Position numbers and translations under genes: made by a program
The notes under the pieces: model-generated
What the model was told of the DNA's origin: nothing
Database searches by the model: none
The model's input: the letters and a program-made list of their open reading frames with translations, nothing else
In this document: in pieces, positions 1-64,000 of the stretch
How the letters are laid out: each line of letters opens with the position of its first letter
How positions within the stretch are numbered: the first letter of the stretch is position 1
NCBI RefSeq assembly: GCF_002224645.1
Contig: NZ_CP022121.1
Coordinates: 3,316,501 to 3,380,500 of the forward strand
Direction: 5' to 3'
DNA: 64,000 bases
DNA from: Dehalobacterium formicoaceticum
GTDB lineage: Bacteria > Bacillota > Dehalobacteriia > Dehalobacteriales > Dehalobacteriaceae

Positions 1-255
1 TTCGATAAACCACAGGGCCGGAACAACCACCTTGTTCTCCTCCGGCTCGAAGGAGAAAACTTCCGCATCCGCCGATGCCTGGTAGGAAATAGAGGCATCC
101 CCGGCAAAAGTCACTAAATCTCGGCTTTCCCGGCGGATCATGTCTTTCACCTGGGACAAGGAATTGCGCAGGCGCTCTTTTCTGAGCAACTCCTCCTTGA
201 TTGCTTCCTGTTTAATTTGCTCTTCTTCCCTTTGAGGGTTATTTTCTTGATTCAT
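1..255 (-). CDS. Partner protein of the AAA ATPase, N-terminal fragment (runs off the window)
   Basis: This is the N-terminal ~85 residues of a protein that continues past the left edge. The start at 255 is preceded by GGGAGA at 8 nt; an in-frame ATG at 270 is an alternative. The visible part has a Lys/Glu-rich, probably helical stretch (about residues 5-45), then a hydrophobic, ordered segment ending in PALWFIE. It lies 64 nt after the AAA ATPase in the same direction, so the two probably form one operon. MoxR-type ATPases are usually next to VWA-domain or related partner proteins, but no diagnostic domain is visible in this fragment, so I leave its function open. Confidence 0.7.
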   Translation of the reverse strand, partial: MNQENNPQREEEQIKQEAIKEELLRKERLRNSLSQVKDMIRRESRDLVTFAGDASISYQASADAEVFSFEPEENKVVVPALWFIE

Positions 256-319
256 TTTTTGTTCTCCCATATTTTTGCCCGCCCTTCCTTATTTCAGGCA
301 GACTCTTTCCGGCAAAAGG

Positions 320-2473
320 TCAGCTGATATCCTTGCTAAGTTTCTCCAAAGCTTTTTCAGTTAAATGCAGCTCTTCCATCTTTCCGGCAAAATCGGCATA
401 TCGATCCATTTCAATTTTTTCTCCCATCGGTTCATCAAAAGTTATTTCCGGATAAATTTGACGGGCAGGCATCGGTCCGTATAAAATTTCAATCATTTCC
501 CGAGGTGTTTTAATTTCCTCCGGTTTGCTGCGATATCGATATTCCGTTGATCTGATTTCATCAAACCCGGTTAAAGTTGAGCCCACAGGTTTTACCTGCA
601 CATTCCATCCTTCGTTTTTTTGGAAAAAGCCAAAGCGTAAAGCCTGAGAAAAAATATAGCTTTGATCATCAGGATTGGTAATACTGGACAGAAAACCTTC
701 CCACAAGGCTTTATCCAGGTCCTTTTCCTGGCCGGCATTCCATTGCTTTAAAACCCGCAGCACGTTGCGGATGGACAAAACGGAGCGTTCCAAGCGCGGT
801 TCCAGAGCATCACCGGAGGATGTGGCTTGGGCCTGGCTGTCTTTCCATTTGCCGGAGAAAACATCCTGGGTGGTGCGAGCCAGCTGGGCCAGCTTAAATA
901 GCTTATCAATGTACCGATCAATTTCCGGCAGCTTTAAAGCCCCGGAACGATCAGCCAGGACGGCAATCATAATATGGAAAAGCTCATTTTTTTCCGGATC
1001 CGTTTGATTATCCCAATTGCCCTCGTCTGTTTGAGGCAAATAATCATATTCAAAAATATCCAGGCGGGAGGCAAAGGCTTCATTAAAATCATGGGTACCG
1101 CTGTATCCGACAAAATTACTGCTTAAATTCCCGGTTCCGGTGATGGAAAAACCGTCGGCAATGACAATACGGTCGCCGCCGGGAATATAAGTGGTCTGAC
1201 CCGGTGAGCTTTGAATCACGTCATTTAAGGAGATCAAAACGGCATTGGGAATGGTATTGATCTCATCAATAATTACGGGTCTGCCCTCTTTTGCCCCTCG
1301 GTAAATTTCTTTTTCGATTTTTTCGATTTCCGTGCCAAAAGCCTGGTTTTTCAATTTATAAATCTCCAGGATCTTCCGGGCCGCCGCTTTTTCCGTCTGC
1401 CTGCGCAATTTATCCGACATTTTACTTAAGGCACGGTGATTCTCTTCTTGCCATGCCCCATATTCCCGGTTAAGATCCTCCATATGCTCCAGGATGGGCT
1501 TGTTGTCATATTTGGTTAATTTTAAGCCTTTTTCAATAAATAAATCCTGGGTCGATGTGTTTCTGGATCCGGAAATAAACAAAGGGGTGAATTTTTCCAC
1601 GGCTTCCGGATCGCCGCTTTCAAAAGCTTTTTTATATTCCTGCACTTGATGGTAATAAATATTACCGTATTTATTGACCTTTTCTTCCTTGGTTTTGTTT
1701 TGATTGTTTTTCAGCCACTTGACAAAAGCCTGGTCCGCTGCCTGCACAGCATGCTTATGCATCAGGTATTCTTTGGCGGTGACAATGGCCAGCTCGGTTT
1801 TACCGCCCCCTAGATGCCCGTGGATAAAGGTGGCTTGTCCCTCATTCATATTGGTCAGCATTCTTGCTTTACATATTTTTACATGAGCGGTCTGTACTAA
1901 ATTACCTTTTTGCACTTCTTCAATATAGTTTCTGTATTCCAGGGCATTGATGGCAAAATAAGCATCAGGATTGGTTTTTTTTAGCTCAGAGCGCTGATCC
2001 TGTGTTTCCAGGATCTCCTGAACCAGGCTATTGGTGGGCTCTACCCTCAGGTTCAAGGTCCGAGGATACTTCTTGAGAATCAGTTTCCGCTCTTTATCCA
2101 GCATGATTTCGGCAAAAACCAGCTTGTTTTTTAATTTTTTATCTGCCCGGGCTGCCGCCAGCATATTCCCTTGGATCATTTTTCCCAGCTGATCCGCCTG
2201 GGAATCCTGGTGATAAGCAGCATTATCTACCCCGACATCCTTGATTTCCCGCACCTCTCGATGATCATCCCCGGTCAGGTAAAGAGCACGCAGGAGATCC
2301 CATGCTTCCCGATCTTCAGGGTTTTTGACGGTTTCGATATAATTTAAGGATTTTCGTGCCAGTTTAGCTTCAATAAGTTTTTTATTTTGTGCCTCGATCT
2401 GGTCTTCAATGCTCCGCCATAATTGCAGTTCATCAGATCCCAAAGCATCTTTGTGGATTGATTTATTACTCAT
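320..2473 (-). CDS. MoxR/dynein-related AAA+ ATPase, 717 aa
   Basis: AAA+ ATPase, probably a chaperone-like remodeller working on the downstream partner. The first ~200 residues are charged and helical. The ATPase core begins with Walker A GHLGGGKTE (219-227). A long charged insertion (about 240-390) follows, then Walker B VIIDEIN (400-406) and a sensor-1-like ITGTGN (444-449). This order and the DEIN box are typical of MoxR/midasin-type ATPases, although 717 residues is about twice a simple MoxR. The ATG at 2473 follows GGGGGG at good spacing. The downstream gene starts 64 nt after its stop. The substrate is unknown. Confidence 0.8.
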   Translation of the reverse strand: MSNKSIHKDALGSDELQLWRSIEDQIEAQNKKLIEAKLARKSLNYIETVKNPEDREAWDLLRALYLTGDDHREVREIKDVGVDNAAYHQDSQADQLGKMIQGNMLAAARADKKLKNKLVFAEIMLDKERKLILKKYPRTLNLRVEPTNSLVQEILETQDQRSELKKTNPDAYFAINALEYRNYIEEVQKGNLVQTAHVKICKARMLTNMNEGQATFIHGHLGGGKTELAIVTAKEYLMHKHAVQAADQAFVKWLKNNQNKTKEEKVNKYGNIYYHQVQEYKKAFESGDPEAVEKFTPLFISGSRNTSTQDLFIEKGLKLTKYDNKPILEHMEDLNREYGAWQEENHRALSKMSDKLRRQTEKAAARKILEIYKLKNQAFGTEIEKIEKEIYRGAKEGRPVIIDEINTIPNAVLISLNDVIQSSPGQTTYIPGGDRIVIADGFSITGTGNLSSNFVGYSGTHDFNEAFASRLDIFEYDYLPQTDEGNWDNQTDPEKNELFHIMIAVLADRSGALKLPEIDRYIDKLFKLAQLARTTQDVFSGKWKDSQAQATSSGDALEPRLERSVLSIRNVLRVLKQWNAGQEKDLDKALWEGFLSSITNPDDQSYIFSQALRFGFFQKNEGWNVQVKPVGSTLTGFDEIRSTEYRYRSKPEEIKTPREMIEILYGPMPARQIYPEITFDEPMGEKIEMDRYADFAGKMEELHLTEKALEKLSKDIS

Positions 2474-2612
2474 CTTTTTCCCCCCATCGTCAATTTTTCA
2501 CCCTCGGGCATTTTAATAATTTAATAATTTAATTATAATATTTTTTTAAATAAACTGCCATGTTTACGCAAGATCTATCTATCATCTTGATAATTAAACT
2601 TCTGCACGAAAA

Positions 2613-2643
2613 ACAAATACCCTGCCAACAGGCAGGGTATTTT
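2613..2643 (-). terminator. Rho-independent terminator of acsA
   Basis: ATACCCTGCC and GGCAGGGTAT form a 10-bp stem around a 4-nt loop just after the acsA stop. On the minus strand it is followed by TTTGTTTTT; it also has a T-run on the plus strand, so it may work in both directions. Confidence 0.85.
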
Positions 2644-2649
2644 TACTTC

Positions 2650-4368
2650 TCAGTCCTCCATGGTACTCAAGTCACCTGTAGGCAGCTTTAATTCCCAGGC
2701 TTTCAGCACCCGTCTCATTATTTTACCGCTGCGCGTCTTAGGCAGTTTGTCGATAAATTGAATTTCTCGCGGGGCTGCATGAGCAGATAAGCTTTTTTTC
2801 ACGAAGGATTTGATATCTTCTTCTAATTCTTCGCTGGCCGCATACCCTTCTGCTAAGGCAATAAAGGCTTTGATAATTTCTCCCCGCAGGGGGTCCGGTT
2901 TGCCGATTACCCCTGCCTCGGCCACGGCAGGATGCTCCAGTAAGGCACTTTCCACTTCAAAGGGGCCTACTCTTTCCCCGGCGCTCATGATAACATCGTC
3001 AATTCTGCCTTGAAACCAAAAGTAACCGTCTTCGTCCATGTATGAAGAATCCCCGGAAACATACCAATCTCCCGGCATGAAATAGGACTCATATTTTCCT
3101 GGATTGTTCCAGATACTGTGCATCATGGAGGGCCAGCCTTTTTTGATGGCCAAATTCCCCATTTGATTAGGGGGCAGGATCTGACCCCGGTCATCAACAA
3201 TGGCAGCGGTGATGCCGGGAATAGGTTTGCCCATGGAGCCGGGTTTGATGTCCATAGATGGATAATTACAGATCATTTGCGTACCTGTTTCCGTCATGAA
3301 CCAGGTATCGTGGATTCTTTTCCCAAATACCTTCATGCCCCATTTGATCACTTCCGGATTTAAAGGCTCACCCACGCTTAAAATATGGCGCAGGGAAGAT
3401 AAATCAAATTTTTTGATCAGTTCATCTCCCGCACTCATCAGCATGCGAAAAGCGGTGGGAGCACTGTACCATACGGTTACTTGATATTTTTCAATGGTCC
3501 CGTACCAATTTTCCGGATTAAAGCGGCCGCCGATGACGATATTGGTCGTTCCTGTAAGCCAGGGTCCAAAGATGCCGTAAGTTGTGCCTGTAACCCAGCC
3601 CGGGTCGGCAGTACACCAGAAAACATCGTTCTCCTGCAAATCCAAGACCCATTTTGCCGTCTGATAATGCTGGATCATGGCATTATGTACATGTAAGACG
3701 CCTTTCGGTTTCCCGGTAGAGCCTGAGGTATAGTGGAGCAGCATGCCATCTGACCGGTCCATCCATTCTATGTCCAGTTCTTCACTCATCCCATCGATAT
3801 GTTTTCTGCAATCGATAAAGGGACCGCCCTCCTTGGCGTCTGCACCGATAAGTACAATATGCTTTAAATCCGGTAATTTGCTCACCGGAACCCGGTCGAT
3901 TAATCCCGGTGTGGTGATTAACACTTTGGCTCCGCTATCCTCCAGGCGATCCTTAATGGCTCCTTCCATAAAGGCTTCAAAGAGCGGCCCTACAATCGCC
4001 CCCAGTTTGACGGCGCCCAATAAAGAAAAATATAGTTCCGGCATTCTGGGCATAAAGATAAAAACCCGATCTCCTTTTTCTACCTGGGCATATTGCTTTA
4101 AAAGGTTGCCATATTGATTGGAGCGCTTTTTCATATCCTCAAAAGTGTATCTTTCTTCCCGGTTTTGATCGCAATATATGAAAGCGGTTTTGTTCTTCTG
4201 TTCAGACTCAGCATGACGATCAATAGCTTCATAAGCTATGTTTACCTTTCCCGTCTGATGCCACGAAAAATACTTCTCTGTGCTTTCCCAATTGAAACTT
4301 TGGCATTCTTGCTCATAGTCTGCCAAGTTATATTTGCCCGGCACAACCTTTAGAAGTTCGCTATTCAT
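2650..4368 (-). CDS. acsA: Acetyl-CoA synthetase (AMP-forming)
   Basis: Acyl-adenylate-forming enzyme that makes acetyl-CoA from acetate, ATP and CoA. The ANL-family signature YTSGSTGKPKG, the adenylate motif and the C-terminal PKTRSGKIMRR are all present. I start at the ATG at 4368, which has GGGG 8 nt upstream; an upstream in-frame ATG (4401) has no ribosome site. With this start the protein is 572 residues and the SGK lysine is K549, the same length and lysine number I recall for Bacillus subtilis AcsA, where AcuA acetylates and AcuC deacetylates that residue. The divergent acuABC genes next door support this assignment strongly. Confidence 0.93.
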   Translation of the reverse strand: MNSELLKVVPGKYNLADYEQECQSFNWESTEKYFSWHQTGKVNIAYEAIDRHAESEQKNKTAFIYCDQNREERYTFEDMKKRSNQYGNLLKQYAQVEKGDRVFIFMPRMPELYFSLLGAVKLGAIVGPLFEAFMEGAIKDRLEDSGAKVLITTPGLIDRVPVSKLPDLKHIVLIGADAKEGGPFIDCRKHIDGMSEELDIEWMDRSDGMLLHYTSGSTGKPKGVLHVHNAMIQHYQTAKWVLDLQENDVFWCTADPGWVTGTTYGIFGPWLTGTTNIVIGGRFNPENWYGTIEKYQVTVWYSAPTAFRMLMSAGDELIKKFDLSSLRHILSVGEPLNPEVIKWGMKVFGKRIHDTWFMTETGTQMICNYPSMDIKPGSMGKPIPGITAAIVDDRGQILPPNQMGNLAIKKGWPSMMHSIWNNPGKYESYFMPGDWYVSGDSSYMDEDGYFWFQGRIDDVIMSAGERVGPFEVESALLEHPAVAEAGVIGKPDPLRGEIIKAFIALAEGYAASEELEEDIKSFVKKSLSAHAAPREIQFIDKLPKTRSGKIMRRVLKAWELKLPTGDLSTMED

Positions 4369-4502
4369 AATAATTACCCCTTTACCTTTCTTTAAAATCA
4401 TATTATTATATTTTAAAAGGTATTTTCATACTATTATAATGTATTATATTATTTTTATATACTAAAATTTTCTGATATTAATAAGTCAAATGAGGTTATG
4501 TT

Positions 4503-5135
4503 ATGAATCATATCAAAACATGTTTTTCCATTACCCTGGACAGCAAGTTTGGTGCTCTGATTATTGAAGGTCCCGTGGTATATGAAAAATTAAAAGGGTA
4601 TGACTTCCACGCCGGGTTAACTGCTTTCAGGAAGCCGGAGGAACAATTTGAAGCGATTTTAGAAATCGCCCAATTACCCGAGGGAAGAATCATTCTGGCG
4701 CGGGATCAGGAAACTATTGTTGGCTACGCCACCTTTTTATTTCCCGACCCCATGGAAAGATGGTCGGAAGAAAACATGGATAATTTGCTGGAATTAGGTG
4801 CCATTGAAGTTGCACCGGAATACAGAAATCTATCCTTAAGCCAAAAAATTCTCGAAGTTTCCATGATGGATGATGCCATGAATGATTATATTGTTATTAC
4901 CACGGAGTATTATTGGCATTGGGACTTAAAGAGCACAGGTCTCAACGTCTGGCAATACCGGGATTTGATGGAGAAGACCATGTCCGCCGGGGGGCTGGAA
5001 TGGTATGCTACGGACGATGAAGAAATCGCCTCTCATCCGGCCAACTGCCTGATGGCACGCATCGGAAGCCGGATTGACCTTGAGTCCATCCAAAAGTTTG
5101 ACCGGCTGCGCTTTAAATATAAATATCGTTATTAA
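4503..5135 (+). CDS. acuA: AcuA, GNAT-family protein acetyltransferase
   Basis: 210-residue acetyltransferase expected to inactivate AcsA by acetylating its C-terminal lysine. Length, the start of the protein and the GNAT core (LELGAIEVAPEYRNLSLSQK, about residues 96-115, with the acetyl-CoA-binding turn) fit AcuA. The ATG follows GAGG at 7 nt. It is divergent from acsA across ~134 bp of very AT-rich DNA that must hold both promoters, and is followed 12 nt later by acuB, so acuABC is one operon. No catabolite-response element was seen in the divergent region. Confidence 0.88.
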   Translation: MNHIKTCFSITLDSKFGALIIEGPVVYEKLKGYDFHAGLTAFRKPEEQFEAILEIAQLPEGRIILARDQETIVGYATFLFPDPMERWSEENMDNLLELGAIEVAPEYRNLSLSQKILEVSMMDDAMNDYIVITTEYYWHWDLKSTGLNVWQYRDLMEKTMSAGGLEWYATDDEEIASHPANCLMARIGSRIDLESIQKFDRLRFKYKYRY

Positions 5136-5147
5136 GGAGGAAATTCC

Positions 5148-5777
5148 ATGATCGTAAAGGAAATTATGAAAACCGACTTAAAAACAGTTCTGCCCAGTGC
5201 CACCATCTACGATGCGGTACGGATCATGAAAACCCATAATCTACGTCATCTGCCGGTAGTAAATGAATCCTTTCATCTCCTGGGCATTATTTCTGACCGG
5301 GATTTGAGGGATGAGGGAGTTGATGTCTTTCAGATGGAGGACAACAACGAGCTGCAAAATGCGGTGGCAACGGTGATGAGCACCAATCTGATTACCGGCA
5401 CACCTCTGGATTTTATTGAGGAGGCAGCCGCCTTATTATACGAATTTAAAATCGGCTGTTTACCCATTGTCCTTAACAAAAAATTAGTGGGCATTATTAC
5501 CGGAACAGATATTCTGAACACCTTTGTCCAAATTACCGGTTCCCATAAACCAAGCTCCCGCATCGAAATCAGGATTCCCAACATTCCCGGGATCCTATGC
5601 CCCATCACCTATGTTTTTCAAAGAAGGCGGCTCAATATCATCAGCATTTTGTTGTATCCCGCCGAAGACGAAAAACACGACCGGCTAGTAATCAGAGTTC
5701 AGGCCATGAATACGGATGCTATTGTCAAGGAATTAAAAGAGGAAGGTTTTGATGTTATATGGCCGGAAACTTTATAA
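5148..5777 (+). CDS. acuB: AcuB, CBS-pair and ACT domain protein
   Basis: 209 residues: two CBS motifs (about 1-60 and 75-130; LPVVNESFHLLGIISDRDL and LPIVLNKKLVGIITGTDIL are the two characteristic cores), then an ACT-like domain (about 137-209, starting RIEIRIPNIPGIL). CBS pairs bind adenine nucleotides, so this is plausibly the energy sensor of the AcuA/AcuC switch, though its role in Bacillus is not settled. A good AAGGAGG lies just before the ATG. The 3' end overlaps acuC by 19 nt, indicating translational coupling. Confidence 0.88.
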   Translation: MIVKEIMKTDLKTVLPSATIYDAVRIMKTHNLRHLPVVNESFHLLGIISDRDLRDEGVDVFQMEDNNELQNAVATVMSTNLITGTPLDFIEEAAALLYEFKIGCLPIVLNKKLVGIITGTDILNTFVQITGSHKPSSRIEIRIPNIPGILCPITYVFQRRRLNIISILLYPAEDEKHDRLVIRVQAMNTDAIVKELKEEGFDVIWPETL

Positions 5778-6976
5778 ATGGAGAGGCCGTTTTTTTGTAT
5801 TCAAAAGAAAATTGTATGCTTTACCAATTTGGGCCAGGCCATCCTTTTAATCCCATTCGCACAAAAATGACCGTTGATCTTTTACAATGCATGGGTTCCC
5901 TTGATGACAGCTATATTTTAACGCCCCGTTTTGCCCGGGAGGAAGAAATCCTTTTAGGCCATAGCAAAGATTATGTGGACTTTGTTAAATCTATAGATGA
6001 TGCCGGTACATTGGATGGTCATGCCATAGATGAAGAGCTGCTCCTAAATTACGGCATCGGGACAGAAGACACGCCCATATTTAAGAACATGCACCGGGCC
6101 GGTCTTATGGCAGCAGGGGGGACTTTGGAGGCCATCGATCTGGTCTTACAAGGAAAAGCCAAACATGCCTTGTCCCTCATGGGGGGCTTGCATCATGCAC
6201 TTTCCGGCAAGGGATCCGGCTTTTGCATTTACAACGATATTGTCATCGGTATTAAACATATTCTGAAAAATTACCACAAAAAGGTATTATACATCGACAC
6301 GGATGCCCATCATGGTGACGGGGTGCAATGGGCCTTTTATGACGAGCCCGGGGTGTGCACATTATCACTGCACGAAACAGGAAAATACTTATTCCCCGGC
6401 ACTGGAGCCGTACACGAACGAGGCTCCGGCGCAGGCTATGCCTTTACCGTAAATATTCCTCTGGAGCCTTTTACCGAAGATGATTCCTTTATTGAGAGCT
6501 ATCGGGAATCCTTTGAAAAGGTAGCGGAATATTTTAAACCGGATATTATCATTACACAAAATGGCGCCGACGCCCATTACCAGGATCCCCTTACCCACCT
6601 GATGCTCACGATGAAATCTTATCATTTCATCCCCAAACTGGCCCATGAACTGGCCCATAAATATTGCCAGGGAAAATGGGTCGCCCTGGGGGGCGGCGGT
6701 TATAATATATTTCAAGTCGTACCACGGGCCTGGGCCCTGATCTGGCTGGAGATGATCCATTATCAAGGAAGGTTAGATACCCTGCCCCGGACATGGATTG
6801 AAAAATGGCAAAAATACTGGGATGGCCCCATTCCTGAAAAATGGAGCGATCCCCAGCATCCCTACGAAGCCATTCCCAGGAAAGAAGAAATTTCTTATAA
6901 GAATGAAATGAACTTGAAAAATGCCTTGTATTCCATCTCCAATGAATTGGTACACAAATTAGATCAAAGATTTTAG
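5759..6976 (+). CDS. acuC: AcuC, class I/II histone-deacetylase-family protein deacetylase
   Basis: 405-residue arginase/deacetylase-fold enzyme expected to reactivate AcsA by removing acetyl groups. Visible are GGLHHA (the catalytic His pair), DTDAHHGDGVQ (zinc-binding Asp and His) and the GGGGYN glycine loop. The ATG at 5759 lies inside acuB with GGAAGG 12 nt upstream. Family members usually begin about where AVFLYS starts here, so the first ~10 residues may be extra, but no better in-frame start codon is present. The gene converges on copB, 26 nt away, with no obvious terminator between. Confidence 0.9.
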   Translation: MAGNFINGEAVFLYSKENCMLYQFGPGHPFNPIRTKMTVDLLQCMGSLDDSYILTPRFAREEEILLGHSKDYVDFVKSIDDAGTLDGHAIDEELLLNYGIGTEDTPIFKNMHRAGLMAAGGTLEAIDLVLQGKAKHALSLMGGLHHALSGKGSGFCIYNDIVIGIKHILKNYHKKVLYIDTDAHHGDGVQWAFYDEPGVCTLSLHETGKYLFPGTGAVHERGSGAGYAFTVNIPLEPFTEDDSFIESYRESFEKVAEYFKPDIIITQNGADAHYQDPLTHLMLTMKSYHFIPKLAHELAHKYCQGKWVALGGGGYNIFQVVPRAWALIWLEMIHYQGRLDTLPRTWIEKWQKYWDGPIPEKWSDPQHPYEAIPRKEEISYKNEMNLKNALYSISNELVHKLDQRF

Positions 6977-7002
6977 CCCCAGGTCAGGATAAAAAATTCT
7001 AT

Positions 7003-9141
7003 TTACTCAATTTTCAGCAAGCGCGCATTAATGGCCACGACAATGGTACTGAGGGACATCAAGACAGCACCCAAAGCCGGGCTGATGACAATCCCTTGAT
7101 TGATCAGCACCCCGGCAGCAAGGGGCAGTGCAATGGCGTTATAGCCGGTGGCCCAAATCAGGTTCTGAATCATTTTCCGGTAAGTAGCACGGGAAAGTTT
7201 CAACAGGTAGACAACATCAAGGGGATTGCTCTTGACCAAAATGATATCTGCGGTTTCAATGGCCACGTCGGTTCCGGCACCAATGGCAATGCCTAAATCG
7301 GATTTTGCCAAGGCCGGAGCATCATTGACCCCGTCTCCGGTCATCGCAACTCTCCCTTTTGTCTTTTGAATTTCTTCAATCTTTTCTGCCTTTTCCTGAG
7401 GCAAAACCTCCGCATAAACCTGGGTTATATTTAATTGTTCTCCCACATAAGCAGCCACGCGCCGGTTATCACCGGTCAGCATATAGGAATCGATATTCAT
7501 CTCCTTCAGTCTCTCTACAGCCTCTTTGGCATCCTCTTTCACCATATCCGATAAGGCGATTAACCCCAACAGTTTTTTTCCTTCCAAAACAAAAATGACC
7601 GTTTTCCCCTCTTGGGCTAATTTTTCGTAATCACCTTCATCAAAAGGGATCTGCTCTGTTCTTAAATAAGCCGGGCCTGCAATCATGATCTCTTTTCCTT
7701 CGACCTGACCCTTCAATCCCATGCCGGTGATATTTTGATAATTGACGACTTCTTTCAGCGGCAGATTCCGCTTCCTGCCTTCCCGGACAATCCCTTTGGC
7801 AATGGGATGTTCAGACTGGGCTTCTAATGCATAGACGATTTCCAGCAGTTCATCCTGGGTGACGGCTAGTGCATGGATATCCGTGATGCCAAATTCCCCC
7901 TCCGTTAAGGTACCTGTTTTGTCAAATACCACGGTGCTGATGGTTCGGGCATTTTCAAAGGCGGCGCGGTTTCTGATCAGTAATCCTTTTTTGGCTCCAA
8001 TACCGGCAGATACCGCTGTGACCAATGGAATGGCTAAACCCAAAGCATGGGGGCAGGAAATGATGATCACCGTGACCGCTCTTTCCATGGCATAGCCCAG
8101 ATCACCGGTAACCGCCATCCAGGCCAGAAAGGTAATCGTGCCCGCAGAAACAGCGATATAAAACAGCCATCCTGCGGCTTTATCCGCAAGTCTCTGAGTT
8201 TTTGATTTGGAACTCTGTGCCTCCCGCACCAATTTCATCACTTGGGACAAAAATGTTTCCTGCCCCACCCTATTGACAGAAAATTTAATGATGCCTTCCC
8301 CGTTGATGGAACCACCGACCACCTCATCCCCCTGACCTTTTTCCACAGGGACAGATTCGCCGGTAATCATGGACTCGTTCACCGATGAAATCCCATCGAA
8401 GACCAGTCCGTCCACCGGGATTTTTTCCCCTGGTTTAATCAATATCCGATCTCCGCTTTTCAGTGCCGAAACGGGAACGTCACTGATCTCCCCGCTTTCC
8501 CTGATCAAATGGGCCTCTTCCGGCATTAGTTTCACTAATTCTTCCAGAGAGCGGGAAGCCCCCTGCACAGATTTCATTTCAATCCAGTGCCCCAGCAGCA
8601 TAATCACGATCAAAGTAGCCAATTCCCAAAAGAACTCCATGCCATCAAAAAAGATGACGGATATAGAACTATATAAATAAGCAACGATGATGGCCAAAGA
8701 AATCAGGGTCATCATGCCCGGGGTTTTTTCTTTTAATTCCTTAACAGATCCGGTTAGAAAGGGCTTTCCCCCGTACACGAAAAGAACCGTGGAAAGGAAG
8801 AAGAGTAGATAATGATCTCCAGGGAAACTGAAATCAATCCCCAGGAACATTTGAATCATGGGCGACAGTAAAAGGATGGGCACCGTAATCAGTAAGGAAA
8901 CAAAAAATCTGACTTTAAAATCATTAACCATGGACGTATGATCATGATTCTCGTGGGATTTATGGGATTCATGGGTTTCATGGGATCCATGGTCAAAATT
9001 TTTTTCCTGTTGGTCATGGGATCCATGACGTTCCTGTACGTCTGCCTCTTTTTCTGTTGCATTTGTATGGCTAGGGCCATGATGTTCATTTTTTCCCTTC
9101 TGTTCATTATGTCCATTATGTTCATGATTCGTATGATCCAT
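7003..9141 (-). CDS. copB: CopB-type P1B copper-translocating ATPase
   Basis: Copper-exporting P-type ATPase of 712 residues. The ATG at 9141 follows GAGGAGG; an upstream GTG-type start would overlap that site. Residues 1-75 are extremely rich in His ([19 protein letters not shown]), replacing the usual N-terminal metal-binding domains, as in CopB proteins. Eight membrane segments are expected. TGES (260-263), CPH (363-365) and DKTGT (407-411) are present; CPH rather than CPC marks the P1B-3 group, associated with Cu(II)/Ag. It follows the DUF3786 gene by 36 nt, so the two are probably cotranscribed. A cupredoxin gene remnant lies ~4.4 kb away. Confidence 0.92.
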
Positions 9142-9177
9142 GTCTAACCTCCTCGTCATTTGAAATGTCTGGCGGGG

Positions 9178-9807
9178 TCAAGTAACCATTTTGGAAGCCG
9201 CCAGCTGCTTTAGTTTCGATGCCAGATACATACCCAACCCAATCAGGCTTTCAATATGCAGCAGATCGGCAATAGAAGGGTCAAAAAGAATCGTTCCATT
9301 GGCCCGGACTTCTTCGTCTCCCTCCCAAATCACGACACATAAAGGAATTTCCGGAAATGCCTGAAAGCTGACAGAAGCGCTGCCCATAGATTCGGGCACG
9401 CCTCCTAAAGCAGCCCCACAACTTAATAATTTCTCCGACTGACTGCCAAAGGCTTCAATGAGAAGCTCAATTGAATTCTTTTGAAATGCCGGATAAAAAA
9501 GTGCACCGCCGGTAGGAATTTCTTTTAGGGAAACCCATTTGTGATCAGGTTTGCGGGACACTTCCGAAAATGTCAGATAGTTAAGGATGATGATGGAGGC
9601 CATGATTTTAGGAGACTGCCCATCAGATTTTTGATAGATGGTTTCATGATCCCAGTCCAGAATATACTCCGAGTTAAAGAAGGTCACGGTAAATTGGCGG
9701 GTGCTGTTGCAATATGAAACCGAGCGCCGCGCAATAATTTCTTCGGGCTTTATTTTTTTTAAGTCCTGCCAGCCTTTATTGTAAGCAATACGGTAATTCG
9801 TTTCCAT
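9178..9807 (-). CDS. DUF3786-like protein
   Basis: 209-residue protein from the ATG at 9807, with AAGGAGG 11 nt upstream. It opens with YRIAYNKGWQDLKKI and contains a central GGALFYPAF segment and a C-terminal helical region (LIGLGMYLASKLKQL). This pattern matches my memory of DUF3786, a family common in anaerobes and often near corrinoid or metal genes; its biochemical role is unknown. It ends 36 nt before copB on the same strand, so a link to copper handling is possible but is inference from position only. Confidence 0.65.
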   Translation of the reverse strand: METNYRIAYNKGWQDLKKIKPEEIIARRSVSYCNSTRQFTVTFFNSEYILDWDHETIYQKSDGQSPKIMASIIILNYLTFSEVSRKPDHKWVSLKEIPTGGALFYPAFQKNSIELLIEAFGSQSEKLLSCGAALGGVPESMGSASVSFQAFPEIPLCVVIWEGDEEVRANGTILFDPSIADLLHIESLIGLGMYLASKLKQLAASKMVT

Positions 9808-9941
9808 AAATAAATACACCTCCTTAAGCAAAGAAAATATTATGTATCCTGTAATTTTTATAATTTCTAGATTCTTTATAAAAGATTAAATTCCTTCATC
9901 AAGCTTAAAAAAGGCATAAAAAGCATGAAAGAGCGTGAAAA

Positions 9942-9979
9942 ACCATCCACCGATAGAAATTCTTCCATCGATAGATGGT
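9942..9979 (-). terminator. Terminator of the ku-ligD operon (repeat-family hairpin)
   Basis: A long imperfect hairpin (ACCATC ... GATGGT) just beyond the ligD stop, followed on the minus strand by TTTTTC. The same stem-loop family recurs at 13966-14002 and 24159-24195, always immediately downstream of a minus-strand gene. Confidence 0.65.
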
Positions 9980-9983
9980 TAAC

Positions 9984-12461
9984 TTATTTCAGCATCTGCT
10001 GATTCCGGAAAAAATCTTGCCAGGGATCATGGTCATTACCGCCAATCCTGGCAAGCGCCTCCACCATATCAATACTGTCCGGGGCAATGGTGTCAAGTTC
10101 CTCCCACCCAATCGGCATGGATACCCTGGCCCCTCTTCTCGCCCTTAAGGAATAGGGAGCAATACTTGTTGCACCTCTGCCGTTTCGCATCCAGTCAATA
10201 AATATTTTGTCTTTTCGCTTCGCCTTTCTCACATTACCGGTGTAGCGATCAGGCCACTTCTGCTCCATCACTAGGGCAACACGTCTTGCAAAATCATGAA
10301 ATATCTCCCATGAGACGGATGGTTTTAGTGGGACGACCACATGATAGCCTTTACCGCCGCTGGTCTTGAGATAAGATTCCAGGGAAAGATCCGTGAGAAT
10401 GCTTTTAAGATCCCGCACCCCCTGGCGTACCCTGCCAAGATCCATCCCTTCATCGGGATCCAGATCAAATACCATCAGATCAGGCTTTTCCAGTTCATCT
10501 ACACGGCTTCCCCAGGTGTGAAATTCCAAAGTGCCCATTTGTGCTTCCGAGATTAACCCCAATTTGTTTTCAATATAGAAATATTCCTCCTCTTCTCCGC
10601 TGCCGGTGGCAACAGTTATCGTGACGATGCCCCGGCTGTCCGGGCCGGGATGCTTTTTATAGAAGCATGATTGCAAGACACCCTTGGGACAGCGTACGAT
10701 ACTAAGGATCCTGTGCTCCACATAGGGCAGCATACGCTCCGCTGCCTTTTCATAATAACGAACCACCTCCCCTTTTGTAATTTCAGGGTCGTCAAACACT
10801 ACCTTATTCGGGTTTGTAATTTTGATTCCTTCGATGAAAATTGTGTTGTCCTTTACTGTCATGGTCCCCTCCGATTCTTTGACCACTTTAACCTGTTTGA
10901 CTGCTTTAACCGGTGCTTCTCTTTTTATATCTTCAGGATTTTTATCTTTGCGCAAGCCTTTAAAGCTGGCATGCCTTAAAAGCTGCTCCGCTGTCCATTC
11001 ACTAAATTTGATTTCCGCAATCAGCCTGGGTTCAAGCCAGGTTATTTTTTCATTGGACTTAGGGCTAGGTGCCTCTTTGAAAGGCGGCTCCGCCTGATGT
11101 AAGCCTTTAAATTCCCTCTCCAATATTCCCCTGGTGCGTTCACTAAAACCCGTGCCGGCACGTCCGCAATAAATGAGCTCTGCCCCTTCAAAAACACCAA
11201 GGAGCAATGCGCTGATCCCGCCGGTTTTTTTGTCCGTCAGAGTATATCCACCGATGACAAATTCCTGTCTTTGATCACATTTCAACTTGATCCAGTCACC
11301 GTTCCTTCTTCCACTGTATCGGGAATCCACTTTTTTGCCGATGATGCCCTCCATCCCAGCCTCACAAGCGGCAAGTAAGCTTTCCTTGCCTTTTCCGATA
11401 ACATGCCTGCTATAATAAAGGTTTTTTGGTGCATCCTTCATTAATGCTTCCAGGATTTCTTTTCTTTCGGTCAGAGGGCGTCCCCGAAGATCCGCGCCGT
11501 CCAGGGCAAGGAGATCAAAGACAATATAAGTCAGGTTTTGTTCCTCGCTATTTTTCAAGTAGTTTTGCAGCGCCTGAAAATTCGTCTTGCCCTCCGGGTC
11601 CGTAACAGTCATTTCCCCATCCAAAATCATCGCCCTGCCGGCAGCAAAATCAATCAGGGCAGACGCCACATCTGAAAACCGCCTGGTATAATCATGACCG
11701 TTCCTGGTGATCAATCGAACACTGTTGCCTTCCACAAAGGCCAAGATCCGATAGCCGTCATATTTCATCTCATAGAGCCAATCCTCACCATCAGCGGGCA
11801 CCTTATTAACCAATTTTGCCAGTTGAACATCCGCCTGATAAAAAGGATTCCTTGTTATTTTTTCATCTGCACCATCTTCAATTTCCTGCATTGTGCGTCC
11901 CGTCCGAATGCTGGTGGTAAATTCTGCAATCCCGGTTTCATTATTGGCATATTCATCTTTTTCTTTCAACAAAAGCCAGTTATCCTTTGTCTCCCCAGCT
12001 TTCAATTTCAGTCGGACCAAAGCCCACCTGCCCTTCAGCCGTCTTCCCTTGAGCATAAATTTTAGGCTGCCTTCCCGCAGCCCTTCTTCCACATTGCCGT
12101 GAGGTTCCCAAAAACCTTCATCCCAGAGCATGACCACGCCGCCCCCATATTCCCCTTTAGGAATCGTCCCTTCAAAGTTCCGGTATTCAAGGGGATGATC
12201 CTCAACCTGAACCGCAAGCCTTTTATCATGAGACTGATAGGAAGGGCCCTTGGGTACTGCCCAGCTCATTAAAGCTCCCTTCCATTCCAGCCGCAAATCA
12301 TAGTGGTCGTTACGGGCGATATGGTGTTGGATGACAAATCTTAGCTGCTCTTCAGGATCTTCAGGATCTTCAGGATCTTCATGATCTTCATTTTTCCCTT
12401 CCGGTTCCAGTGTTCTGTTAAAATTTCTTTTTTGATGATACTTCCTGAGCCGTCCCGTCAT
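9984..12461 (-). CDS. ligD: LigD: phosphoesterase-ligase-polymerase for NHEJ
   Basis: Multifunctional non-homologous end-joining enzyme, 825 residues. Order: 3'-phosphoesterase (about 40-190; QHHIARNDHYDLRLE), ATP-dependent ligase (about 210-515; adenylated lysine in EMKYDGYRIL is K233), then an AEP-type polymerase (about 550-825; metal-binding FDLDPDEG). This is the Pseudomonas order, not the mycobacterial POL-PE-LIG order. Residues 24-38 are an acidic EDP repeat coded by a short 9-bp tandem repeat, so its length may vary. The ATG follows the ku stop by 4 nt without a strong ribosome site, suggesting translational coupling. Confidence 0.95.
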   Translation of the reverse strand: MTGRLRKYHQKRNFNRTLEPEGKNEDHEDPEDPEDPEEQLRFVIQHHIARNDHYDLRLEWKGALMSWAVPKGPSYQSHDKRLAVQVEDHPLEYRNFEGTIPKGEYGGGVVMLWDEGFWEPHGNVEEGLREGSLKFMLKGRRLKGRWALVRLKLKAGETKDNWLLLKEKDEYANNETGIAEFTTSIRTGRTMQEIEDGADEKITRNPFYQADVQLAKLVNKVPADGEDWLYEMKYDGYRILAFVEGNSVRLITRNGHDYTRRFSDVASALIDFAAGRAMILDGEMTVTDPEGKTNFQALQNYLKNSEEQNLTYIVFDLLALDGADLRGRPLTERKEILEALMKDAPKNLYYSRHVIGKGKESLLAACEAGMEGIIGKKVDSRYSGRRNGDWIKLKCDQRQEFVIGGYTLTDKKTGGISALLLGVFEGAELIYCGRAGTGFSERTRGILEREFKGLHQAEPPFKEAPSPKSNEKITWLEPRLIAEIKFSEWTAEQLLRHASFKGLRKDKNPEDIKREAPVKAVKQVKVVKESEGTMTVKDNTIFIEGIKITNPNKVVFDDPEITKGEVVRYYEKAAERMLPYVEHRILSIVRCPKGVLQSCFYKKHPGPDSRGIVTITVATGSGEEEEYFYIENKLGLISEAQMGTLEFHTWGSRVDELEKPDLMVFDLDPDEGMDLGRVRQGVRDLKSILTDLSLESYLKTSGGKGYHVVVPLKPSVSWEIFHDFARRVALVMEQKWPDRYTGNVRKAKRKDKIFIDWMRNGRGATSIAPYSLRARRGARVSMPIGWEELDTIAPDSIDMVEALARIGGNDHDPWQDFFRNQQMLK

Positions 12462-12465
12462 AATA

Positions 12466-13239
12466 TTACGCTAATTCCCTGTTTTTTTGGGCTTTATCAA
12501 CACTGGCTCTAAGGGCCTCCATCAGATCGATCACTTTTCCGGTAGTGCCGGCTTCCGCCGCAACGACCTCCTTGCCGGAAATTTTTGACTCGATGAGCAT
12601 GCGCAGTTTTTCCTGGTATTCGTCTTTATATTGAGCGGCATCAAAGGGCGTGTCCATGGCATTGATCAGGGTTTTAGCCATATTCTGTTCCTGTTCGGAT
12701 ACTTCCGGCTTCGCATACTGTTTTTGCAGCTCTTTAATGTCATCGGCGTAGAACATGGTGGAAATGAGGATCCCGTCCTCCCGGGGAATAATCGCCATCA
12801 GTGTATCCTTTGTGCCCATAACGGTTTTACCAATGGCAATCTTCTGCTCATTCATCAACGCGGAGCGCAGCAGTTCGAAGGCTTTTTCCCCCCCAGCTTC
12901 GGGAGCAGCCTGGTAGGTTTTGTCGTAGTAAACAGGTGAAATCTGATTCAATTGGGCAAAATGCAGGATCTGAATGGATTTTTCCTTTTCCGTCTTGATC
13001 TTTTCAATTTCTTCTTCCGTGACCACGACATACTTGCCGTCATCGTATTCATAACCTTTGACAATATCCTTCGCCGTAATTTCCTTGCCGCAATGGGCGC
13101 AGGTTTTCTTGTAACGGATACGGCCGTTGTCTTCCTTATGGAGCTGATTGAAATGGATATCATTGTCTTGTGTGGCTGTATACATGGCGATGGGAATGGC
13201 AACCATACCGAAAGTAATAACCGACTTACGGGATATCAA
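12466..13239 (-). CDS. ku: Ku, DNA-end-binding protein
   Basis: Bacterial Ku homodimer subunit that binds broken DNA ends and recruits LigD. I start at the TTG at 13239 (257 residues), which has GGAGG 8 nt upstream; the in-frame GTG three codons earlier overlaps that site. The N-terminus ISRKSVITFGMVAIPIAMY fits the family. It contains a CAHCGKE pair of cysteines around residue 50 and the conserved DIVKGYE motif. The Lys/Ala-rich C-terminal tail is short. ku-ligD form a two-gene operon. A near-palindrome at ~13330-13351 lies in its upstream region. Confidence 0.93.
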   Translation of the reverse strand: MISRKSVITFGMVAIPIAMYTATQDNDIHFNQLHKEDNGRIRYKKTCAHCGKEITAKDIVKGYEYDDGKYVVVTEEEIEKIKTEKEKSIQILHFAQLNQISPVYYDKTYQAAPEAGGEKAFELLRSALMNEQKIAIGKTVMGTKDTLMAIIPREDGILISTMFYADDIKELQKQYAKPEVSEQEQNMAKTLINAMDTPFDAAQYKDEYQEKLRMLIESKISGKEVVAAEAGTTGKVIDLMEALRASVDKAQKNRELA

Positions 13240-13388
13240 AATAAACACCTCCGATGTTATTATTGAATTTCTCTATGCTTCCGATGATCTTTCGTATGTT
13301 TTTTCACTCTTTTTTATTTTCCCTATAAAAATGATGAATATTCTTCATCATTTAAAAATCGCCAAAATGCAATCCCTATTATAAATCT

Positions 13389-13424
13389 AAGGCTTACGCC
13401 AAACCTCTGGGGCTGGCGAAACCT
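13389..13424. repeat. Degenerate copy of the GGCTTACGCCAA repeat
   Basis: GGCTTACGCCAAACC followed by CTCTGGGGCTGGCG resembles the two inverted repeats that flank the MtaA-like gene at 28951 and 30123, but the second palindromic half is eroded. Confidence 0.45.
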
Positions 13425-13431
13425 ATAAAAA

Positions 13432-13473
13432 AGCACATCTATGGAACATATCACTGTCCTACAGATGTGCTTT
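13432..13473. terminator. Bidirectional hairpin terminator
   Basis: AGCACATCT pairs with AGATGTGCT across a 23-nt loop; T-runs follow on both strands. On the minus strand it would terminate the truncated cupredoxin gene that ends at 13501. Confidence 0.7.
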
Positions 13474-13500
13474 TGTTTCGTAATCTGCTGATAATCGATG

Positions 13501-13622
13501 CTATTTTACGATGACCTTTCCTGTCATAAAGGGATGAGGAGAACAATGATACTCAAAGGTTCCCGTTTCGTTGAATGTATAGGAATAGGATGCACCAATT
13601 CCCATTATATCACTCTCAAATG
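13501..13622 (-). pseudogene. Cupredoxin (plastocyanin-like) C-terminal remnant
   Basis: The minus strand codes an open C-terminus of about 40 residues ending in GTFEYHCSPHPFMTGKVIVK and a stop. The Y-H-C-x2-H-x3-M spacing is the type 1 copper-binding loop of plastocyanin/azurin-like proteins. Upstream, the frame meets a stop as soon as it enters the 272-bp repeat at 13625, so the rest of the gene is gone or displaced. I infer that insertion of, or recombination at, the repeat broke the gene. Confidence 0.65.
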
Positions 13623-13624
13623 CC

Positions 13625-13897
13625 GATTACTTCAGATAAGCAAAGTGGATGTGCCCAAATGAAAAGATCATCAGATCTGAGTAAAAAAGCATGGAAGGTG
13701 AGCAAGTCCGGGTAAGCAGCAAGAAACGGAATAAAAGGTGAGATAAAAAAGGCTGGGCAAGACTGAAAGGTTGATGAATGAGGAAAAAAAAGCAGAAGGC
13801 AGATTGAGGAGAAAAGTCGATAAAGGTTCGTTGGAGCTTACGTTTTATAAGCCACCGGCTGATGTGGAAAGATGCGATCAGCCGGTGGTTTTTGCTG
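13625..13897 (+). repeat. 5'-truncated copy of the 21159-21552 ncRNA element
   Basis: About 273 bp, about 96% identical by eye to 21281-21552, in the same orientation. It retains the 3' two thirds including the terminator hairpin but lacks the promoter and first ~120 nt. Its left edge abuts the cupredoxin remnant. With the full copy it forms direct repeats on either side of the radical SAM/subtilase operon. Confidence 0.9.
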
Positions 13898-13965
13898 TTT
13901 TTATGATACCGCTCGGGAAAGTTCGGCCATAGCCGCTTCTTTTAAGCCTTATGGGCAAAATAAAA

Positions 13966-14002
13966 ACTATCTGCCGACAGAAATCCTCTCCCAGCCGATG
14001 GT
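13966..14002 (-). terminator. Terminator of the radical SAM/subtilase operon (repeat-family hairpin)
   Basis: On the minus strand an ACCATCGGCTG ... CGGCAGATAGT stem is followed by TTTTTATTTT, 28 nt after the last gene of the operon. A ~70-bp block including it (13941-14009) is closely similar to 24132-24202. Confidence 0.65.
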
Positions 14003-14030
14003 GCGTGTTAACGCAGATGATGGGAGTATG

Positions 14031-14303
14031 TCACTCTGTACACTTTATTGGGTATTTTTTGTCGGGCTCATTCAAAAATCCAAACTCATTAGGAATTAAT
14101 TTTTCCCCATCCCGGCTAAAAAATACAATCTTTAAGAGATCCTTTATTTGCTCACTGTAGAATTCTCCGAGGAGTGTATCAGGATTTGAGTCTTGATTTT
14201 TCGGTTCGATTTTAAAACGAAATACATAATCATCCTGGCACTCCGGCTTTCCCTGATGATTCATATTCATAATATCGTTTTTTTCAGGTGTATTTTTTAT
14301 CAT
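14031..14303 (-). CDS. Small protein of unknown function, last gene of the radical SAM operon
   Basis: 90 residues from the ATG at 14303, with AAAGGTG 6 nt upstream; a GTG three codons earlier overlaps that site. The sequence is polar and charged, has no membrane segment or signal peptide, and has two Cys (one in PECQDD, one near the end in KCTE). I recognise no family. It follows the subtilase stop by 19 nt and is followed by a terminator, so it is clearly the distal gene of the operon. It could be an inhibitor/chaperone of the protease or a substrate, but nothing in the sequence decides this. Confidence 0.6.
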   Translation of the reverse strand: MIKNTPEKNDIMNMNHQGKPECQDDYVFRFKIEPKNQDSNPDTLLGEFYSEQIKDLLKIVFFSRDGEKLIPNEFGFLNEPDKKYPIKCTE

Positions 14304-14322
14304 TATTTTCACCTTTACAATT

Positions 14323-15996
14323 TTATATTGTGTAGTTCAGGATAACGGATGATCCATTGGAGTCATTAATAGTGATCCTTACATTGCTGCCCAAAACCCA
14401 ATTCCCCGACAACTGATTAATTTCCATGCAGGCCCTATTACAGATCTCCTTGGCGAAAAGGTCAGTGTCAATATTATCGAAGGTATCATCAGCTATTGTA
14501 ATATTAATTTTAGGGCCGCCATGTTGATCTGGAATATCCGTATCAGTTGGTTCAGTGATAATTTCGTTATTCTTCCTGATCTCATCCATGGCTTTTCCCG
14601 CATCTAACTTACCGGCACCAAGATACTGCCAATTACCAGGATTTTGCTCTGAGATAGGTACCGCCGTTCTGACCAGGATGTCGGAAATACTCTCAATATC
14701 CAAGGCAGGATTCACGGATAACATTAAGGCAATTACTCCGGCTACGTGGGGTGCTGCGAAAGAGGTCCCGGCGACAAAAGCAGTGCTGTTGTTTAAATCA
14801 GCACAATAGATATCATCATCGTCAAAAGGCTGTCCGGCTCCTCCGGGAGCGCTGATCGTAACTGTAGGTGAGTAATTGGAATAATCTGCCTTCCGACCTG
14901 ATGGCGCTAAAGCTGCCACTGAAAATACCCCATTAATGGTTTTGCTATAATCCGAGGGATAATGAGCCCCTGAAGTGTTCTCATTTCCAGCAGATGTAAC
15001 AAATATTACTCCGGCAGCCGCTGCCTCCTGAATTGCTTCCCTGATAATCCTAACATCGCCGGAAGTCTTCCAGCTACAATTTGCGACCACCCTTTTTACC
15101 GGTTGGACATCTAATAGTCTGGCCTCCATGATACTTTTCAGGTAGTAAATCGCTTCAGCCCTCTGGTGATAATACTGTGCATTAAGGTTTACAGACAGGG
15201 ATATAATCCGTGACAGGGGTGATATTCCCTGCAAGTCATCCCTTTGTCCTGTCAAAATACTAAGTATCTGGGTGCTATGTGAGGAAAATATTGAGTTATC
15301 TGCAAAGTCCCAGTCGTCAGAAAGACCCTGTTGAAAAGATTGTTTAAGAGATGGATGACTAATATCCGGCTTCCCATCTATTACAGCAATTAGAATTTCC
15401 GGGTTGCCCTTCGTTATGGTCCAGGCATCATTGATATTAATACTGTTAAGATTCCATCGCACATCGTTAGTCGAAATTTCTTCCGCGTCATTTACCCCAT
15501 AATAAACAGGTTCAATGTAATCTATTTCCGGGATATCTTCTAAATTTTCAGAAGCTGATGTCAGTTCCACGCCCTCCGGCAGCTCGAGGATCAGCCAATT
15601 TCCAAAACGGCTTTGCTCGGCTATGCTATACGTGCCGGCCAATTTATCTATCAGCGCATCTTTAAGACCCGGGTGGTAGGCGACAAGCAAGCGGTTAGGA
15701 ACAACTAACCGTCTAAAACCTTCTTCGTCTTCGAATACAGGTATGACCGCTTCTACTGTTTGATCTTCATTAAGTTCATCTAATATTTCACTCATGGTAT
15801 GCGTTTTTTCTGCTTGTTCATCAAAAGTGAAAATTAACAAATTATCTTTTGGGACCCATTTTGAATGTTTAAATCTTTCTATTTCACTAAGGTTTCTTAC
15901 TTGTTTTTCTCCCTCATAACCTTCCTTGAACTTTATCAAATACTCACCTTTAACAGGTGTTAAAACGGTTTTATTTTTTTTATTCATAAATTGCAT
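14323..15996 (-). CDS. Subtilase (S8 family) peptidase, no signal peptide
   Basis: 557-residue serine protease. An N-terminal propeptide-like region (about 15-165) is followed by the S8 catalytic domain: Asp207 in AVIDGKPD, His240 in SSHSTQILSIL, oxyanion Asn338 in SAGNEN, and Ser412 in GTSFAAPHVAG. The contexts around Asp and His deviate from the usual D-T/S-G and H-G-T-H. A C-terminal extension (about 470-557) of unknown fold follows. No signal peptide is visible, so it probably acts in the cytosol or leaves by another route. The ATG follows GAGGG. It lies between the short peptide gene and the 90-aa gene; by position it is a candidate leader peptidase for that peptide. Confidence 0.88.
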   Translation of the reverse strand: MQFMNKKNKTVLTPVKGEYLIKFKEGYEGEKQVRNLSEIERFKHSKWVPKDNLLIFTFDEQAEKTHTMSEILDELNEDQTVEAVIPVFEDEEGFRRLVVPNRLLVAYHPGLKDALIDKLAGTYSIAEQSRFGNWLILELPEGVELTSASENLEDIPEIDYIEPVYYGVNDAEEISTNDVRWNLNSININDAWTITKGNPEILIAVIDGKPDISHPSLKQSFQQGLSDDWDFADNSIFSSHSTQILSILTGQRDDLQGISPLSRIISLSVNLNAQYYHQRAEAIYYLKSIMEARLLDVQPVKRVVANCSWKTSGDVRIIREAIQEAAAAGVIFVTSAGNENTSGAHYPSDYSKTINGVFSVAALAPSGRKADYSNYSPTVTISAPGGAGQPFDDDDIYCADLNNSTAFVAGTSFAAPHVAGVIALMLSVNPALDIESISDILVRTAVPISEQNPGNWQYLGAGKLDAGKAMDEIRKNNEIITEPTDTDIPDQHGGPKINITIADDTFDNIDTDLFAKEICNRACMEINQLSGNWVLGSNVRITINDSNGSSVILNYTI

Positions 15997-16128
15997 TTTT
16001 TATCCCTCACTTATTTACGGCAACTTCTTGCCATGGGATGTTAAAATAGAAAAAAGGAATATAATCCGATAGCATTCAGGAAACTAATTAATTACTAGAG
16101 TTTTAGCTGTTGATTCTTTCTTTACCTA

Positions 16129-16335
16129 TTAACCCCATGAAAATGAAACATGGATTGCTGCGGGATTATTTAGTTTAGTACCCAAATCTACCGTTCCAAA
16201 TCTTGTGTTGATTTCCGACATAATAACATCTGAAATAGCTCTGTTGGTTTTCATTGCACTCAAAAGTTCTACCTGAGCCTTAGCCATAGGTACAAGCCTT
16301 TCTTCTTCAGAACCGCCAAATCTTGTTACCGGCAT
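16129..16335 (-). CDS. 68-residue peptide, candidate precursor for the radical SAM enzymes
   Basis: Starts at the ATG at 16335 with GAAGGG 6 nt upstream; the in-frame ATG at 16353 has no ribosome site. The first ~45 residues are charged and likely helical (GGSEEERLVPMAKAQVELLS), the rest is Gly/Asn/Thr-rich and ends HVSFSWG. There is no Cys. Size, position directly after a radical SAM gene and before a protease, and a leader-like N-terminus with an aromatic C-terminus suggest a ribosomally made peptide substrate. That role is inference; it could also be a small accessory or binding protein. Confidence 0.6.
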   Translation of the reverse strand: MPVTRFGGSEEERLVPMAKAQVELLSAMKTNRAISDVIMSEINTRFGTVDLGTKLNNPAAIHVSFSWG

Positions 16336-16366
16336 TGCTATCCCTTCTTTCATTTTTATTGGTCTG

Positions 16367-17437
16367 CTATCGGACTATATTGTTATCGATAAAAGCAATC
16401 CGGGCGTGTTTCTGCCTGGTTTGCTCTATCAAATTGAGCATAATCATTTCACATTGTTCATGTTCAATGAATTTCTGGGGCATTGCAAACAGGTTTAGTT
16501 TCAGGAAACGTATCTGATTGCCATTACTAAGGTCATTGGGGAATGGCGTCAATACCTTACGGGGAATTTTCTCAATCCGCCTGATCCCTGCTGTACCGAA
16601 TTCCGCAGCGTATTGCGGGTCTAAACCGTCGCACCAATTTCTGGCTACACAAACACCACACTCCCCGGTGTCATCATAAAATCTGGGCCACTTACCGATT
16701 ACACTTTCGCTGGAAAATTGGTTCATGTATTCCGGCAAAAGGCAAAGGGGGGCTTTTTCAACGGTAACTGTTAAACCATTGTTTTCAGCTATTTGCACCG
16801 CTTCTGACAATTGAGGTCGAATTTGATCAAGAGTAGGCACCAGCTCAGGGGAAGACTGAGCATCAACAATCAGTCCAAACTTTATGCGCGGCACACCTTT
16901 ATCAATGGCAAGTTTGGTAATTTCCGAAAGCTCCCTAAGATTATCCGTTGTGATTACAATATTAACCTGACAAGGCATCGCGGCGGAAACAATATGATCC
17001 AAACCCGCTATTAACTCAGCATAACTTCCCTTTACTCCGGTCAACCTGTCATGAACTTCAGCGGAAAGACCGAGCAGCGAGGTCCGGATATAACATTCCC
17101 CTCCGGTAATAGCCGCAACTTTATCGGTGAATTCTCTTTTGGAAAACAACCGGCCGTTAGTGGCGATGGAGCATTTTAACCTTTTAGACTGAATGTATTG
17201 CAATAGGTCGAAAAAATGTTGGTATAAAGTTGGTTCCCCTCCAAACAAATCCACTTTTGAACCGGCAGGAAGCTTATCAATCAATTCCAGCGCCGTTTCA
17301 TAAGGAAATGAAAACTGTCCGTGAATCTCATCAACCATACAAAACCTGCACCTGTTATTGCATCTGTCTGTTAAGTGCAAGATCAACAAATTGTCCTTTT
17401 CCAAATATTTGTTTATTAAATCTGTGCTATGCTCCAA
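16367..17437 (-). CDS. Radical SAM protein with SPASM-like C-terminal cysteines
   Basis: 356 residues, starting at a TTG (17437) with AAGGGTG 7 nt upstream. CNNRCRFC gives the CxxxCxxC cluster ligands C26, C30, C33; GGEPT (66-70) is the SAM-binding motif. Near the C-terminus, Cys232 (APLCLLPEY) with Cys260, Cys263 and Cys269 (CGVCVARNWC) resemble the auxiliary-cluster ligands of SPASM/twitch peptide-modifying enzymes. It lies 12 nt after the second PDZ radical SAM gene and 31 nt before the short peptide gene. It is the most enzyme-like maturase candidate of the three; the substrate is unknown. Confidence 0.85.
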   Translation of the reverse strand: MEHSTDLINKYLEKDNLLILHLTDRCNNRCRFCMVDEIHGQFSFPYETALELIDKLPAGSKVDLFGGEPTLYQHFFDLLQYIQSKRLKCSIATNGRLFSKREFTDKVAAITGGECYIRTSLLGLSAEVHDRLTGVKGSYAELIAGLDHIVSAAMPCQVNIVITTDNLRELSEITKLAIDKGVPRIKFGLIVDAQSSPELVPTLDQIRPQLSEAVQIAENNGLTVTVEKAPLCLLPEYMNQFSSESVIGKWPRFYDDTGECGVCVARNWCDGLDPQYAAEFGTAGIRRIEKIPRKVLTPFPNDLSNGNQIRFLKLNLFAMPQKFIEHEQCEMIMLNLIEQTRQKHARIAFIDNNIVR

Positions 17438-17449
17438 ATTTGATCACCC

Positions 17450-19015
17450 TTAGATTGTAATTGTTGTGTTGTCGGCCAGGATCACCGGAATTCCGGTGAC
17501 AAGCTCAATGCTGCTGTAAGAAATACCTAGCAGATCATTATTTTTATTTGGACTGAAGGAATTGGGCAATACGATCAGATCAGGCTTTATTCCCTGTTTC
17601 TGCTGAAAATCATAGATCGCCTGCAAGTAATCAGAACAGGTATATAAATCACCAAGAATGATGTTACCTCCCCAAAATCTATGCTCCGGCACCCAGAGAT
17701 AAAGATTGGTATCGCCGAGCAAATGTTCCAGTTCCGGTATTGACTCAAAAAGGGCAGCCACCAAAGGTTCCATGATTGCTGAGGTCATCAGCAGGACGTG
17801 TTTGGCCTTGGTATCAGCGATGCGTTTCAATAGATCCTGCAGCCAGGCAGGGTCAAAATCATCAATCAGCACAATGCCGAAAGGATAAGCCTGGGATAAA
17901 GGATACCCTATGGGCCGATAGGGATAGCGGCTTTCCTTCGTACCTTTTTCGATCAGTTCTGCCCCTAATAATTGGCCATTTCTTTCAAAAGTAATCTGCA
18001 ATCTGGGATTATTATGATATTGAACCAGCAATTTACCGGCGGCAACCCGGGTAAAAACATCTTCTCCGTTAATTGATTTAATCAGATCACCGAATTGCAG
18101 ACCAGCCTGCTCTGCCGGAGACTCCCTGATTACGCCCGCTACTTCCGGGACAAGGGCCTGGGCATGATAAAGGCTGGGTAATACCAATATCGGAGTCTTA
18201 ATTTCGTTACGTAAAGGCAACACCTCCGATAAGACCTTATCCCATGCAGCCTGTGAATTAAACAGCATATCTTTAGAAAAATATCGGGTATACCCCGGCA
18301 AAGTAATCCGAATCGCACGCGCCAGATTTTGGTCCAAATAACGAATGGTCTCGATCATTTCACTTTTTTCAATATCCGGCCAGGCAACAATAGTTCCCAC
18401 AAAGGGCAGATCATATGACTTGAATTTTTCGATCATCTTGATGGAGTTTTCACTATTCCGATCCCCCATAATCTTCCTTCGCCCCTCCGGGTCGGAAGAA
18501 TTAAGGGAGATACATAGATTAATCGGCACCATTTCAGCCAGTTGTTCCAATATATCCGTGTTGAAATAAGAGCCATTGGTCGTTAATTGGATCTCTACCT
18601 CCCTGTCGGCCGCTCTAACCATTCTTAAAATAGGAAGCAGCTCCTTGTTGGTAAAGGGTTCTTTGTACAACCGTGTTGTAAAAAGAGGCAACCCTTTTTG
18701 AACATCGCGGCGGTAATAATTGATGCGTGTGGCAGCCTCCTGAACAGATAAACAAGTCTTCTCAAAAGGCAAAGGATTTCCCGCTTCATAACAAAATTTA
18801 CAGCGCAGATTACAATAACCGGAAGGAGAACCGAGGCTATCAAAAATGTTATTATATTTTTCGAATGACCAGTCAGACAAGTTTTTCAGAACGAAACTGT
18901 CAGGTTCGATCACCCGGCCTTCTTCTTCCAACTGCACAAGTGATAATAGTGACTCCAGTCTTGATTTTAAATATCTAATGAAAGGATGCAGGTAGTTTTT
19001 CTCTTCAACACTCAT
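17450..19015 (-). CDS. Radical SAM protein with internal PDZ domain (paralogue 2)
   Basis: 521 residues. Radical SAM domain with YCNLRCKFC (C68, C72, C75), followed by LTTNGSY and a LCISLNSSD strand motif; then a PDZ-like domain (about 290-352; VAGVIRESPAEQAGLQFGD); then a C-terminal domain (about 365-521) recalling the DUF512 part of COG1625 proteins. In COG1625 the PDZ is N-terminal, so the order here is unusual. Its ATG is 2 nt after the stop of paralogue 1, with GGGAGGA as ribosome site. It shares architecture and many local motifs with the 19018-20568 gene. PDZ domains bind peptide C-termini, which would suit a peptide substrate. Confidence 0.85.
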   Translation of the reverse strand: MSVEEKNYLHPFIRYLKSRLESLLSLVQLEEEGRVIEPDSFVLKNLSDWSFEKYNNIFDSLGSPSGYCNLRCKFCYEAGNPLPFEKTCLSVQEAATRINYYRRDVQKGLPLFTTRLYKEPFTNKELLPILRMVRAADREVEIQLTTNGSYFNTDILEQLAEMVPINLCISLNSSDPEGRRKIMGDRNSENSIKMIEKFKSYDLPFVGTIVAWPDIEKSEMIETIRYLDQNLARAIRITLPGYTRYFSKDMLFNSQAAWDKVLSEVLPLRNEIKTPILVLPSLYHAQALVPEVAGVIRESPAEQAGLQFGDLIKSINGEDVFTRVAAGKLLVQYHNNPRLQITFERNGQLLGAELIEKGTKESRYPYRPIGYPLSQAYPFGIVLIDDFDPAWLQDLLKRIADTKAKHVLLMTSAIMEPLVAALFESIPELEHLLGDTNLYLWVPEHRFWGGNIILGDLYTCSDYLQAIYDFQQKQGIKPDLIVLPNSFSPNKNNDLLGISYSSIELVTGIPVILADNTTITI

Positions 19016-19017
19016 TT

Positions 19018-20568
19018 TTAGTCCTCCCTGCCGTAAATGTAGTGCCAGGGAATCAATTCCACTGGAATGCCTGTCCGGGTCTCGATCTCGAAAACAGATC
19101 GGCCCTGAAAATCAATGCCCCAGGAAGAGCCAAAACTATCCGGGATCAGTATTAAATCAGGTCTTTCGTTAACCCCATCACAAAACTCTAAAAGCGCATT
19201 TTCATAGTCAACCACGAAACGGCTGTCCAATAAGTGGGTATTCCCCTCCATCCAAGTATGATCCAAGGTATCAATCCATAGAAACCTTTCCTGAAAAAAA
19301 TCACGATAGACCGGGATCTGATCGATAACATTTTCTAAAGTTCCGGCGGTTAATGGAGAGCAAAAGAGCAGTACTTTCCGGGCGTCATGCTTTTTGATTA
19401 CGCGAAGAATATTGTCCAGATAATTCAGGTCAAAGTCCGGCAAAAACAGCATGCCGAATCTTTCTCCCGGATGACCCAAATCCGGGCTAAATGGATAAGA
19501 CTGATGGCAAACCAGGTTAAAGGTTAGCAGCTTTTCCCCTCTTTTGATCTTTACTGTCAGGTTATTAAGCTGATCTAAAGCACCAGAGCTAAAAAAGTTT
19601 CTAATATCAACCCGGGTTGGCAGGATCCTGTCATTAATCTCCATAACCATATCGCCGGCCATTATCCCTGCCACCTGCGCCGGGGAATTAAGGATCACCC
19701 CATCAACTATTGGCAGCAGCGGGACTCTCGCGTATTGAACAGGCTCAATCCAAATAGGAACATTAAATTGTCCTTTGATTGAATTAACATAATCACATGT
19801 ACCTTGCCAAAAATCATTAAGATCTGCGGTCGGAGGTTTGGGCATAAATTTATGGATCAAAGGAAGTCTGATTCTAATCCCATAAGGTTTATAAAGGCAA
19901 ATATCCTCAATGCTTTTATTGAGTTCAGCGAAATCTACCTTTGGCCAGACAACAATACTGCCGATAAAGGGGATGTTAAACTTATTTAACAAACTCATGC
20001 TATTAATAGTTAATTCTGAGTCCTCCCGGAGTCCCATCAGGGATTTACGGTTTTCCGAAGTAGTAGAATTTATTGAAAGCTTGAGGAGTATTGGTTTAAG
20101 GTTTGCCAATTCCTCAATGATCTCAGGGGTAAGAAGCGAAACGTTAGTAGTAAGAATGAACAATTCCGAAGCGTTTTTTTGACGTGCATTTTTAAGGATA
20201 CGAATGGCATCCCTGTTTAATAATGTTTCCATATGAGGACGAGCTGAGGGGAATAAACAGCGGTTGTTTTGCTGATCAAAATACTGTAACCTGGTTAAAG
20301 CCTCCGGTAATGATAAGAAAGAATAGTCCCGTTCGAAAGGGAGAGATCTTTCCATGCAGAAAACACACTTGGCATTGCAAACACCCGAAAGAGGACCTAA
20401 AGCTTCCATGTTGGTCTGGGCGCAACCAGTTTGCCAGTGGGCTAAATTCCGCAAACGGAACCCATCAACTTTTATTGGTTGTCCCTTATGTTCCAATTCA
20501 ACAAGGGACAATATTCTCTCAATTTCACTTTTTATGGCCTCAATACGAGGTTCAACAATTTCATACAT
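19018..20568 (-). CDS. Radical SAM protein with internal PDZ domain (paralogue 1), first gene of operon
   Basis: 516 residues from the ATG at 20568 (AGGTGA 8 nt upstream; longer in-frame starts exist at 20574 and 20652 but are less likely). VCNAKCVFC supplies C64, C68, C71. The PDZ-like domain (about 286-352; VDGVILNSPAQVAGIMAGD) and the C-terminal DUF512-like domain follow, as in paralogue 2. Both start with a helical region and the R/K-NL-x-W motif before the cluster. The two are probably a heteromeric pair from an old duplication. A DNA fragment very similar to its Cys-motif region occurs twice at 53.7 and 54.2 kb. Confidence 0.85.
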   Translation of the reverse strand: MYEIVEPRIEAIKSEIERILSLVELEHKGQPIKVDGFRLRNLAHWQTGCAQTNMEALGPLSGVCNAKCVFCMERSLPFERDYSFLSLPEALTRLQYFDQQNNRCLFPSARPHMETLLNRDAIRILKNARQKNASELFILTTNVSLLTPEIIEELANLKPILLKLSINSTTSENRKSLMGLREDSELTINSMSLLNKFNIPFIGSIVVWPKVDFAELNKSIEDICLYKPYGIRIRLPLIHKFMPKPPTADLNDFWQGTCDYVNSIKGQFNVPIWIEPVQYARVPLLPIVDGVILNSPAQVAGIMAGDMVMEINDRILPTRVDIRNFFSSGALDQLNNLTVKIKRGEKLLTFNLVCHQSYPFSPDLGHPGERFGMLFLPDFDLNYLDNILRVIKKHDARKVLLFCSPLTAGTLENVIDQIPVYRDFFQERFLWIDTLDHTWMEGNTHLLDSRFVVDYENALLEFCDGVNERPDLILIPDSFGSSWGIDFQGRSVFEIETRTGIPVELIPWHYIYGRED

Positions 20569-21123
20569 AAACATATCACCTATCTTAATCAAAGAATTTT
20601 TTATCACATGCGCGTATTTTATAATTTTATCTTTTCGCCAAACGTGCCTCATAAGTTAATTAGTATATAAAGATAAGATGAAATTTGATGTTGTATAGAT
20701 TGTTTAAACACAATTCCTTATTATTAACTGAGTTCTTGCATCAGGTGAAGTTTTACCCCATCTGATGCATAGAATTCTTAGAAATCGTTATCCAGAAACT
20801 TTGTGGCAATTAGTTATCGGATATATTGAATCAACAATTTATTTGTTCTGAATATTTTATATATTTCGATTAAATCCTGTTAATAATTGTTTCCTTCGCA
20901 ATTTATTATTGCATAATTTTGTATATAAATAATTCGATCAGAAAATCGGGATTGAGGGGGTTGACTTGACATTTTATCGATGAAATACAGCAACGATGGG
21001 TTGCCTTTATTTTTTGTTTACATTATTATATTAAATTTTCTGGAAATAAAAGAAATTGTGAGCAATTAAAAGGATATACTTTTTAAAGCAGAAAATTTCG
21101 TTTGAAATTCTTTTATTTGAACT
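20569..21123. other. AT-rich intergenic region upstream of the radical SAM operon
   Basis: About 555 bp with no plausible gene. It must hold the operon promoter (minus strand). GCATCAGGTG ... CATCTGATGC at 20738-20768 can form a hairpin, and part of this stretch (20727-20768) is similar to 47636-47682. A motif CAATTAGTTATCGGATA near 20804 recurs almost exactly at 34424. Confidence 0.5.
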
Positions 21124-21152
21124 TTGACCCTATCAGATGCTTCTGCTATAAT
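21124..21152 (+). promoter_or_regulatory. Sigma-A-type promoter of the candidate ncRNA
   Basis: TTGACC, a 17-nt spacer, then TATAAT. No gene start follows on this strand for more than 400 nt; the transcript would begin near 21159 at the structured element. Confidence 0.75.
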
Positions 21153-21158
21153 TCAATT

Positions 21159-21552
21159 AAGCTCCAAGGAATACCTAAGGCGAAACACCTCAGGAGCCGG
21201 AAGCAGAAACGAAACATGAAAACCGATCAGACAGCTAAAGAATCTTAAGATTCAAGGTCCCTTGAAAGGAAACAGAAACTGATTGCTTCAGATAAGCAAA
21301 GTGGAAGTGCCCAAATGAAAAGATCATCAGATCTGAGTAAAAAAGCATGGAAGGTGCGCAAGTCCGGGTAAGCAGCAAGAAACGGAATAACAGGTGAGAT
21401 AAAAAAGGCTGGGCAAGACTGAAAGGTTGATGAATGGGGAAACAAAAGCAGAAGGCAGATTGAGGAGAAAAGTCGATAAAGGTTCGTTGGAGCTTACGTT
21501 TTATAAGCCACCGGCTGATGTGGAAGATGAAATCAGCCGGTGGCTTTTGCTG
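21159..21552 (+). ncRNA. Candidate structured noncoding RNA, ~390 nt
   Basis: It starts 6-8 nt after a near-perfect -10 box and ends at a strong terminator. The RNA strand is purine-rich with interspersed hairpins: GCTCC ... GGAGC at its 5' end (about 21161-21196), GAATCTTAAGATTC (about 21240), AAGGTCCCTT next to it, and GCTTCAGATAAGC near 21284. No reading frame on this strand looks coding. A second, 5'-truncated copy (13625-13897) is ~96% identical. It does not look like tmRNA, RNase P RNA or 6S RNA. It could be an orphan large RNA of the HEARO/GOLLD/OLE sort or something new; I cannot name it. Confidence 0.65.
21506..21548 (+). terminator. Rho-independent terminator of the ncRNA
   Basis: AGCCACCGGCTGAT pairs perfectly with ATCAGCCGGTGGCT over 14 bp, followed by TTT. 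The same stem is kept, with compensating loop changes, in the 13.6-kb copy. Confidence 0.85.
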
Positions 21553-21576
21553 TCCATGCCAAAAATGGCAAAGAAC

Positions 21577-22224
21577 TTATGAATGAACCTGTAGCATTTC
21601 ACGCGCAAGCGCCAACAGTTCGGCGGTTGCCGCACCGGAATCCTCCGCCGCAAAAATAGCCGATACCACAGCGACGCCATCCACGCCGCTGCCAGAGAGT
21701 TGCAGGATATTCTTACCCGAAATGCCGCCGATGGCGACGGTGGGAACATGGACGGCGCTGCAGATGGCCTTAAGGGTTGCGTTGGACATCTGATTCACAT
21801 CCGTTTTTGTAGAAGTAGAGAACACAGCGCCTAAGCCCAAATAATCCGCGCCATTTTTCACTGCCTCCAGAGCTTCATCCACGGTGTGCGCGGAAACGCC
21901 GATGATCATGCCATCGCCCACACGCGCCCGGACATCGGAAATGGACATATCCTCCTGCCCCACATGGACGCCGTCTGCGCCGCACTGAATGGCAATATCC
22001 ACATTGTCGTTGACAATAAAGGGAACATGGTATTGCTTGCAAAGCTTGGAAAGAGCCATAGCCTCTGCAAGAAAGGCATCTTCGTCCAAATTTTTTTCTC
22101 GGAGCTGGATACAGGTAACGCCGTTTTTCAGGGCAGCTTCCACCTGCTCATACAGGCTTCGCTCCCCCACCCATACCCGATCCGTTACCGCATACAGCAG
22201 CATTGCTTTTTTATCGCATTTCAT
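21577..22224 (-). CDS. thiE: Thiamine-phosphate synthase
   Basis: Joins the HMP-PP pyrimidine to the HET-P thiazole to give thiamine phosphate. TIM-barrel protein of 215 residues with LYAVTDR at the N-terminus, QLREKN, IVNDNVDIA, GADGVHVGQED and the C-terminal phosphate-binding IGGIS motif. The ATG at 22224 has AGAGGTG 6-7 nt upstream and overlaps the thiM 3' end by 14 nt. It is the last gene of the thiW-thiM-thiE salvage operon. Confidence 0.95.
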   Translation of the reverse strand: MKCDKKAMLLYAVTDRVWVGERSLYEQVEAALKNGVTCIQLREKNLDEDAFLAEAMALSKLCKQYHVPFIVNDNVDIAIQCGADGVHVGQEDMSISDVRARVGDGMIIGVSAHTVDEALEAVKNGADYLGLGAVFSTSTKTDVNQMSNATLKAICSAVHVPTVAIGGISGKNILQLSGSGVDGVAVVSAIFAAEDSGAATAELLALAREMLQVHS

Positions 22225-23032
22225 AGTTCGCACCTCTTTCCAACTCATCAGGAGACAGATTGTAAATAGCATCAATGATATAGTTTCGATAGCTGGAATT
22301 CCCGTCCAGTTCCGTCATACGCCGCTTTGCCTTTTCTCCGCAAAGACCCATGGTGCAGACTGCGGCGGCAGTTGCCTCCAGCGTGTGCCCCGGATTGGCC
22401 GTCACATACGCCGCCGCCATGGCGGAAAGCTGACAGCCGGTTCCGGTAATCTTGCTCATGTCCGCATGGCCGTTCCGGATGCAGTAGGCTGTGTTCCGGT
22501 CAGCAACAATGTCGATGGCTCCGGTGATGGCAATTACTGCGCCGGTCTTTTGGGCAAACGCCTTGACAAAGGTGACCGCCTGCTCCAGATTTTCTTCCGT
22601 AACCCGGTCGGAGACATCCGCATCCACCCCTTTTGTCGTTCCATTCCCTTGGGTCAGAACCTTGATTTCGGAGACATTGCCCCGAATGACCGCAAACTGA
22701 ATCTCTTGGAGCAGCTTCATAGCAGTGCTGGTGCGAAGGACAGATGCTCCGGCGCCCACAGGATCGAGAACGACGGGATGTCCCAGCTCATTCGATTTTC
22801 GCCCGGCGGCAAGCATCGCGGGAATGGTGCGCTGATTCAAGGTGCCGATATTGATAGTAAGGCCGCCGCATATGGAAGTGATCTCTTCTACTTCATCTAT
22901 ATCATCGGCCATGATGGGTGAAGCACCGCAGGCCAAAAGAATGTTGGCACAGTCGTTGACGGTGACATAGTTGGTGATATTATGAATCAGCGGGGACTGA
23001 TTCCGAACATTTTCAAGCATTTCCTTCATCAT
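22211..23032 (-). CDS. thiM: Hydroxyethylthiazole kinase
   Basis: Phosphorylates the thiazole moiety for salvage. 273 residues, ribokinase-like fold. SPLIHNITNYVT at the N-terminus, VVLDPVGAGAS and GTGCQLSAMAAA are family signatures. It overlaps both neighbours (20 nt with thiW, 14 nt with thiE), so translation is coupled. Codon use across this operon is visibly more G+C-rich than in surrounding genes. Confidence 0.95.
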   Translation of the reverse strand: MMKEMLENVRNQSPLIHNITNYVTVNDCANILLACGASPIMADDIDEVEEITSICGGLTINIGTLNQRTIPAMLAAGRKSNELGHPVVLDPVGAGASVLRTSTAMKLLQEIQFAVIRGNVSEIKVLTQGNGTTKGVDADVSDRVTEENLEQAVTFVKAFAQKTGAVIAITGAIDIVADRNTAYCIRNGHADMSKITGTGCQLSAMAAAYVTANPGHTLEATAAAVCTMGLCGEKAKRRMTELDGNSSYRNYIIDAIYNLSPDELERGANYEMR

Positions 23033-23579
23033 AATTCAATTGCCTTTCTTGTTGTAAATAGCTGGCGTTAAGGCGAAACTGTATATCCGCCAGAACACCG
23101 GATTTTTGCAGTGAATAGACTAAAACGCCGGACAGGAACGCACCGGCTGCGGTTGAGATCAAAAACGGAATAATGTATGCGTAAAACACCAGTCCGGCAA
23201 CTGCCTGCCCCAAAAACAAAACTGCTAGGGGATAGGCGCTGAGGCCGCCCAAAATGGCGGTGCCGAATACCTCCGCGGCCAGTGTGGGGAAAAGCTTTTT
23301 GGTTTTACGATACATCAACCCGCAAAGCAGGGCGCCAAACATGCTGCCGGGGAAAGCCATCAAGCTGCCAAGGCCAAGTAAATTCCGTATCAGGCTTGCG
23401 CTGAAAGCAACGCCCAAGCCATAGCCGGGGCCGAGCAGTACGGCGCAGAGGATATTCACCATGTGCTGCACAGGGGCACACTTGCTTCCCAAAACAGGAA
23501 CGGCGAGTAGACTGCCAACAACAGCTACCGCACATAAAATTCCGGCAATCGACAGCTTTTGAATATTTACTTTGTTCAT
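23013..23579 (-). CDS. thiW: ThiW, S component of a thiazole/thiamine-precursor ECF transporter
   Basis: 188-residue membrane protein with about five or six hydrophobic segments. The start (KLSIAGILCAVAVVGSLLAVP), KCAPVQHMVNI and SLIRNLLGLGSLMAFPGSMFGA are typical of ThiW, the substrate-binding subunit that works with a shared ECF module, which is not in this window. ATG preceded by AAAGGAG. It is the first gene after the TPP riboswitch, and thiazole import would feed ThiM and ThiE directly. Confidence 0.92.
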   Translation of the reverse strand: MNKVNIQKLSIAGILCAVAVVGSLLAVPVLGSKCAPVQHMVNILCAVLLGPGYGLGVAFSASLIRNLLGLGSLMAFPGSMFGALLCGLMYRKTKKLFPTLAAEVFGTAILGGLSAYPLAVLFLGQAVAGLVFYAYIIPFLISTAAGAFLSGVLVYSLQKSGVLADIQFRLNASYLQQERQLNYDEGNA

Positions 23580-23807
23580 AATGTAAGCTCCTTTTTGATT
23601 GATGCAGTGAAAACGGCAATAACAGCGTCGCTTTCCTTTTTAGTAGAAATGGTCAAACTTCGTCCAAAAGGTCGGTCGAGACTTTCTGGTCTCCTCTCGC
23701 GCCGGAACACGGCTTCCCATCGCTGTTATACAAGACACAGGGCGCTCCCCCTTGTCCGTCACGGCCTCACCGTGAATGCCGTCATCACATCCTTTCAAAA
23801 AGTGCAA

Positions 23808-23842
23808 TAAAAAACGGAAACACCGATACGGTGTCTCCTCCG
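23808..23842 (-). terminator. Riboswitch-controlled terminator
   Basis: ACACCG and CGGTGT with flanking GGA/TCC pairs form a stem followed by GTTTTTTA on the minus strand, directly after the TPP aptamer. TPP binding is expected to favour this terminator. About 230 nt of leader separate it from thiW. Confidence 0.75.
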
Positions 23843-23859
23843 AAAGAATCAGACTATGA

Positions 23860-23943
23860 CTCCCTACGGCGGCATTATCCGCATCAGGTTCCAGGGTCGA
23901 AGTTCAATGACTTCCTCTCAGCCTGCAATACAAGCTCCCCTTA
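23860..23943 (-). promoter_or_regulatory. TPP riboswitch (THI element)
   Basis: On the minus strand: GGGGAGC, then GGCTGAGAGGA, ACCCTGGAACCTGATGC and GATAATGCCGCCGTAGGGA. These are the conserved P2/P3 and P4/P5 cores of the thiamine-pyrophosphate aptamer in the right order. It controls thiW-thiM-thiE. Confidence 0.95.
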
Positions 23944-24003
23944 TTTAAGTATATTATACTGCACTGTTTTTAAAAAAGCAAGAAAGACGGTTCATAATCA
24001 GCA

Positions 24004-24108
24004 TTACAGATATTTTCCTATAATGTTCCCAGAAGCCGCCACAATCCGTCCCCATGGACACCCACCTCCCGATCCCAAGCCGAGGACATAATCGGCACTG
24101 AAAGTCAT
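24004..24108 (-). pseudogene. Possible C-terminal gene remnant
   Basis: A 34-codon open frame ends GRIVAASGNIIGKYL with no ribosome site and a stop shortly upstream. It reads like the end of a membrane or substrate-binding protein rather than random sequence, but I recognise no family and coding status is weak. Confidence 0.2.
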
Positions 24109-24131
24109 GTCGGGTTTGGTTTGCTATAAAA

Positions 24132-24202
24132 TTTCAAGCCTTTAGGGGCAAAATAAAAACCATCTGCCGACAGAAATCCTCTATCAGTAGATGGTGCATG
24201 TT
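24132..24202. repeat. ~70-bp repeat related to 13941-14009
   Basis: AAGCCTTTAGGGGCAAAATA followed by the terminator-family hairpin. It matches the block at the end of the radical SAM operon closely; both lie just downstream of minus-strand genes. Confidence 0.8.
24159..24195 (-). terminator. Terminator of tRNA-Pro (repeat-family hairpin)
   Basis: ACCATCTACTGAT ... CGGCAGATGGT stem followed by TTTTTATTTT on the minus strand, 15 nt past the tRNA 3' end. Confidence 0.65.
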
Positions 24203-24210
24203 TGGTTTGG

Positions 24211-24284
24211 TCGGGATGACAGGATTTGAACCTGCGACCTTTGCGTCCCGAACGCAACGCTCTACCAAGCTGAGCCACATCCCG
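24211..24284 (-). tRNA. tRNA-Pro (CGG)
   Basis: 74 nt. Acceptor stem CGGGATG/CATCCCG, D arm with GCTCAGCTTGGTAGAGC, anticodon loop TTCGGGA (anticodon CGG), T arm GCAGGTTCAAATCCTGT. The 3' CCA is not encoded (GACC follows the discriminator region instead). Confidence 0.95.
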
Positions 24285-24342
24285 GAATTTTCCATATATG
24301 TAATTTAAATGTTATTGCGCATTAACAGTCATTTGCTGGTTC

Positions 24343-24373
24343 AGCAACTCCCCCCCAAGTTGAGCCATGTCCC
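24343..24373 (-). repeat. tRNA-Pro 5'-half remnant
   Basis: On the minus strand this segment matches 23 of 30 positions of the tRNA-Pro acceptor 5' strand and D arm (GGCTCA-CTTGG core), 60 nt upstream of the intact gene. No anticodon or T arm follows. It looks like a decayed partial tRNA copy. Confidence 0.5.
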
Positions 24374-24474
24374 AAGCACGTTCAATTTTAACTCAGTTAT
24401 TCCATAATGTCAACAGTATTTATAATGATGAATTAAGACGACTTTACTTGATTTTATCTTATGTAATGAACCCT

Positions 24475-24933
24475 TTAGGTTAATTGGGGAAAGCCCTGCT
24501 GCCTTAAGGCATCATAAAGGATGATGGCCACGGAATTAGAGAGATTTAACGACCGCAGGTGTTTGCCCATGGGAATGCGGATACAATGATCCCAATTTTC
24601 CTTTAGAAGAGTCATGGGCAGCCCCGCCGTTTCCTTGCCGAAGACGATAAAATCATCTGCCTGAAATTGCACCTGGGAATAGTTTTTATCCGCCTTGGTA
24701 GTGGCAAAGAAAAAGCGGTTTTGCGGGTATTTACCCCTTAACTCAGCAAAACTCTCATAATAATATATGTCCAGATAATCCCAGTAATCCAAGCCGGCTC
24801 TTTTTAAATGTTTATCATCCACAGAAAAGCCCAGCGGCTTCACTAAATGGAGAGAGGTCCCCGTTACAGCACAGGTGCGGGAGATATTCCCGGTATTTGC
24901 CGGTATTTCCGGTTCCACCAAAACAACATGCAC
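24475..24933 (-). CDS. trmL: TrmL, tRNA (cytidine/uridine-34 2'-O)-methyltransferase
   Basis: 152-residue SPOUT methyltransferase, the normal size for TrmL. PEIPANTGNISRTC at the N-terminus, FGKETAGLP and the C-terminal IPM...RSLNLSNSVAIILYD knot are diagnostic. It methylates the wobble ribose of tRNA-Leu isoacceptors. The start is GTG (24933), 2 nt after the stop of the upstream methyltransferase gene and with AGGG about 7 nt before it. Confidence 0.93.
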   Translation of the reverse strand: MHVVLVEPEIPANTGNISRTCAVTGTSLHLVKPLGFSVDDKHLKRAGLDYWDYLDIYYYESFAELRGKYPQNRFFFATTKADKNYSQVQFQADDFIVFGKETAGLPMTLLKENWDHCIRIPMGKHLRSLNLSNSVAIILYDALRQQGFPQLT

Positions 24934-24935
24934 GC

Positions 24936-25694
24936 CTATACCCTTCCTTCTGTTTTTTGTGCCACCACAAAGATCCTGCGGCTGGCCTCTGAAGGAGGTT
25001 CAAAAGAAAAAGCATTGAACACGTCTAATACCTTAAATCCGGTTTCCCCCAGGATCACTTCCACATCCTTTAAATGATGATGCTTTTCCTGATGCACTTC
25101 TTTAAATTTCCCATAATCATGATCTTCTCCTCTTACGAATCCTGTTACCCTGATTTCCCAAATCTCCTGATCCGCCAAATAATAGATTTCGTAAATCAGA
25201 GAGAATTCCTCTGTATCCACAAAGCTGATCTCCTCTTTTGCACTATAGGAATATTTCTCCACCAGATTCAAATCAAAGATAAAGATTCCGTCATCGCTTA
25301 ATGTTTTGTTGATACTCTGAAAACAGCGCGCTAATTCTTCTTTGTTGATCAGATAATTTAAGCCATCCTGAAAACAGGTTACCAGGTCAAATTCCCGTGA
25401 TAGCTCCAGTTCTCGAATATCCTGTTGGAGAAAAATAATTTCCATTTTTGCCTCAGCAGCTTTTTTTCTGGCATGCTGCAGCATGGGCAAGGAAAGATCC
25501 ACCCCTGTTACCCGCCAGCCCATCTGGGCCAGTGGAATACTGGTATTCCCGGTCCCGCAGGCAATGTCCAGAACACTTTCAATTTCTTTATTATATTTTT
25601 CTGATAATGTTTTAATATATTGAGCCCACTCCTGATAATCAATGCTTTCCATTAACTGATCATAGATAAGGGCCAAACCTTGATATATTGACAA
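24936..25694 (-). CDS. Class I SAM-dependent methyltransferase
   Basis: 252 residues from the TTG at 25694 (GGGGTGA just upstream; an earlier in-frame GTG is too close to that site). LDIACGTGNTSIPLA is motif I, and TGVDLSLPML the acidic motif II. The opening IYQGLALIYDQLM is common in small-molecule methyltransferases. It is followed at 2 nt by trmL. The substrate cannot be predicted. Confidence 0.85.
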   Translation of the reverse strand: MSIYQGLALIYDQLMESIDYQEWAQYIKTLSEKYNKEIESVLDIACGTGNTSIPLAQMGWRVTGVDLSLPMLQHARKKAAEAKMEIIFLQQDIRELELSREFDLVTCFQDGLNYLINKEELARCFQSINKTLSDDGIFIFDLNLVEKYSYSAKEEISFVDTEEFSLIYEIYYLADQEIWEIRVTGFVRGEDHDYGKFKEVHQEKHHHLKDVEVILGETGFKVLDVFNAFSFEPPSEASRRIFVVAQKTEGRV

Positions 25695-25804
25695 CCGAAT
25701 CACCCCGCCTTAATATTTTAACATACTTTTCCCATTCTGCAAGATGGCAGGGCTCTTTAAAATACCTGATCCCAAGCTAAAAAGCAACGTAAAACGTGAT
25801 TTGA

Positions 25805-25916
25805 AGTGAACTCATTCAGCTAAAGCTGAACATCGGGGCTTCAGATGGGGAATCTACCCCACCTGAAGTGAAAATAGGAGCTCCCACTTATAGAAGTGGG
25901 AGTCTTGGAATTTGAT
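25805..25916 (+). repeat. IS605-like miniature element, copy A
   Basis: 112 bp. Subterminal hairpins GTTCAGC-like/GCTGAAC at the left (here ATTCAGCTAAAGCTGAA), a central GATGGGGAATCTACCCC palindrome and CTCCCACTTATAGAAGTGGGAG near the right end, closing with TCTTGGAATTTGAT. No terminal inverted repeats. Copies B (35227-35337) and C (46448-46515) are nearly identical. Confidence 0.8.
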
Positions 25917-26032
25917 AAAATCATGGTATATGGTATCATTTGGTTCATAAAACTGTAGTATAATAAAGATCTAATTAAGCAGCGTGTCCGCGTATGAATC
26001 GAAAAAATATAAAATGAAAAGAGGAAATTAAA

Positions 26033-26551
26033 ATGTCTAATTTCAAAGAACTGGCACCGGAGGATTTTCACGAAAGCCCCTTTCAATTGATCGGCAAGGA
26101 CTGGATGCTGGTAACGGCAGAAAAGGATGGAAAAGCCAACACCATGACAGCCGGCTGGGGCGGCTTCGGGGTGATGTGGGCCAAGAATGTGGCTTTTGTG
26201 GTCATTCGTCCCCAACGCTATACCAAGGAGTTTATCGACGGAGCCGATACCTTTTCTCTGACTTTTTACGATGAAAGCATGCGTAAAACCTTATCTTACC
26301 TGGGAACTGTCTCCGGCAGAGATGAGGATAAAATCGCCCAATCCCGGCTAACTTTGGCCCGTTGGGGAGAAACCCCTTATTTCGCTGAAGCGAAGCTGGT
26401 CATCATCTGCCAAAAGCTATTTGCCCAGGAATATCTGGAAGGATCTTTTATTGATCAGGGGCTGCTCACTAAAAACTATCCGGGCAAGGATCTTCATACC
26501 TTATATATTGCTGAAATAAAGAAAATTCTAGTTGCAGATGTGTGCGCGTAA
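26033..26551 (+). CDS. Flavin reductase-like FMN-binding protein
   Basis: 172 residues, flavin reductase/flavoredoxin-like split barrel. SPFQLIGKDWMLVTAEKDGKAN and TMTAGWGGFGVMWAKN are the typical FMN-pocket start, and RPQRYTKEFI follows. It probably carries out NAD(P)H-flavin or ferredoxin-linked electron transfer; the partner is unknown. ATG with GAGG 8 nt upstream, directly after IS605-like copy A. Its 3' end overlaps the convergent yedK-type gene by 24 nt. Confidence 0.85.
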   Translation: MSNFKELAPEDFHESPFQLIGKDWMLVTAEKDGKANTMTAGWGGFGVMWAKNVAFVVIRPQRYTKEFIDGADTFSLTFYDESMRKTLSYLGTVSGRDEDKIAQSRLTLARWGETPYFAEAKLVIICQKLFAQEYLEGSFIDQGLLTKNYPGKDLHTLYIAEIKKILVADVCA

Positions 26552-27145
26552 GTCGGGTCCGATACCCCTTAGCAAGTCGGCTCCCTCCTGATGCGTGGAA
26601 AGCCATAGGGGCAAATCCTGATCCTCAAGAATCACCGGCATCCGATCATGAATGGACACCAGGGAAGCATTGGCTGCGGTAGTCAAAATCACAAAAGCCC
26701 GGTACATGCGGCCGGTTTTATCGTCTTTAAATTGGTTGTACAGACCGGCCATATAGAGAATTTCCTGATGGGGCAAATATAAAAAATATTTGTCCTTTTT
26801 CTTTTTGCCCACATCCTTCCATTCAAAAAATCCGCTGGCAGGAATAACACAGCGTTGGGCGGCCAGAGAGGAACGGAACATTTTTTTGGTGTCCGCTGTT
26901 TCCTGACGGGCATTGATGATCACCCCCGGGCTATTCCAGCGGGGATACCCCCATTTCAGGGGAACCGCCTGGGATCCCCCTCCCTCTTTGGGCAGAAGAA
27001 CCGGGGCCACATTGGTGGGAAAGATCTCTCCCGTCTTCATCGCCTCCTGCTCCGGGGTTCCGGCAAAATTCTCTTCAATTTCCTGAAGTATCTTTCTCAT
27101 CTCCAAGTGATCTTCCTCATCAATGATGGCATAGCGACCGCACAT
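26528..27145 (-). CDS. yedK: SOS-associated HMCES/YedK-type protein
   Basis: 205 residues. MCGRYA gives the catalytic Cys2 that crosslinks abasic sites in single-stranded DNA; WGYPRW, NARQETADTKKMF, FFEWK and IHDRMPVIL are the conserved SRAP motifs. The ATG is preceded by AGGGGG. It is the third gene after dinB and the small 80-aa gene, so it is probably induced with them from the LexA-controlled promoter. Confidence 0.93.
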   Translation of the reverse strand: MCGRYAIIDEEDHLEMRKILQEIEENFAGTPEQEAMKTGEIFPTNVAPVLLPKEGGGSQAVPLKWGYPRWNSPGVIINARQETADTKKMFRSSLAAQRCVIPASGFFEWKDVGKKKKDKYFLYLPHQEILYMAGLYNQFKDDKTGRMYRAFVILTTAANASLVSIHDRMPVILEDQDLPLWLSTHQEGADLLRGIGPDLRAHICN

Positions 27146-27222
27146 GATGGTTACCCCCTATTATTCTGATTTTTAATCTTCCTTTTAGATTTCCTTTTAG
27201 GTTTCCCTTTAGGTTTCTTTTT

Positions 27223-27465
27223 TTAATCCTTTTTCCCTTCAACAAACCAACGATCTTCTTCCAAAAACAAAAAGGTTTCCCGTCCCCAAATACAGCAGGT
27301 GTAACGCATCCCGCAGCCCCCGGCTTTCAAGCTGGCCGCCGGCCGCACGTCCAGCACCCGGTCAATTTCGAAACGACGCCCATCTTCCCAGATAACACTT
27401 TGGGGAACCAGTCCTCCCTCTTTATCGAAACGGGCTGTAACATCCACGTAAACCTTCCGTGTCAT
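27223..27465 (-). CDS. Small conserved protein in the dinB operon
   Basis: 80 residues with RVLDVRPAASLKAGGCGMRY and WFVEG near the end; probably a small beta-rich fold. ATG preceded by AAGGAGA. Similar small proteins next to Y-family polymerases are familiar from Clostridia, but their function is not known to me. It sits 52 nt after dinB and 77 nt before yedK. Confidence 0.75.
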   Translation of the reverse strand: MTRKVYVDVTARFDKEGGLVPQSVIWEDGRRFEIDRVLDVRPAASLKAGGCGMRYTCCIWGRETFLFLEEDRWFVEGKKD

Positions 27466-27517
27466 TTTATCATCTCCTTACATCATACCCTGATCCAATC
27501 ATGAAATCTGCTCATGC

Positions 27518-28765
27518 CTATTTATGAAAGTACCCGACAGGATGAATCACATGCTCTTCTTTGGGATTGAGGCCGGTGAGTTTCCGATCCTCCAGCATCA
27601 TCCCCCGCTGAATACTGAAATAGCCAAATCTTTTTCGGAGGATATCCACAGTCCGCTCCAGATCCTCCCGGCGTTTCCGTTCTGCCTCATTGATGAACAG
27701 AGAAACCTGCAGCGGTTCTCCCTCCGGAACAAAGTCCATGCCCCGGACACCAATGCTCCTTAAGGGCTTATCCCAGGAATAATTTTTGGCAAACAGCTCC
27801 AAGGCCAAAAGAGCAATTTCCCCGGACAGGTTTGTGGGCCTTTCCAGTCTTCCCTGGCGTTCAAAAACAGCCAGATCCGTATCCCGTACATGAATCTGCA
27901 CCCGGCGGCACCTGAAACCATGGGACCGCATCCGGGCAGCCACGCTTTCCGCCAATACGTAGATCACCAGGCGCACATCCTCATTATTCACCAGGTCCCG
28001 GGGGGTGGTGGTACTGTTGCCGATGGATTTAATAATACCTTCATAGCCAAAGGGAGCCACGGGAGAGATATCCTCCCCGTTGGCAAAGGACCATAAAATA
28101 TCCCCCCATTTCCCCAGGAGAAAATGAAGAAAATATTGACTGGTCCGGGCCAGATCCCCAATGGTACGAATCATATACCGCCTTAGTTTTTTATCTGTGG
28201 AGCGCCCTACATAGAGGAGATCGGACACCGGGAGGGGCCAGGCCAGGCTGCGAAAGTTTTCCCGGGAAAGCACCGTGGTGGCATCCGGTTTTTTCATATC
28301 CGAGCCTAATTTTGCAAAAATTTTATTGTAGCTCACGCCCACGGAAGCAGTGATCCCCAGTTGAAATTTAATACGCTCCCGGATTTCATCGGCAATTTCC
28401 TTGCCCGTGCCATAAAGTTTGGCACTGTGGGTGACATCCAGCCAGGCTTCATCAATGCCAAAAGGTTCGATTTGGTCCGTATAGGTTAAATAGATCTCCC
28501 GAGCCAAACGAGCAAAGCGGAGATAAAGGCTGAAATTGGGGGGCACCACCACTAGATCCGGACACTTTCGGCGAGCTTGCCATAAAACTTCCCCGGTTTG
28601 AATGCCTAATTTCTTGGCCGGATAATTTTTCGCCAGCACAATCCCGTGCCGTAAAGTAGGATCCCCGCCCACCACTACCGGCTTTTCCCGGAGTTCCGGC
28701 CGGTACAGACACTCCACGGAAGCATAAAAATTATTCAGATCCGCATGCAGAATAACTCGATCCAA
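27518..28765 (-). CDS. dinB: DNA polymerase IV-type Y-family translesion polymerase
   Basis: 415 residues from a TTG at 28765 (GAGG 8 nt upstream). ILHADLNNFYASVE carries the first catalytic Asp and steric gate region; GIDEAWLDV has the second acidic pair. The little-finger domain spans about 240-350, and QVSLF near 360 is a beta-clamp-binding motif. A LexA box 19 nt before the start shows SOS control. It leads a three-gene repair operon with the 80-aa gene and yedK. Confidence 0.93.
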   Translation of the reverse strand: MDRVILHADLNNFYASVECLYRPELREKPVVVGGDPTLRHGIVLAKNYPAKKLGIQTGEVLWQARRKCPDLVVVPPNFSLYLRFARLAREIYLTYTDQIEPFGIDEAWLDVTHSAKLYGTGKEIADEIRERIKFQLGITASVGVSYNKIFAKLGSDMKKPDATTVLSRENFRSLAWPLPVSDLLYVGRSTDKKLRRYMIRTIGDLARTSQYFLHFLLGKWGDILWSFANGEDISPVAPFGYEGIIKSIGNSTTTPRDLVNNEDVRLVIYVLAESVAARMRSHGFRCRRVQIHVRDTDLAVFERQGRLERPTNLSGEIALLALELFAKNYSWDKPLRSIGVRGMDFVPEGEPLQVSLFINEAERKRREDLERTVDILRKRFGYFSIQRGMMLEDRKLTGLNPKEEHVIHPVGYFHK

Positions 28766-28783
28766 GAAAAACACCTCACATCT

Positions 28784-28797
28784 AGAACATGTGTTTG
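28784..28797. promoter_or_regulatory. LexA (SOS) box upstream of dinB
   Basis: AGAACATGTGTTTG fits the Firmicute LexA consensus CGAAC-RNRY-GTTCG with the half-sites GAAC and GTTT in correct spacing, just upstream of the dinB start. Confidence 0.75.
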
Positions 28798-28950
28798 GTT
28801 AAAGTATAGCGGCTTTCTCAGAAAAAATCAAGGCTGGGCAAGGATAAAAATATTCTTAAATTTGATAGAATCACCTGACAGAATATGTTATACTGAAAAA
28901 AAGATTTGTCTTACTTTAATAGCAATTCCCCATCATTATCATTATAAAGA

Positions 28951-29000
28951 AAATTTGGCTTACGCCAAGCCGAAGGCTTTGCGTAAGCCTTCGTTGCACT
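28951..29000. repeat. Left inverted repeat flanking the MtaA-like gene
   Basis: GGCTTACGCCAAGCC, then AAGGCTTTGCGTAAGCCTTC, then GTTGCACT. The right copy at 30123-30173 is in inverted orientation. Each arm is itself palindromic. Confidence 0.75.
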
Positions 29001-29047
29001 CAATAAAATTCCGGACTGATTCCTAAACCAAGATAGGAGGAAAAAAG

Positions 29048-30022
29048 ATGAGTTTTTTCACTGATCAAATACAAAGTCACAAGGGTTCCAGCCCTTGCCT
29101 GTTTTATCCTATGGCGCCCAAAATGGAAATTTCTATGACGGAGCTTTTAACGGACAGTAAGGTGCAGGAACGGGTGCTGACGAAAATAGCCCACGGCTAT
29201 CCTGTAAATGCCGTGATCCGTATGACCGAGCTTTGGTGCGAAGGAGCCTCCTTCGGTATGTCTTGCACTATAGCAGATGATTCTTTTCCCCGGTTAGGTG
29301 ATCCCATATGCACAGAGCCCCAAGCTCTGGCAGATGTAAAAATCCCCCAAATTGAAAATAAGACCACCGCCCCCTTGATTGAGGCAGTGCGCCTGGCTGT
29401 GCCCAAGATAGAGAAGCCTTTAATTATCGGTGTCACGGGCCCCTTTACCCTGGCTTCTGTTTTGAATGGTGTCGAAAATATTATGATGACCTGTATGACA
29501 GCCCCGGATCAGATTCACGATTTTTTAAGCCGCATCACGGATTATATAATTGAATATATCTCTGCCTATAAATCTGTGGGTGCCGCGGGAATTATTTTAG
29601 CGGAGCCTTCCGCCAGCATGATCTCCCCCGCCATGATGGAGGAATTCTCCAATGCTTATATTCAAAAAATAATCAAAGCCGTGCAGGACGACACTTTCTC
29701 TCTCATCTATCATAATTGCGGCGCCGTTAATCCCCATTTAAAGACCATCTCCCAGCTGGATGCAGATGCTTTCCACTTTGGCAGCGATGTGGATATGGGT
29801 CTGGCTCTGGATATCCTGGGCAAGAATAAGTTTGTCATGGGCAATGTTGACCCCCGTTTATTTATCACAGCCACACCCGATGAAATCGAAAAGCAAACGA
29901 CAGCGCTCCTGAATACCTATGGAGAGAGAGACAATTGGAGACTCTCCACAGGATGTGATTTGTCGCCGGATTCCTCCATGGAAAATGTGGAATGTTTCCT
30001 GCAGACAGCAAATCGTTTTTAA
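29048..30022 (+). CDS. Uroporphyrinogen decarboxylase-family protein (MtaA/CmuA-type methyltransferase)
   Basis: 324 residues, TIM-barrel URO-D superfamily. Instead of porphyrin-binding residues it carries the zinc ligands of methylcobamide:thiol methyltransferases: H-x-C in YHNCGA and Cys in STGCDL. GVTGPFTLAS and GNVDPRLF are family motifs. MtaA-like proteins transfer methyl groups from corrinoid proteins to CoM or another thiol/acceptor. No corrinoid protein is nearby. Start ATG with AGGAGG. The gene stands alone between inverted repeats, with its own terminator. Confidence 0.85.
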   Translation: MSFFTDQIQSHKGSSPCLFYPMAPKMEISMTELLTDSKVQERVLTKIAHGYPVNAVIRMTELWCEGASFGMSCTIADDSFPRLGDPICTEPQALADVKIPQIENKTTAPLIEAVRLAVPKIEKPLIIGVTGPFTLASVLNGVENIMMTCMTAPDQIHDFLSRITDYIIEYISAYKSVGAAGIILAEPSASMISPAMMEEFSNAYIQKIIKAVQDDTFSLIYHNCGAVNPHLKTISQLDADAFHFGSDVDMGLALDILGKNKFVMGNVDPRLFITATPDEIEKQTTALLNTYGERDNWRLSTGCDLSPDSSMENVECFLQTANRF

Positions 30023-30040
30023 AAAAGTTTTACTCTATAA

Positions 30041-30083
30041 AAAGCCTCTGCATGGCACTTATCCATGCAGAGGCTTTGGTTTT
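30041..30083 (+). terminator. Terminator of the MtaA-like gene
   Basis: AAAGCCTCTGCATGG pairs with CCATGCAGAGGCTTT over 15 bp around a short loop, followed by GGTTTT. Confidence 0.85.
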
Positions 30084-30122
30084 ACTTTCAGAAGGTATAG
30101 GTTTGTAAATGATGAAAGTATA

Positions 30123-30173
30123 AGTGCAACTACGGCTTCCGCCGTCGCCAGAGGCTTGGCGTAAGCCAAGTTT
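30123..30173. repeat. Right inverted repeat flanking the MtaA-like gene
   Basis: AGTGCAAC ... GGCTTGGCGTAAGCCAAG, the reverse complement of the arm at 28951-29000 with a changed middle hairpin (GGCTTCCGCC). Confidence 0.75.
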
Positions 30174-30207
30174 CCTAATGAATTTCAAGTATTAAATTGG
30201 CATTAAA

Positions 30208-30852
30208 TTACCCCATAATTTTACTTAGGGCCATTTCCCGACCAGCTTCCAGGTGATCCCGCCGCAAAATATCCAGGGCTTCCAGGAAGCGTTCCTCCCG
30301 GATCGCTTCCACAAATTGATACAGGGCCTCCAGAACCTCCCTGACATAGCCTGTTTCCTTTTGGGCGTTAATGCCAATGCGGATCAATTCATCCTGATTC
30401 CCCCGATAAATACGGTTAATGCGCTCATTTCCATAGATGCTGACAATCTCCATATGCATTTCCGTATCTGCCCGTTCCCATTCGTATGGATCCCGCTGAG
30501 CTGCCTTCATCCGCACTACTTTCTCCTCAATGCGATGAGCATACTCCCAGGTCTTTTCCTGATCAAAGATCATTTTTAAAGCATTTTCCTCCAATAAACT
30601 GCGTAATTGAAAAATCTCCAGGACATCCTGACGGGTGATTTCCTTGACGCGCATTTTTTTGCGAAAATCAGCGACAATCCAGCCCTCGATTTGCAAACGA
30701 TGCACCGCCATACGCACCGGCATGCGGCTGGTCTTCAGTTCTTCTGCCAGCTTCGCTTCCGTGAGAAAAGAGCCGGGAGCATAGGTCAGATTTAATATTT
30801 TTCTCTTAATATTATCATAGGCCATCTCAGACAAAGATTGATGATTATCCAT
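30208..30852 (-). CDS. GntR-family (FCD-type) transcriptional regulator
   Basis: 214 residues: winged helix (about 5-75; AKLAEELKTSRMPVRMAVHRLQ) and an FCD ligand-binding domain (about 85-214). Ligand residues of this fold are usually Asp/His bound to a metal and a small organic acid. Its ATG overlaps the stop of the activase gene, so it is the last gene of the glycyl radical operon. The likely operator is the 14-bp palindrome upstream of the glycyl radical gene at 34286. The ligand is probably the enzyme's substrate (inference). Confidence 0.88.
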   Translation of the reverse strand: MDNHQSLSEMAYDNIKRKILNLTYAPGSFLTEAKLAEELKTSRMPVRMAVHRLQIEGWIVADFRKKMRVKEITRQDVLEIFQLRSLLEENALKMIFDQEKTWEYAHRIEEKVVRMKAAQRDPYEWERADTEMHMEIVSIYGNERINRIYRGNQDELIRIGINAQKETGYVREVLEALYQFVEAIREERFLEALDILRRDHLEAGREMALSKIMG

Positions 30853-31811
30853 CAAGCTACCTCATTTCCGTTCACATATACCGGTACCCCCGGTTTCTGC
30901 CCCGCAAGAAATCCGGCCCGCTCCAAAATCCATGCCGGTGAGGGAGGCAGCAACTTCTTGAAAGCGTAGTCCCGGCCCAAATGGCTGTAGGTCTCCTTGC
31001 CTAAACGATGATAGGGCAGGATCTCGATCCCTTTAAGTTTTTTGAGGGAGCGGCAAAATGCTCCTGTTGCTGCCAGATTATCATCAGAATCGTTAAGACC
31101 CGGGATCAGAGGAATACGCACCATGATTTCCACGGGATGGGAAGACTGATCAATGCGCCGGATATTGTCCAGAATCAGGCTATTATCCACACCCACCCAT
31201 TGCTGATGAAGATCACGATCCATCAGCTTTAAGTCTACATAGAGGTTCTGCAGGAAGGGCAGGATCTTTTCCATTTCGCCCCAGGGAGCATAACAGCTGG
31301 TTTCCAAGGCGGCAGGAATGCCCCGTCTTCCACACGCCCTGAGCACCGCTGCCGTAAAATCAACCTGACTTAAAGCTTCACCTCCGCTGACGGTTACCCC
31401 GCCTCCGGAGTGGAAAAAGAAAATTTCATCCTTGGAGATTTCTTTAATAACTTCTTCAACAGTCATAATGCTCCCATATTGCTTCCAGGCCCTATGGGGG
31501 CATTTGACGACACAAAGAAAACAACGACTGCATTTGGTCTGATCAACTGACACCTTTGACACCTTTGATACCTCTGAACTTAAATGCAGAGCTCCGGCGG
31601 GACAGGAGGCAACACAACGACCGCATCCCATGCAGCGTCCTGCGTCGTATCCTTTTTCCGGCGCCCGGCATTGGGATTCCGGGGTGGAGCACCAGGAGCA
31701 TTGCAGGGGACAGCCTTTTAAAAACAGCACTGTGCGGAGTCCTGCTCCGTCATGAATGGAGGTGCGCTCAATTCTAAGCACTGTACCCATAAGCGACAAA
31801 TCATCCTTCAT
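30852..31811 (-). CDS. Glycyl radical enzyme activating protein (radical SAM)
   Basis: 319 residues from the ATG at 31811, 4 nt after the stop of the glycyl radical gene. GCPLQCSWC supplies the radical cluster ligands (C34, C38, C41); an inserted two-[4Fe-4S] ferredoxin domain has C-x2-C-x2-C-x3-C sets at about 60-70 and 94-104, as in activases of decarboxylase/dehydratase-type glycyl radical enzymes but not of classical PFL. A YVDLKLMD motif is present. It installs the glycyl radical on the neighbouring enzyme. Confidence 0.92.
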   Translation of the reverse strand: MKDDLSLMGTVLRIERTSIHDGAGLRTVLFLKGCPLQCSWCSTPESQCRAPEKGYDAGRCMGCGRCVASCPAGALHLSSEVSKVSKVSVDQTKCSRCFLCVVKCPHRAWKQYGSIMTVEEVIKEISKDEIFFFHSGGGVTVSGGEALSQVDFTAAVLRACGRRGIPAALETSCYAPWGEMEKILPFLQNLYVDLKLMDRDLHQQWVGVDNSLILDNIRRIDQSSHPVEIMVRIPLIPGLNDSDDNLAATGAFCRSLKKLKGIEILPYHRLGKETYSHLGRDYAFKKLLPPSPAWILERAGFLAGQKPGVPVYVNGNEVA

Positions 31812-31815
31812 CCCA

Positions 31816-34212
31816 TCACCCCACTGAGATTCCATGCTGCACCGTACGTCCGATGATATCATCCTGAACGTCTTTGCCCAATTCCACAAAGTAGGCGGTA
31901 TATCCGGCCACCCGCACCAAAAGACCCCGATAAGCCTCCGGATTTTTCTGGGCCTGAATCAGTTTTTTCTGGTCAATGACATTGAACTGCACATGATAAA
32001 CCCCCAGGCTGCACATGCTCTTGAGGAGGGCCATCATCTGAGTAATGCCGTTTTCTGTAGCAAGCATGGCCGGTTCCACCTTCATATTTAAAAGAGTCCC
32101 CTGAACAAAACGGTCATGGGGAATATTGGCAACGGATTTCAACACCCCGCTGGGCCCGTTGACATCAGTCCCTCCGCTGGGGCTGACCCCGTCCGCCAAA
32201 GGCTTCCAGGCACGGCGTCCGGAAGGTAGAGCACCCACCTCCAAGCCAAAAGGGGTATTTCCGGAAACAGGCAAAATGCCTGGTGTCATCCGGCCGAATT
32301 TGCTGCTGTATTTTTCAATTTCGTCCGCGATAAAGGTGAGGAGATCCCCCGCCAGATCATCAACCATGGGATCATCATTGCCATATTTGGGAGCATCCAG
32401 GCAGAGTTTTAAAAGATCCCCACGCCCTGCAAAATCCTGATCGAGAGCAGTTAAAAGTTCCTCCATGGTCATCTGCTTGGTTTCATAAACAAGATGCCGT
32501 ACCGCGGCCACACTATTGATCAAATCCGCTACGCCAATTAAAATAATGCCATTGCCCACATTGTATTTAGCGCCTCCCCAGGCGTAATCCTGACACTTTT
32601 CAATACAATCTTTGAAGGTCAGGGACAGGGCAGGGACAGGACGATTCATACAGATTTCATCGATGACATGACTTCCTTTTACCACTGCCCGGACAGCATA
32701 AGCGATTTGACTTTTCAGCGCCTCCAGAAACTCCTGATAAGTTTCAAACCGGGCGGCATCCCCGGTGCAGCAGGAAATCGTTTGGCCGCTCTTCCTGTTT
32801 TGCCCATTTAGAAGGGCAAATTCCACCATGCTCCCCAAATTAATATCCGCCAAAGCTGTGTATTGACGCATGCGCCCTTCCAAATTAGTCTCTACGCAGC
32901 CGCAGGGGTTCCAATCAAAGGCTTCTTTTAGAGGTACCCCTTTGTTCATAATCATGCGAATTCCCATATCATCATTGTGAAAGGCGGGGAATCCCGTGCC
33001 CAAGCTGATTAATTCCACGACCTTGCGCAAAAAGGCAGTGGGGTTCTTGGCCAGACTATAACGTACTGACAGGGAGGGTTGATATAACTGCACATCCATG
33101 GTGGCCTGGAGCATCATATAGGACAGATCATTCACCGCATCCCGTCCGGTTCCGTCCACGCCCCCGACGCAGACATTTTGAAACATGGGGTAACCTGCGG
33201 CAAACTCCGCGGTGATCGCATCCTGGAAAAGACAAGGCTCGCTGAATTTTACCCATAAACAATCCAGAAGCTCCTGGGCCTGCTCCGGGGTAATACGTCC
33301 GGCCTTCAGATCTGCCTGATAATAGGGCCAGAGATATTGATCCATGCGTCCCGGATTATAGCTGGCGGCATTTTGTTCCATAAAAATACATATTTGATAA
33401 AAATACAAAGACTGTATGGCTTCCCGGAAGGTACGGGCAGGAAACGCCGGCACCCAGCGGCACACCCGGGCGATCTCCTCCAGTTCTTCCTTGCGCTTAG
33501 GATCTTGCTCTGAAGGGGCTAATCTTTCCGCTGCTGTGGCATATCGCTCCGCCAAATCCATAATCCCTTCCGCAACAATCCGCAGAGATTGTAAATAATA
33601 ATCCTTTTCGTAATCCCCGGGGCGGGTCAGGTCAAATTGAGCCTGGCGGATATCTATTTTTTGGACAATCCCGGTAATCCCCTCCCGGATCAGCCACTCG
33701 TAGCCGGCTGTCGTTTCACCAAAGCCGCGCACCGCTTTCCGGTCAATGTAGATTACCCCGTGATCCCGTAATTCCCGGGTATCCTCGGGGATTTGAGCCA
33801 GCCATTCCTCATAGTTGGAACGTCCTCTCCAATATGGACGGATTTCTTCCTCGAAAATTTTCCGATCCTCCTCCTTCAATTCAAAAGGATCATAGCGCCG
33901 TGCACTGATGGTATCCAGTTCATCATTTAACACGGACCAGCAAGTATCGGCACACAAAATACCTCCCCGCAGCTTGCTGCCGGAACAGCCCACAATCAGT
34001 TCGTCCTCCCAGATGGTCACCGTCTTTTCCCGGCATTGCCGGCGAAAAGCCCTGGCCTTCTGTAACACCAGGGGCTCCCCTCCTGCTTCCTGAAAGCCTG
34101 CAGTGAGAATACGGGCATTTTCCAAATCCATTTCCGGCCGGGTATGAAGGACTCTTTCTTTCAAACGATTAATACGCTTCATATATGAGGGGTTTTCAAT
34201 GGACTCTGTCAT
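31816..34212 (-). CDS. Glycyl radical enzyme of unassigned substrate
   Basis: 798 residues from the ATG at 34212 (GGGAGGTG 6 nt before). The active-site cysteine lies in NPCGCVETN (Cys439, with Glu441), and the glycyl radical site in RVAGYTAYF (Gly770). The C-x-E motif excludes pyruvate formate-lyase (CC) and groups it with decarboxylases/eliminases/dehydratases. The sequence after it (GRMRQYTALADINLGS) differs from what I recall for choline lyase, glycerol dehydratase and hydroxyproline dehydratase; an arylacetate-decarboxylase-like enzyme is possible, but no small HpdC-like subunit is present. Operon with its activase and a GntR regulator. Confidence 0.88.
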   Translation of the reverse strand: MTESIENPSYMKRINRLKERVLHTRPEMDLENARILTAGFQEAGGEPLVLQKARAFRRQCREKTVTIWEDELIVGCSGSKLRGGILCADTCWSVLNDELDTISARRYDPFELKEEDRKIFEEEIRPYWRGRSNYEEWLAQIPEDTRELRDHGVIYIDRKAVRGFGETTAGYEWLIREGITGIVQKIDIRQAQFDLTRPGDYEKDYYLQSLRIVAEGIMDLAERYATAAERLAPSEQDPKRKEELEEIARVCRWVPAFPARTFREAIQSLYFYQICIFMEQNAASYNPGRMDQYLWPYYQADLKAGRITPEQAQELLDCLWVKFSEPCLFQDAITAEFAAGYPMFQNVCVGGVDGTGRDAVNDLSYMMLQATMDVQLYQPSLSVRYSLAKNPTAFLRKVVELISLGTGFPAFHNDDMGIRMIMNKGVPLKEAFDWNPCGCVETNLEGRMRQYTALADINLGSMVEFALLNGQNRKSGQTISCCTGDAARFETYQEFLEALKSQIAYAVRAVVKGSHVIDEICMNRPVPALSLTFKDCIEKCQDYAWGGAKYNVGNGIILIGVADLINSVAAVRHLVYETKQMTMEELLTALDQDFAGRGDLLKLCLDAPKYGNDDPMVDDLAGDLLTFIADEIEKYSSKFGRMTPGILPVSGNTPFGLEVGALPSGRRAWKPLADGVSPSGGTDVNGPSGVLKSVANIPHDRFVQGTLLNMKVEPAMLATENGITQMMALLKSMCSLGVYHVQFNVIDQKKLIQAQKNPEAYRGLLVRVAGYTAYFVELGKDVQDDIIGRTVQHGISVG

Positions 34213-34285
34213 TATGGACACCTCCCAGAATATTTAAACTTACCAGGTTTATTATTTTATGTATCATAACGGAGCCCATATTTAT

Positions 34286-34299
34286 TTTGGGATCCCAAA
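34286..34299. promoter_or_regulatory. Candidate GntR operator upstream of the glycyl radical operon
   Basis: TTTGGGATCCCAAA is a perfect 14-bp palindrome 74 nt before the glycyl radical start, in the only promoter region of an operon that ends with a GntR gene. A TATTAT -10-like box lies immediately upstream on the minus strand. Confidence 0.55.
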
Positions 34300-34495
34300 T
34301 GCATAATAACATATGAAAAATATTTTTTCAATATAATCTCATTTTGATTATTTTTCTTTGGTTCAGAAAGATGAATGATCATATTTGTCACTCTCTGCAA
34401 GTCATCTTTCGTGGGTAATAGTGACAATTAGTTCTCGGATAAATCCTTGTCTCTGGGAGAAAATAAACTCTATCAAAGGATTAGGGTGAAATGAT

Positions 34496-35107
34496 ATGAA
34501 AAAAATAAAGGACAGATTTGCTTTAGGTATTATTTGCGGCTTAGGAGGCAATATCAGCAAACGCATCCTGGAAAACTATTTTATTAAAATCGGGTTTTCA
34601 AATAGTAGCGGAAGAAAAACCGCCGCCGGTATATTTCTTAAAAAACATCAAATCTCCAAACCTTATGGCAAAGTGGTTGGTGAAATTGCCGATCATATGA
34701 TTGCCGCCGGACTGGGTGTCACCTGTGTCTATTGGCTCTCCTTTATGGGAAAGGATCACTACCTTTTAAAGGGAGGCGGTCTGGGGGCAGCGGAATGGAC
34801 ATCCCTATACGGGGTGGCGTCACATTTAGGAGCAACCCACATTTTCCCGGTTAGCCCCAAAGATGCCGTGGCAAACTTTCTTTCCCATGTGGCCTTTGGC
34901 ACCACAAAAACATTTCTAGCCGTCCGTCTGGGAGATGAAGAACTGTTTAACCCACGAAATTTATCCCACAAAATTAATCATCATCAAAGGCAGTTTTCTA
35001 TTCCTTTACGAGGAAACGATAGCCTTTGTCCTCCAGCGGCCGCTCCGATAGCAGATCAGGGAGATCAAACAGTAACAGCCAGCGTTCCAGGCTGCAGGCA
35101 GACTTAA
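34496..35107 (+). CDS. Hypothetical protein with hydrophobic segments
   Basis: 203 residues. It begins with basic residues and a GIICGLGGNISKRI segment; a hydrophobic stretch (about 64-85; ADHMIAAGLGVTCVYWLSFM) and a glycine-rich region (LLKGGGLGAAEW) follow, then SHLGATHIFPVSPKDAVANFLSHVAFG, then a polar, low-complexity tail of ~40 residues. It is probably membrane-associated. I recognise no family. It is a single gene with GGGTGAAATGAT before the ATG and a weak hairpin downstream. Confidence 0.6.
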   Translation: MKKIKDRFALGIICGLGGNISKRILENYFIKIGFSNSSGRKTAAGIFLKKHQISKPYGKVVGEIADHMIAAGLGVTCVYWLSFMGKDHYLLKGGGLGAAEWTSLYGVASHLGATHIFPVSPKDAVANFLSHVAFGTTKTFLAVRLGDEELFNPRNLSHKINHHQRQFSIPLRGNDSLCPPAAAPIADQGDQTVTASVPGCRQT

Positions 35108-35149
35108 ATATATGGAACGAAAATCAATGAAAGCTGCCGCCATGAGATA

Positions 35150-35199
35150 AGAAAACCGCCTCTACAGATACCTGCTGGTTCTGTTACGACGGTTTTATT
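35150..35199 (+). terminator. Weak terminator after the 203-aa gene
   Basis: AAAACCG and CGGTTTT with an internal ACAG/CTGT pairing, followed by ATTT. Confidence 0.5.
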
Positions 35200-35226
35200 T
35201 AAGACATTGGTTAGCTTTAGCTATTT

Positions 35227-35337
35227 ATCAAATTCCAAGACTCCCATTTCTATAAGTGGGAGTTCCTATTTTACCTCAGGTGGGGTAGATTCCCCATCTG
35301 AAGCCCCGATGTCCAGCTTTAGCTGAACGAGTTCACT
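35227..35337 (-). repeat. IS605-like miniature element, copy B
   Basis: 111 bp, reverse orientation relative to copy A, ~93% identical to it. Its left end abuts the carB stop codon (3 bp away), so its hairpins may also end carB transcription. Confidence 0.8.
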
Positions 35338-35340
35338 CTA

Positions 35341-38300
35341 TCACTTTATATCCCCGTGATATTCCTGGAGACTCTTGGGTGCGGTATTGTCCCGGGCTTC
35401 AAGAAAGGCTTCAATCCCAGCTGCGCTGGCCTTGCCCGCGGCAATGGTGGTCATATAAGGTACATGATGCTTAATCGCAGCCTTCCTCATGTAGGAATCA
35501 TCCTTTTGCCCTACTTCCCCGGTGGGGGTGTTAATAATAAAATGAATCTCCCCATTGGTAATACTGTCCAGAATGTTGGGCCGGCCTTCGAATAATTTTT
35601 TGATCATTGCGGCGGGAATGTTGTTTTCGATCAGAAAACGATAAGTTCCTTCTGTAGCCTTAATCTCAAAACCTAATTCGGCAAATTTTCGGGCAGCATC
35701 CAACACATCTGCTTTATCCTCATTCCGTACACTGATCAGCACCGTGCCTTCTGTAGGCAAGGAGCTCTGGGTAGCTTCCTGAGCCTTATAGAAAGCCATG
35801 CCGAAAGAATCGGCCAAACCTAAAACCTCTCCGGTAGAGCGCATCTCTGGCCCCAGTAAAGGATCGACTTCCGGAAACATATTAAAGGGGAAGACCGTTT
35901 CTTTGACCCCAAAATGAGGAATCTTCCTGGCCTTTAAAGCGGTCACATCGTATTTTTCACCTCGTGCCTCAGCCATCATGATCTCCGTGGCAATGGGTAC
36001 CATGGAAATATTGCATACCTTGGAGACCAAAGGCACAGTACGGGAGGCTCTGGGATTGGCTTCCAGCACATAAACCTGATCCTGATAGATAGCGTATTGA
36101 ATGTTCATCAGACCCACAACATTTAACTCAATGGCAATTTTTTCGGTATATTCATTGATCGTCTTTAAGTGCTTTTCAGGGATCGTGATGGGAGGAATCA
36201 CACAAGCGGAATCACCGGAATGAATGCCTGCGTACTCCACATGCTCCATCACTGTGGGCACAAAAGCCTCCGTGCCGTTAGAAATGGCATCAGCTTCTGA
36301 TTCAATGGCATGTTCCAAAAACTTATCAATTAAAATCGGATTGTCTGAAGACAGATTTTCAGCTCCGCTGATATAACGGCGCAGCATTTCCTCATTGTAA
36401 ATGCACTCCATGCCCCGTCCGCCTAACACATAGGAAGGGCGTACCATTACAGGATAACCAATCTTACGAGCAATGGTTAAGGCTTCTTCCAGGTTGCCCG
36501 CCATCCCCGCCTCCGGCATGGGAATGTTTAATTTTTCCATGGCCATTTTGAACATATCCCGGTCTTCTGCCAAATCAATGGATTGCAGAGAAGTACCTAA
36601 AATGCGTACCCCTTCCCGGGCTAATTCCCCGGCAATATTCAAAGGAGTCTGTCCGCCAAATTGCACAATAATCCCAATGGGGTTTTCCTTGCGGTAAATG
36701 CTTAAAACATCCTCTACCGTAAGGGGTTCAAAATATAATTTATCTGAGGTATCATAATCCGTGGATACGGTTTCCGGATTACAGTTGACAATAATGGTTT
36801 CGTAACCCATTTCCCTGAGGGCAAGAGCGGCATGAACACAGCAATAGTCAAACTCAATCCCTTGACCGATCCGATTGGGGCCGCCGCCTAAAATCATCAC
36901 TTTTTGCCGGTCACTGACCTGGGTCTGATCCGGTGCATTATAAGTGGAAAAGTAATAATAGGTATTCTCTACCCCGCTCACCGGCACCGCCTCCCAGCCT
37001 TCCGTAACGCCTAAAGCAATGCGCCGGTCACGGATTTCCTTTTCCGGCAGTTCCAGGATGGCCGCCAGATAACGGTCGGCAAAGCCGTCTTTCTTGGCGC
37101 GAACCAAAAGATCATCAGGAAGGCGGCTATTTTTGTATTGAAGCAGCTCCTCCTCCAGAAGAACCAAGGCTTGCATTTCTTCGATGAACCATTTTTTTAC
37201 AAAGGTCAGACGCTGCAGTTCTTCAATATCGGCGCCCTTACGTAAAGCCTCATACATAAGGAAATGCCGTTCACTGGAGGGTTCCGCCAAGCGGTTCAGT
37301 AACTCTTCTAAGGAGAGCTCATGAAAGTCCTTGGCAAAACCCAGTCCGTAACGGCCGATTTCCAGGGAGCGAATTGCTTTTTGAAAAGCTTCCTTGTAAT
37401 TCTTGCCAATGCTCATCACTTCCCCGACAGCTTTCATCTGGGTGCCTAATTTATCTTCTACACCCTTAAATTTTTCAAAGGCCCAGCGGGCAAACTTAAT
37501 TACCACATAGTCTCCGGAAGGGGTATATTGATCCAAAGTCCCTTCCCGCCAATAAGGAATCTCATCCAGGGTTAAGCCAACGGCCAGAAGGGCGGAAACA
37601 AAAGCGATGGGAAAGCCGGTAGCCTTGGAGGCCAGGGCAGAGGAGCGGGAGGTCCGGGGGTTAATTTCAATAACCACGATTCGATCCGTCTTGGGATCAT
37701 GGGCAAATTGGACGTTGGTGCCGCCAATCACCTCGATGGCTTCCACAATATCATAAGCATATTTTTGCATCCGTTCCTGCAGTTCCCTGCTGATAGTCAG
37801 CATGGGGGCAGCACAAAAAGAATCCCCGGTATGGACACCGATGGGATCAATATTTTCGATGAAACAAACGGTAATCATTTGATTTTTGGCATCACGCACT
37901 ACTTCCAGTTCCAACTCTTCCCAGCCCAGAACAGATTCTTCTACCAGTATCTGTCCCACCATGCTGGCGGCAATACCCCGGTTGGCTACTGTTCTTAATT
38001 CTTCAATGTTATAAACCAGGCCGCCGCCGGTGCCCCCCATGGTATAGGCAGGGCGGATAACCACCGGGTAACCCAGCCGGTCTGCGATTTTTTCCGCTTC
38101 CTCCACAGAGTAAGCAGGTTCACTTTTTGGCATCTCAATGCCCAGTTTATTCATGGTTTCTTTAAAAATGATCCGGTCTTCGCCTCGTTCAATGGCATCC
38201 ACCTGGACACCAATTACTTTCACACCATTAGCTTCCAGAACACCCTGTTTCGAAAGCTCCATACATAGATTGAGGGCAGATTGTCCGCCTAAATTAGGCA

Positions 38301-38559
38301 GTAAAGCATCCGGTCGCTCTTTTTCGATAATAGCTGTTAACCTTTTCACATTCAGGGGTTCGATATAGGTGGCATCCGCCATGGCAGGGTCGGTCATAAT
38401 AGTGGCCGGATTGGAATTTACCAACACGATTTTATAACCTAATTTCCTGAGGGCTTTGCATGCTTGTGTACCTGAGTAATCAAATTCGCAAGCTTGACCG
38501 ATAATGATCGGTCCGGAACCAATGATCAAAATCTTATCAATATCTAATCGTTTTGGCAT
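35341..38559 (-). CDS. carB: Carbamoyl-phosphate synthase large subunit
   Basis: 1072 residues, full length. Two homologous synthetase halves, each with an ATP-grasp domain (first half starts KILIIGSGPIIIGQACEFDYSG; second has MILGGGPNRIGQGIEFDY), plus a C-terminal MGS-like allosteric domain (about 930-1072). It makes carbamoyl phosphate from ammonia/glutamine, bicarbonate and two ATP for pyrimidine and arginine synthesis. The small subunit gene carA is not adjacent: the genes upstream are unrelated small proteins. Confidence 0.97.
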   Translation of the reverse strand: MPKRLDIDKILIIGSGPIIIGQACEFDYSGTQACKALRKLGYKIVLVNSNPATIMTDPAMADATYIEPLNVKRLTAIIEKERPDALLPNLGGQSALNLCMELSKQGVLEANGVKVIGVQVDAIERGEDRIIFKETMNKLGIEMPKSEPAYSVEEAEKIADRLGYPVVIRPAYTMGGTGGGLVYNIEELRTVANRGIAASMVGQILVEESVLGWEELELEVVRDAKNQMITVCFIENIDPIGVHTGDSFCAAPMLTISRELQERMQKYAYDIVEAIEVIGGTNVQFAHDPKTDRIVVIEINPRTSRSSALASKATGFPIAFVSALLAVGLTLDEIPYWREGTLDQYTPSGDYVVIKFARWAFEKFKGVEDKLGTQMKAVGEVMSIGKNYKEAFQKAIRSLEIGRYGLGFAKDFHELSLEELLNRLAEPSSERHFLMYEALRKGADIEELQRLTFVKKWFIEEMQALVLLEEELLQYKNSRLPDDLLVRAKKDGFADRYLAAILELPEKEIRDRRIALGVTEGWEAVPVSGVENTYYYFSTYNAPDQTQVSDRQKVMILGGGPNRIGQGIEFDYCCVHAALALREMGYETIIVNCNPETVSTDYDTSDKLYFEPLTVEDVLSIYRKENPIGIIVQFGGQTPLNIAGELAREGVRILGTSLQSIDLAEDRDMFKMAMEKLNIPMPEAGMAGNLEEALTIARKIGYPVMVRPSYVLGGRGMECIYNEEMLRRYISGAENLSSDNPILIDKFLEHAIESEADAISNGTEAFVPTVMEHVEYAGIHSGDSACVIPPITIPEKHLKTINEYTEKIAIELNVVGLMNIQYAIYQDQVYVLEANPRASRTVPLVSKVCNISMVPIATEIMMAEARGEKYDVTALKARKIPHFGVKETVFPFNMFPEVDPLLGPEMRSTGEVLGLADSFGMAFYKAQEATQSSLPTEGTVLISVRNEDKADVLDAARKFAELGFEIKATEGTYRFLIENNIPAAMIKKLFEGRPNILDSITNGEIHFIINTPTGEVGQKDDSYMRKAAIKHHVPYMTTIAAGKASAAGIEAFLEARDNTAPKSLQEYHGDIK

Positions 38560-38703
38560 AGTCGTTCCCTCATTTCATATATTCTCTACCGCTCTAATAT
38601 TGTAGTATATAGCTTTTTTTCTATTTTTACAATGTTAAATCGATAAAATTCAACAAGTTTTTCATAGCCCACAATTGCAAGAGTAAATCCGGGCTTTTAA
38701 AAA

Positions 38704-38746
38704 AATACACAGCATCAATCCATTCAGCTGGGACTGATACTGTGTC
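38704..38746 (-). terminator. Terminator after the three small genes
   Basis: On the minus strand ACACAGTATCAGT and ATTGATGCTGTGT form the stem, followed by ATTTTTTT, directly after the 38757-38927 gene. Confidence 0.75.
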
Positions 38747-38756
38747 AGAAATAAGC

Positions 38757-38927
38757 TTAATTCGGTTTTTCCTTGCGGGAAAGATTTTCTTCCTGCTTCT
38801 CTTTTTCCGGATGTTGACGGCAATGATCCAGCACACAATTACCTTGTTCGTCTGCCATCATACAATCCTCCATATATTTGACACATCGGCGCCAGCCATC
38901 GTTTTCACTGACGAAAGCCCTGCTCAT
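38757..38927 (-). CDS. Small Cys-rich protein
   Basis: 56 residues from the ATG at 38927 (AAAGGTGG upstream). Cysteines in RRCVKYMEDCMMADEQGNC and VLDHCRQH are spaced like a small metal site. Similar short proteins (MSRAFV start) occur in related clostridia as far as I recall, with no known function. It follows the GIY-YIG gene by 27 nt and ends at a terminator. Confidence 0.6.
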   Translation of the reverse strand: MSRAFVSENDGWRRCVKYMEDCMMADEQGNCVLDHCRQHPEKEKQEENLSRKEKPN

Positions 38928-38954
38928 TTTGAACCACCTTTCTTTAACCAATGA

Positions 38955-39305
38955 TCATTTTTGGTAAAATTCCCAGCCCTTTTGGCGTAGTTTTTCTTCC
39001 CAGGTCATTTGTAATATTGCTAAATCCTCCGAGTAATCGGTTTTAGATTCATCTTTATCATAAGGCAGATACTCCAGGATCTCCATGGTGAAGTTTTCTT
39101 CACCATGCTCCTTCCAATCCTTTTGCAAGCCTTGGTTCGGGTGGGAGCCGGCTGTCAATTGAAACCGATAACGATTGATTTTGGCCGCCGCATTTTGCAC
39201 ACCTTCGATATAACACTTGTTGCTAAGGTGGGAATGAATCATCATCATACCCATGGGAGGTTTCATTTCTTTATACTGCATTTTTAGTTCTTTTTTTCGA
39301 TCCAT
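38955..39305 (-). CDS. GIY-YIG nuclease-family protein
   Basis: 116 residues from the ATG at 39305 (GAAGGGG upstream). GMMMIHSHLSNKCYIEG corresponds to the GIY...YIG strands and AAKINRYRFQLTAGSH to the following helix with Arg; the C-terminal region is Glu/Lys-rich. The first Tyr is replaced (MMMIHS), so activity is uncertain. Probably cotranscribed with its neighbours. Confidence 0.65.
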   Translation of the reverse strand: MDRKKELKMQYKEMKPPMGMMMIHSHLSNKCYIEGVQNAAAKINRYRFQLTAGSHPNQGLQKDWKEHGEENFTMEILEYLPYDKDESKTDYSEDLAILQMTWEEKLRQKGWEFYQK

Positions 39306-39355
39306 CGCATGCCCCTTCATTCTTATCATCTTATTTACATCACCGGTTTGACTAA

Positions 39356-39835
39356 CTAATATCCCATTTCTTTTAAGATTCTTGATAATGCCCTGAGCCG
39401 CTCCCCAAGGAGTTCGTCATCATTACTCAAAGCCTGGCTGAATAATTTAATATCTTCATCGATTTTTTCATTGTCCGTGCACACGGCCACGGTCATAGCG
39501 TCACCCTGCAAACCAATCCTATCGATTATGGGATTTTCAGGGTCATATAATTTTTCAAAGCGATAAGCATCTTGAAAATGCATTTTCGCCCGGCAAAGGA
39601 AAATTGCCAGATCAAGTACTCGATGTAAAGGCATTTCTTCCGACTGCCGGGACCACTTTTCCCCCGTATGCCGCCATATTTTGGCCGAAATATCTACCTT
39701 GCCCCGGTCATTCCACTGTGCCAATCCCAGTGATATTCCTTTGGCATCAGAATGATAGGCATTTCTGCCGTCGACATTTTCGTAGTTATCGGCGACAATA
39801 ACCGGTTTATGCTTCAAAGTCGTTGGTATTTTCAC
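39356..39835 (-). CDS. DUF6530-like protein
   Basis: 159 residues starting with GTG (39835) behind GGAGGGG. HKPVIVADNYENVDGRNAYHSDAKGIS... and WSRQSEEMPLHRVLDLAIF are recognisable conserved blocks; I match them from memory to DUF6530, a family without known function. First of three small genes in one direction ending at the 38.7-kb terminator. Confidence 0.6.
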   Translation of the reverse strand: MKIPTTLKHKPVIVADNYENVDGRNAYHSDAKGISLGLAQWNDRGKVDISAKIWRHTGEKWSRQSEEMPLHRVLDLAIFLCRAKMHFQDAYRFEKLYDPENPIIDRIGLQGDAMTVAVCTDNEKIDEDIKLFSQALSNDDELLGERLRALSRILKEMGY

Positions 39836-40286
39836 TTTTTCCCCTCCAATAATGGCCCCGATTAATGCATCAATCTATGAAACTATCAATCAATGGGCTA
39901 CCCTTTCATCTATTAATTTACTAGGTTTATAAATTAGTATATTACTAATCAGCATTTTTGTCAATTATAAAAAATCTAATATTTAGTTGAACCAATCAGG
40001 AACTCAGCGTCCGTTATTCCCCACATATTTGGTGACATTCCTGTTCCATGAAAAATCCCGTCAAATTTACCTTTTGCTTAACAAAATTTACATGTGAAGT
40101 ATCACCCAAAAACTCAGATCTCTTGGGAATGTCAATCTAACCAAAGGATGCGAGGTTTTTATGTGCCCATACCGGGAGAAATAATAGATAAAGTATATTT
40201 TACCTTTCCTTAATTAAAAATTAGCAATGCTATGATAAGATGAATTTGAGCATAAAATGTTCAAATTAAAAACAAGGGGGATTTAC
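39836..40286. other. Intergenic region, no gene seen
   Basis: About 450 bp between divergent genes. It is AT-rich and must contain promoters for the 39356-39835 gene and the secreted PHP gene. I see no repeat family, RNA motif or convincing small gene in it. Confidence 0.5.
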
Positions 40287-41771
40287 ATGAAAATCAAGAA
40301 GACAAGTGTCAAAGTTGCATCACTTCTGATGGCAGTTACTTTTGGAATTAATGCCATTAGTGCACCGGTATTTGCTGCAGGCTCACTGCAAGGCACAGAG
40401 TATGAAAGAAGCTACACCATCGTCAGTCCTTATGAAAATGTAGACTGGGAAGAATTCGGCCAATACAAAGCTGATTTCCATGCCCACTCCACTAATTCCG
40501 ACGGCGGCAATCTGACCAAAGACATGGTTGAAGATCACTATGCTAAAGGTTTTGATATTCTTGCTATGACCGATCACAATTATCTCACCAAAAGCTGGGA
40601 TCAGACTGCTAAAGGTCCCATGGATAAAGCAAGATATGATGAAATTATCGCAGGTGTAGACCGTGACGGCAAAGGTATGATCGATATTTACAATTCCAAC
40701 GAGCAATCCAGAACGGATCATATCAATTCCTTCTGGGCAGATTTTAATAACAACTCTGGCGCCACCATGGCCAGCACTAATGAAACCGTGGAAAACCTGG
40801 GCGGGATCACTCATATTAACCATCCCGGCAGATATACCGGCGGCAGCGCAGGTGGTGAAAAAGGAATCGCTGCTTCCAATAACCCTGCAACGATCCAGAA
40901 ATATGTTGATCTCTTTGCTGCGTATGATTCCTGCGTCGGTATGGAAATCGTCAACAAAATCGATAATGAATCCAGAAGCGACCGAGTTCTTTGGGATAAT
41001 ATTCTGAAAGAAATGATGCCTGAAGGCCGCTTTGTTTGGGGCTTCTCTAACGATGATACCCACAGCCTTAACGCCACCGGATATTCCTGGAATATGATGC
41101 TGATGCCTTCCCTTTCTCAGGAAGATACCAGAACAGCCATGGAAAACGGCGCCTTTTATGCAGTAAGCCGTGTCTCCCGTCCTGATGGCATCAATGCCAC
41201 CTTACCTAACGGAGACGCCATGCCGGGCAGTGGTAATACTAACACCTTATATTTACTTGAGCAGGATACACCTAGCATTTCCAACATCGAAGTAATCGAA
41301 GAAGACAATGCCATCGTAATCGACGGAGATGATTATGATGAGATTGAGTGGATTGCCGACGGTGTTGTTATCGCAACGGGTGAAACCCTTGACCTGAACG
41401 ATTATGAGAATGAGATTAATAGCTACGTACGGGCACAGTTAAAGAACGACACAGGAATTGCTTTCACCCAGCCTTTCAGCGTAACAGATAATACGGAAGA
41501 GATTGAAATCAGCAGCGTTGATAATGGCAACAAACAGGCTAATGTGAATTTTGATATTCGTTCCGCCAATGGCAAGGGTTATGTTGTCTGTCTCTCTGAA
41601 AGCGGAGAAGAAGGGACCTTTGCTCCTTACAGCAATGTAAATTTTAATTCCAAAGGCGTACATATCAAAGGCTTGAAAAACGAAAAGGAATATTTCGTAT
41701 GCGTGATGTATGCAGAGGATAACACAATCATGGAAAAGAGTGCACCGGTAGTAATCAATCCGGGGAAATAA
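40287..41771 (+). CDS. Secreted PHP-domain metallophosphoesterase-like protein
   Basis: 494 residues from the ATG at 40287 (AAGGGGG 7 nt upstream). A clear Sec signal peptide (KK, hydrophobic ASLLMAVTFGINAIS, cleavage about APVFAA). The PHP domain follows with DFHAHSTNSDG, MTDHN, GGITHINHPGR and FSNDDTHS as metal ligands. The C-terminal ~150 residues are Ig/fibronectin-like and acidic. It probably acts on an extracellular phosphate ester or polymer; the substrate is unknown. Monocistronic with its own terminator. Codon use is clean and biased, suggesting good expression. Confidence 0.85.
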   Translation: MKIKKTSVKVASLLMAVTFGINAISAPVFAAGSLQGTEYERSYTIVSPYENVDWEEFGQYKADFHAHSTNSDGGNLTKDMVEDHYAKGFDILAMTDHNYLTKSWDQTAKGPMDKARYDEIIAGVDRDGKGMIDIYNSNEQSRTDHINSFWADFNNNSGATMASTNETVENLGGITHINHPGRYTGGSAGGEKGIAASNNPATIQKYVDLFAAYDSCVGMEIVNKIDNESRSDRVLWDNILKEMMPEGRFVWGFSNDDTHSLNATGYSWNMMLMPSLSQEDTRTAMENGAFYAVSRVSRPDGINATLPNGDAMPGSGNTNTLYLLEQDTPSISNIEVIEEDNAIVIDGDDYDEIEWIADGVVIATGETLDLNDYENEINSYVRAQLKNDTGIAFTQPFSVTDNTEEIEISSVDNGNKQANVNFDIRSANGKGYVVCLSESGEEGTFAPYSNVNFNSKGVHIKGLKNEKEYFVCVMYAEDNTIMEKSAPVVINPGK

Positions 41772-41797
41772 TCGCCATCAAATTCTTCGATAGCAGG

Positions 41798-41844
41798 AAA
41801 ACCGCCGTTTCCAGAGCCGCAAACTCTGGAGCGGCGGTTTTTTT
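41798..41844 (+). terminator. Terminator of the PHP gene
   Basis: AAACCGCCGTTTCCAGAG pairs with CTCTGGAGCGGCGGTTT, followed by TTTT. Confidence 0.9.
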
Positions 41845-42006
41845 GATCATAGCAACTTACCTATTTTAAAAAACCGTGTCAGAGTTTTCTTCTTTTAGCA
41901 GGTATTTACTCAGTGCATGGCTAATGTTATATTATCTGAATAAAATCTCACCCATCAATATAACATCTAACTGCGGAGTATAATACTATAGCGAGGTGAT
42001 CATAAA

Positions 42007-43665
42007 ATGGCGGAAATGATTAATGTTAGATTCATAAGTGGAAAAACCAAGCTTTATGAAAAGGGCACCTCCCTAATGGAAATCAGCAGGGAATTTGCCA
42101 CCGCTTTTAAAACTCCGATCGTGGCGGCTGTGATTAATAATGATCTAAAGGATATGGCTACCCGGTTGGAAGAAGACTGTTCTCTTGAGTATTTTGATTT
42201 GACTTCACAACTGGGCAACAAGGTTTATCAGTACAGTCTGATTTATCTGATGGTCATCGCTGCCCAGGATCTTTTCCCGACGGGTCAGGTCACAGTAGAA
42301 CATTCTTTAAGCAAAGGACTATACTGTGAATGTCGATTAGAATATCCCACCACAAAAGAGGATGTGGAAGCCTTGGGGCAAAGAATGCGGGAAATCGTGG
42401 CAGAAGACCGGCCGATTGTCAAAAGAATCATCCCCTTGGAAAAAGCAATTCAGCTTTATGAAGAAATCGGGGATCAAACCAAAGTTGATCTAATGAAACA
42501 ATTAAATCGGAAAACCGTGACCATGTATTTTTGCGGCGAGAGATACGGTTATCATCACAGTACCATGGTACCCAGCACCGGCTATTTAAAAACCTTTGAG
42601 TTGAAATATTACCCCCCGGGCATGATCCTGCGTTACCCTCTGAAGGAGGCTCCTTATCAGCTGCCTACTTATGTAGAAATGCCTAAACTGGAGAAAGTGT
42701 TCCAGGAGGCCAAGCACTGGGCCGAGATCGTAGAATGTGATTATGCCGCCCGACTGAATAAGTTTATCCGGGATGGAGAGATCAATCAGGTTATTCTAAT
42801 GTCTGAAGCCCTGCACGAAAAAAAAATAGCCGAAATTGCCGACCATATTTTTGCTAATAAAAACCGTTTGCGCATCATCATGGTTGCCGGTCCCACTTCT
42901 TCTGGGAAAACCACTTTTATCCAACGGCTAAGTATTCAGTTAAAAGTGCTGGGCATCAGTACCATTCGCATGTCCATCGATGATTATTTTATTGATCGGG
43001 AAAAGCTGGCTGAAATCAACGATGATCCGGATCTTGAATCCCTGGATGTGGTAGATGTGGATCTGCTTAACAACCATGTGAGCCGCTTGCTCAAAGGGGA
43101 GGAAATTGAGCCGCCCCGTTTCGATTTTCCCACGGGAAAACAGCTTCCCTCCGGACGAAAAGTCCGGATTGACAAAAGACAGCTGCTGATCATTGAAGGA
43201 CTCCATGGTCTAAACGAACAACTGACCATTTCTGTGCCCAAACAGCATAAAGTCAAAATCTATATCAGCCCCTTAACCCCCATCGCCATTGACCAGCACA
43301 GCCGCACCCCCTCTACGGATACACGTTTGATCAGGCGGATTGTACGGGACAGCCAATTTCGCAGTCATGATGCTTCCCATACTCTGCAGGTTTGGCCTTC
43401 GGTACAGTTGGGAGAAAATAGGAACATCTTTCCTTTCTCGGAAGAAGCCGACATTATGTTTAATTCCGTACTGATCTATGAACCGGCTGTTTTTCGCACC
43501 TTCGCCACCCCTTTATTGGAAACCATCAGTCCAGATATGCCTGAATACAGCCAAGCACGTCGTTTGATGCGGCTCCTCTCTTTCTTTGAACCGGTGGAAG
43601 ATGCGGAAATACCCTTAAACTCCATCCTTAGGGAATTCATCGGAAAATCTTGCTTTTATAATTAA
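42007..43665 (+). CDS. TGS/SAD-domain nucleoside (uridine) kinase-like protein
   Basis: 552 residues. N-terminal TGS-like domain (about 1-65), a threonyl-tRNA-synthetase-type second additional domain (about 70-210; includes YGYHHS and a CECRL segment), then a uridine kinase/PRK-type kinase (about 285-500) with Walker A AGPTSSGKTT (294-303), SIDDYFID and LIIEGLHGL. This fusion is standard in clostridia; it phosphorylates nucleosides, possibly with RNA-linked regulation, but the natural substrate is not established. ATG with GAGGTGA upstream. Its end overlaps a terminator. Confidence 0.88.
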   Translation: MAEMINVRFISGKTKLYEKGTSLMEISREFATAFKTPIVAAVINNDLKDMATRLEEDCSLEYFDLTSQLGNKVYQYSLIYLMVIAAQDLFPTGQVTVEHSLSKGLYCECRLEYPTTKEDVEALGQRMREIVAEDRPIVKRIIPLEKAIQLYEEIGDQTKVDLMKQLNRKTVTMYFCGERYGYHHSTMVPSTGYLKTFELKYYPPGMILRYPLKEAPYQLPTYVEMPKLEKVFQEAKHWAEIVECDYAARLNKFIRDGEINQVILMSEALHEKKIAEIADHIFANKNRLRIIMVAGPTSSGKTTFIQRLSIQLKVLGISTIRMSIDDYFIDREKLAEINDDPDLESLDVVDVDLLNNHVSRLLKGEEIEPPRFDFPTGKQLPSGRKVRIDKRQLLIIEGLHGLNEQLTISVPKQHKVKIYISPLTPIAIDQHSRTPSTDTRLIRRIVRDSQFRSHDASHTLQVWPSVQLGENRNIFPFSEEADIMFNSVLIYEPAVFRTFATPLLETISPDMPEYSQARRLMRLLSFFEPVEDAEIPLNSILREFIGKSCFYN

Positions 43666-43680
43666 AAGCAAGATTTTCTT
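43643..43680. terminator. Bidirectional terminator between the kinase and crcB
   Basis: AAAATCTTGCTTTT pairs with AAAAGCAAGATTTT, then CTTTTT; it serves both convergent genes and includes the kinase stop codon. Confidence 0.85.
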
Positions 43681-43688
43681 TTTCCCCT

Positions 43689-44078
43689 TCAGGCTAATTT
43701 ATTGAGAAAACCAGCTACCCCCATGCCAATCCAGAGCGCTAAAATGCCCAGAAACACACTTAATCCCACATACAGAAAACAGAGCATTACTTTTCCCTCT
43801 TTGAGCAGATTCAGTCCCTCCAAGCTAAAGGTGGAGAAGGTGGTGAAGGCACCTAAAAACCCTACCGTAATCATGGTTTTAAGCTGGGGACTGTTGCCTA
43901 ACCTTTCCAATGACAAGGTATAAAATAAGCCTAACAAAAAACACCCGCTCAGATTAACAAAAAAGGTGCTATAGGGAAAATACTGGGGATATTTTCCATT
44001 GATCCAGCCGGATACCACATATCTCGCGACGGCACCGCAGGCACCTCCCGCTGCAATTAACAAGTAAATGTTGTTCAT
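43689..44078 (-). CDS. crcB: CrcB/Fluc fluoride channel
   Basis: 129 residues, four membrane helices. GGACGAVARY in TM1, the central GFLGAFTTFSTFS (fluoride-path Phe/Thr/Ser) and NLSGCFLLG (conserved Asn) are diagnostic. It exports fluoride as a dual-topology homodimer; only one copy is here. No fluoride riboswitch is visible upstream, and the ribosome site is weak. Confidence 0.92.
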   Translation of the reverse strand: MNNIYLLIAAGGACGAVARYVVSGWINGKYPQYFPYSTFFVNLSGCFLLGLFYTLSLERLGNSPQLKTMITVGFLGAFTTFSTFSLEGLNLLKEGKVMLCFLYVGLSVFLGILALWIGMGVAGFLNKLA

Positions 44079-44135
44079 ATATGACAGTACACCACCCCGC
44101 TGCCTATTGAATAAGAGAATTTTTGGAATCAGGAT

Positions 44136-44945
44136 CTATAAGCGAATCCTTTCTAAATCATCAGGGACAAAAATCCGGCCGGAAAAATATCCTCTTCCTT
44201 CCTGAGTATACAGTTCTTTTCGCCGATCCAGGTGATCATCTTCCGTATGCCATAAGACCAGATTTTTCACCCCATGTTCTTCAGCCATCTGACAAACTTC
44301 AACCACCGTGGAATGCTCAATCTCCCAAGGACGGTAACGTTCTCCATGGGCGGCCAGACAGAGGGCTTCCGCCAGGAGCCAATCACACTCCTGGACATAC
44401 TGATGACTTGAGGCTCGATAAGGTTCATCTCCTAAAAAAGTCAGTCGCTTGCTATTTTTTAAGCTGATCGTAAAACCGTATTGCAGGCATTTCCGTGCGC
44501 CCAGATCAAAAAAGGTCACCTGATTACCAAACACTTCTTTCGTCTCCCCATCCTGCACAGGGAGAATCAGAATGCGTTCACCAAATAAAGCATTCACCCG
44601 GTCAGAAAGAGTTAAAGAGCAAATTGCGGTAATGGTTTTTGCCAGTTCTTCATGACAATAAATATAAAAATTTCCCTGATAAGATTGGTCAAAAATATGT
44701 CCCGCAATCTCACGCATCACCCAAAAAATCCCGAACATATGGTCTGTATGTTTGTGGGTAATAAAAGCGTGATGCAGTTTTTTGGCATCAAGTAAACCAC
44801 CGGCAAAACGGCTTAGAATACCGTTTCCTCCCCCGGCATCCGATAAGAAATATTGATCCTCTTCCTGATCCCAAAGGGCAAAACAGGTATTATAACATTT
44901 TGTAACCATGGCATTTCCTGTTCCCAGAACGATTAATTCATCCAC
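44136..44945 (-). CDS. Metallo-beta-lactamase-fold (RNase Z-like) hydrolase
   Basis: 269 residues. ITHKHTDHMFG is the HxHxDH metal motif; further ligands are LGDEP and VLWHTEDDH. The N-terminal LIVLGTGNAM resembles RNase Z/arylsulfatase-like members. It could be a tRNA 3' processing enzyme or a small-molecule hydrolase; it lacks an obvious RNase Z exosite. The promoter upstream (45021-45050) is nearly identical to the one of the FMN reductase gene. Confidence 0.8.
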   Translation of the reverse strand: MDELIVLGTGNAMVTKCYNTCFALWDQEEDQYFLSDAGGGNGILSRFAGGLLDAKKLHHAFITHKHTDHMFGIFWVMREIAGHIFDQSYQGNFYIYCHEELAKTITAICSLTLSDRVNALFGERILILPVQDGETKEVFGNQVTFFDLGARKCLQYGFTISLKNSKRLTFLGDEPYRASSHQYVQECDWLLAEALCLAAHGERYRPWEIEHSTVVEVCQMAEEHGVKNLVLWHTEDDHLDRRKELYTQEGRGYFSGRIFVPDDLERIRL

Positions 44946-45020
44946 GTCCTTACCTCCCGATATAAAGAAAACTCATCTCCATCATTTTTTATGATTTCCC
45001 ATTGTGATCTTCTTGTTTTG

Positions 45021-45050
45021 ATTATACAATAGAAATGATTGATCTGTCTC
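45021..45050 (-). promoter_or_regulatory. Duplicated promoter block, copy 1
   Basis: On the minus strand GAGACA, 18 nt, TATAAT. The surrounding ~60 bp (44995-45057) match 46337-46398 closely, including the CCCATTGTGA-type segment downstream. Confidence 0.6.
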
Positions 45051-45069
45051 TGCTTATAAAGATTAAAAA

Positions 45070-45096
45070 AAGCATGCTCCTTTTGGGGAACATACT
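45070..45096 (-). terminator. Terminator of the VOC gene
   Basis: AAGTATGTTCC ... GGAGCATGCTT stem followed by TTTTT on the minus strand. A near-copy of this hairpin follows the pseudouridine synthase gene at 48674. Confidence 0.8.
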
Positions 45097-45146
45097 TGGG
45101 CAAAACCTCCATTTCCTTCTTTCCAATTGTACATATCTTACAATTA

Positions 45147-45590
45147 TTATTCTTTTCCGGCTTTCATTTGCTCTTCAAAAATTCGGCTTCGCTCTTCGAA
45201 GCTGACTTCGCGGTGAATTTGGTGAAGCAACCACACGTAGCCGAAGGGATCGGAAAATATGGCATTGCTCACTCCAAAATCTGCAAGTTCGGTGACAGGC
45301 TGAACCTCCGAGCATCCGGCGTCAATGGCTCTGCCAAAGGTGTCCTTGATGTCCGCTACCAGAACGTTGACCCACATGGGCTTTGCGTCACCTTCCTTAG
45401 GAGCAGTCAACTGGTACTCCGGATTTTCATCCAGCAGGTGGAACCTCGTGCCATACATAGTAAAAACTGCCTCGTTCATACCTTGCGCGTAATTCGTCAC
45501 CTCAACGGGAACCACATCAAAAATACTCTCATAAAGCGCCAGTGCCTTGATGCTGTCTGTTACAACCATATCAATTTCAACACCAACCAT
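45147..45590 (-). CDS. VOC (glyoxalase/bleomycin resistance) family protein
   Basis: 147 residues from the ATG at 45590 (GGAGGATG 6 nt before; the earlier in-frame ATG at 45614 is less well placed). Two beta-alpha-beta-beta-beta units with FHLLDENPEY and SNAIFSDPFGYVWLLHQ. Metal-dependent lyase/dioxygenase fold or binding protein; the substrate is unknown. Ends at the 45070 terminator. Confidence 0.8.
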   Translation of the reverse strand: MVGVEIDMVVTDSIKALALYESIFDVVPVEVTNYAQGMNEAVFTMYGTRFHLLDENPEYQLTAPKEGDAKPMWVNVLVADIKDTFGRAIDAGCSEVQPVTELADFGVSNAIFSDPFGYVWLLHQIHREVSFEERSRIFEEQMKAGKE

Positions 45591-45667
45591 CGTATCATCC
45601 TCCAATTCAGACATTCTATGAAAGACTAAAATCCATATCAAGAGTTTTAGCCCGGGTCTTGATCAAG

Positions 45668-46216
45668 TTAGAAAGAATCAGCCAGAGCTGCCGCTTTTTG
45701 CAGGCCGTCTGTATTTTTCACATCACCGGGATGTAAAACACCGGGAACCAAAACCTCACCCAGGGATTTCCACTTTATGAGGGATGTGCTGCGTTCATAG
45801 GAAAAGCGAATTCCCTCCATAGCGGACGCATCCTGCTCTTCACAACAGACAATCAGCCCGCATTCCTTGCCGGCAATGTTTTTTTCACCAATCATGAAGG
45901 AATACATCTTGTCAATAAAATTTTTAATCTGCCCAGGAAAAGTATACCAGTATAATGGTGCGGTAAATATCACTCCGTCCGCATCTTCGATAAGGGGAGC
46001 AATCTTATTGAAATCATCATCAAAGACACAGGCTTTGCCCTCTTTGCTATAACATTTATCACAGGCGATACAACCACCCACTTTGCTTAACCCGGCATCA
46101 AAACGGGTAACGGTGTGACCTTTTTCTTCGGCGGCTTTGATAAAAGCATCAGTCATTGCAAAGCTGTTTCCGTTTCGACGTGGACTTCCGGTAATTACAA
46201 TAATCTTTTTTTTCAT
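45668..46216 (-). CDS. Flavodoxin-fold NADPH-dependent FMN reductase
   Basis: 182 residues from the ATG at 46216 (GGAGGGAG 9 nt before). IIVITGSPRRNGNS is the FMN phosphate loop; GGCIACDKCYSKEGKACVFDDD is an iron-sulfur-flavoprotein-like Cys-rich loop (one C-x2-C pair plus a third Cys), and TAPLYWYTFPGQIKNFID the second flavin loop. Probably a redox protein of the Isf/WrbA superfamily. It shares its promoter block with the MBL hydrolase gene. Confidence 0.85.
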   Translation of the reverse strand: MKKKIIVITGSPRRNGNSFAMTDAFIKAAEEKGHTVTRFDAGLSKVGGCIACDKCYSKEGKACVFDDDFNKIAPLIEDADGVIFTAPLYWYTFPGQIKNFIDKMYSFMIGEKNIAGKECGLIVCCEEQDASAMEGIRFSYERSTSLIKWKSLGEVLVPGVLHPGDVKNTDGLQKAAALADSF

Positions 46217-46361
46217 AGTATATCTCCCTCCAAAAAAAATATTATGCATCAATAAATTCTTAACGCTTTTTTGTAACTTCATAAGCATTTTACTAAATGT
46301 CTTGCATAAAATTTTAGCCGATCAATTTTTCCCGTTTTCCCATTGTGAACTTCTTGTTTTA

Positions 46362-46391
46362 ATTATACAATAGAGATGATCACCTTGTCTC
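46362..46391 (-). promoter_or_regulatory. Duplicated promoter block, copy 2
   Basis: Same GAGACA-18-TATAAT arrangement as at 45021; leader of about 140 nt to the FMN reductase start. Confidence 0.6.
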
Positions 46392-46447
46392 TGCTTATTA
46401 TTTCATCATAAGACATCCTGGATTAGTCCCTGGAGAATGCCATCATG

Positions 46448-46515
46448 AGTGAACTCGTTCAGCTAAAGCTGAACATCGGGGCTCACTTATAGAAGTGGGA
46501 GTCTTGGAATTTGAT
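46448..46515 (+). repeat. IS605-like miniature element, copy C (internally deleted)
   Basis: 68 bp: left 34 bp and right 34 bp as in copies A and B, with the central GATGGGGAATCTACCCC region and half of the right hairpin missing. Confidence 0.8.
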
Positions 46516-46540
46516 CAAATACGAATGGAGGCCGATACCC

Positions 46541-46909
46541 ATGAACTTTAAATTCACCCACAATAACATTAATGTTTTGGATCTTGAAAAGAGCCTTAAT
46601 TTTTATCAGAAAGCCTTAGACCTGGTCGAAGTAAAACGGTATCAGGAACCTACCGGTGCCTTTATCCTCATTTATCTGGGTGATGGGAACACTTCCCACA
46701 CCTTAGAACTCACTTGGCTTAGAGATCGAACGGAACCTTATGACCTGGGAGAAAATGAATTCCACCTGGCTTTAACTGTCGATGACTTTCAAAAAGCCCA
46801 CGAACATCATGAAAAAATGGGCTGTATCTGCTATGAAAATCAGGAAATGGGCATTTACTTTATCAATGATCCGGACGGCTACTGGATTGAGATTCTGCCG
46901 GAGGATTGA
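46541..46909 (+). CDS. Glyoxalase I-like VOC protein
   Basis: 122 residues from the ATG at 46541 (GGAGG 9 nt before). THNNINVLDLEKSLNFY starts the first module; metal ligands are plausible at His7, Glu in TLELTW, His in NEFHLAL and Glu in WIEILPE, the lactoylglutathione lyase arrangement. In this type of organism it may handle methylglyoxal with another thiol. IS605-like copy C lies immediately upstream. Confidence 0.82.
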   Translation: MNFKFTHNNINVLDLEKSLNFYQKALDLVEVKRYQEPTGAFILIYLGDGNTSHTLELTWLRDRTEPYDLGENEFHLALTVDDFQKAHEHHEKMGCICYENQEMGIYFINDPDGYWIEILPED

Positions 46910-46934
46910 TATAAATATCCCCCTATTTTTTTGA

Positions 46935-46977
46935 AAAAACTACCGACGAAGCGTGCAGTCTTCACCGGTAGTTTTTG
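46935..46977 (+). terminator. Terminator of the glyoxalase-like gene
   Basis: AAAACTACCG ... CGGTAGTTTTT with an inner GAAG/CTTC pairing. Confidence 0.85.
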
Positions 46978-47008
46978 TGCTTTCAGAGTTTATGACCTAC
47001 TTAAAGAA

Positions 47009-47458
47009 TTATCTGACGATAAACACCGAACAATGCGCATGGTTTACTACCTTATTGCTCACACTGCCTAAGACAAAACGAGTGACACCGCTTAATCCCC
47101 GACTCCCTATCACTATCACATCCACATTCTGATTTTCTGCTTCCCGTAAAATTTCTTCTGCAGGATCACCCTCAATAACCTTGGTTGTGTATGAAATACC
47201 GGTGTCTCGAAATTTTTCATTTGCTTGAGCAATAATATTTTTTCCTGTCTCAATGAGATTATTTGCCATCTCCTCTTTTAAACGCACGCTCATAGCCGGA
47301 TCCATAAAGGGAACATCGCTTAAAATATTTTGCGTGTTATTGATAACATAAATAATTTCCACTAGTCCTTCCTGAGTATGTGCCAGTCTTACGGCGTAAT
47401 CCGCTGCTTTCATTCCTTGGTCCGATCCGTCAACAGCCAATAAGATTTTTTTCAGCAT
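47009..47458 (-). CDS. Universal stress protein (UspA family)
   Basis: 149 residues from the ATG at 47458 (AAAGGAG 7 nt before). KILLAVDGSDQGMKAADYA at the N-terminus and the ATP-binding GSRGLSGVTRFVLGSVS (G-x2-G-x9-G-S) near the C-terminus. Cytosolic nucleotide-binding stress protein. Confidence 0.92.
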   Translation of the reverse strand: MLKKILLAVDGSDQGMKAADYAVRLAHTQEGLVEIIYVINNTQNILSDVPFMDPAMSVRLKEEMANNLIETGKNIIAQANEKFRDTGISYTTKVIEGDPAEEILREAENQNVDVIVIGSRGLSGVTRFVLGSVSNKVVNHAHCSVFIVR

Positions 47459-47760
47459 CTTTCCCACTCCTTTAACGCAGATTTAATTGAAGTGTAATCA
47501 GATTAAACATCAATTTAAATAATAAATTCTATATAAAGAGGCCATTATCCTTCATAAAACGTTAATATCGTAAACACAGCAGTGCTTCCATGGGGGAAAA
47601 AAACTTGAAGAAGGATGTTCCTTTATTTTATAATTAACAGAGTTCTAAGGAGCAGGTAAGTTTTTATTCCATCTGATGCTTAGAAAGTTATCGGATAAAT
47701 TTCTGAAATGAGCATTGAGAAATTAAGAAAATAATTAATATCATTTAGTGAGGGAATAAC
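47459..47760. other. Intergenic region with a partial repeat
   Basis: About 300 bp between divergent genes. 47636-47706 (GAGTTCTAAGGAGCAGG ... CCATCTGATGCTTAGAAAG then GTTATCGGATA) is similar to 20727-20825 upstream of the radical SAM operon. No gene is seen. Confidence 0.45.
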
Positions 47761-48672
47761 TTGAAAAATACACAGTTGACCTATCGCGCAGGCACCTTGG
47801 ATCAAAATACATTACTCCGAAACATCCTATATGAAAAACTTCTCTTGTCCCATTCCCTGGTTGTGCGTCTCAAGCAGGAAAACAGAATTAAGGTCAACGG
47901 AGTTCCGGCTCGTACCAACCAGCCCATTAATCCGGGGGATGTGATTACGATCGATGTAGAATTTACTGAGGAAAATACGATCATTCCCGAACCGATTCCT
48001 TTAGAAATCATTTACGAGGATCAGGACTTTTTAGTGGTGCACAAGCCGGCTGGGCTTTCTACCCACCCATCACGAAAAAATGGAACCGGGACTCTGGCAA
48101 ACGCTGTTGCCTATTACTGGCGTAACCGGGGACAGAACACCATCTTTCGTCCCATCAACCGCCTGGATCGGGACACTTCCGGATTGGTGCTGATCGGCAA
48201 CAACCAGTTTGCCCACCAAGCCATTTTCAATCCAAAAAAGAGTCCTATTTTTGAGCGGCATTATCTGGCTCTGGTGGAAGGCGTTCTGACTGAAGACCAG
48301 GATTGCATCGACCTGCCCATTGCCCATCCTGATATTAACCTGCGCCGTAGGATTGTCCATCCTGAAGGTCGAAAAGCGGTCACTCATTACCGTGTTCTGA
48401 CCCGCTTTCCCCAACACACATTGCTGGCTCTAAAACTAGAAACCGGCCGCACCCACCAGATCCGGGTTCATTTAAGTTTTCTCGGTCATCCCCTATGCGG
48501 CGATCTTTTATACGGATCTCCTTCCCCATTGATTGACCGACAGGCTCTCCATGCTTATCTTTTACGCTTCATCCACCCCAGGAGCGGCGGGGAAATCCGG
48601 TTGGAGCTTCCCCTGGCGGCAGACATAAAACGTGCAATTGACCTCATAAAGAATCCTGATCTCCATCATTAA
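47761..48672 (+). CDS. RluA-family pseudouridine synthase
   Basis: 303 residues from a TTG with GAGGG 6 nt upstream. N-terminal S4 RNA-binding domain (about 25-75; RIKVNGVPARTNQPINPGD), then the catalytic domain with NRLDRDTSGLVL (catalytic Asp), LVVHKPAGLSTHP, and the C-terminal LKTGRTHQIRVH-type motif (LETGRTHQIRVHLSF). It modifies uridines in rRNA; which site (RluD/RluC-like) cannot be told. Confidence 0.92.
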   Translation: MKNTQLTYRAGTLDQNTLLRNILYEKLLLSHSLVVRLKQENRIKVNGVPARTNQPINPGDVITIDVEFTEENTIIPEPIPLEIIYEDQDFLVVHKPAGLSTHPSRKNGTGTLANAVAYYWRNRGQNTIFRPINRLDRDTSGLVLIGNNQFAHQAIFNPKKSPIFERHYLALVEGVLTEDQDCIDLPIAHPDINLRRRIVHPEGRKAVTHYRVLTRFPQHTLLALKLETGRTHQIRVHLSFLGHPLCGDLLYGSPSPLIDRQALHAYLLRFIHPRSGGEIRLELPLAADIKRAIDLIKNPDLHH

Positions 48673-48673
48673 A

Positions 48674-48702
48674 AAAGTATGCTCCTTTTTAGGAACATAC
48701 TT
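48674..48702 (+). terminator. Terminator of the pseudouridine synthase gene
   Basis: AAGTATGCTCC ... GGAACATACTT then TTATT; the hairpin resembles the one at 45070 in inverse sense. Confidence 0.8.
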
Positions 48703-48732
48703 TTATTATGATAATGTTATGTTAAGAATATG

Positions 48733-48981
48733 TTAAGATATTATCTCCAGTGCATCCTCCAGTGCCTTGCGGTACGCAGGGGGTAAGTCAACCACCTTCT
48801 CCTGAATCAAACGAAAGGCTTTACGATGAGCCTCCAAAGCCTGTTCGTCCTCGGGAAAACAGGAGTCCACCAGATTACCTAAATCCTTTGCTTCTTCCTC
48901 ATAACCGTGCTGATTTAGATAATCAACAAGGGGTAAAGCAAACTTAAATACATCGGTTTTACTTTGGATTGTGAAGGACAT
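48733..48981 (-). CDS. Small helical protein of unknown function
   Basis: 82 residues from the ATG at 48981 (GGAGG 9 nt before). It is acidic and alpha-helical (KTDVFKFALPLVDYLNQHGYEEE...), with no signal or membrane segment. Not recognised. It lies 46 nt after tRNA-Glu on the same strand and may share its transcript. Confidence 0.65.
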   Translation of the reverse strand: MSFTIQSKTDVFKFALPLVDYLNQHGYEEEAKDLGNLVDSCFPEDEQALEAHRKAFRLIQEKVVDLPPAYRKALEDALEIIS

Positions 48982-49026
48982 TGGGCAAAACCTCCATTTC
49001 ATTAATGATTGGGGTGGTTTTTTTGG

Positions 49027-49098
49027 TGACCCATAGGGGAATCGAACCCCTGATTCCACCGTGAGAGGGTGGCGTCTTCACCGCTTGACCAATGGGCC
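49027..49098 (-). tRNA. tRNA-Glu (CTC)
   Basis: 72 nt. Acceptor GGCCCAT/ATGGGTC, D arm GGTCAAGCGGTGAAGAC, anticodon loop CTCTCAC (anticodon CTC), T arm AGGGGTTCGATTCCCCT. CCA is not encoded. Confidence 0.95.
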
Positions 49099-49238
49099 AT
49101 TTATTCTGTATTATACACCTAATAGGTGGTTTTATCCATAGGAATTTTAAAAAAAGGGAACGCCGATATGGAAATCCCTATTAATTTAGAAAACATTAAC
49201 TATACATGATCATGCAGATTCTTACCCTTCTTTTTTGG

Positions 49239-49766
49239 TCAAATTCTGTTCATTGATATCCTTGTCCTCTTCTCCCGCCTAACCAAAGGCTTGTCAGAAT
49301 ATCCAACAGCCACAGCAGAAAGAATCTCATAGTTTGCCGGTAACTGCAGTTCCTTTAACACCTCAGCATTATTACGCAATTTTGGCAAACATCCCCAGAT
49401 GTATGTACTACCCAGATTCAGGGCAGTTGCTTGAAGCATCATATTTTCAATCAAGCAAGCTACATCAGAATACTCAATATGATCTTCAGACAAATCGGCA
49501 GCGGAAAGAAAAATCACCGTTGGTGCTCCATAAAATGCGTCCATTTTTTGACCGGTTTTGCGGGAGGTCAGCTGCACAACCTCCCTAATACGATTAAGAA
49601 GATTAACGTCCTGCACCACGGTCAAATGTGTCGTCTTCTCATTACCCATGGCAGTTGGTGCCATCTGTGCTGCGTCCAGAATGCGCTCAAGATCATCATC
49701 TTCTATTTGATGCGGTTGGTACTTACGTGTCGTGCGTCGCATATACAATACATCTTCCCATTCCAT
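49239..49766 (-). CDS. Nitroreductase-family FMN protein
   Basis: 175 residues. MRRTTRKYQ (FMN phosphate-binding Arg cluster), DAAQMAPTAMGNEKT and LGSTYIWG are the family motifs; it is short, like the NADH-oxidase/nitroreductase subgroup of anaerobes. NAD(P)H-dependent reduction of nitro or quinone compounds is likely. Two TTGTACAA palindromes, 13 bp apart, lie just upstream (49787-49807). Confidence 0.88.
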   Translation of the reverse strand: MEWEDVLYMRRTTRKYQPHQIEDDDLERILDAAQMAPTAMGNEKTTHLTVVQDVNLLNRIREVVQLTSRKTGQKMDAFYGAPTVIFLSAADLSEDHIEYSDVACLIENMMLQATALNLGSTYIWGCLPKLRNNAEVLKELQLPANYEILSAVAVGYSDKPLVRREKRTRISMNRI

Positions 49767-49786
49767 TTCATTTTCCTTCTTTCTAA

Positions 49787-49807
49787 TTGTACAAACTAAT
49801 TGTACAA
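49787..49807. promoter_or_regulatory. Tandem TTGTACAA palindromes upstream of the nitroreductase
   Basis: AATTGTACAAAC occurs twice in succession, 13 bp apart, in the 85-bp gap between the Crp/Fnr gene and the nitroreductase start. A possible operator; the binding protein is unknown. Confidence 0.4.
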
Positions 49808-49851
49808 ATTTTATAATTATTTTTCTTTTCTATTTTGCATTTGTTCTAAGA

Positions 49852-50556
49852 TTAATTTGAAATAATTGCTGCTAACCCTTCCTTATTAATGATGATAATC
49901 TTCCGGTGTCCTTTGAGCTGAATTAACCCTTCTTCCTGAAAAGCTGTAAGTTTTCTGCTCAGGGTTTCTTGACTCATACCCATTTGGGAAGCAAAATCCC
50001 CTTTGGTCATTGACAGCAGCACCTCATTTTTTTCATCTGAAAGATTAGTCAATGCCTGTGCCAGCCGTTGTTCCACCGTATTCAGATTAATGTTCTCGAT
50101 AAGATTTTCCGCCTTTTCCAGGCGCACACTCAGCTCTTCCATGACTTTAAAGGCAATAGAAGGATACTTTCCCATAATTTCTTTCAGCTTGATCCCTTCA
50201 ATGGTGCACATAGTTGATTTCTCTAAGGCTTCTGCGTTGTCCGTCATTGATAAAGGGCTGAAAAGAGAGAGTTCTCCCAAAAAATCACCGGGATTAACCA
50301 CGCGGATTACCTGTTCCTTGCCATTGGCATTTAATCTGGATATTTTTACTCGTCCGGTGTGGAGTACATAAAGCTTTCCTCCTTCATCCCCTGCCAGATA
50401 AATCATCTCATGCTTTTGAAAAGTTTGCTGGGTGGTTATGGCAGCAACTTCTAACATTTCCTCCCGGGTCAGGCTGCTGAATATAGGTACGATCTCGATG
50501 CACGTGATCTGTTCTCCGGTATGGCAGTTGCAGTTATCATTACAATTACAATCCAT
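49852..50556 (-). CDS. Crp/Fnr-family regulator with N-terminal Cys cluster
   Basis: 234 residues from the ATG at 50556 (GGAG 9 nt before). The first 20 residues hold five cysteines (C3, C5, C9, C11, C19 in DCNCNDNCNC), then a cyclic-nucleotide-binding-type beta barrel (about 25-140; GELSLFSPLS), a long dimer helix and a winged helix (about 180-230; FASQMGMSQETLSRKLTAF). The Cys pattern suggests a metal- or Fe-S/redox-sensing variant of Fnr. Its targets may include the adjacent nitroreductase (inference from position). Confidence 0.87.
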   Translation of the reverse strand: MDCNCNDNCNCHTGEQITCIEIVPIFSSLTREEMLEVAAITTQQTFQKHEMIYLAGDEGGKLYVLHTGRVKISRLNANGKEQVIRVVNPGDFLGELSLFSPLSMTDNAEALEKSTMCTIEGIKLKEIMGKYPSIAFKVMEELSVRLEKAENLIENINLNTVEQRLAQALTNLSDEKNEVLLSMTKGDFASQMGMSQETLSRKLTAFQEEGLIQLKGHRKIIIINKEGLAAIISN

Positions 50557-50665
50557 TGGGAACCACTCCAATCATATCTCCTTATTTCTCATTATCAGTT
50601 TAATCAATATTCCGCCTGATAACAATGGTGATAAAGGAAAACTTTCATCTAGGAGTTTCACTTTA

Positions 50666-51037
50666 TCACCCTGAAATCAGCTGATCAAGCCATTCCTTTA
50701 AGATGATTGCGTGATTGATGGTCTGGCTTTTGGCGGCATACAGCAATGTCACATTACCATGCTCAAGTTTTTTTCTGATATGCTCTGCGAATGCAGGAGA
50801 ATATTGATTATTGTCCAATTCAAAAAGATATTTTTGTTTGAATTCATCCATCAGATCAGGGTCATGGTGAAATTCTTTTCTGATTTCCGAACTTGGAGTA
50901 ATAGATTTCGCCCATTCATCAATATGGGCCCTTTCTTTACTGATTCCTCTTGGCCACAACCTGTCAACTAATACTCGATACCCATCATCTTCCCCGGGTG
51001 GTTCGTATATTCTCTTGATGATGGTATGATACATCAT
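50666..51037 (-). CDS. DUF488-family protein
   Basis: 123 residues with RVLVDRLWPRGISKERAHIDEWAK and TLLYAAKS, the characteristic DUF488 blocks. Small cytosolic protein of unknown function. ATG preceded by GGAGGG. It follows the PPK2 pair on the same strand after a 39-bp tandem repeat. Confidence 0.85.
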   Translation of the reverse strand: MMYHTIIKRIYEPPGEDDGYRVLVDRLWPRGISKERAHIDEWAKSITPSSEIRKEFHHDPDLMDEFKQKYLFELDNNQYSPAFAEHIRKKLEHGNVTLLYAAKSQTINHAIILKEWLDQLISG

Positions 51038-51050
51038 GATAAACCCTCCT

Positions 51051-51089
51051 TTAATTGTACTTCTTAATTGTACTTCTTAATTGTACTTC
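51051..51089. repeat. 13-bp tandem repeat, three copies
   Basis: TTAATTGTACTTC three times in perfect tandem. The third unit contains the stop codon and last codons of the PPK2 gene; the first two lie in the gap before DUF488. The core AATTGTAC also occurs at 49786 and 49799. Confidence 0.9.
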
Positions 51090-51823
51090 TGATTGATGAT
51101 TCTCTTGCCATGCTCCACAAAATTTTTTAGAACCTTCAGTCGGGCATATTTTTTATTGTTTCCTTCTACAATGATCCAGGGAGCATAATTTGTATTAGTT
51201 TTCAGCAGCATTTCATCAAAAGCTGTCAGATATTGATCCCACTTCTCCCTGTTGCGCCAATCTTCATCTGTGATTTTATATAGTTTATCGGCTTCGTTTT
51301 CCCGATCCTGAAATCTGATTAATTGTTCATCCTTATCAATACATATTAAAAATTTGAGCATTAGCGTTCCAAAATTGTGCAGATGTTTTTCCATCTGATT
51401 GATTTCTTCATAAGCCCGATTCCATTCTTCCGCGGAAGCAAATCCCTCAATTCTCTCTACCAATACCCTCCCGTACCAGCTTCGATCAAATATGGCTATC
51501 CTCCTTCTTGGCGGAAAATTTCTGTAGAACCTCCATAAATAATGATGATTTCGTTCTGTCTCATCAGGTGCTGAAATAGGAATAACTTCTAAACCTCTTG
51601 GATCCATCAGTCGTGTTAGTCTTTGGATAGCGCCGCCCTTTCCGGCCGCATCCATGCCCTCAAATACAATGATACATGGAATTTGCTCTGTATAAAATTT
51701 ATAGGCGATTCCCTGGGCTTCCTCCTGCAGCTTTTTTAATTCTACCTCATATGTTCCTTCGTCCACGCCCAGGGACAAGTCAATATTCCCTATAATTTTA
51801 CCCTGGGGGATATCCCCCTCCAA
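51077..51823 (-). CDS. Polyphosphate kinase 2 domain protein, second half of a split pair
   Basis: About 248 residues; PPK2 P-loop kinase with GMDAAGKGG (Walker A), FDRSWYGRVLVER (Walker B/lid) and RFYRNFPPRR. It begins at a TTG (51823) inside the previous gene or slightly later; no start has a strong ribosome site, so coupled translation is likely. It overlaps the upstream PPK2 gene by ~34 nt. Together the two equal one tandem polyphosphate:AMP phosphotransferase (class II PPK2). This half has the better preserved motifs. Confidence 0.88.
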   Translation of the reverse strand: MEGDIPQGKIIGNIDLSLGVDEGTYEVELKKLQEEAQGIAYKFYTEQIPCIIVFEGMDAAGKGGAIQRLTRLMDPRGLEVIPISAPDETERNHHYLWRFYRNFPPRRRIAIFDRSWYGRVLVERIEGFASAEEWNRAYEEINQMEKHLHNFGTLMLKFLICIDKDEQLIRFQDRENEADKLYKITDEDWRNREKWDQYLTAFDEMLLKTNTNYAPWIIVEGNNKKYARLKVLKNFVEHGKRIINQKYN

Positions 51824-52551
51824 TGGCTGACTGTATTTTTACCCCCGCCCAGGCATCTCTCGATCCCTTCCTCAATCAAATCGATCGCCAGACCCAAAGC
51901 ATACTTTGAAGCTGATTTAAAGTCTTCGCTGGAGATGATATGCCAGGGACTGTAACTAAAACTCGACATTTTGAGAATATGGTCAAAATGATGCAAATAT
52001 TTTTCATATTCGTTCTTTTGATTTAAATCGCGTTCCGTAATAAAAAAACTTCTGTGCTCGTCATTTAACAGAATTTCTATTCTCTCTCCCATGGTTTTTT
52101 CTTTTTGATGGAGGAAAAATTTAATTATAATCATATGATCATCAAAAAGCTGTTTTTCAATGGAACTAATATCTTTAATATCCCTTTCTAATTCTTCGTC
52201 CTTAATTTTTAGATCATTCATGACTTTAAAATAGAAACTTCTGTCATATATCGCAATATTACCTCTCTTAGGTGTCCTTTTCCAAAACCGCCATAAAAAC
52301 GGTCTTGCTTTTTCCTCATCGGTGGGATGCTCGAATAATTGAACCCTGCTTGTTCTGGGATCTAACTCTCGTATCAAATCTTTAATTACATAACCTTTTC
52401 CGGAGGATTCCCAGCCATCGACAATAATTAAGACAGGAATGTTGAGATCTTTGACACGTCTTTGTAATTTTGCCAGTTTTTCACCCAGCTCCGTACGTTT
52501 AAACTCTTGATATGGGTTATTAAAATCTTCAAATTTAAAATCCTTAATCAT
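51790..52551 (-). CDS. Polyphosphate kinase 2 domain protein, first half of a split pair
   Basis: 253 residues from the ATG at 52551 (AAAGGGTG 6 nt before). GWESSGKGY is Walker A and IYDRSFYFKV the Walker B region; FWRFWKRTPKRG matches the substrate-binding segment. In fused tandem PPK2 proteins the N-terminal domain is usually the degenerate one; here it keeps the P-loop but has SFYFKV in place of SWYGRV. It is probably a heteromer with the downstream protein, phosphorylating AMP with polyphosphate. Confidence 0.87.
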   Translation of the reverse strand: MIKDFKFEDFNNPYQEFKRTELGEKLAKLQRRVKDLNIPVLIIVDGWESSGKGYVIKDLIRELDPRTSRVQLFEHPTDEEKARPFLWRFWKRTPKRGNIAIYDRSFYFKVMNDLKIKDEELERDIKDISSIEKQLFDDHMIIIKFFLHQKEKTMGERIEILLNDEHRSFFITERDLNQKNEYEKYLHHFDHILKMSSFSYSPWHIISSEDFKSASKYALGLAIDLIEEGIERCLGGGKNTVSHWRGISPRVKL

Positions 52552-52659
52552 AACAACACCCTTTCTGGGATTTTTGCTATCTATGTCAATGCCCCCCATT
52601 TAAAGATAATTAAACACGAAAAGCAGGAATAAGACCACACCGCAATAAGTGGTCTTTCT

Positions 52660-53328
52660 CTATATTTTGCATAAATACAGGGACGAACGTTTACCGGTAT
52701 TGATTTCTTTCATATTCCCAAACTGTTCATTCAATTCATCTTTTACGGTCTTAATAAAATTAAAATAATCGCCGCCCTCCAGCCATTCCACGATATTAGT
52801 AATGTTGGATCGCCCTTCATTGTAGTCCATCAGAACCACGAGTTTTTTGGAAATTCTTTTCATTTCCTCATACATGATACGTCTTTCCCCGGAATCGAAT
52901 CCATGAGCCACATAAGAAGCGAAGGCCAAGTCAAAGCTTTTATCCTCAAAGGGTAAACCCCTGAGCACATCACCTTGCAAAAATTTAATACCCTTCATTG
53001 GAAGAACCTGCCTGCCATTCTGATCTTCTGACCGATGACCAAAAGAATTGCTTGTCATCTTTTCCTTCGTCTTTTTCCGGGCGATTTCAATCATTTTTTC
53101 CGCCGGATCTATCCCGGTAACATCTAATCCATATTGATGCAATGCGTTACAGAGGGCACCGGTGCCGCATCCAATGTCAATCACATTTTTATAGAGGGAT
53201 AGATCCAAATCATGATGAACTTGAGCAAGAATCGATTGATAACTCCTCACCTGCCAGTTGAAAAAGAGACCATAAACCATGGAAATGCGATTAAACAAGG
53301 GATACTTTTTCTTTGGTCCCAAATCCAT
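52660..53328 (-). CDS. Class I SAM-dependent methyltransferase
   Basis: 222 residues from the ATG at 53328 (GGGGAG 8 nt before). VIDIGCGTGALCNAL is motif I, GIDPAEKMIEIA motif II and FDLAFASYVAHGF motif IV. The start (PLFNRISMVYGLFFN) resembles UbiE/MenG-type enzymes. Methyl acceptor unknown. 108 nt upstream of the PPK2 pair on the same strand. Confidence 0.85.
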   Translation of the reverse strand: MDLGPKKKYPLFNRISMVYGLFFNWQVRSYQSILAQVHHDLDLSLYKNVIDIGCGTGALCNALHQYGLDVTGIDPAEKMIEIARKKTKEKMTSNSFGHRSEDQNGRQVLPMKGIKFLQGDVLRGLPFEDKSFDLAFASYVAHGFDSGERRIMYEEMKRISKKLVVLMDYNEGRSNITNIVEWLEGGDYFNFIKTVKDELNEQFGNMKEINTGKRSSLYLCKI

Positions 53329-53587
53329 TATCCTCACTCCCCTTACACCTTTTATAAATCAGGCGTATGTAATCATGCTGCAGTTTTACCCCAGTATTCT
53401 ATTATTCACCATGCTCATTCACCTTATTTATCTTATTAAGGCAAAATAACTTTCTGGTAATAATCAATCTACAGAGATTTTTAGATCTGTATTCGATAAA
53501 AAACTTTCGATTTCCTTCTTCTTTTCTTTGCAGATTCATTTTAGACTGCGTTTCTCTGAGGACAAACAGGGGAGACAAACAGGCAAA
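53329..53587. other. Intergenic, start of the repeat-rich zone
   Basis: AT-rich sequence without a convincing gene; ends in CAAACAGGGGAGACAAACAG-type short repeats leading into the REP-like block. Confidence 0.4.
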
Positions 53588-53784
53588 CAGGGGACGGTTC
53601 TTTGTTTCACACAGATATCTAGATTTAATAAGATTTTTCGGTGCTGAAACAATGAACCGTCCCCTGTTCTACCCCCCCCTGTTCTACCTCAACCGTTTCC
53701 TTGAAAGAAGGAGAGACCTTTCCATGCAGAAAACATGCTTGGCATTTAAAATATATCATTTACGAATATCATTTACAAATCTAG
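53588..53784. repeat. REP-like repeat unit, copy 1
   Basis: About 197 bp, almost identical to 54046-54240. It opens with GGGGACGGTTCTTTGTTTCA and has the inverse form ATGAACCGTCCCCTGTTC ~60 nt later, a long hairpin of the type associated with REP/RAYT sequences. The second half (53705-53750) is nearly identical to DNA coding the Cys motif of the radical SAM gene at 20.35 kb, with the second Cys codon changed. Confidence 0.85.
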
Positions 53785-53794
53785 GGGGCAAACA

Positions 53795-53885
53795 GGGGAC
53801 GGTTCTTTGTTTCACGCAGATATCCAGATTTAACGGTTTTACCGTTAATAAGATTTTTCGGTGCTAAAACAATGAAGAACGAAAT
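53795..53885. repeat. Partial REP-like unit
   Basis: A third, diverged GGGGACGGTTCTTTGTTTCA start with the same spacer but lacking the closing GAACCGTCCCC arm. Flanked by the two full units. Confidence 0.75.
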
Positions 53886-54045
53886 CGCTGGCGCGATAGT
53901 TTTTGGGATAATAGTCAAATAAAAATTTAATAAAAATAATGGAAGGTATGCCTTTTTGTGGTATTGTTTAATCGCCAAACCAAACAACCCAGAAAGGACA
54001 TACTTTTCTTTTATGATTAGGACAAACAGACAAACAGGGGACAAA

Positions 54046-54240
54046 CAGGGGACGGTTCTTTGTTTCACACAGATATCTAGATTTAATAAGATTTTTCGGT
54101 GCTGAAACAATGAACCGTCCCCTGTTCTACCCCCCCTGTTCTACCTCAACCGTTTCTTGAAAGAAGGAGAGACCTTTCCATGCAGAAAACATGCTTGGCA
54201 TTTAAAATATATCATTTACGAATATCATTTACAAATCTAG
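54046..54240. repeat. REP-like repeat unit, copy 2
   Basis: Direct repeat of 53588-53784, separated from it by ~260 bp; includes the same radical SAM-like fragment (about 54155-54205). Confidence 0.85.
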
Positions 54241-54242
54241 CA

Positions 54243-54519
54243 ATTTACATTACAATAAACACACTAGGAATGAAAAAAGGAACAATAAGCTTCATTAATA
54301 TATTTATAGTTGATTTTGCTGGTATTTCAGTATGATCCTTGGTACAGCTGTTTGCTATATATTAGCAATCTATGGTTAGTATTGTGAGCAAATATGCCAG
54401 TTTGTGCCGCACTTGCTGCAGATGGTATACCTTTCATACCTGGAGAGCTAGTTAAAATAATGATCTCCATATATATAGGTCCAAAAATTCCTAATCGTCT
54501 TATTAAAGGTGATTTATAA
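54243..54519 (+). pseudogene. BioY-like remnant
   Basis: Fragments on the plus strand read LGMKKGTISFINIFI, then (frame change) MILGTAVCYILAIYG, then (frame change) ADGIPFIPGELVKIM and a stop at 54519. GxxxGT, LGT..CY and LPFIPGxLxK are in the order of the biotin-transport S component BioY. At least two frame breaks and internal loss make it non-functional. Preserved order, not overall similarity, supports the call. Confidence 0.45.
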
Positions 54520-54542
54520 AGGATTAGGGGACAGTAAAACAG

Positions 54543-54573
54543 GATTGAGTTCTGCCGGTACTCAATCTTTTTT
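54543..54573 (+). terminator. Terminator after the BioY remnant
   Basis: GATTGAGT ... ACTCAATC followed by TTTTTT. Confidence 0.8.
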
Positions 54574-54674
54574 CATTAATCTCTCTCCAGCAGACAGAGT
54601 GTCTTTCTTCCCTAAAAAGTATCTTTCATTAACGGGTATCAATGGAAATATGACCTTGGGAGGCGGCGGCTGAT

Positions 54675-55783
54675 ATGAATGATAGCACAACCAGAAGCAT
54701 TTTAATTTCTATTTCTTATTTAGCAGCTCTTTTATTGATTATTTTAAATTTAAAACCGATTATGCAGGGAATAGGAAGCTTTATCGAAATATTTGACCCT
54801 TTCCTCCATGGAATGATAATAGCATTTATATTAAATATACCTTGTGCATCCATAGAAAATCTATTGCAAAAGCGATTATTAAAAGGTAAAAGCAAAGCCC
54901 TTACCAGAACTATCTCTATTGTAATCTTATATACATTATTTGCTGTACTTTTGGTGCTTATTGTTAGCTATCTTATACCTGGCTTAATAAGCAGCATGCA
55001 AGACTTGTTAAAAAATATTGATGTATATGCTAATAATTTACAGTCACTGGTAGATAAGGCAGCAAGTTTCTTTGGATTAAAAAACAGCATCGATATGTCT
55101 GCCATGTTTAGCTGGACTGCCGGATATACAGATAAAATGGCAAAAATGATCACAGAATTTCTTGGGCATATTATCAACTTAACAGCAGAAGGTATGTCTC
55201 TGATTGCCAGATTTTTTTCTCTATTATATTTTCTGTATATTTTTTAGCAGGAAAAAGCAAATTACTACGTCAAGGAAAGGCTTTTTTTAGCCACTATATG
55301 CCGGAAAAAGTATATGAAAAAAGTTCTTATCTCTACCGTATTACCATCGATACCTTCAGTAATTATTTTGTCGGTCAAATCGTAGAAGCCCTGATCTTAA
55401 GCGGGCTTTGTTTTGTGGGAATGCTCGCCTTAGGCATTGAATATCCCATACTGATCAGTGCATTGATTGGTATTACTGCATTAGTACCCATGATCGGACC
55501 CTATATCGGAGGGCTAATAGCCTTTCGAATACTGGTTATGATTAATCCGATCAATGCAATTTTGTTTATTATATTTATTATCGTATTACAACAGGTTGAA
55601 GGGTATGTGATTTATCCGAAGGTTGTAGGAAAAAGAGTAGGTCTTCCCGACATCTGGGTTCTTCTTTCGATTATGGTGGGTTCAGGTTTAGCCGGTGCAA
55701 CCGGAATAATTATGGGCGTTCCTATCGGGGCTGTAATCTATACTTTAATCAAAAAAGATGTCAATAGTAAACCATTAGCATAG
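54675..55783 (+). pseudogene. AI-2E/PerM-family transporter, single frameshift
   Basis: The first frame (54675-55247) holds the N-terminal membrane helices and stops at YFLYIF; the second (from about 55215 to 55783) continues with SVYFLAGKSKLLRQGKAFF and the conserved C-terminal helices (ALVPMIGPYIGG, GLPDIWVLLSIMVGSGLAGATGIIMGVP). Adding one T to the seven-T run at 55212-55218 restores one frame of ~370 residues. So the gene is a normal-length AI-2E family exporter apart from a homopolymer slip, which could be a sequencing error, a phase-variable tract or a recent loss. Start ATG with GGGAGG upstream; the Mg-ATPase gene follows. Confidence 0.8.
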
Positions 55784-55829
55784 TCTGATTCCATATTCAT
55801 TTGAAATTATCTATAAGGAGATGGCTTCG

Positions 55830-58364
55830 ATGCAAAAACAATCTTCTATATCATATTGGAGTATGCCTGATGATGCTGTACTATCACATTTTCATTCGAC
55901 TATGGAGGGGCTTACATCAGAAGATGCTGCTGCAAGGCTAAAAGAACAAGGGGAAAACTCCATAAATAAACAAAAAAAGACTTCCCAGCTGATGATGTTT
56001 GTTCATCAGTTTAATAATCCAATCGTCATTATTTTAATAATTGCAACCATAATATCGGCCATAACAGGTGAATGGATCGATGCAGGCATAATTTTAATTA
56101 TTGTACTAGCCAGTGCTTTTTTAAGTTATCTGCAAGAATTTAGTGCCAGCAATGCCCTCGAAGAGCTTAGGGAAAAGGTGCAGGTTAAATCCTTGGTTTT
56201 ACGTGACGGAAAAATAATTGAAGTTATTTCAAAGAATCTGGTTGTCGGGGACATTGTAGAGCTTTCAGCAGGAAGCCTGGTTCCGGCAGATGGCTTGATA
56301 CTGGAAAGCCTTGACTTCACGGTAAATCAATCTATTCTCACCGGTGAATCACTTCCCACCGAAAAAAGGTCAGGAGTTATTCCTGAAGATATGGTCATCA
56401 AGGATCGGGCAAATTGTGTCTTTATGGGAACCAATGTGCAAAACGGAAGAGCAAAGGTTTTAATAGTTGAAACCGGAGAAAACACCGAATTTGGGCAGAT
56501 TGCAAATCAACTTACATTGCGCCCGCCGGAAACGGATTTTGAAAGAGGCATTCGTCACTTCGGCTATTTGCTGACTCAAATCATGCTGATCCTCACCCTT
56601 GCAGTCTTTGCTATCAACGTTATCTTTAAAAGACCGGCCATAGATTCATTGCTTTTTTCTGTAGCCCTTGCAGTCGGCATCACTCCACAATTATTGCCTG
56701 CCATAATCAGCATCACCCTTTCAAAAGGGTCACGTATCATGGCAGATAATGGAGTTATCGTACGCCGTTTAAATGCTATTGAAAACTTTGGCAGCATGGA
56801 CGTATTATGTACCGACAAGACAGGCACCTTAACAGAGGGCACTATCCGTATAGATGGTGCGGTAGATGCTAATGGCCAAGAGTCCGAAGCAGTATATAGA
56901 TTGGCATATATAAATGCCGCCCTTCAGACTGGTATGACAAATACTTTGGATGATGCCATTGTCGAAGCAAAAAACATGGATATCAGCAAGGTGAAGAAAC
57001 AAGGTGAAATTCCCTTCGATTTTACGCGGGCGCGATTAAGCGTCATTGTACAAGAGGACAGCGACAGCCCGCCAACAATGATAGTAAAGGGCTCATTGAA
57101 CAGCATCCTTGGCATTTGCAGCTATGTTCAGCTTGGAGATGAAGTTAAAGCTAAGGATGATACGGTCTTAAAAGACATTGAAAAACTTTATGCAACCTGG
57201 AGTAATCAGGGTACCCGGATTCTCGGCATTGCACAAAAGAATGTGGAAATAAAAGAAAAATATGTGATTGCCGACGAGCAGGATATGATTTTAATGGGGT
57301 TTATTCTCCTCTCCGATCACCCTAAACCGGATGTATTAGAAACCATAGTCGACCTGGCTAATAACGGAGTCAGCCTAAGGATAATCACAGGGGATAATAA
57401 ACTGATTGCTATGCATACTGCAAAAGCTGTTGGGCTTGATGTTACCGGGGTATTAACCGGCGATGAGCTTCGGAAGCTAAGCGATGAATCATTGTGGAAT
57501 AAAATCGAAACAACTAATATATTTGCTGAAGTAGATCCTAATCAAAAGGAACGGATCATCTTAGCATTAAAAAAGAATTCCCATGTTGTTGGATACATGG
57601 GGGATGGTATCAACGATGTTCCGGCACTTCATGCTGCGGATGTTAGCATTTCCGTTAACAACGCCGCCGATGTTGCCAAAGAATCGGCAGATCTTGTGTT
57701 GTTGGAAAATAGTTTAAAAGTCCTGGATCGCGGAATCAAACTTGGAAGGACAACCTTTGGCAACACCCTTAAATACATTCAAGTGACAACAAGTGCTAAC
57801 TTTGGCAATATGTTTAGTATGGCATTTGCTTCATTATTCTTGCCATTCTTACCTCTGTTGCCTAAACAAATCTTGCTGATTAATTTTTTAACAGATTTCC
57901 CTGCATTAACAATTTCAAATGATACTGTTGATGCTGAATTGTTGAAAAGCCCACGCAGTTGGGACATTAAACTGATTCGCAATTTTATGATTATCTTCGG
58001 TTTGATAAGTTCTGCCTTCGATTTCTTGGCCTTTGCTGTTTTACTTATATTATTTAAAGCATCGGAAGAGGTATTTCAAGATAGTTGGTTTACCGTCTCA
58101 GTTTTGACAGAATTATTGATTTTAATGGTAATGCGAACCCAGAGGCCATTTTTTAAGAGCAAACCAGCTCCAATGCTGCTGTATTCATCTATATTGGTAA
58201 GCATTTTTACATTTGCCCTACCATATTTACCATTTCATCAGTTGCTGAATATCGACCCGATCAAGCCGCAGATTCTATTTTCAATGCTGATAATTGCAGG
58301 CTTATACATTGTGGTTACAGAAATTGCAAAACATTATTTCTATAGAATAAAGTCAAACCAGTAG
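55830..58364 (+). CDS. mgtA: MgtA-like P-type ATPase (P3B, Mg2+ import)
   Basis: 844 residues from the ATG at 55830 (AAGGAG 9 nt before; the in-frame ATG at 55821 is too close). TGESLPTEK actuator loop, DKTGTLTEG (Asp329), GDGINDVPALHAADVSISV hinge. Typical of MgtA/MgtB are QVTTSANFGNMFSM and the TM4 GITPQLLPAIIS, although classical MgtA has TPEMLP. N-terminal cation-ATPase domain starts at about 15. I infer Mg2+ or a related divalent cation. It follows the AI-2E family gene by 46 nt; likely an operon. Confidence 0.85.
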   Translation: MQKQSSISYWSMPDDAVLSHFHSTMEGLTSEDAAARLKEQGENSINKQKKTSQLMMFVHQFNNPIVIILIIATIISAITGEWIDAGIILIIVLASAFLSYLQEFSASNALEELREKVQVKSLVLRDGKIIEVISKNLVVGDIVELSAGSLVPADGLILESLDFTVNQSILTGESLPTEKRSGVIPEDMVIKDRANCVFMGTNVQNGRAKVLIVETGENTEFGQIANQLTLRPPETDFERGIRHFGYLLTQIMLILTLAVFAINVIFKRPAIDSLLFSVALAVGITPQLLPAIISITLSKGSRIMADNGVIVRRLNAIENFGSMDVLCTDKTGTLTEGTIRIDGAVDANGQESEAVYRLAYINAALQTGMTNTLDDAIVEAKNMDISKVKKQGEIPFDFTRARLSVIVQEDSDSPPTMIVKGSLNSILGICSYVQLGDEVKAKDDTVLKDIEKLYATWSNQGTRILGIAQKNVEIKEKYVIADEQDMILMGFILLSDHPKPDVLETIVDLANNGVSLRIITGDNKLIAMHTAKAVGLDVTGVLTGDELRKLSDESLWNKIETTNIFAEVDPNQKERIILALKKNSHVVGYMGDGINDVPALHAADVSISVNNAADVAKESADLVLLENSLKVLDRGIKLGRTTFGNTLKYIQVTTSANFGNMFSMAFASLFLPFLPLLPKQILLINFLTDFPALTISNDTVDAELLKSPRSWDIKLIRNFMIIFGLISSAFDFLAFAVLLILFKASEEVFQDSWFTVSVLTELLILMVMRTQRPFFKSKPAPMLLYSSILVSIFTFALPYLPFHQLLNIDPIKPQILFSMLIIAGLYIVVTEIAKHYFYRIKSNQ

Positions 58365-58400
58365 TTAATATAGGTTATTTCACCCGGCAAAATGCAAAAC

Positions 58401-58432
58401 CCCCAAAGCACCTTTACAGAAAGCTTTGAGGG
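58401..58432. terminator. Possible terminator after mgtA
   Basis: CCCCAAAGC and GCTTTGAGGG form a stem with a TTATTG tail; modest T-run. Confidence 0.5.
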
Positions 58433-58534
58433 CTTATTGTAAAATTATTGTGCACGTTTCATCAATAATTTCCAGTACTTCCCATTATATTGCTTAAAAG
58501 AGACTATTACATCCTTGTCTGGCGTTGCCTTTTA

Positions 58535-59500
58535 TTATTTTCCACCATACTTAATCCCCTTGTATAGAGCAGATATAGACTCACCAATAGCTACAATGAT
58601 AATTATTACCGTTGTAAGTAAGATCATCCTTTCAAAGGATATCGGCGTGTACTGTTCAAATTTTTGCACGATTTCACTGTTCCAAATATTCGTGTTGTAA
58701 ATGACATTAACAAATAGCGCCGCCGAGATTACGTTTAACCCTGTTGTGATCACAGCTATTTTCATCGTCCATCTGCCTTTAATAATCTTAATAAGTTCAA
58801 TCAGGATGTTAATAGTGAAGACGAGAAAAATAATGATCTTAAATGGAGCAAGTCCTTCTATATTGAAGAATGGAATAAAATTAAACTCACCACCAACTTT
58901 GTAATAAATTCCAATAGCTTCAGGATAGAAGAACATCAAAGGCAGAAATATGGTAGTAATAATAATTGAAACGACAGATTCTCCCCTTGATATAAGAGCC
59001 TTTTTTTCCGGTAACTCGGGTAATTGAGAAGGCTCCCATAGCCCTTGTTCCATACCAGTTTCAACAGATATTTCTTTATACTCCAATACCGCAAAAATCA
59101 GAGTTACCCAGGCTGCTCCCTGTAAAATAGCGTAAAACAGTGTACTTATATAACCTCCGATCATTTTACCGATGCTCTCAATGGAGAATATGACGCCCAA
59201 TCCCGATGCTATTGATATCCCGATAAAAATAGATAAAACAACGATTTTCATAACAAAAAGATATTTGTCGAAGTAATTCGGTCCAATCAGATATCTTTCT
59301 TTTCCCCTGTAGCGATTTGCCAATTCCTCTGGATTCCCAAGTTCACGTAAAACTTTGTCGATTTTCTCTTCTTCAGAAAGAGTATTATCCATGCCATCCA
59401 TCATATCGTCAATTAAGGATTTTAATTCGCTGCTAATTTCTTTTCTGGATTTTTCCGGCAGTCCATTTGTTACTGCATAAATATATCTGTTAATCACCAT
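58535..59500 (-). CDS. HAAS-domain membrane protein (PadR partner)
   Basis: 321 residues. Cytosolic N-terminal ~90 residues with RYIYAVTNGLPEKSRKEISSELKSLI and VLRELGNPEELANRYRGKERYLIGP, the HAAS signalling-domain pattern; then about six membrane helices. Proteins of this kind are usually encoded directly after a PadR regulator, as here (TAATG overlap), and are thought to form a regulatory pair. Ligand unknown. Confidence 0.8.
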   Translation of the reverse strand: MVINRYIYAVTNGLPEKSRKEISSELKSLIDDMMDGMDNTLSEEEKIDKVLRELGNPEELANRYRGKERYLIGPNYFDKYLFVMKIVVLSIFIGISIASGLGVIFSIESIGKMIGGYISTLFYAILQGAAWVTLIFAVLEYKEISVETGMEQGLWEPSQLPELPEKKALISRGESVVSIIITTIFLPLMFFYPEAIGIYYKVGGEFNFIPFFNIEGLAPFKIIIFLVFTINILIELIKIIKGRWTMKIAVITTGLNVISAALFVNVIYNTNIWNSEIVQKFEQYTPISFERMILLTTVIIIIVAIGESISALYKGIKYGGK

Positions 59501-59847
59501 TACCCCTCCTCGTCAATTAAATGATTCACTACCTTATTAATGTCCTTCCAAGCATCACAAAGCTTTGAATAAACGCCCTCACCAAATTCACTTAGCCGGT
59601 AAAATTTTCTGGGTTTCGTTCCATCCGTGTCCCAAAGACTTTCCAGGATTCCTTGCTTTTCCAGTCTCCGTAAAAGAGGATATAGGGTATTTGCCTCGAT
59701 ATCAAATCCCTTTTCATTCATAAGAACAACTAAAGAGTACCCATATTGTGGCTGTTTCAACTGACTTAAGACAGCCAGTGTAATTGATCCTCTTCTCAGT
59801 TCCTGGATAATTCCATTTAAAACAAGATCATCATTGCTGTTTTCCAC
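59500..59847 (-). CDS. PadR-family transcriptional regulator
   Basis: 115 residues from a GTG (59847) with GGAAGGTG 5 nt before. Winged helix: SITLAVLSQLKQPQYGYSLVVLM, ANTLYPLLRRLEKQGILES and KFYRLSEFGEGVYSKL. PadR proteins repress their own operon and release DNA on ligand binding. The promoter has a TGTGTA-N-TACACA palindrome in its spacer, the likely operator. Confidence 0.9.
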   Translation of the reverse strand: MENSNDDLVLNGIIQELRRGSITLAVLSQLKQPQYGYSLVVLMNEKGFDIEANTLYPLLRRLEKQGILESLWDTDGTKPRKFYRLSEFGEGVYSKLCDAWKDINKVVNHLIDEEG

Positions 59848-59866
59848 TGTATCACCTTCCAGCTAT

Positions 59867-59896
59867 ATTATACTGTGTATTACACACTATTGTCAA
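59867..59896 (-). promoter_or_regulatory. Promoter of the padR operon with spacer palindrome
   Basis: Minus strand: TTGACA, 18-nt spacer, TATAAT (both hexamers perfect). The spacer contains TGTGTAATACACA (59874-59886), a perfect odd palindrome, in the position expected for PadR autorepression. Confidence 0.8.
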
Positions 59897-59936
59897 TTAT
59901 AATATATTGTATTTCATGCAAAAGAGCGATAAAAAA

Positions 59937-59978
59937 ATCAAGGTACTCTACGAAATTGAACGTAGAGAGCCTTGATTT
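59937..59978 (-). terminator. Terminator downstream of the AraC gene
   Basis: AATCAAGG-CTCTACG stem (about 16 bp with one bulge) around GTTCAATTT-type loop, followed by TTTTTTT on the minus strand. Confidence 0.85.
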
Positions 59979-60059
59979 TGATTTGCTAATCATTTACCTT
60001 AATATAATTAAAATAATCTAAGACCATCATAGCACTGAGAGCATGTTCTTTAACCTTTT

Positions 60060-60142
60060 TTACCGAATACGACGAACAACTGGCTCGACAGTTGATTGAA
60101 AAAGTCACTGTCTACGAGGATAGGACTTTAATTTATGTGTGA
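60060..60142 (+). pseudogene. Serine recombinase C-terminal remnant
   Basis: Plus strand reads FTEYDEQLARQLIEKVTVYE then DRTLIYV and a stop. This matches the end of large serine recombinases (FD..L...L.E.I.VY.dr). Nothing of the catalytic domain remains. It overlaps the last 15 nt of the AraC gene on the other strand. Confidence 0.6.
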
Positions 60143-60904
60143 TATATATTCAAATGCTGTTATTCCATATATGCTTTTAAAATGTTTATTTAAATGGGAT
60201 AAATCGACAAAACCACATTCTGCTACTGCTGAATAAACATCTCTATTTATTTCTATTAACTGCTTTGCAAGTTCTACCTTGCAATTAAGATAGTATTGGT
60301 ATGGCGAAATCCCAGTATGAGCCTTGAATAATCTGATAAGTTGAAACTTCGATAAATTAAACTCTTTGCTTATCTCGCCAAGTTTAAGTACATTTTCGAG
60401 GTTGCTATGAATCATATCCTTTGCTTTTCTAATTAAAAAATTATCTTTCTTACAGTCTGTAGAAAGATTATTTTGAATAAGGCTATCTGTCAAAGATAAA
60501 AACAATTCACTGCACAAAGCCTCATCTTTTTCGCTTAATATTGCATCAGAGAGACTTAACACTCTTTGTTCAAGCCTATAATCGTACACAACAGGGGTTT
60601 CAAAACGTACTGCATCCCTTTTCTCAAGAACCTCCGCGAGTAATTGTGGCTCAATATATAGCATAACATAATCAAGACCTGTTTCATCCCGTGCCATTCC
60701 ATCGTGTGCCTGTTCCGGATTAAAAAGCATAACACCATTTTGATATGATAATTGCAAACTGCCATCCAGGTTATATTGTTGAATACCTCGTAATGTTACA
60801 CCTATTGCATAATCCTGATGAGAGTGCTTTTTGTACACAAAATCAGAAATACTTGCTGATAGTGCAGTAATACCCGCCGATTTTTTATAGATAAATTTGT
60901 CCAT
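60128..60904 (-). CDS. AraC-family transcriptional regulator
   Basis: 258 residues from the ATG at 60904 (AAGAGGTG 7 nt before). N-terminal cupin-type AraC sensor domain (about 15-150; HSHQDYAIGVTLRGIQQY, MLFNPEQAHDGMA) and two C-terminal helix-turn-helices (about 155-255; FNLSKFQLIRLFKAHTGISPYQYYLN and CGFVDLSHLNKHFKSIYG). Located directly after the LysE-type exporter gene, it is probably its regulator, a common arrangement (often for amino acids). Confidence 0.9.
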   Translation of the reverse strand: MDKFIYKKSAGITALSASISDFVYKKHSHQDYAIGVTLRGIQQYNLDGSLQLSYQNGVMLFNPEQAHDGMARDETGLDYVMLYIEPQLLAEVLEKRDAVRFETPVVYDYRLEQRVLSLSDAILSEKDEALCSELFLSLTDSLIQNNLSTDCKKDNFLIRKAKDMIHSNLENVLKLGEISKEFNLSKFQLIRLFKAHTGISPYQYYLNCKVELAKQLIEINRDVYSAVAECGFVDLSHLNKHFKSIYGITAFEYISHIN

Positions 60905-60929
60905 TAAATTCACCTCTTAATTAGCTTTC

Positions 60930-61514
60930 CTACATCCAGATCATTAATGCAGAATAAACTAAAAACAATGCCATAATTATATTAACAGCCTTTTGATGTT
61001 TCCGCAATAATTCTTTGAACATTACACCAAAGAGAACCCATGTAACAAATGCGAAAAATCCAATAATTGTTATAGCGGCAGCAAATGCTGCAAGGGCAGA
61101 GGTTGAAGTATAATATGGCATAACAAAGCTTGGAATTACTGTCATTGTGAACAATACTACTTTGGGATTTACAAACTGCATCAGGAAACCGGAAGCAAAA
61201 GTACCCGTTTGTATCTCAGCCGGCTCTGATACCTCCATTTTATAGATTTGATAAGCAAGATAGAGCATATAGACACTTCCGATTATCTGCATCAGAATTA
61301 AAATCTTCGGTATTATCGTGATAAGAATAGTATTCAACACAGCGGAAATAGTAAGTAATAGCCCAAATGCAAAAGTTGCTCCATAGGTATATTCCATTGC
61401 CTTTTTTGCCCCAAAATTATGCACTGTAGATAATATGACGATATTGGTAGGTCCTGGTGTGAAGGTAACAATGATACAGTATATTAAAAAGGATGTAATA
61501 TTTATGATACACAC
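60930..61514 (-). CDS. LysE/RhtB-family amino acid exporter
   Basis: 194 residues, six membrane helices; FTPGPTNIVILST in TM1-2 and FLMQFVNPKVVLF are characteristic. AAAGGAG lies 8 nt before an ATA codon where homologues put Met (I-N-I-T-S-F-L); the nearest legal start is a GTG three codons earlier (61514), only 1-2 nt after that site. So either GTG is used or the start has mutated to ATA. Followed by AraC. Confidence 0.85.
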   Translation of the reverse strand: MCIINITSFLIYCIIVTFTPGPTNIVILSTVHNFGAKKAMEYTYGATFAFGLLLTISAVLNTILITIIPKILILMQIIGSVYMLYLAYQIYKMEVSEPAEIQTGTFASGFLMQFVNPKVVLFTMTVIPSFVMPYYTSTSALAAFAAAITIIGFFAFVTWVLFGVMFKELLRKHQKAVNIIMALFLVYSALMIWM

Positions 61515-61685
61515 TCCTTTAAAAGTATATTCATAGTCAAGAAGGGGTGGTGTTATTGACCCTAAGCTATCGGATAAATTAAATTATACATCCCATCGTT
61601 CAAGGCATATAGTATATTATTGCAGAGCAATTCTTCCGCATTTCAGGCAAGGGGAACATCGCCATAATATAAGTATAAAAGTAGA

Positions 61686-61722
61686 ACGCCAACTGCATGA
61701 AATGCAATTGGCGCAAATAATT
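61686..61722 (-). terminator. Terminator of the alcohol dehydrogenase gene
   Basis: GCGCCAATTGCAT and ATGCAGTTGGCGTT pair on the minus strand with a short loop; TACTTTTAT follows. Confidence 0.7.
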
Positions 61723-61748
61723 ATGATAAGTATAAGATTACTTTAAGG

Positions 61749-62918
61749 TTAAATCATGCTGTTTTTCAAGACATTGACAATTTCATCATGGTTTAATACC
61801 TTATATCCCCCTTCTAAGATAAAAGCGCCATTTGCGATACCGTCAATCATATCCTCAGTTACACCCAAATCCTTGATGCTCATCACTAGGCTTATCTCTT
61901 TCATATATGCTTCCATCTGGTCGAGACCCTCTTTAGCGATCTGTTCATCTGTTTTTCCTTCGGGGTTTACATTCCAGACATTGATTGCATAGCGCTTGAA
62001 CTTGTGAAGCCCATAAGGCATGATGAAGCGGTAATATGCCATGGAGATTGCGGATAGTGTCATACCATGTGTGGCATCGGTATAAGCGCCGATAGACTGT
62101 CCAATCATGTGAACCATCCAATCTGTGGATTTACCTTTATCAATAAGGGTATTAAGCGACCATGTTGCCGTCCACATAATATTGCTTCTTGCTTCGTAGT
62201 CTGTGGGGTTTTTGACTGCGATCTTGGAACTATGAATCAAGGACTTCAATAACCCTTCCATAATATAATCCGAGGTATTGTCATCCTCGCCAGAGAAATA
62301 CTGCTCCAGGACATGCGACATGATATCAAAGAAGCCGGCAACCATCTGATACTGGGGTACAGTATAGGTAAATACAGGATTCAAAATGGTGAATTTCGGG
62401 AAAACATTATCGCCGAATATGTGACCGATTTTCAGTTTTGCGGCATGATTGGTAATAACGGAGCCGCCGTTCATTTCGGAACCTGTACCGACCATCGTCA
62501 GAACGCATCCTACGGGGATAATTTTATTATCAACATCCTCCATACGCAGAAAGTATTTTTCCCAGGGGTCTTCATCACAATAGGTTGAAACCGACACAGC
62601 TTTCGCATAATCACAGACCGAGCCGCCGCCTACGGCCAAAATCAAATCGACATTGTTGTCTTTGGCCCTTTTACAGCCTTCATATAGCTTTTCAACAGTG
62701 GGATTGGGCATAACCCCAGCATCCTCAAATACTTCTTTGCCATTACTCTTAAGAATTTTGACAATCTTATCATATAGGCCGCTCTTCTTAATGGAACCTC
62801 CGCCGTAAACCAGCAATACACCCTTACCGTATTTAGGTAGTTCCTCATTTAAGTAATTTAAAGAATCTTCTCCAAAATACAATTTAGTAGGGTTTGAATA
62901 GCTGAAATTTCCTAACAT
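61749..62918 (-). CDS. Iron-containing alcohol dehydrogenase (YqhD/BDH-like)
   Basis: 389 residues. GGGSIKKSG and GGGSVCDYAKA bind NAD(P); metal ligands sit in FFDIMSHVLEQ (Asp, His) and in the two later His (WMVHMIGQ and DATHGMTLS). TMVGTGSEMNGGSVI is typical of the butanol dehydrogenase/YqhD branch, which reduces aldehydes with NADPH. ATG with AAGGAGG. Monocistronic. Confidence 0.9.
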   Translation of the reverse strand: MLGNFSYSNPTKLYFGEDSLNYLNEELPKYGKGVLLVYGGGSIKKSGLYDKIVKILKSNGKEVFEDAGVMPNPTVEKLYEGCKRAKDNNVDLILAVGGGSVCDYAKAVSVSTYCDEDPWEKYFLRMEDVDNKIIPVGCVLTMVGTGSEMNGGSVITNHAAKLKIGHIFGDNVFPKFTILNPVFTYTVPQYQMVAGFFDIMSHVLEQYFSGEDDNTSDYIMEGLLKSLIHSSKIAVKNPTDYEARSNIMWTATWSLNTLIDKGKSTDWMVHMIGQSIGAYTDATHGMTLSAISMAYYRFIMPYGLHKFKRYAINVWNVNPEGKTDEQIAKEGLDQMEAYMKEISLVMSIKDLGVTEDMIDGIANGAFILEGGYKVLNHDEIVNVLKNSMI

Positions 62919-62962
62919 TTTTTATCCTCCTTGTTATTTCAAAAGACTTAATTAGCTCTTTT

Positions 62963-63028
62963 TCACTTCGCCGCTTCTTCATCGTATACTTCTTTCGCCA
63001 ATGCAAAGGCTGCCCATGCATTAGGCCA
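62963..63028 (-). pseudogene. Possible gene remnant
   Basis: One frame reads WPNAWAAFALAKEVYDEEAAK then a stop, like the C-terminus of a flavodoxin/oxidoreductase-type protein, with a stop directly upstream. Too short to assign. Confidence 0.2.
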
Positions 63029-63171
63029 TCATACATAGAACGCATGCTGCGTAAAACCGGCAACTTTACCAGCAACTTTATCTGATGTAATGCTATTTTA
63101 ACCCTTAAAGTTAACTCTAAGTCAATACCTGAATTAAAATTTTTTTGGAGGAATTATACCGCTCCTCATTA

Positions 63172-63654
63172 TTATAAGAATTTTGGAGGTAACGATTGAT
63201 ACCCCATAGCTGTAACGGCTTGGTTTATAGACTGCAACCCTGTGGTTATCAGTTGCTTGGATGTGCCATGCGCCAAAAGCTTTCCCTGGGTATCTGTAAC
63301 CGTCGCTTCTGACAAACAAATACTTCGCCCAGCCTTTAACCGTTTCCCCTCAACTATTATTTTGCCATCTTTGATAGTAGACAGATTGTCTACTTTAAGA
63401 TCAAGAGAAATTAAACCAACATTTTCCTTAAGGTCACAATAAACCGCCCAGTAAGCGGCGGTATCAATTATGGAAGCGTAAACTCCGCCATGAAGCCCTC
63501 CAAAAGGATTAAGGTGCTTCATTTCCAAGTTTACATCAACTCTGCAATATCCAAAATCCAGTTTGCAGACTTCCATTGATAAGAGCTGAAAGTAAGGTCC
63601 TTGGTTAATTAACTCCAAAATGGCTTTTATGTGTTCAGGATTAAGCTTTTTCAT
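63172..63654 (-). CDS. PaaI-family hotdog thioesterase
   Basis: 160 residues. LNPFGGLHGGVYASIIDTAAYWA is the hotdog active-site helix with the catalytic Asp; SLDLKVDNLSTIKDGKI and the KAGRSICLSEATVTD strand follow. It hydrolyses an acyl-CoA or aryl-CoA thioester; substrate unknown. The ATG is preceded by AAAGGA at a somewhat long spacing. Confidence 0.87.
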   Translation of the reverse strand: MKKLNPEHIKAILELINQGPYFQLLSMEVCKLDFGYCRVDVNLEMKHLNPFGGLHGGVYASIIDTAAYWAVYCDLKENVGLISLDLKVDNLSTIKDGKIIVEGKRLKAGRSICLSEATVTDTQGKLLAHGTSKQLITTGLQSINQAVTAMGYQSLPPKFL

Positions 63655-63807
63655 ATGAATTAATTATTCCTTTCTACGCTTAAATATAAGATTTGCATTA
63701 TATATCTAATCTGAAATCTAAGCCGTGCGATAAATTGAAATTTGTCAATGCCCAACAAAGTCTTATAGAATTTGTTGGCCTCTTCGCGGATATTAATTAA
63801 ACAAGAA

Positions 63808-64000
63808 TTAATCATTAAAAATATCGAGTTTAGCAAATTCCTTCCTGATGTTAATGATATCCCATGGCAAGTATTCTGCAATCGTAAGCCCTACGAGAGA
63901 GGCCTCCTTTGAGGCATCCGCAATCATGCGAACGGTATCCGCAAGTGTGAGCTGGCCTACAGCATAATCAACCGTCGGAGTATGGGGTTCATTACATAAA
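63808..64000 (-). CDS. Arginase/agmatinase-family protein, C-terminal fragment (runs off the window)
   Basis: The last ~64 residues of a gene entering from the right edge: NEPHTPTVDYAVGQLTLADT, ..., GLTIAEYLPWDIINIRKEFA and KLDIFND then stop. The GxTIxEYLPW..I end is characteristic of ureohydrolase-fold proteins (arginase, agmatinase, formimidoylglutamase). The metal-binding core is outside the window, so the substrate is undetermined. Confidence 0.6.
   Translation of the reverse strand, partial: LCNEPHTPTVDYAVGQLTLADTVRMIADASKEASLVGLTIAEYLPWDIINIRKEFAKLDIFND

Follow-up and report, generated by a model that had tools for sequence, protein, structure and literature searches.

DUF512 radical SAM proteins (~6000 sequences), whose substrates are not known, were shown in 2024 to bind and methylate cobalamin (PMC11659888, PMC13331322). 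Among the class 2 enzymes (DUF512/Mmp10), one acts on a large protein (PMC13331322); in the case of Mmp10, the residue methylated is an arginine in methyl-coenzyme M reductase. In our literature search, no paper was found tying DUF512 enzymes to peptide modification. Several described systems do combine a short peptide with enzymes of the kinds considered here. In the Qhp layout, which serves a subunit of quinohemoprotein amine dehydrogenase, a radical SAM enzyme (QhpD) is combined with a short peptide and a subtilisin-like protease (QhpE). The others are the cyanobactin pathway with its S8 protease PatA, the His-Xaa-Ser system (HxsABCD) and the proteusin/NHLP RiPPs with TIGR03975 C-methyltransferases.

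Here we analyzed a stretch of 64,000 nucleotides (the window) of the genome of Dehalobacterium formicoaceticum (contig NZ_CP022121.1), which carries an operon combining three radical SAM genes with a short peptide gene, an S8 subtilase gene and a small gene, x93 (Table 1). Family searches assigned none of the genes from rS1 to x93 to a characterized pathway, in agreement with the preliminary description of this DNA, which knew of no described class with this composition. We consider it probable that these genes specify a pathway of the RiPP type, or one leading to a peptide-derived cofactor, in which the peptide would be the substrate, rS2 a methylase and the S8 protease the enzyme removing the leader.

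Layout of the operon

ORF calls place the six genes on the minus strand, all in the same direction, in the order rS1, rS2, rS3, peptide, S8, x93, with intergenic gaps of 2, 12, 31, 132, and 19 nt. This reproduces the arrangement first described, including the 68-residue peptide and the 90-residue protein. Upstream of rS1, rS2, the peptide, S8, and x93 there are plausible ribosome-binding sites (for the last, a Shine-Dalgarno-like AAAGGTG before the ATG at 14303), and Pfam detected a radical SAM domain in rS1, rS2, and rS3 (E 1e-13 to 1e-18). No exporter gene was found in the operon. The terminator formerly placed at its end was not recovered: no standard intrinsic terminator lies immediately downstream on the minus strand, and the T-run of a strong hairpin nearby (~13846-13893) is on the plus strand. 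This hairpin is part of one of the two direct repeats between which the operon lies, a repeat with no third copy within the 864 kb of the same genome examined. The flanking repeats were absent from the preliminary description, as were the DUF512-type cobalamin-binding domain and x93 as a conserved partner.

Table 1. Features of the operon and its flanks (positions in the window)
Feature	Position	Strand	Description
Direct repeat copy 1	13625..13898		274 bp; 96.35% identity to copy 2; flanks the operon
x93	14031..14303	-	90 aa from ATG 14303; 93 aa if GTG 14312 is the start
S8 subtilase	14323..15996	-	557 aa; N-terminal prodomain-like region, C-terminal extension; PF00082 E 1e-31
Candidate precursor peptide	16129..16335	-	68 aa; C-terminus ...LNNPAAIHVSFSWG; SD AAAGAAGGG upstream of ATG
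rS3	16367..17437	-	356 aa, TTG start; HxsC-like radical SAM, CX2CX5C auxiliary-cluster motif
rS2	17450..19015	-	521 aa; radical SAM-PDZ-DUF512-like (Pfam, PDB profile matches, Foldseek)
rS1	19018..20568	-	516 aa; radical SAM-PDZ-DUF512-like, putative x93-related N-terminal extension (PF04055, PDZ, alignments, tree)
Direct repeat copy 2	21281..21553		273 bp; promoter side of the operon, adjoins thiE-like gene

Candidate precursor, protease and rS3

The 68-aa ORF lies on the right strand between rS3 and S8, is preceded by a Shine-Dalgarno sequence and fills the only coding-size gap of the operon; ORFs this short also arise by chance. It contains no Cys, has no family match in Pfam or NCBIfam, and searches of 398 genomes and of plasmids gave no homologue that was convincing. 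Because it has no relative elsewhere, conservation of its core cannot be shown. A match in one genome (G227; E 0.04, 26 residues, with a stop inside) was judged to be due to chance. We infer that this peptide is the substrate.

The S8 protease has a nonhydrophobic N-terminus, which bears out its description as an S8 protease lacking a signal peptide. Its D/H/S triad is intact when aligned with the PatA cyanobactin protease 4h6w, its best PDB match, with which it shares a V[IL]DG..D..HP motif. The S8 core is closest to PatA, and the combination of an S8 subtilase with a short, putatively modified peptide is common to PatA and QhpE. However, the protein scores below the cut-offs of both families (72.9 bits against 421 for PatA/PatG, 32.5 bits against 165 for QhpE) and no other cyanobactin or Qhp genes were recognized. 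It is likely a leader peptidase. The S8 of the operon was not found in the other genomes examined, and its C-terminal extension has no significant similarity to the 68-aa peptide. A Nonomuraea match (31.6%) proved to be a different, FG-GAP repeat-containing subtilase, and blastp of its locus recognized no radical SAM genes.

The operon shares with the Qhp layout (PMC7876137) the set of radical SAM enzyme, short peptide and subtilisin-like protease. Together with the lack of an exporter and with W, F, and H residues in the putative core that would be available for cross-linking, this could point to a peptide-derived redox cofactor, as in PQQ, mycofactocin, or the Qhp subunit, rather than a secreted natural product. 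Such a product is improbable in our judgment, given the distance of S8 from QhpE, an rS3 unlike QhpD, the absence of neighboring dehydrogenase subunits, and the peptide's lack of Cys.

The cysteines of rS3, read from the sequence, form a CX3CX2C motif and a CX2CX5C auxiliary-cluster motif, which agrees with the SPASM-like cysteines first ascribed to this third radical SAM protein. Its best NCBIfam match is HxsC (TIGR03977; 131.8 bits, E 2e-38), far below the cut-off of 267.9, and it is 24-27% identical to distant HxsC homologues. This likeness, and an H-V-S in the peptide, would suit a diverged His-Xaa-Ser system that modifies IHVS, a motif close to the C-terminus of the peptide. We regard this as highly improbable: besides the low score of rS3, no HxsB or HxsD was matched among the other operon proteins (NCBIfam), rS1 and rS2 are unrelated to HxsB, and the peptide has a single HxS motif instead of a repeat.

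The rS1/rS2 pair and its partner x93

Pfam radical SAM and PDZ domains were found in both rS1 and rS2, as originally described, and both have the CX3CX2C motif. Their C-terminal domain matches the DUF512-type cobalamin-binding domain, as judged from clade profiles and a low-confidence model. A profile of the rS1/rS2 clade had 9cg2 and 9cg1 as its first matches among 177,635 PDB sequences; these entries are structures of DUF512 cobalamin radical SAM proteins (pfDUF512 and csDUF512, respectively; PMC11659888). Pfam DUF512 was matched by three of the five clade C-termini (best 4.8e-6). By itself, rS2 falls below the Pfam cut-off; its assignment to DUF512 rests on the clade profiles and on its structural model, for which 9cg1 was the top Foldseek match (pTM 0.38, supportive only).

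As in csDUF512, pfDUF512, and Mmp10, the radical SAM domain of rS1 and rS2 is followed by a C-terminal domain of the cobalamin-binding type, and csDUF512 shares the PDZ domain. In rS1 and rS2, however, the PDZ domain lies between the radical SAM domain and the putative cobalamin domain and not at the N-terminus. The pair further differs from these in its putatively x93-related N-terminal extension and in its location in an operon of the peptide-modification type. The operon also points to x93 as a new partner protein and to an unusual radical SAM–PDZ–DUF512 domain order.

The two paralogues differ at the putative cobalamin site. With residue roles taken from PMC11659888, rS2 keeps all three alignable residues: a Tyr directly following the final cluster Cys (the counterpart of Y47 of pfDUF512), a Thr at the cobalamin-tail position, and a Leu at the lower-axial one. 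None of the three (aromatic, Leu, Thr) is present in rS1, where, in the alignment, Met follows the last Cys, Ser occupies the lower-axial position, and EGNT stands in place of GGNI.

Homologues of x93 adjoin the radical SAM-PDZ gene at three other loci, L059 (E 9e-10), L060 (6e-9), and L061, and in Sinorhizobium the homologue is fused into the radical SAM-PDZ protein. A modest similarity suggests common descent of x93 and the N-terminal extension that rS1 and rS2 carry (E 5e-5 in one hhalign profile comparison, with control tiles at 0.09 or weaker). A first comparison with two sequences only was negative; once homologues had been added, profile ranking was also positive. The AlphaFold model of x93 alone was uninformative (pTM 0.27).

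Related loci and the proposed pathway

In the tree, the rS1/rS2 clade is separated with 100/100 support from stand-alone radical SAM-PDZ genes, which are widespread, single-copy, located beside tsaD or groEL, and make up the majority of homologues, with no RiPP context. All four other clade members found lie in RiPP-like clusters. At L059, which has the clearest precursor, the clade gene adjoins genes for an MFS transporter and for a peptide of the Os1348/NHLP type (E 2.7e-9). The neighbors at L060 are TldD/TldE-like genes, two radical SAM/SPASM peptide maturase-like proteins, a B12-radical SAM protein, and a 42-aa ORF preceded by a Shine-Dalgarno sequence. L061 has a RiPP radical SAM C-methyltransferase above the family cut-off (TIGR03975, 364.6 bits), and Sinorhizobium L034 has two B12-radical SAM proteins, a methyltransferase and, just upstream, an 80-aa ORF preceded by a Shine-Dalgarno sequence. 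The clade thus recurs with x93 and RiPP-type genes, which supports the RiPP reading of the operon, as originally put forward.

Candidate peptides and processing or export genes of these four clusters differ from those of the operon, and none contains a subtilase. Co-occurrence of the peptide and subtilase with the radical SAM genes across genomes, to which the preliminary description had looked for support, did not emerge: both were found only here, and most radical SAM-PDZ homologues stand alone. The exact six-gene composition is therefore unique so far. Single-protein scans of genome and viral contigs gave no usable relatives, and profile searches in two other phyla (110 and 80 genomes), run with no positive control, gave no matches.

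Alternatively, the radical SAM enzymes could modify a protein, as Mmp10 does, in which case the 68-aa ORF would be a regulator or have arisen by chance, and the subtilase would serve in processing or quality control. The orphan status of the peptide, the housekeeping context of most PDZ-radical SAM relatives, and the presence of a large-protein modifier in class 2 (PMC13331322) are compatible with this. We nevertheless find it unlikely, since the tree sets the operon clade apart from the stand-alone genes, since the operon clade is accompanied by RiPP maturases, TldD-like genes, and a precursor of the NHLP type, and since the peptide has a good Shine-Dalgarno sequence and occupies the only gap of the operon.

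In the peptide pathway that we favor, the 68-aa substrate would begin with a leader and have its core toward the C-terminus, near ...NNPAAIHVSFSWG. As a class-2 (DUF512-type) cobalamin-dependent radical SAM methylase, rS2 would probably C-methylate the core, and rS3, with its auxiliary cluster, would probably carry out a further radical modification, for example a cross-link. Because rS1 has lost the cobalamin-site residues and kept the SAM cluster, it may either perform cobalamin-independent chemistry or help position the substrate. The small protein x93 probably delivers the peptide to these enzymes or binds to them as a docking partner, and the cytoplasmic PatA-like S8 would then cut off the leader. 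We counted against this pathway the orphan peptide, the clusters without subtilase, the missing exporter, the degenerate site of rS1, the sub-threshold DUF512 score of rS2 alone, the low pTM of its model, and the modest homology of x93.

Proteusin/NHLP RiPPs offer a parallel in pairing a peptide precursor with cobalamin radical SAM methylases (predicted here), and the relatives provide a link through the precursor at L059 and the TIGR03975 enzyme at L061. In contrast, the operon peptide is not NHLP-like, and its putative cobalamin enzymes are of the DUF512 type, lacking an N-terminal B12-binding domain. We tentatively suggest, at somewhat less than even odds, that enzymes of the DUF512 type with an internal PDZ are peptide C-methylases of a new RiPP machinery, which would engage the precursor through an x93-type domain, N-terminal or separate, and recur in phylogenetically scattered clusters with differing precursors and processing enzymes. 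In the operon and its four relatives, one putative DUF512 clade is found next to short candidate peptides and enzymes known from RiPP pathways. This offers a defined pairing of enzyme and peptide with which the question of the substrate can be tested directly.

A two-sequence scan returned mostly unrelated radical SAM proteins; at one locus (L026), genes for PqqD, a radical SAM–DUF512 protein, and a radical SAM/SPASM protein are adjacent.

Radical SAM-PDZ proteins of the operon type

When rS2, one of the two radical SAM (rSAM)-PDZ proteins of the operon, was searched against 368 genomes, 31 of them had matches (E up to 1e-42). The N-terminal extension was included in just three matches (genomes G150, G188, and G291), whose alignments started at residue 7–9; the others began at residue 64–66. 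In a tree, rS1, rS2, these three proteins, and a member from Sinorhizobium sojae plasmids formed one clade (100/100 support). G150 and G188 also carry a copy of the stand-alone type, and the operon type is therefore an extra paralogue. Stand-alone rSAM-PDZ genes are the closest common homologues of rS1 and rS2. Among the first 61 genomes searched, eight besides the window's own had such a match (L015–L022); the genes next to it were mostly tsaD-, 5-formyltetrahydrofolate cyclo-ligase-, or groEL/groES-like by eye, and no subtilase or peptide homologue lay beside it. At E 1e-20, the genome of the window itself yielded rS1 and rS2 but no stand-alone rSAM-PDZ-DUF512-like gene. These searches are a sample (1999 genome searches in overlapping sets, mostly of one phylum); two in other phyla were run without a positive control.

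Members of the clade sit in RiPP-like clusters. The preliminary description predicted that the subtilase S8 and the 68-residue peptide would accompany the rSAM genes across genomes, which did not hold: neither has a homologue at L059, L060, L061, or L034. Homologues of x93, the small last gene, were found at L059 (E 9e-10), L060 (6e-9), and L061, and at the N-terminus of the S. sojae rSAM protein as a fusion. The L059 cluster, whose peptide scored 37 bits against the Os1348/NHLP clan (cut-off 40; E 2.7e-9), is probably the cleanest member for biochemical testing. At L060 and L034 the short peptides are no more than candidate ORFs, and L061 showed no clear peptide gene. Transposase-like ORFs neighbor the L034 island, by eye. 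At L026, too, a DUF512 enzyme lies in surroundings that resemble a peptide-modification locus.

Coordinates and content of the operon surroundings and related loci
Feature	Position	Content
Window, adjoining operon	9984-13248	LigD-like ATP-dependent ligase and Ku-like genes (non-homologous end joining), by eye
Window, direct repeats	13625-13898; 21281-21553	About 274 bp, 96% identical
Window, strong hairpin	near 13846-13893	T-run on plus strand; inside flanking repeat
Window, operon (minus strand)	20568-14031	rS1, rS2, rS3, 68-aa peptide, S8, x93
Window, TPP riboswitch (RF00059)	23843-23951	Upstream of thiamine-type genes abutting second repeat
L059 (G150)	11425-11664; 9723-11965	Compact cluster: x93 homologue, 79-aa Os1348/NHLP-clan-type peptide, rSAM-PDZ-DUF512-like enzyme, MFS transporter
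L060 (G188)	9502-11205 (rSAM-PDZ)	rSAM-PDZ with apparently two tandem x93-like N-terminal segments; x93 homologue, two rSAM/SPASM peptide maturase-like proteins, B12-rSAM, TldD/TldE-like proteins, MFS transporter, 42-aa ORF with SD
L061 (G291)		x93 homologue, TIGR03975 RiPP rSAM C-methyltransferase (above cut-off), divergent rSAM/SPASM gene, truncated rSAM-PDZ
L034 (S. sojae pSJ05684b)	8997-17928	Island: rSAM-PDZ fused to x93-like domain, two B12-rSAMs, methyltransferase, aldo/keto reductase, 80-aa SD-preceded ORF immediately upstream
L026 (Desantisbacteria MAG)	9596-13222	Adjacent PqqD-like, rSAM-DUF512 without PDZ, rSAM/SPASM, HPr-kinase-like proteins

x93 and the DUF512-like domain

x93 is also similar to the N-terminal extension that rS1 and rS2 carry. 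A first test with two sequences only was negative; with more members, clade N-termini ranked at or near the top among 2145 background ORFs, and profile-profile comparison gave 5e-5 (other tiles of the same proteins, 0.09 or weaker). We infer a role in docking or substrate delivery.

The C-terminus of the rSAM-PDZ family resembles DUF512, which binds cobalamin and supports methylcobalamin formation, with substrates unknown (PMC11659888; review PMC13331322). A 13-member family profile placed the DUF512 structures 9cg2 (4e-26) and 9cg1 (3e-17) at the top of 177,635 PDB sequences, including a separate C-terminal domain match. Five operon-type C-termini alone again ranked them top, weakly (0.017 and 0.049), and Pfam DUF512 matched three of the five. 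The alignment located three cobalamin-site residues: the final cluster Cys is directly followed by an aromatic, Leu lies beneath the corrin, and Thr is close to the cobalamin tail. Judging from this alignment, rS2, which has all three (Tyr, Leu, Thr), looks competent, and rS1, in which they are replaced (Met, Ser, Cys), looks cobalamin-deficient. Foldseek with a low-confidence AlphaFold model of rS2 gave 9cg1 as top match and also listed 9cg2 and Mmp10, which we take as supporting evidence only.

Substrate, protease, and origin of the operon

The six genes and their gaps (2, 12, 31, 132, and 19 nt; the final value takes the ATG at 14303 as the x93 start) were confirmed, as were the rSAM domain in three proteins, PDZ in two, Peptidase_S8 in one (Pfam), and the absence of a signal-like N-terminus in S8. 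Pfam and a further family search returned no match for the 68- and 90-residue proteins. The peptide (MPVTRFGG...NNPAAIHVSFSWG) follows a good SD and had no relatives in family searches or in sampled genomes and plasmids, so its core is not definable by conservation. By sequence, rS3 is distantly related to HxsC (131.8 bits against a cut-off of 267.9; 24–27% identity), and it has CX2CX5C auxiliary-cluster cysteines. The S8 catalytic triad aligns with the cyanobactin protease PatA (4h6w), the closest to its core, and S8 scores far below the cut-offs of the PatA/PatG and QhpE families. From this genetic and domain layout, rS2 would most likely C-methylate the peptide and rS3 would introduce a cross-link or another radical step, possibly with modification by rS1 as well; x93 would assist, and S8 would trim the modified product.

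The terminator proposed directly 3' of the last gene could not be confirmed; the strong hairpin nearby is part of the flanking repeat. Location of the operon and its upstream region between the direct repeats suggests that a module was inserted or duplicated here, a reading that fits the rarity of the operon. The repeat had no Rfam match and no further copy in the 864 kb examined (window plus another 800 kb; about 23% of the genome), and the pair is possibly the footprint of a recent insertion or an excisable module.
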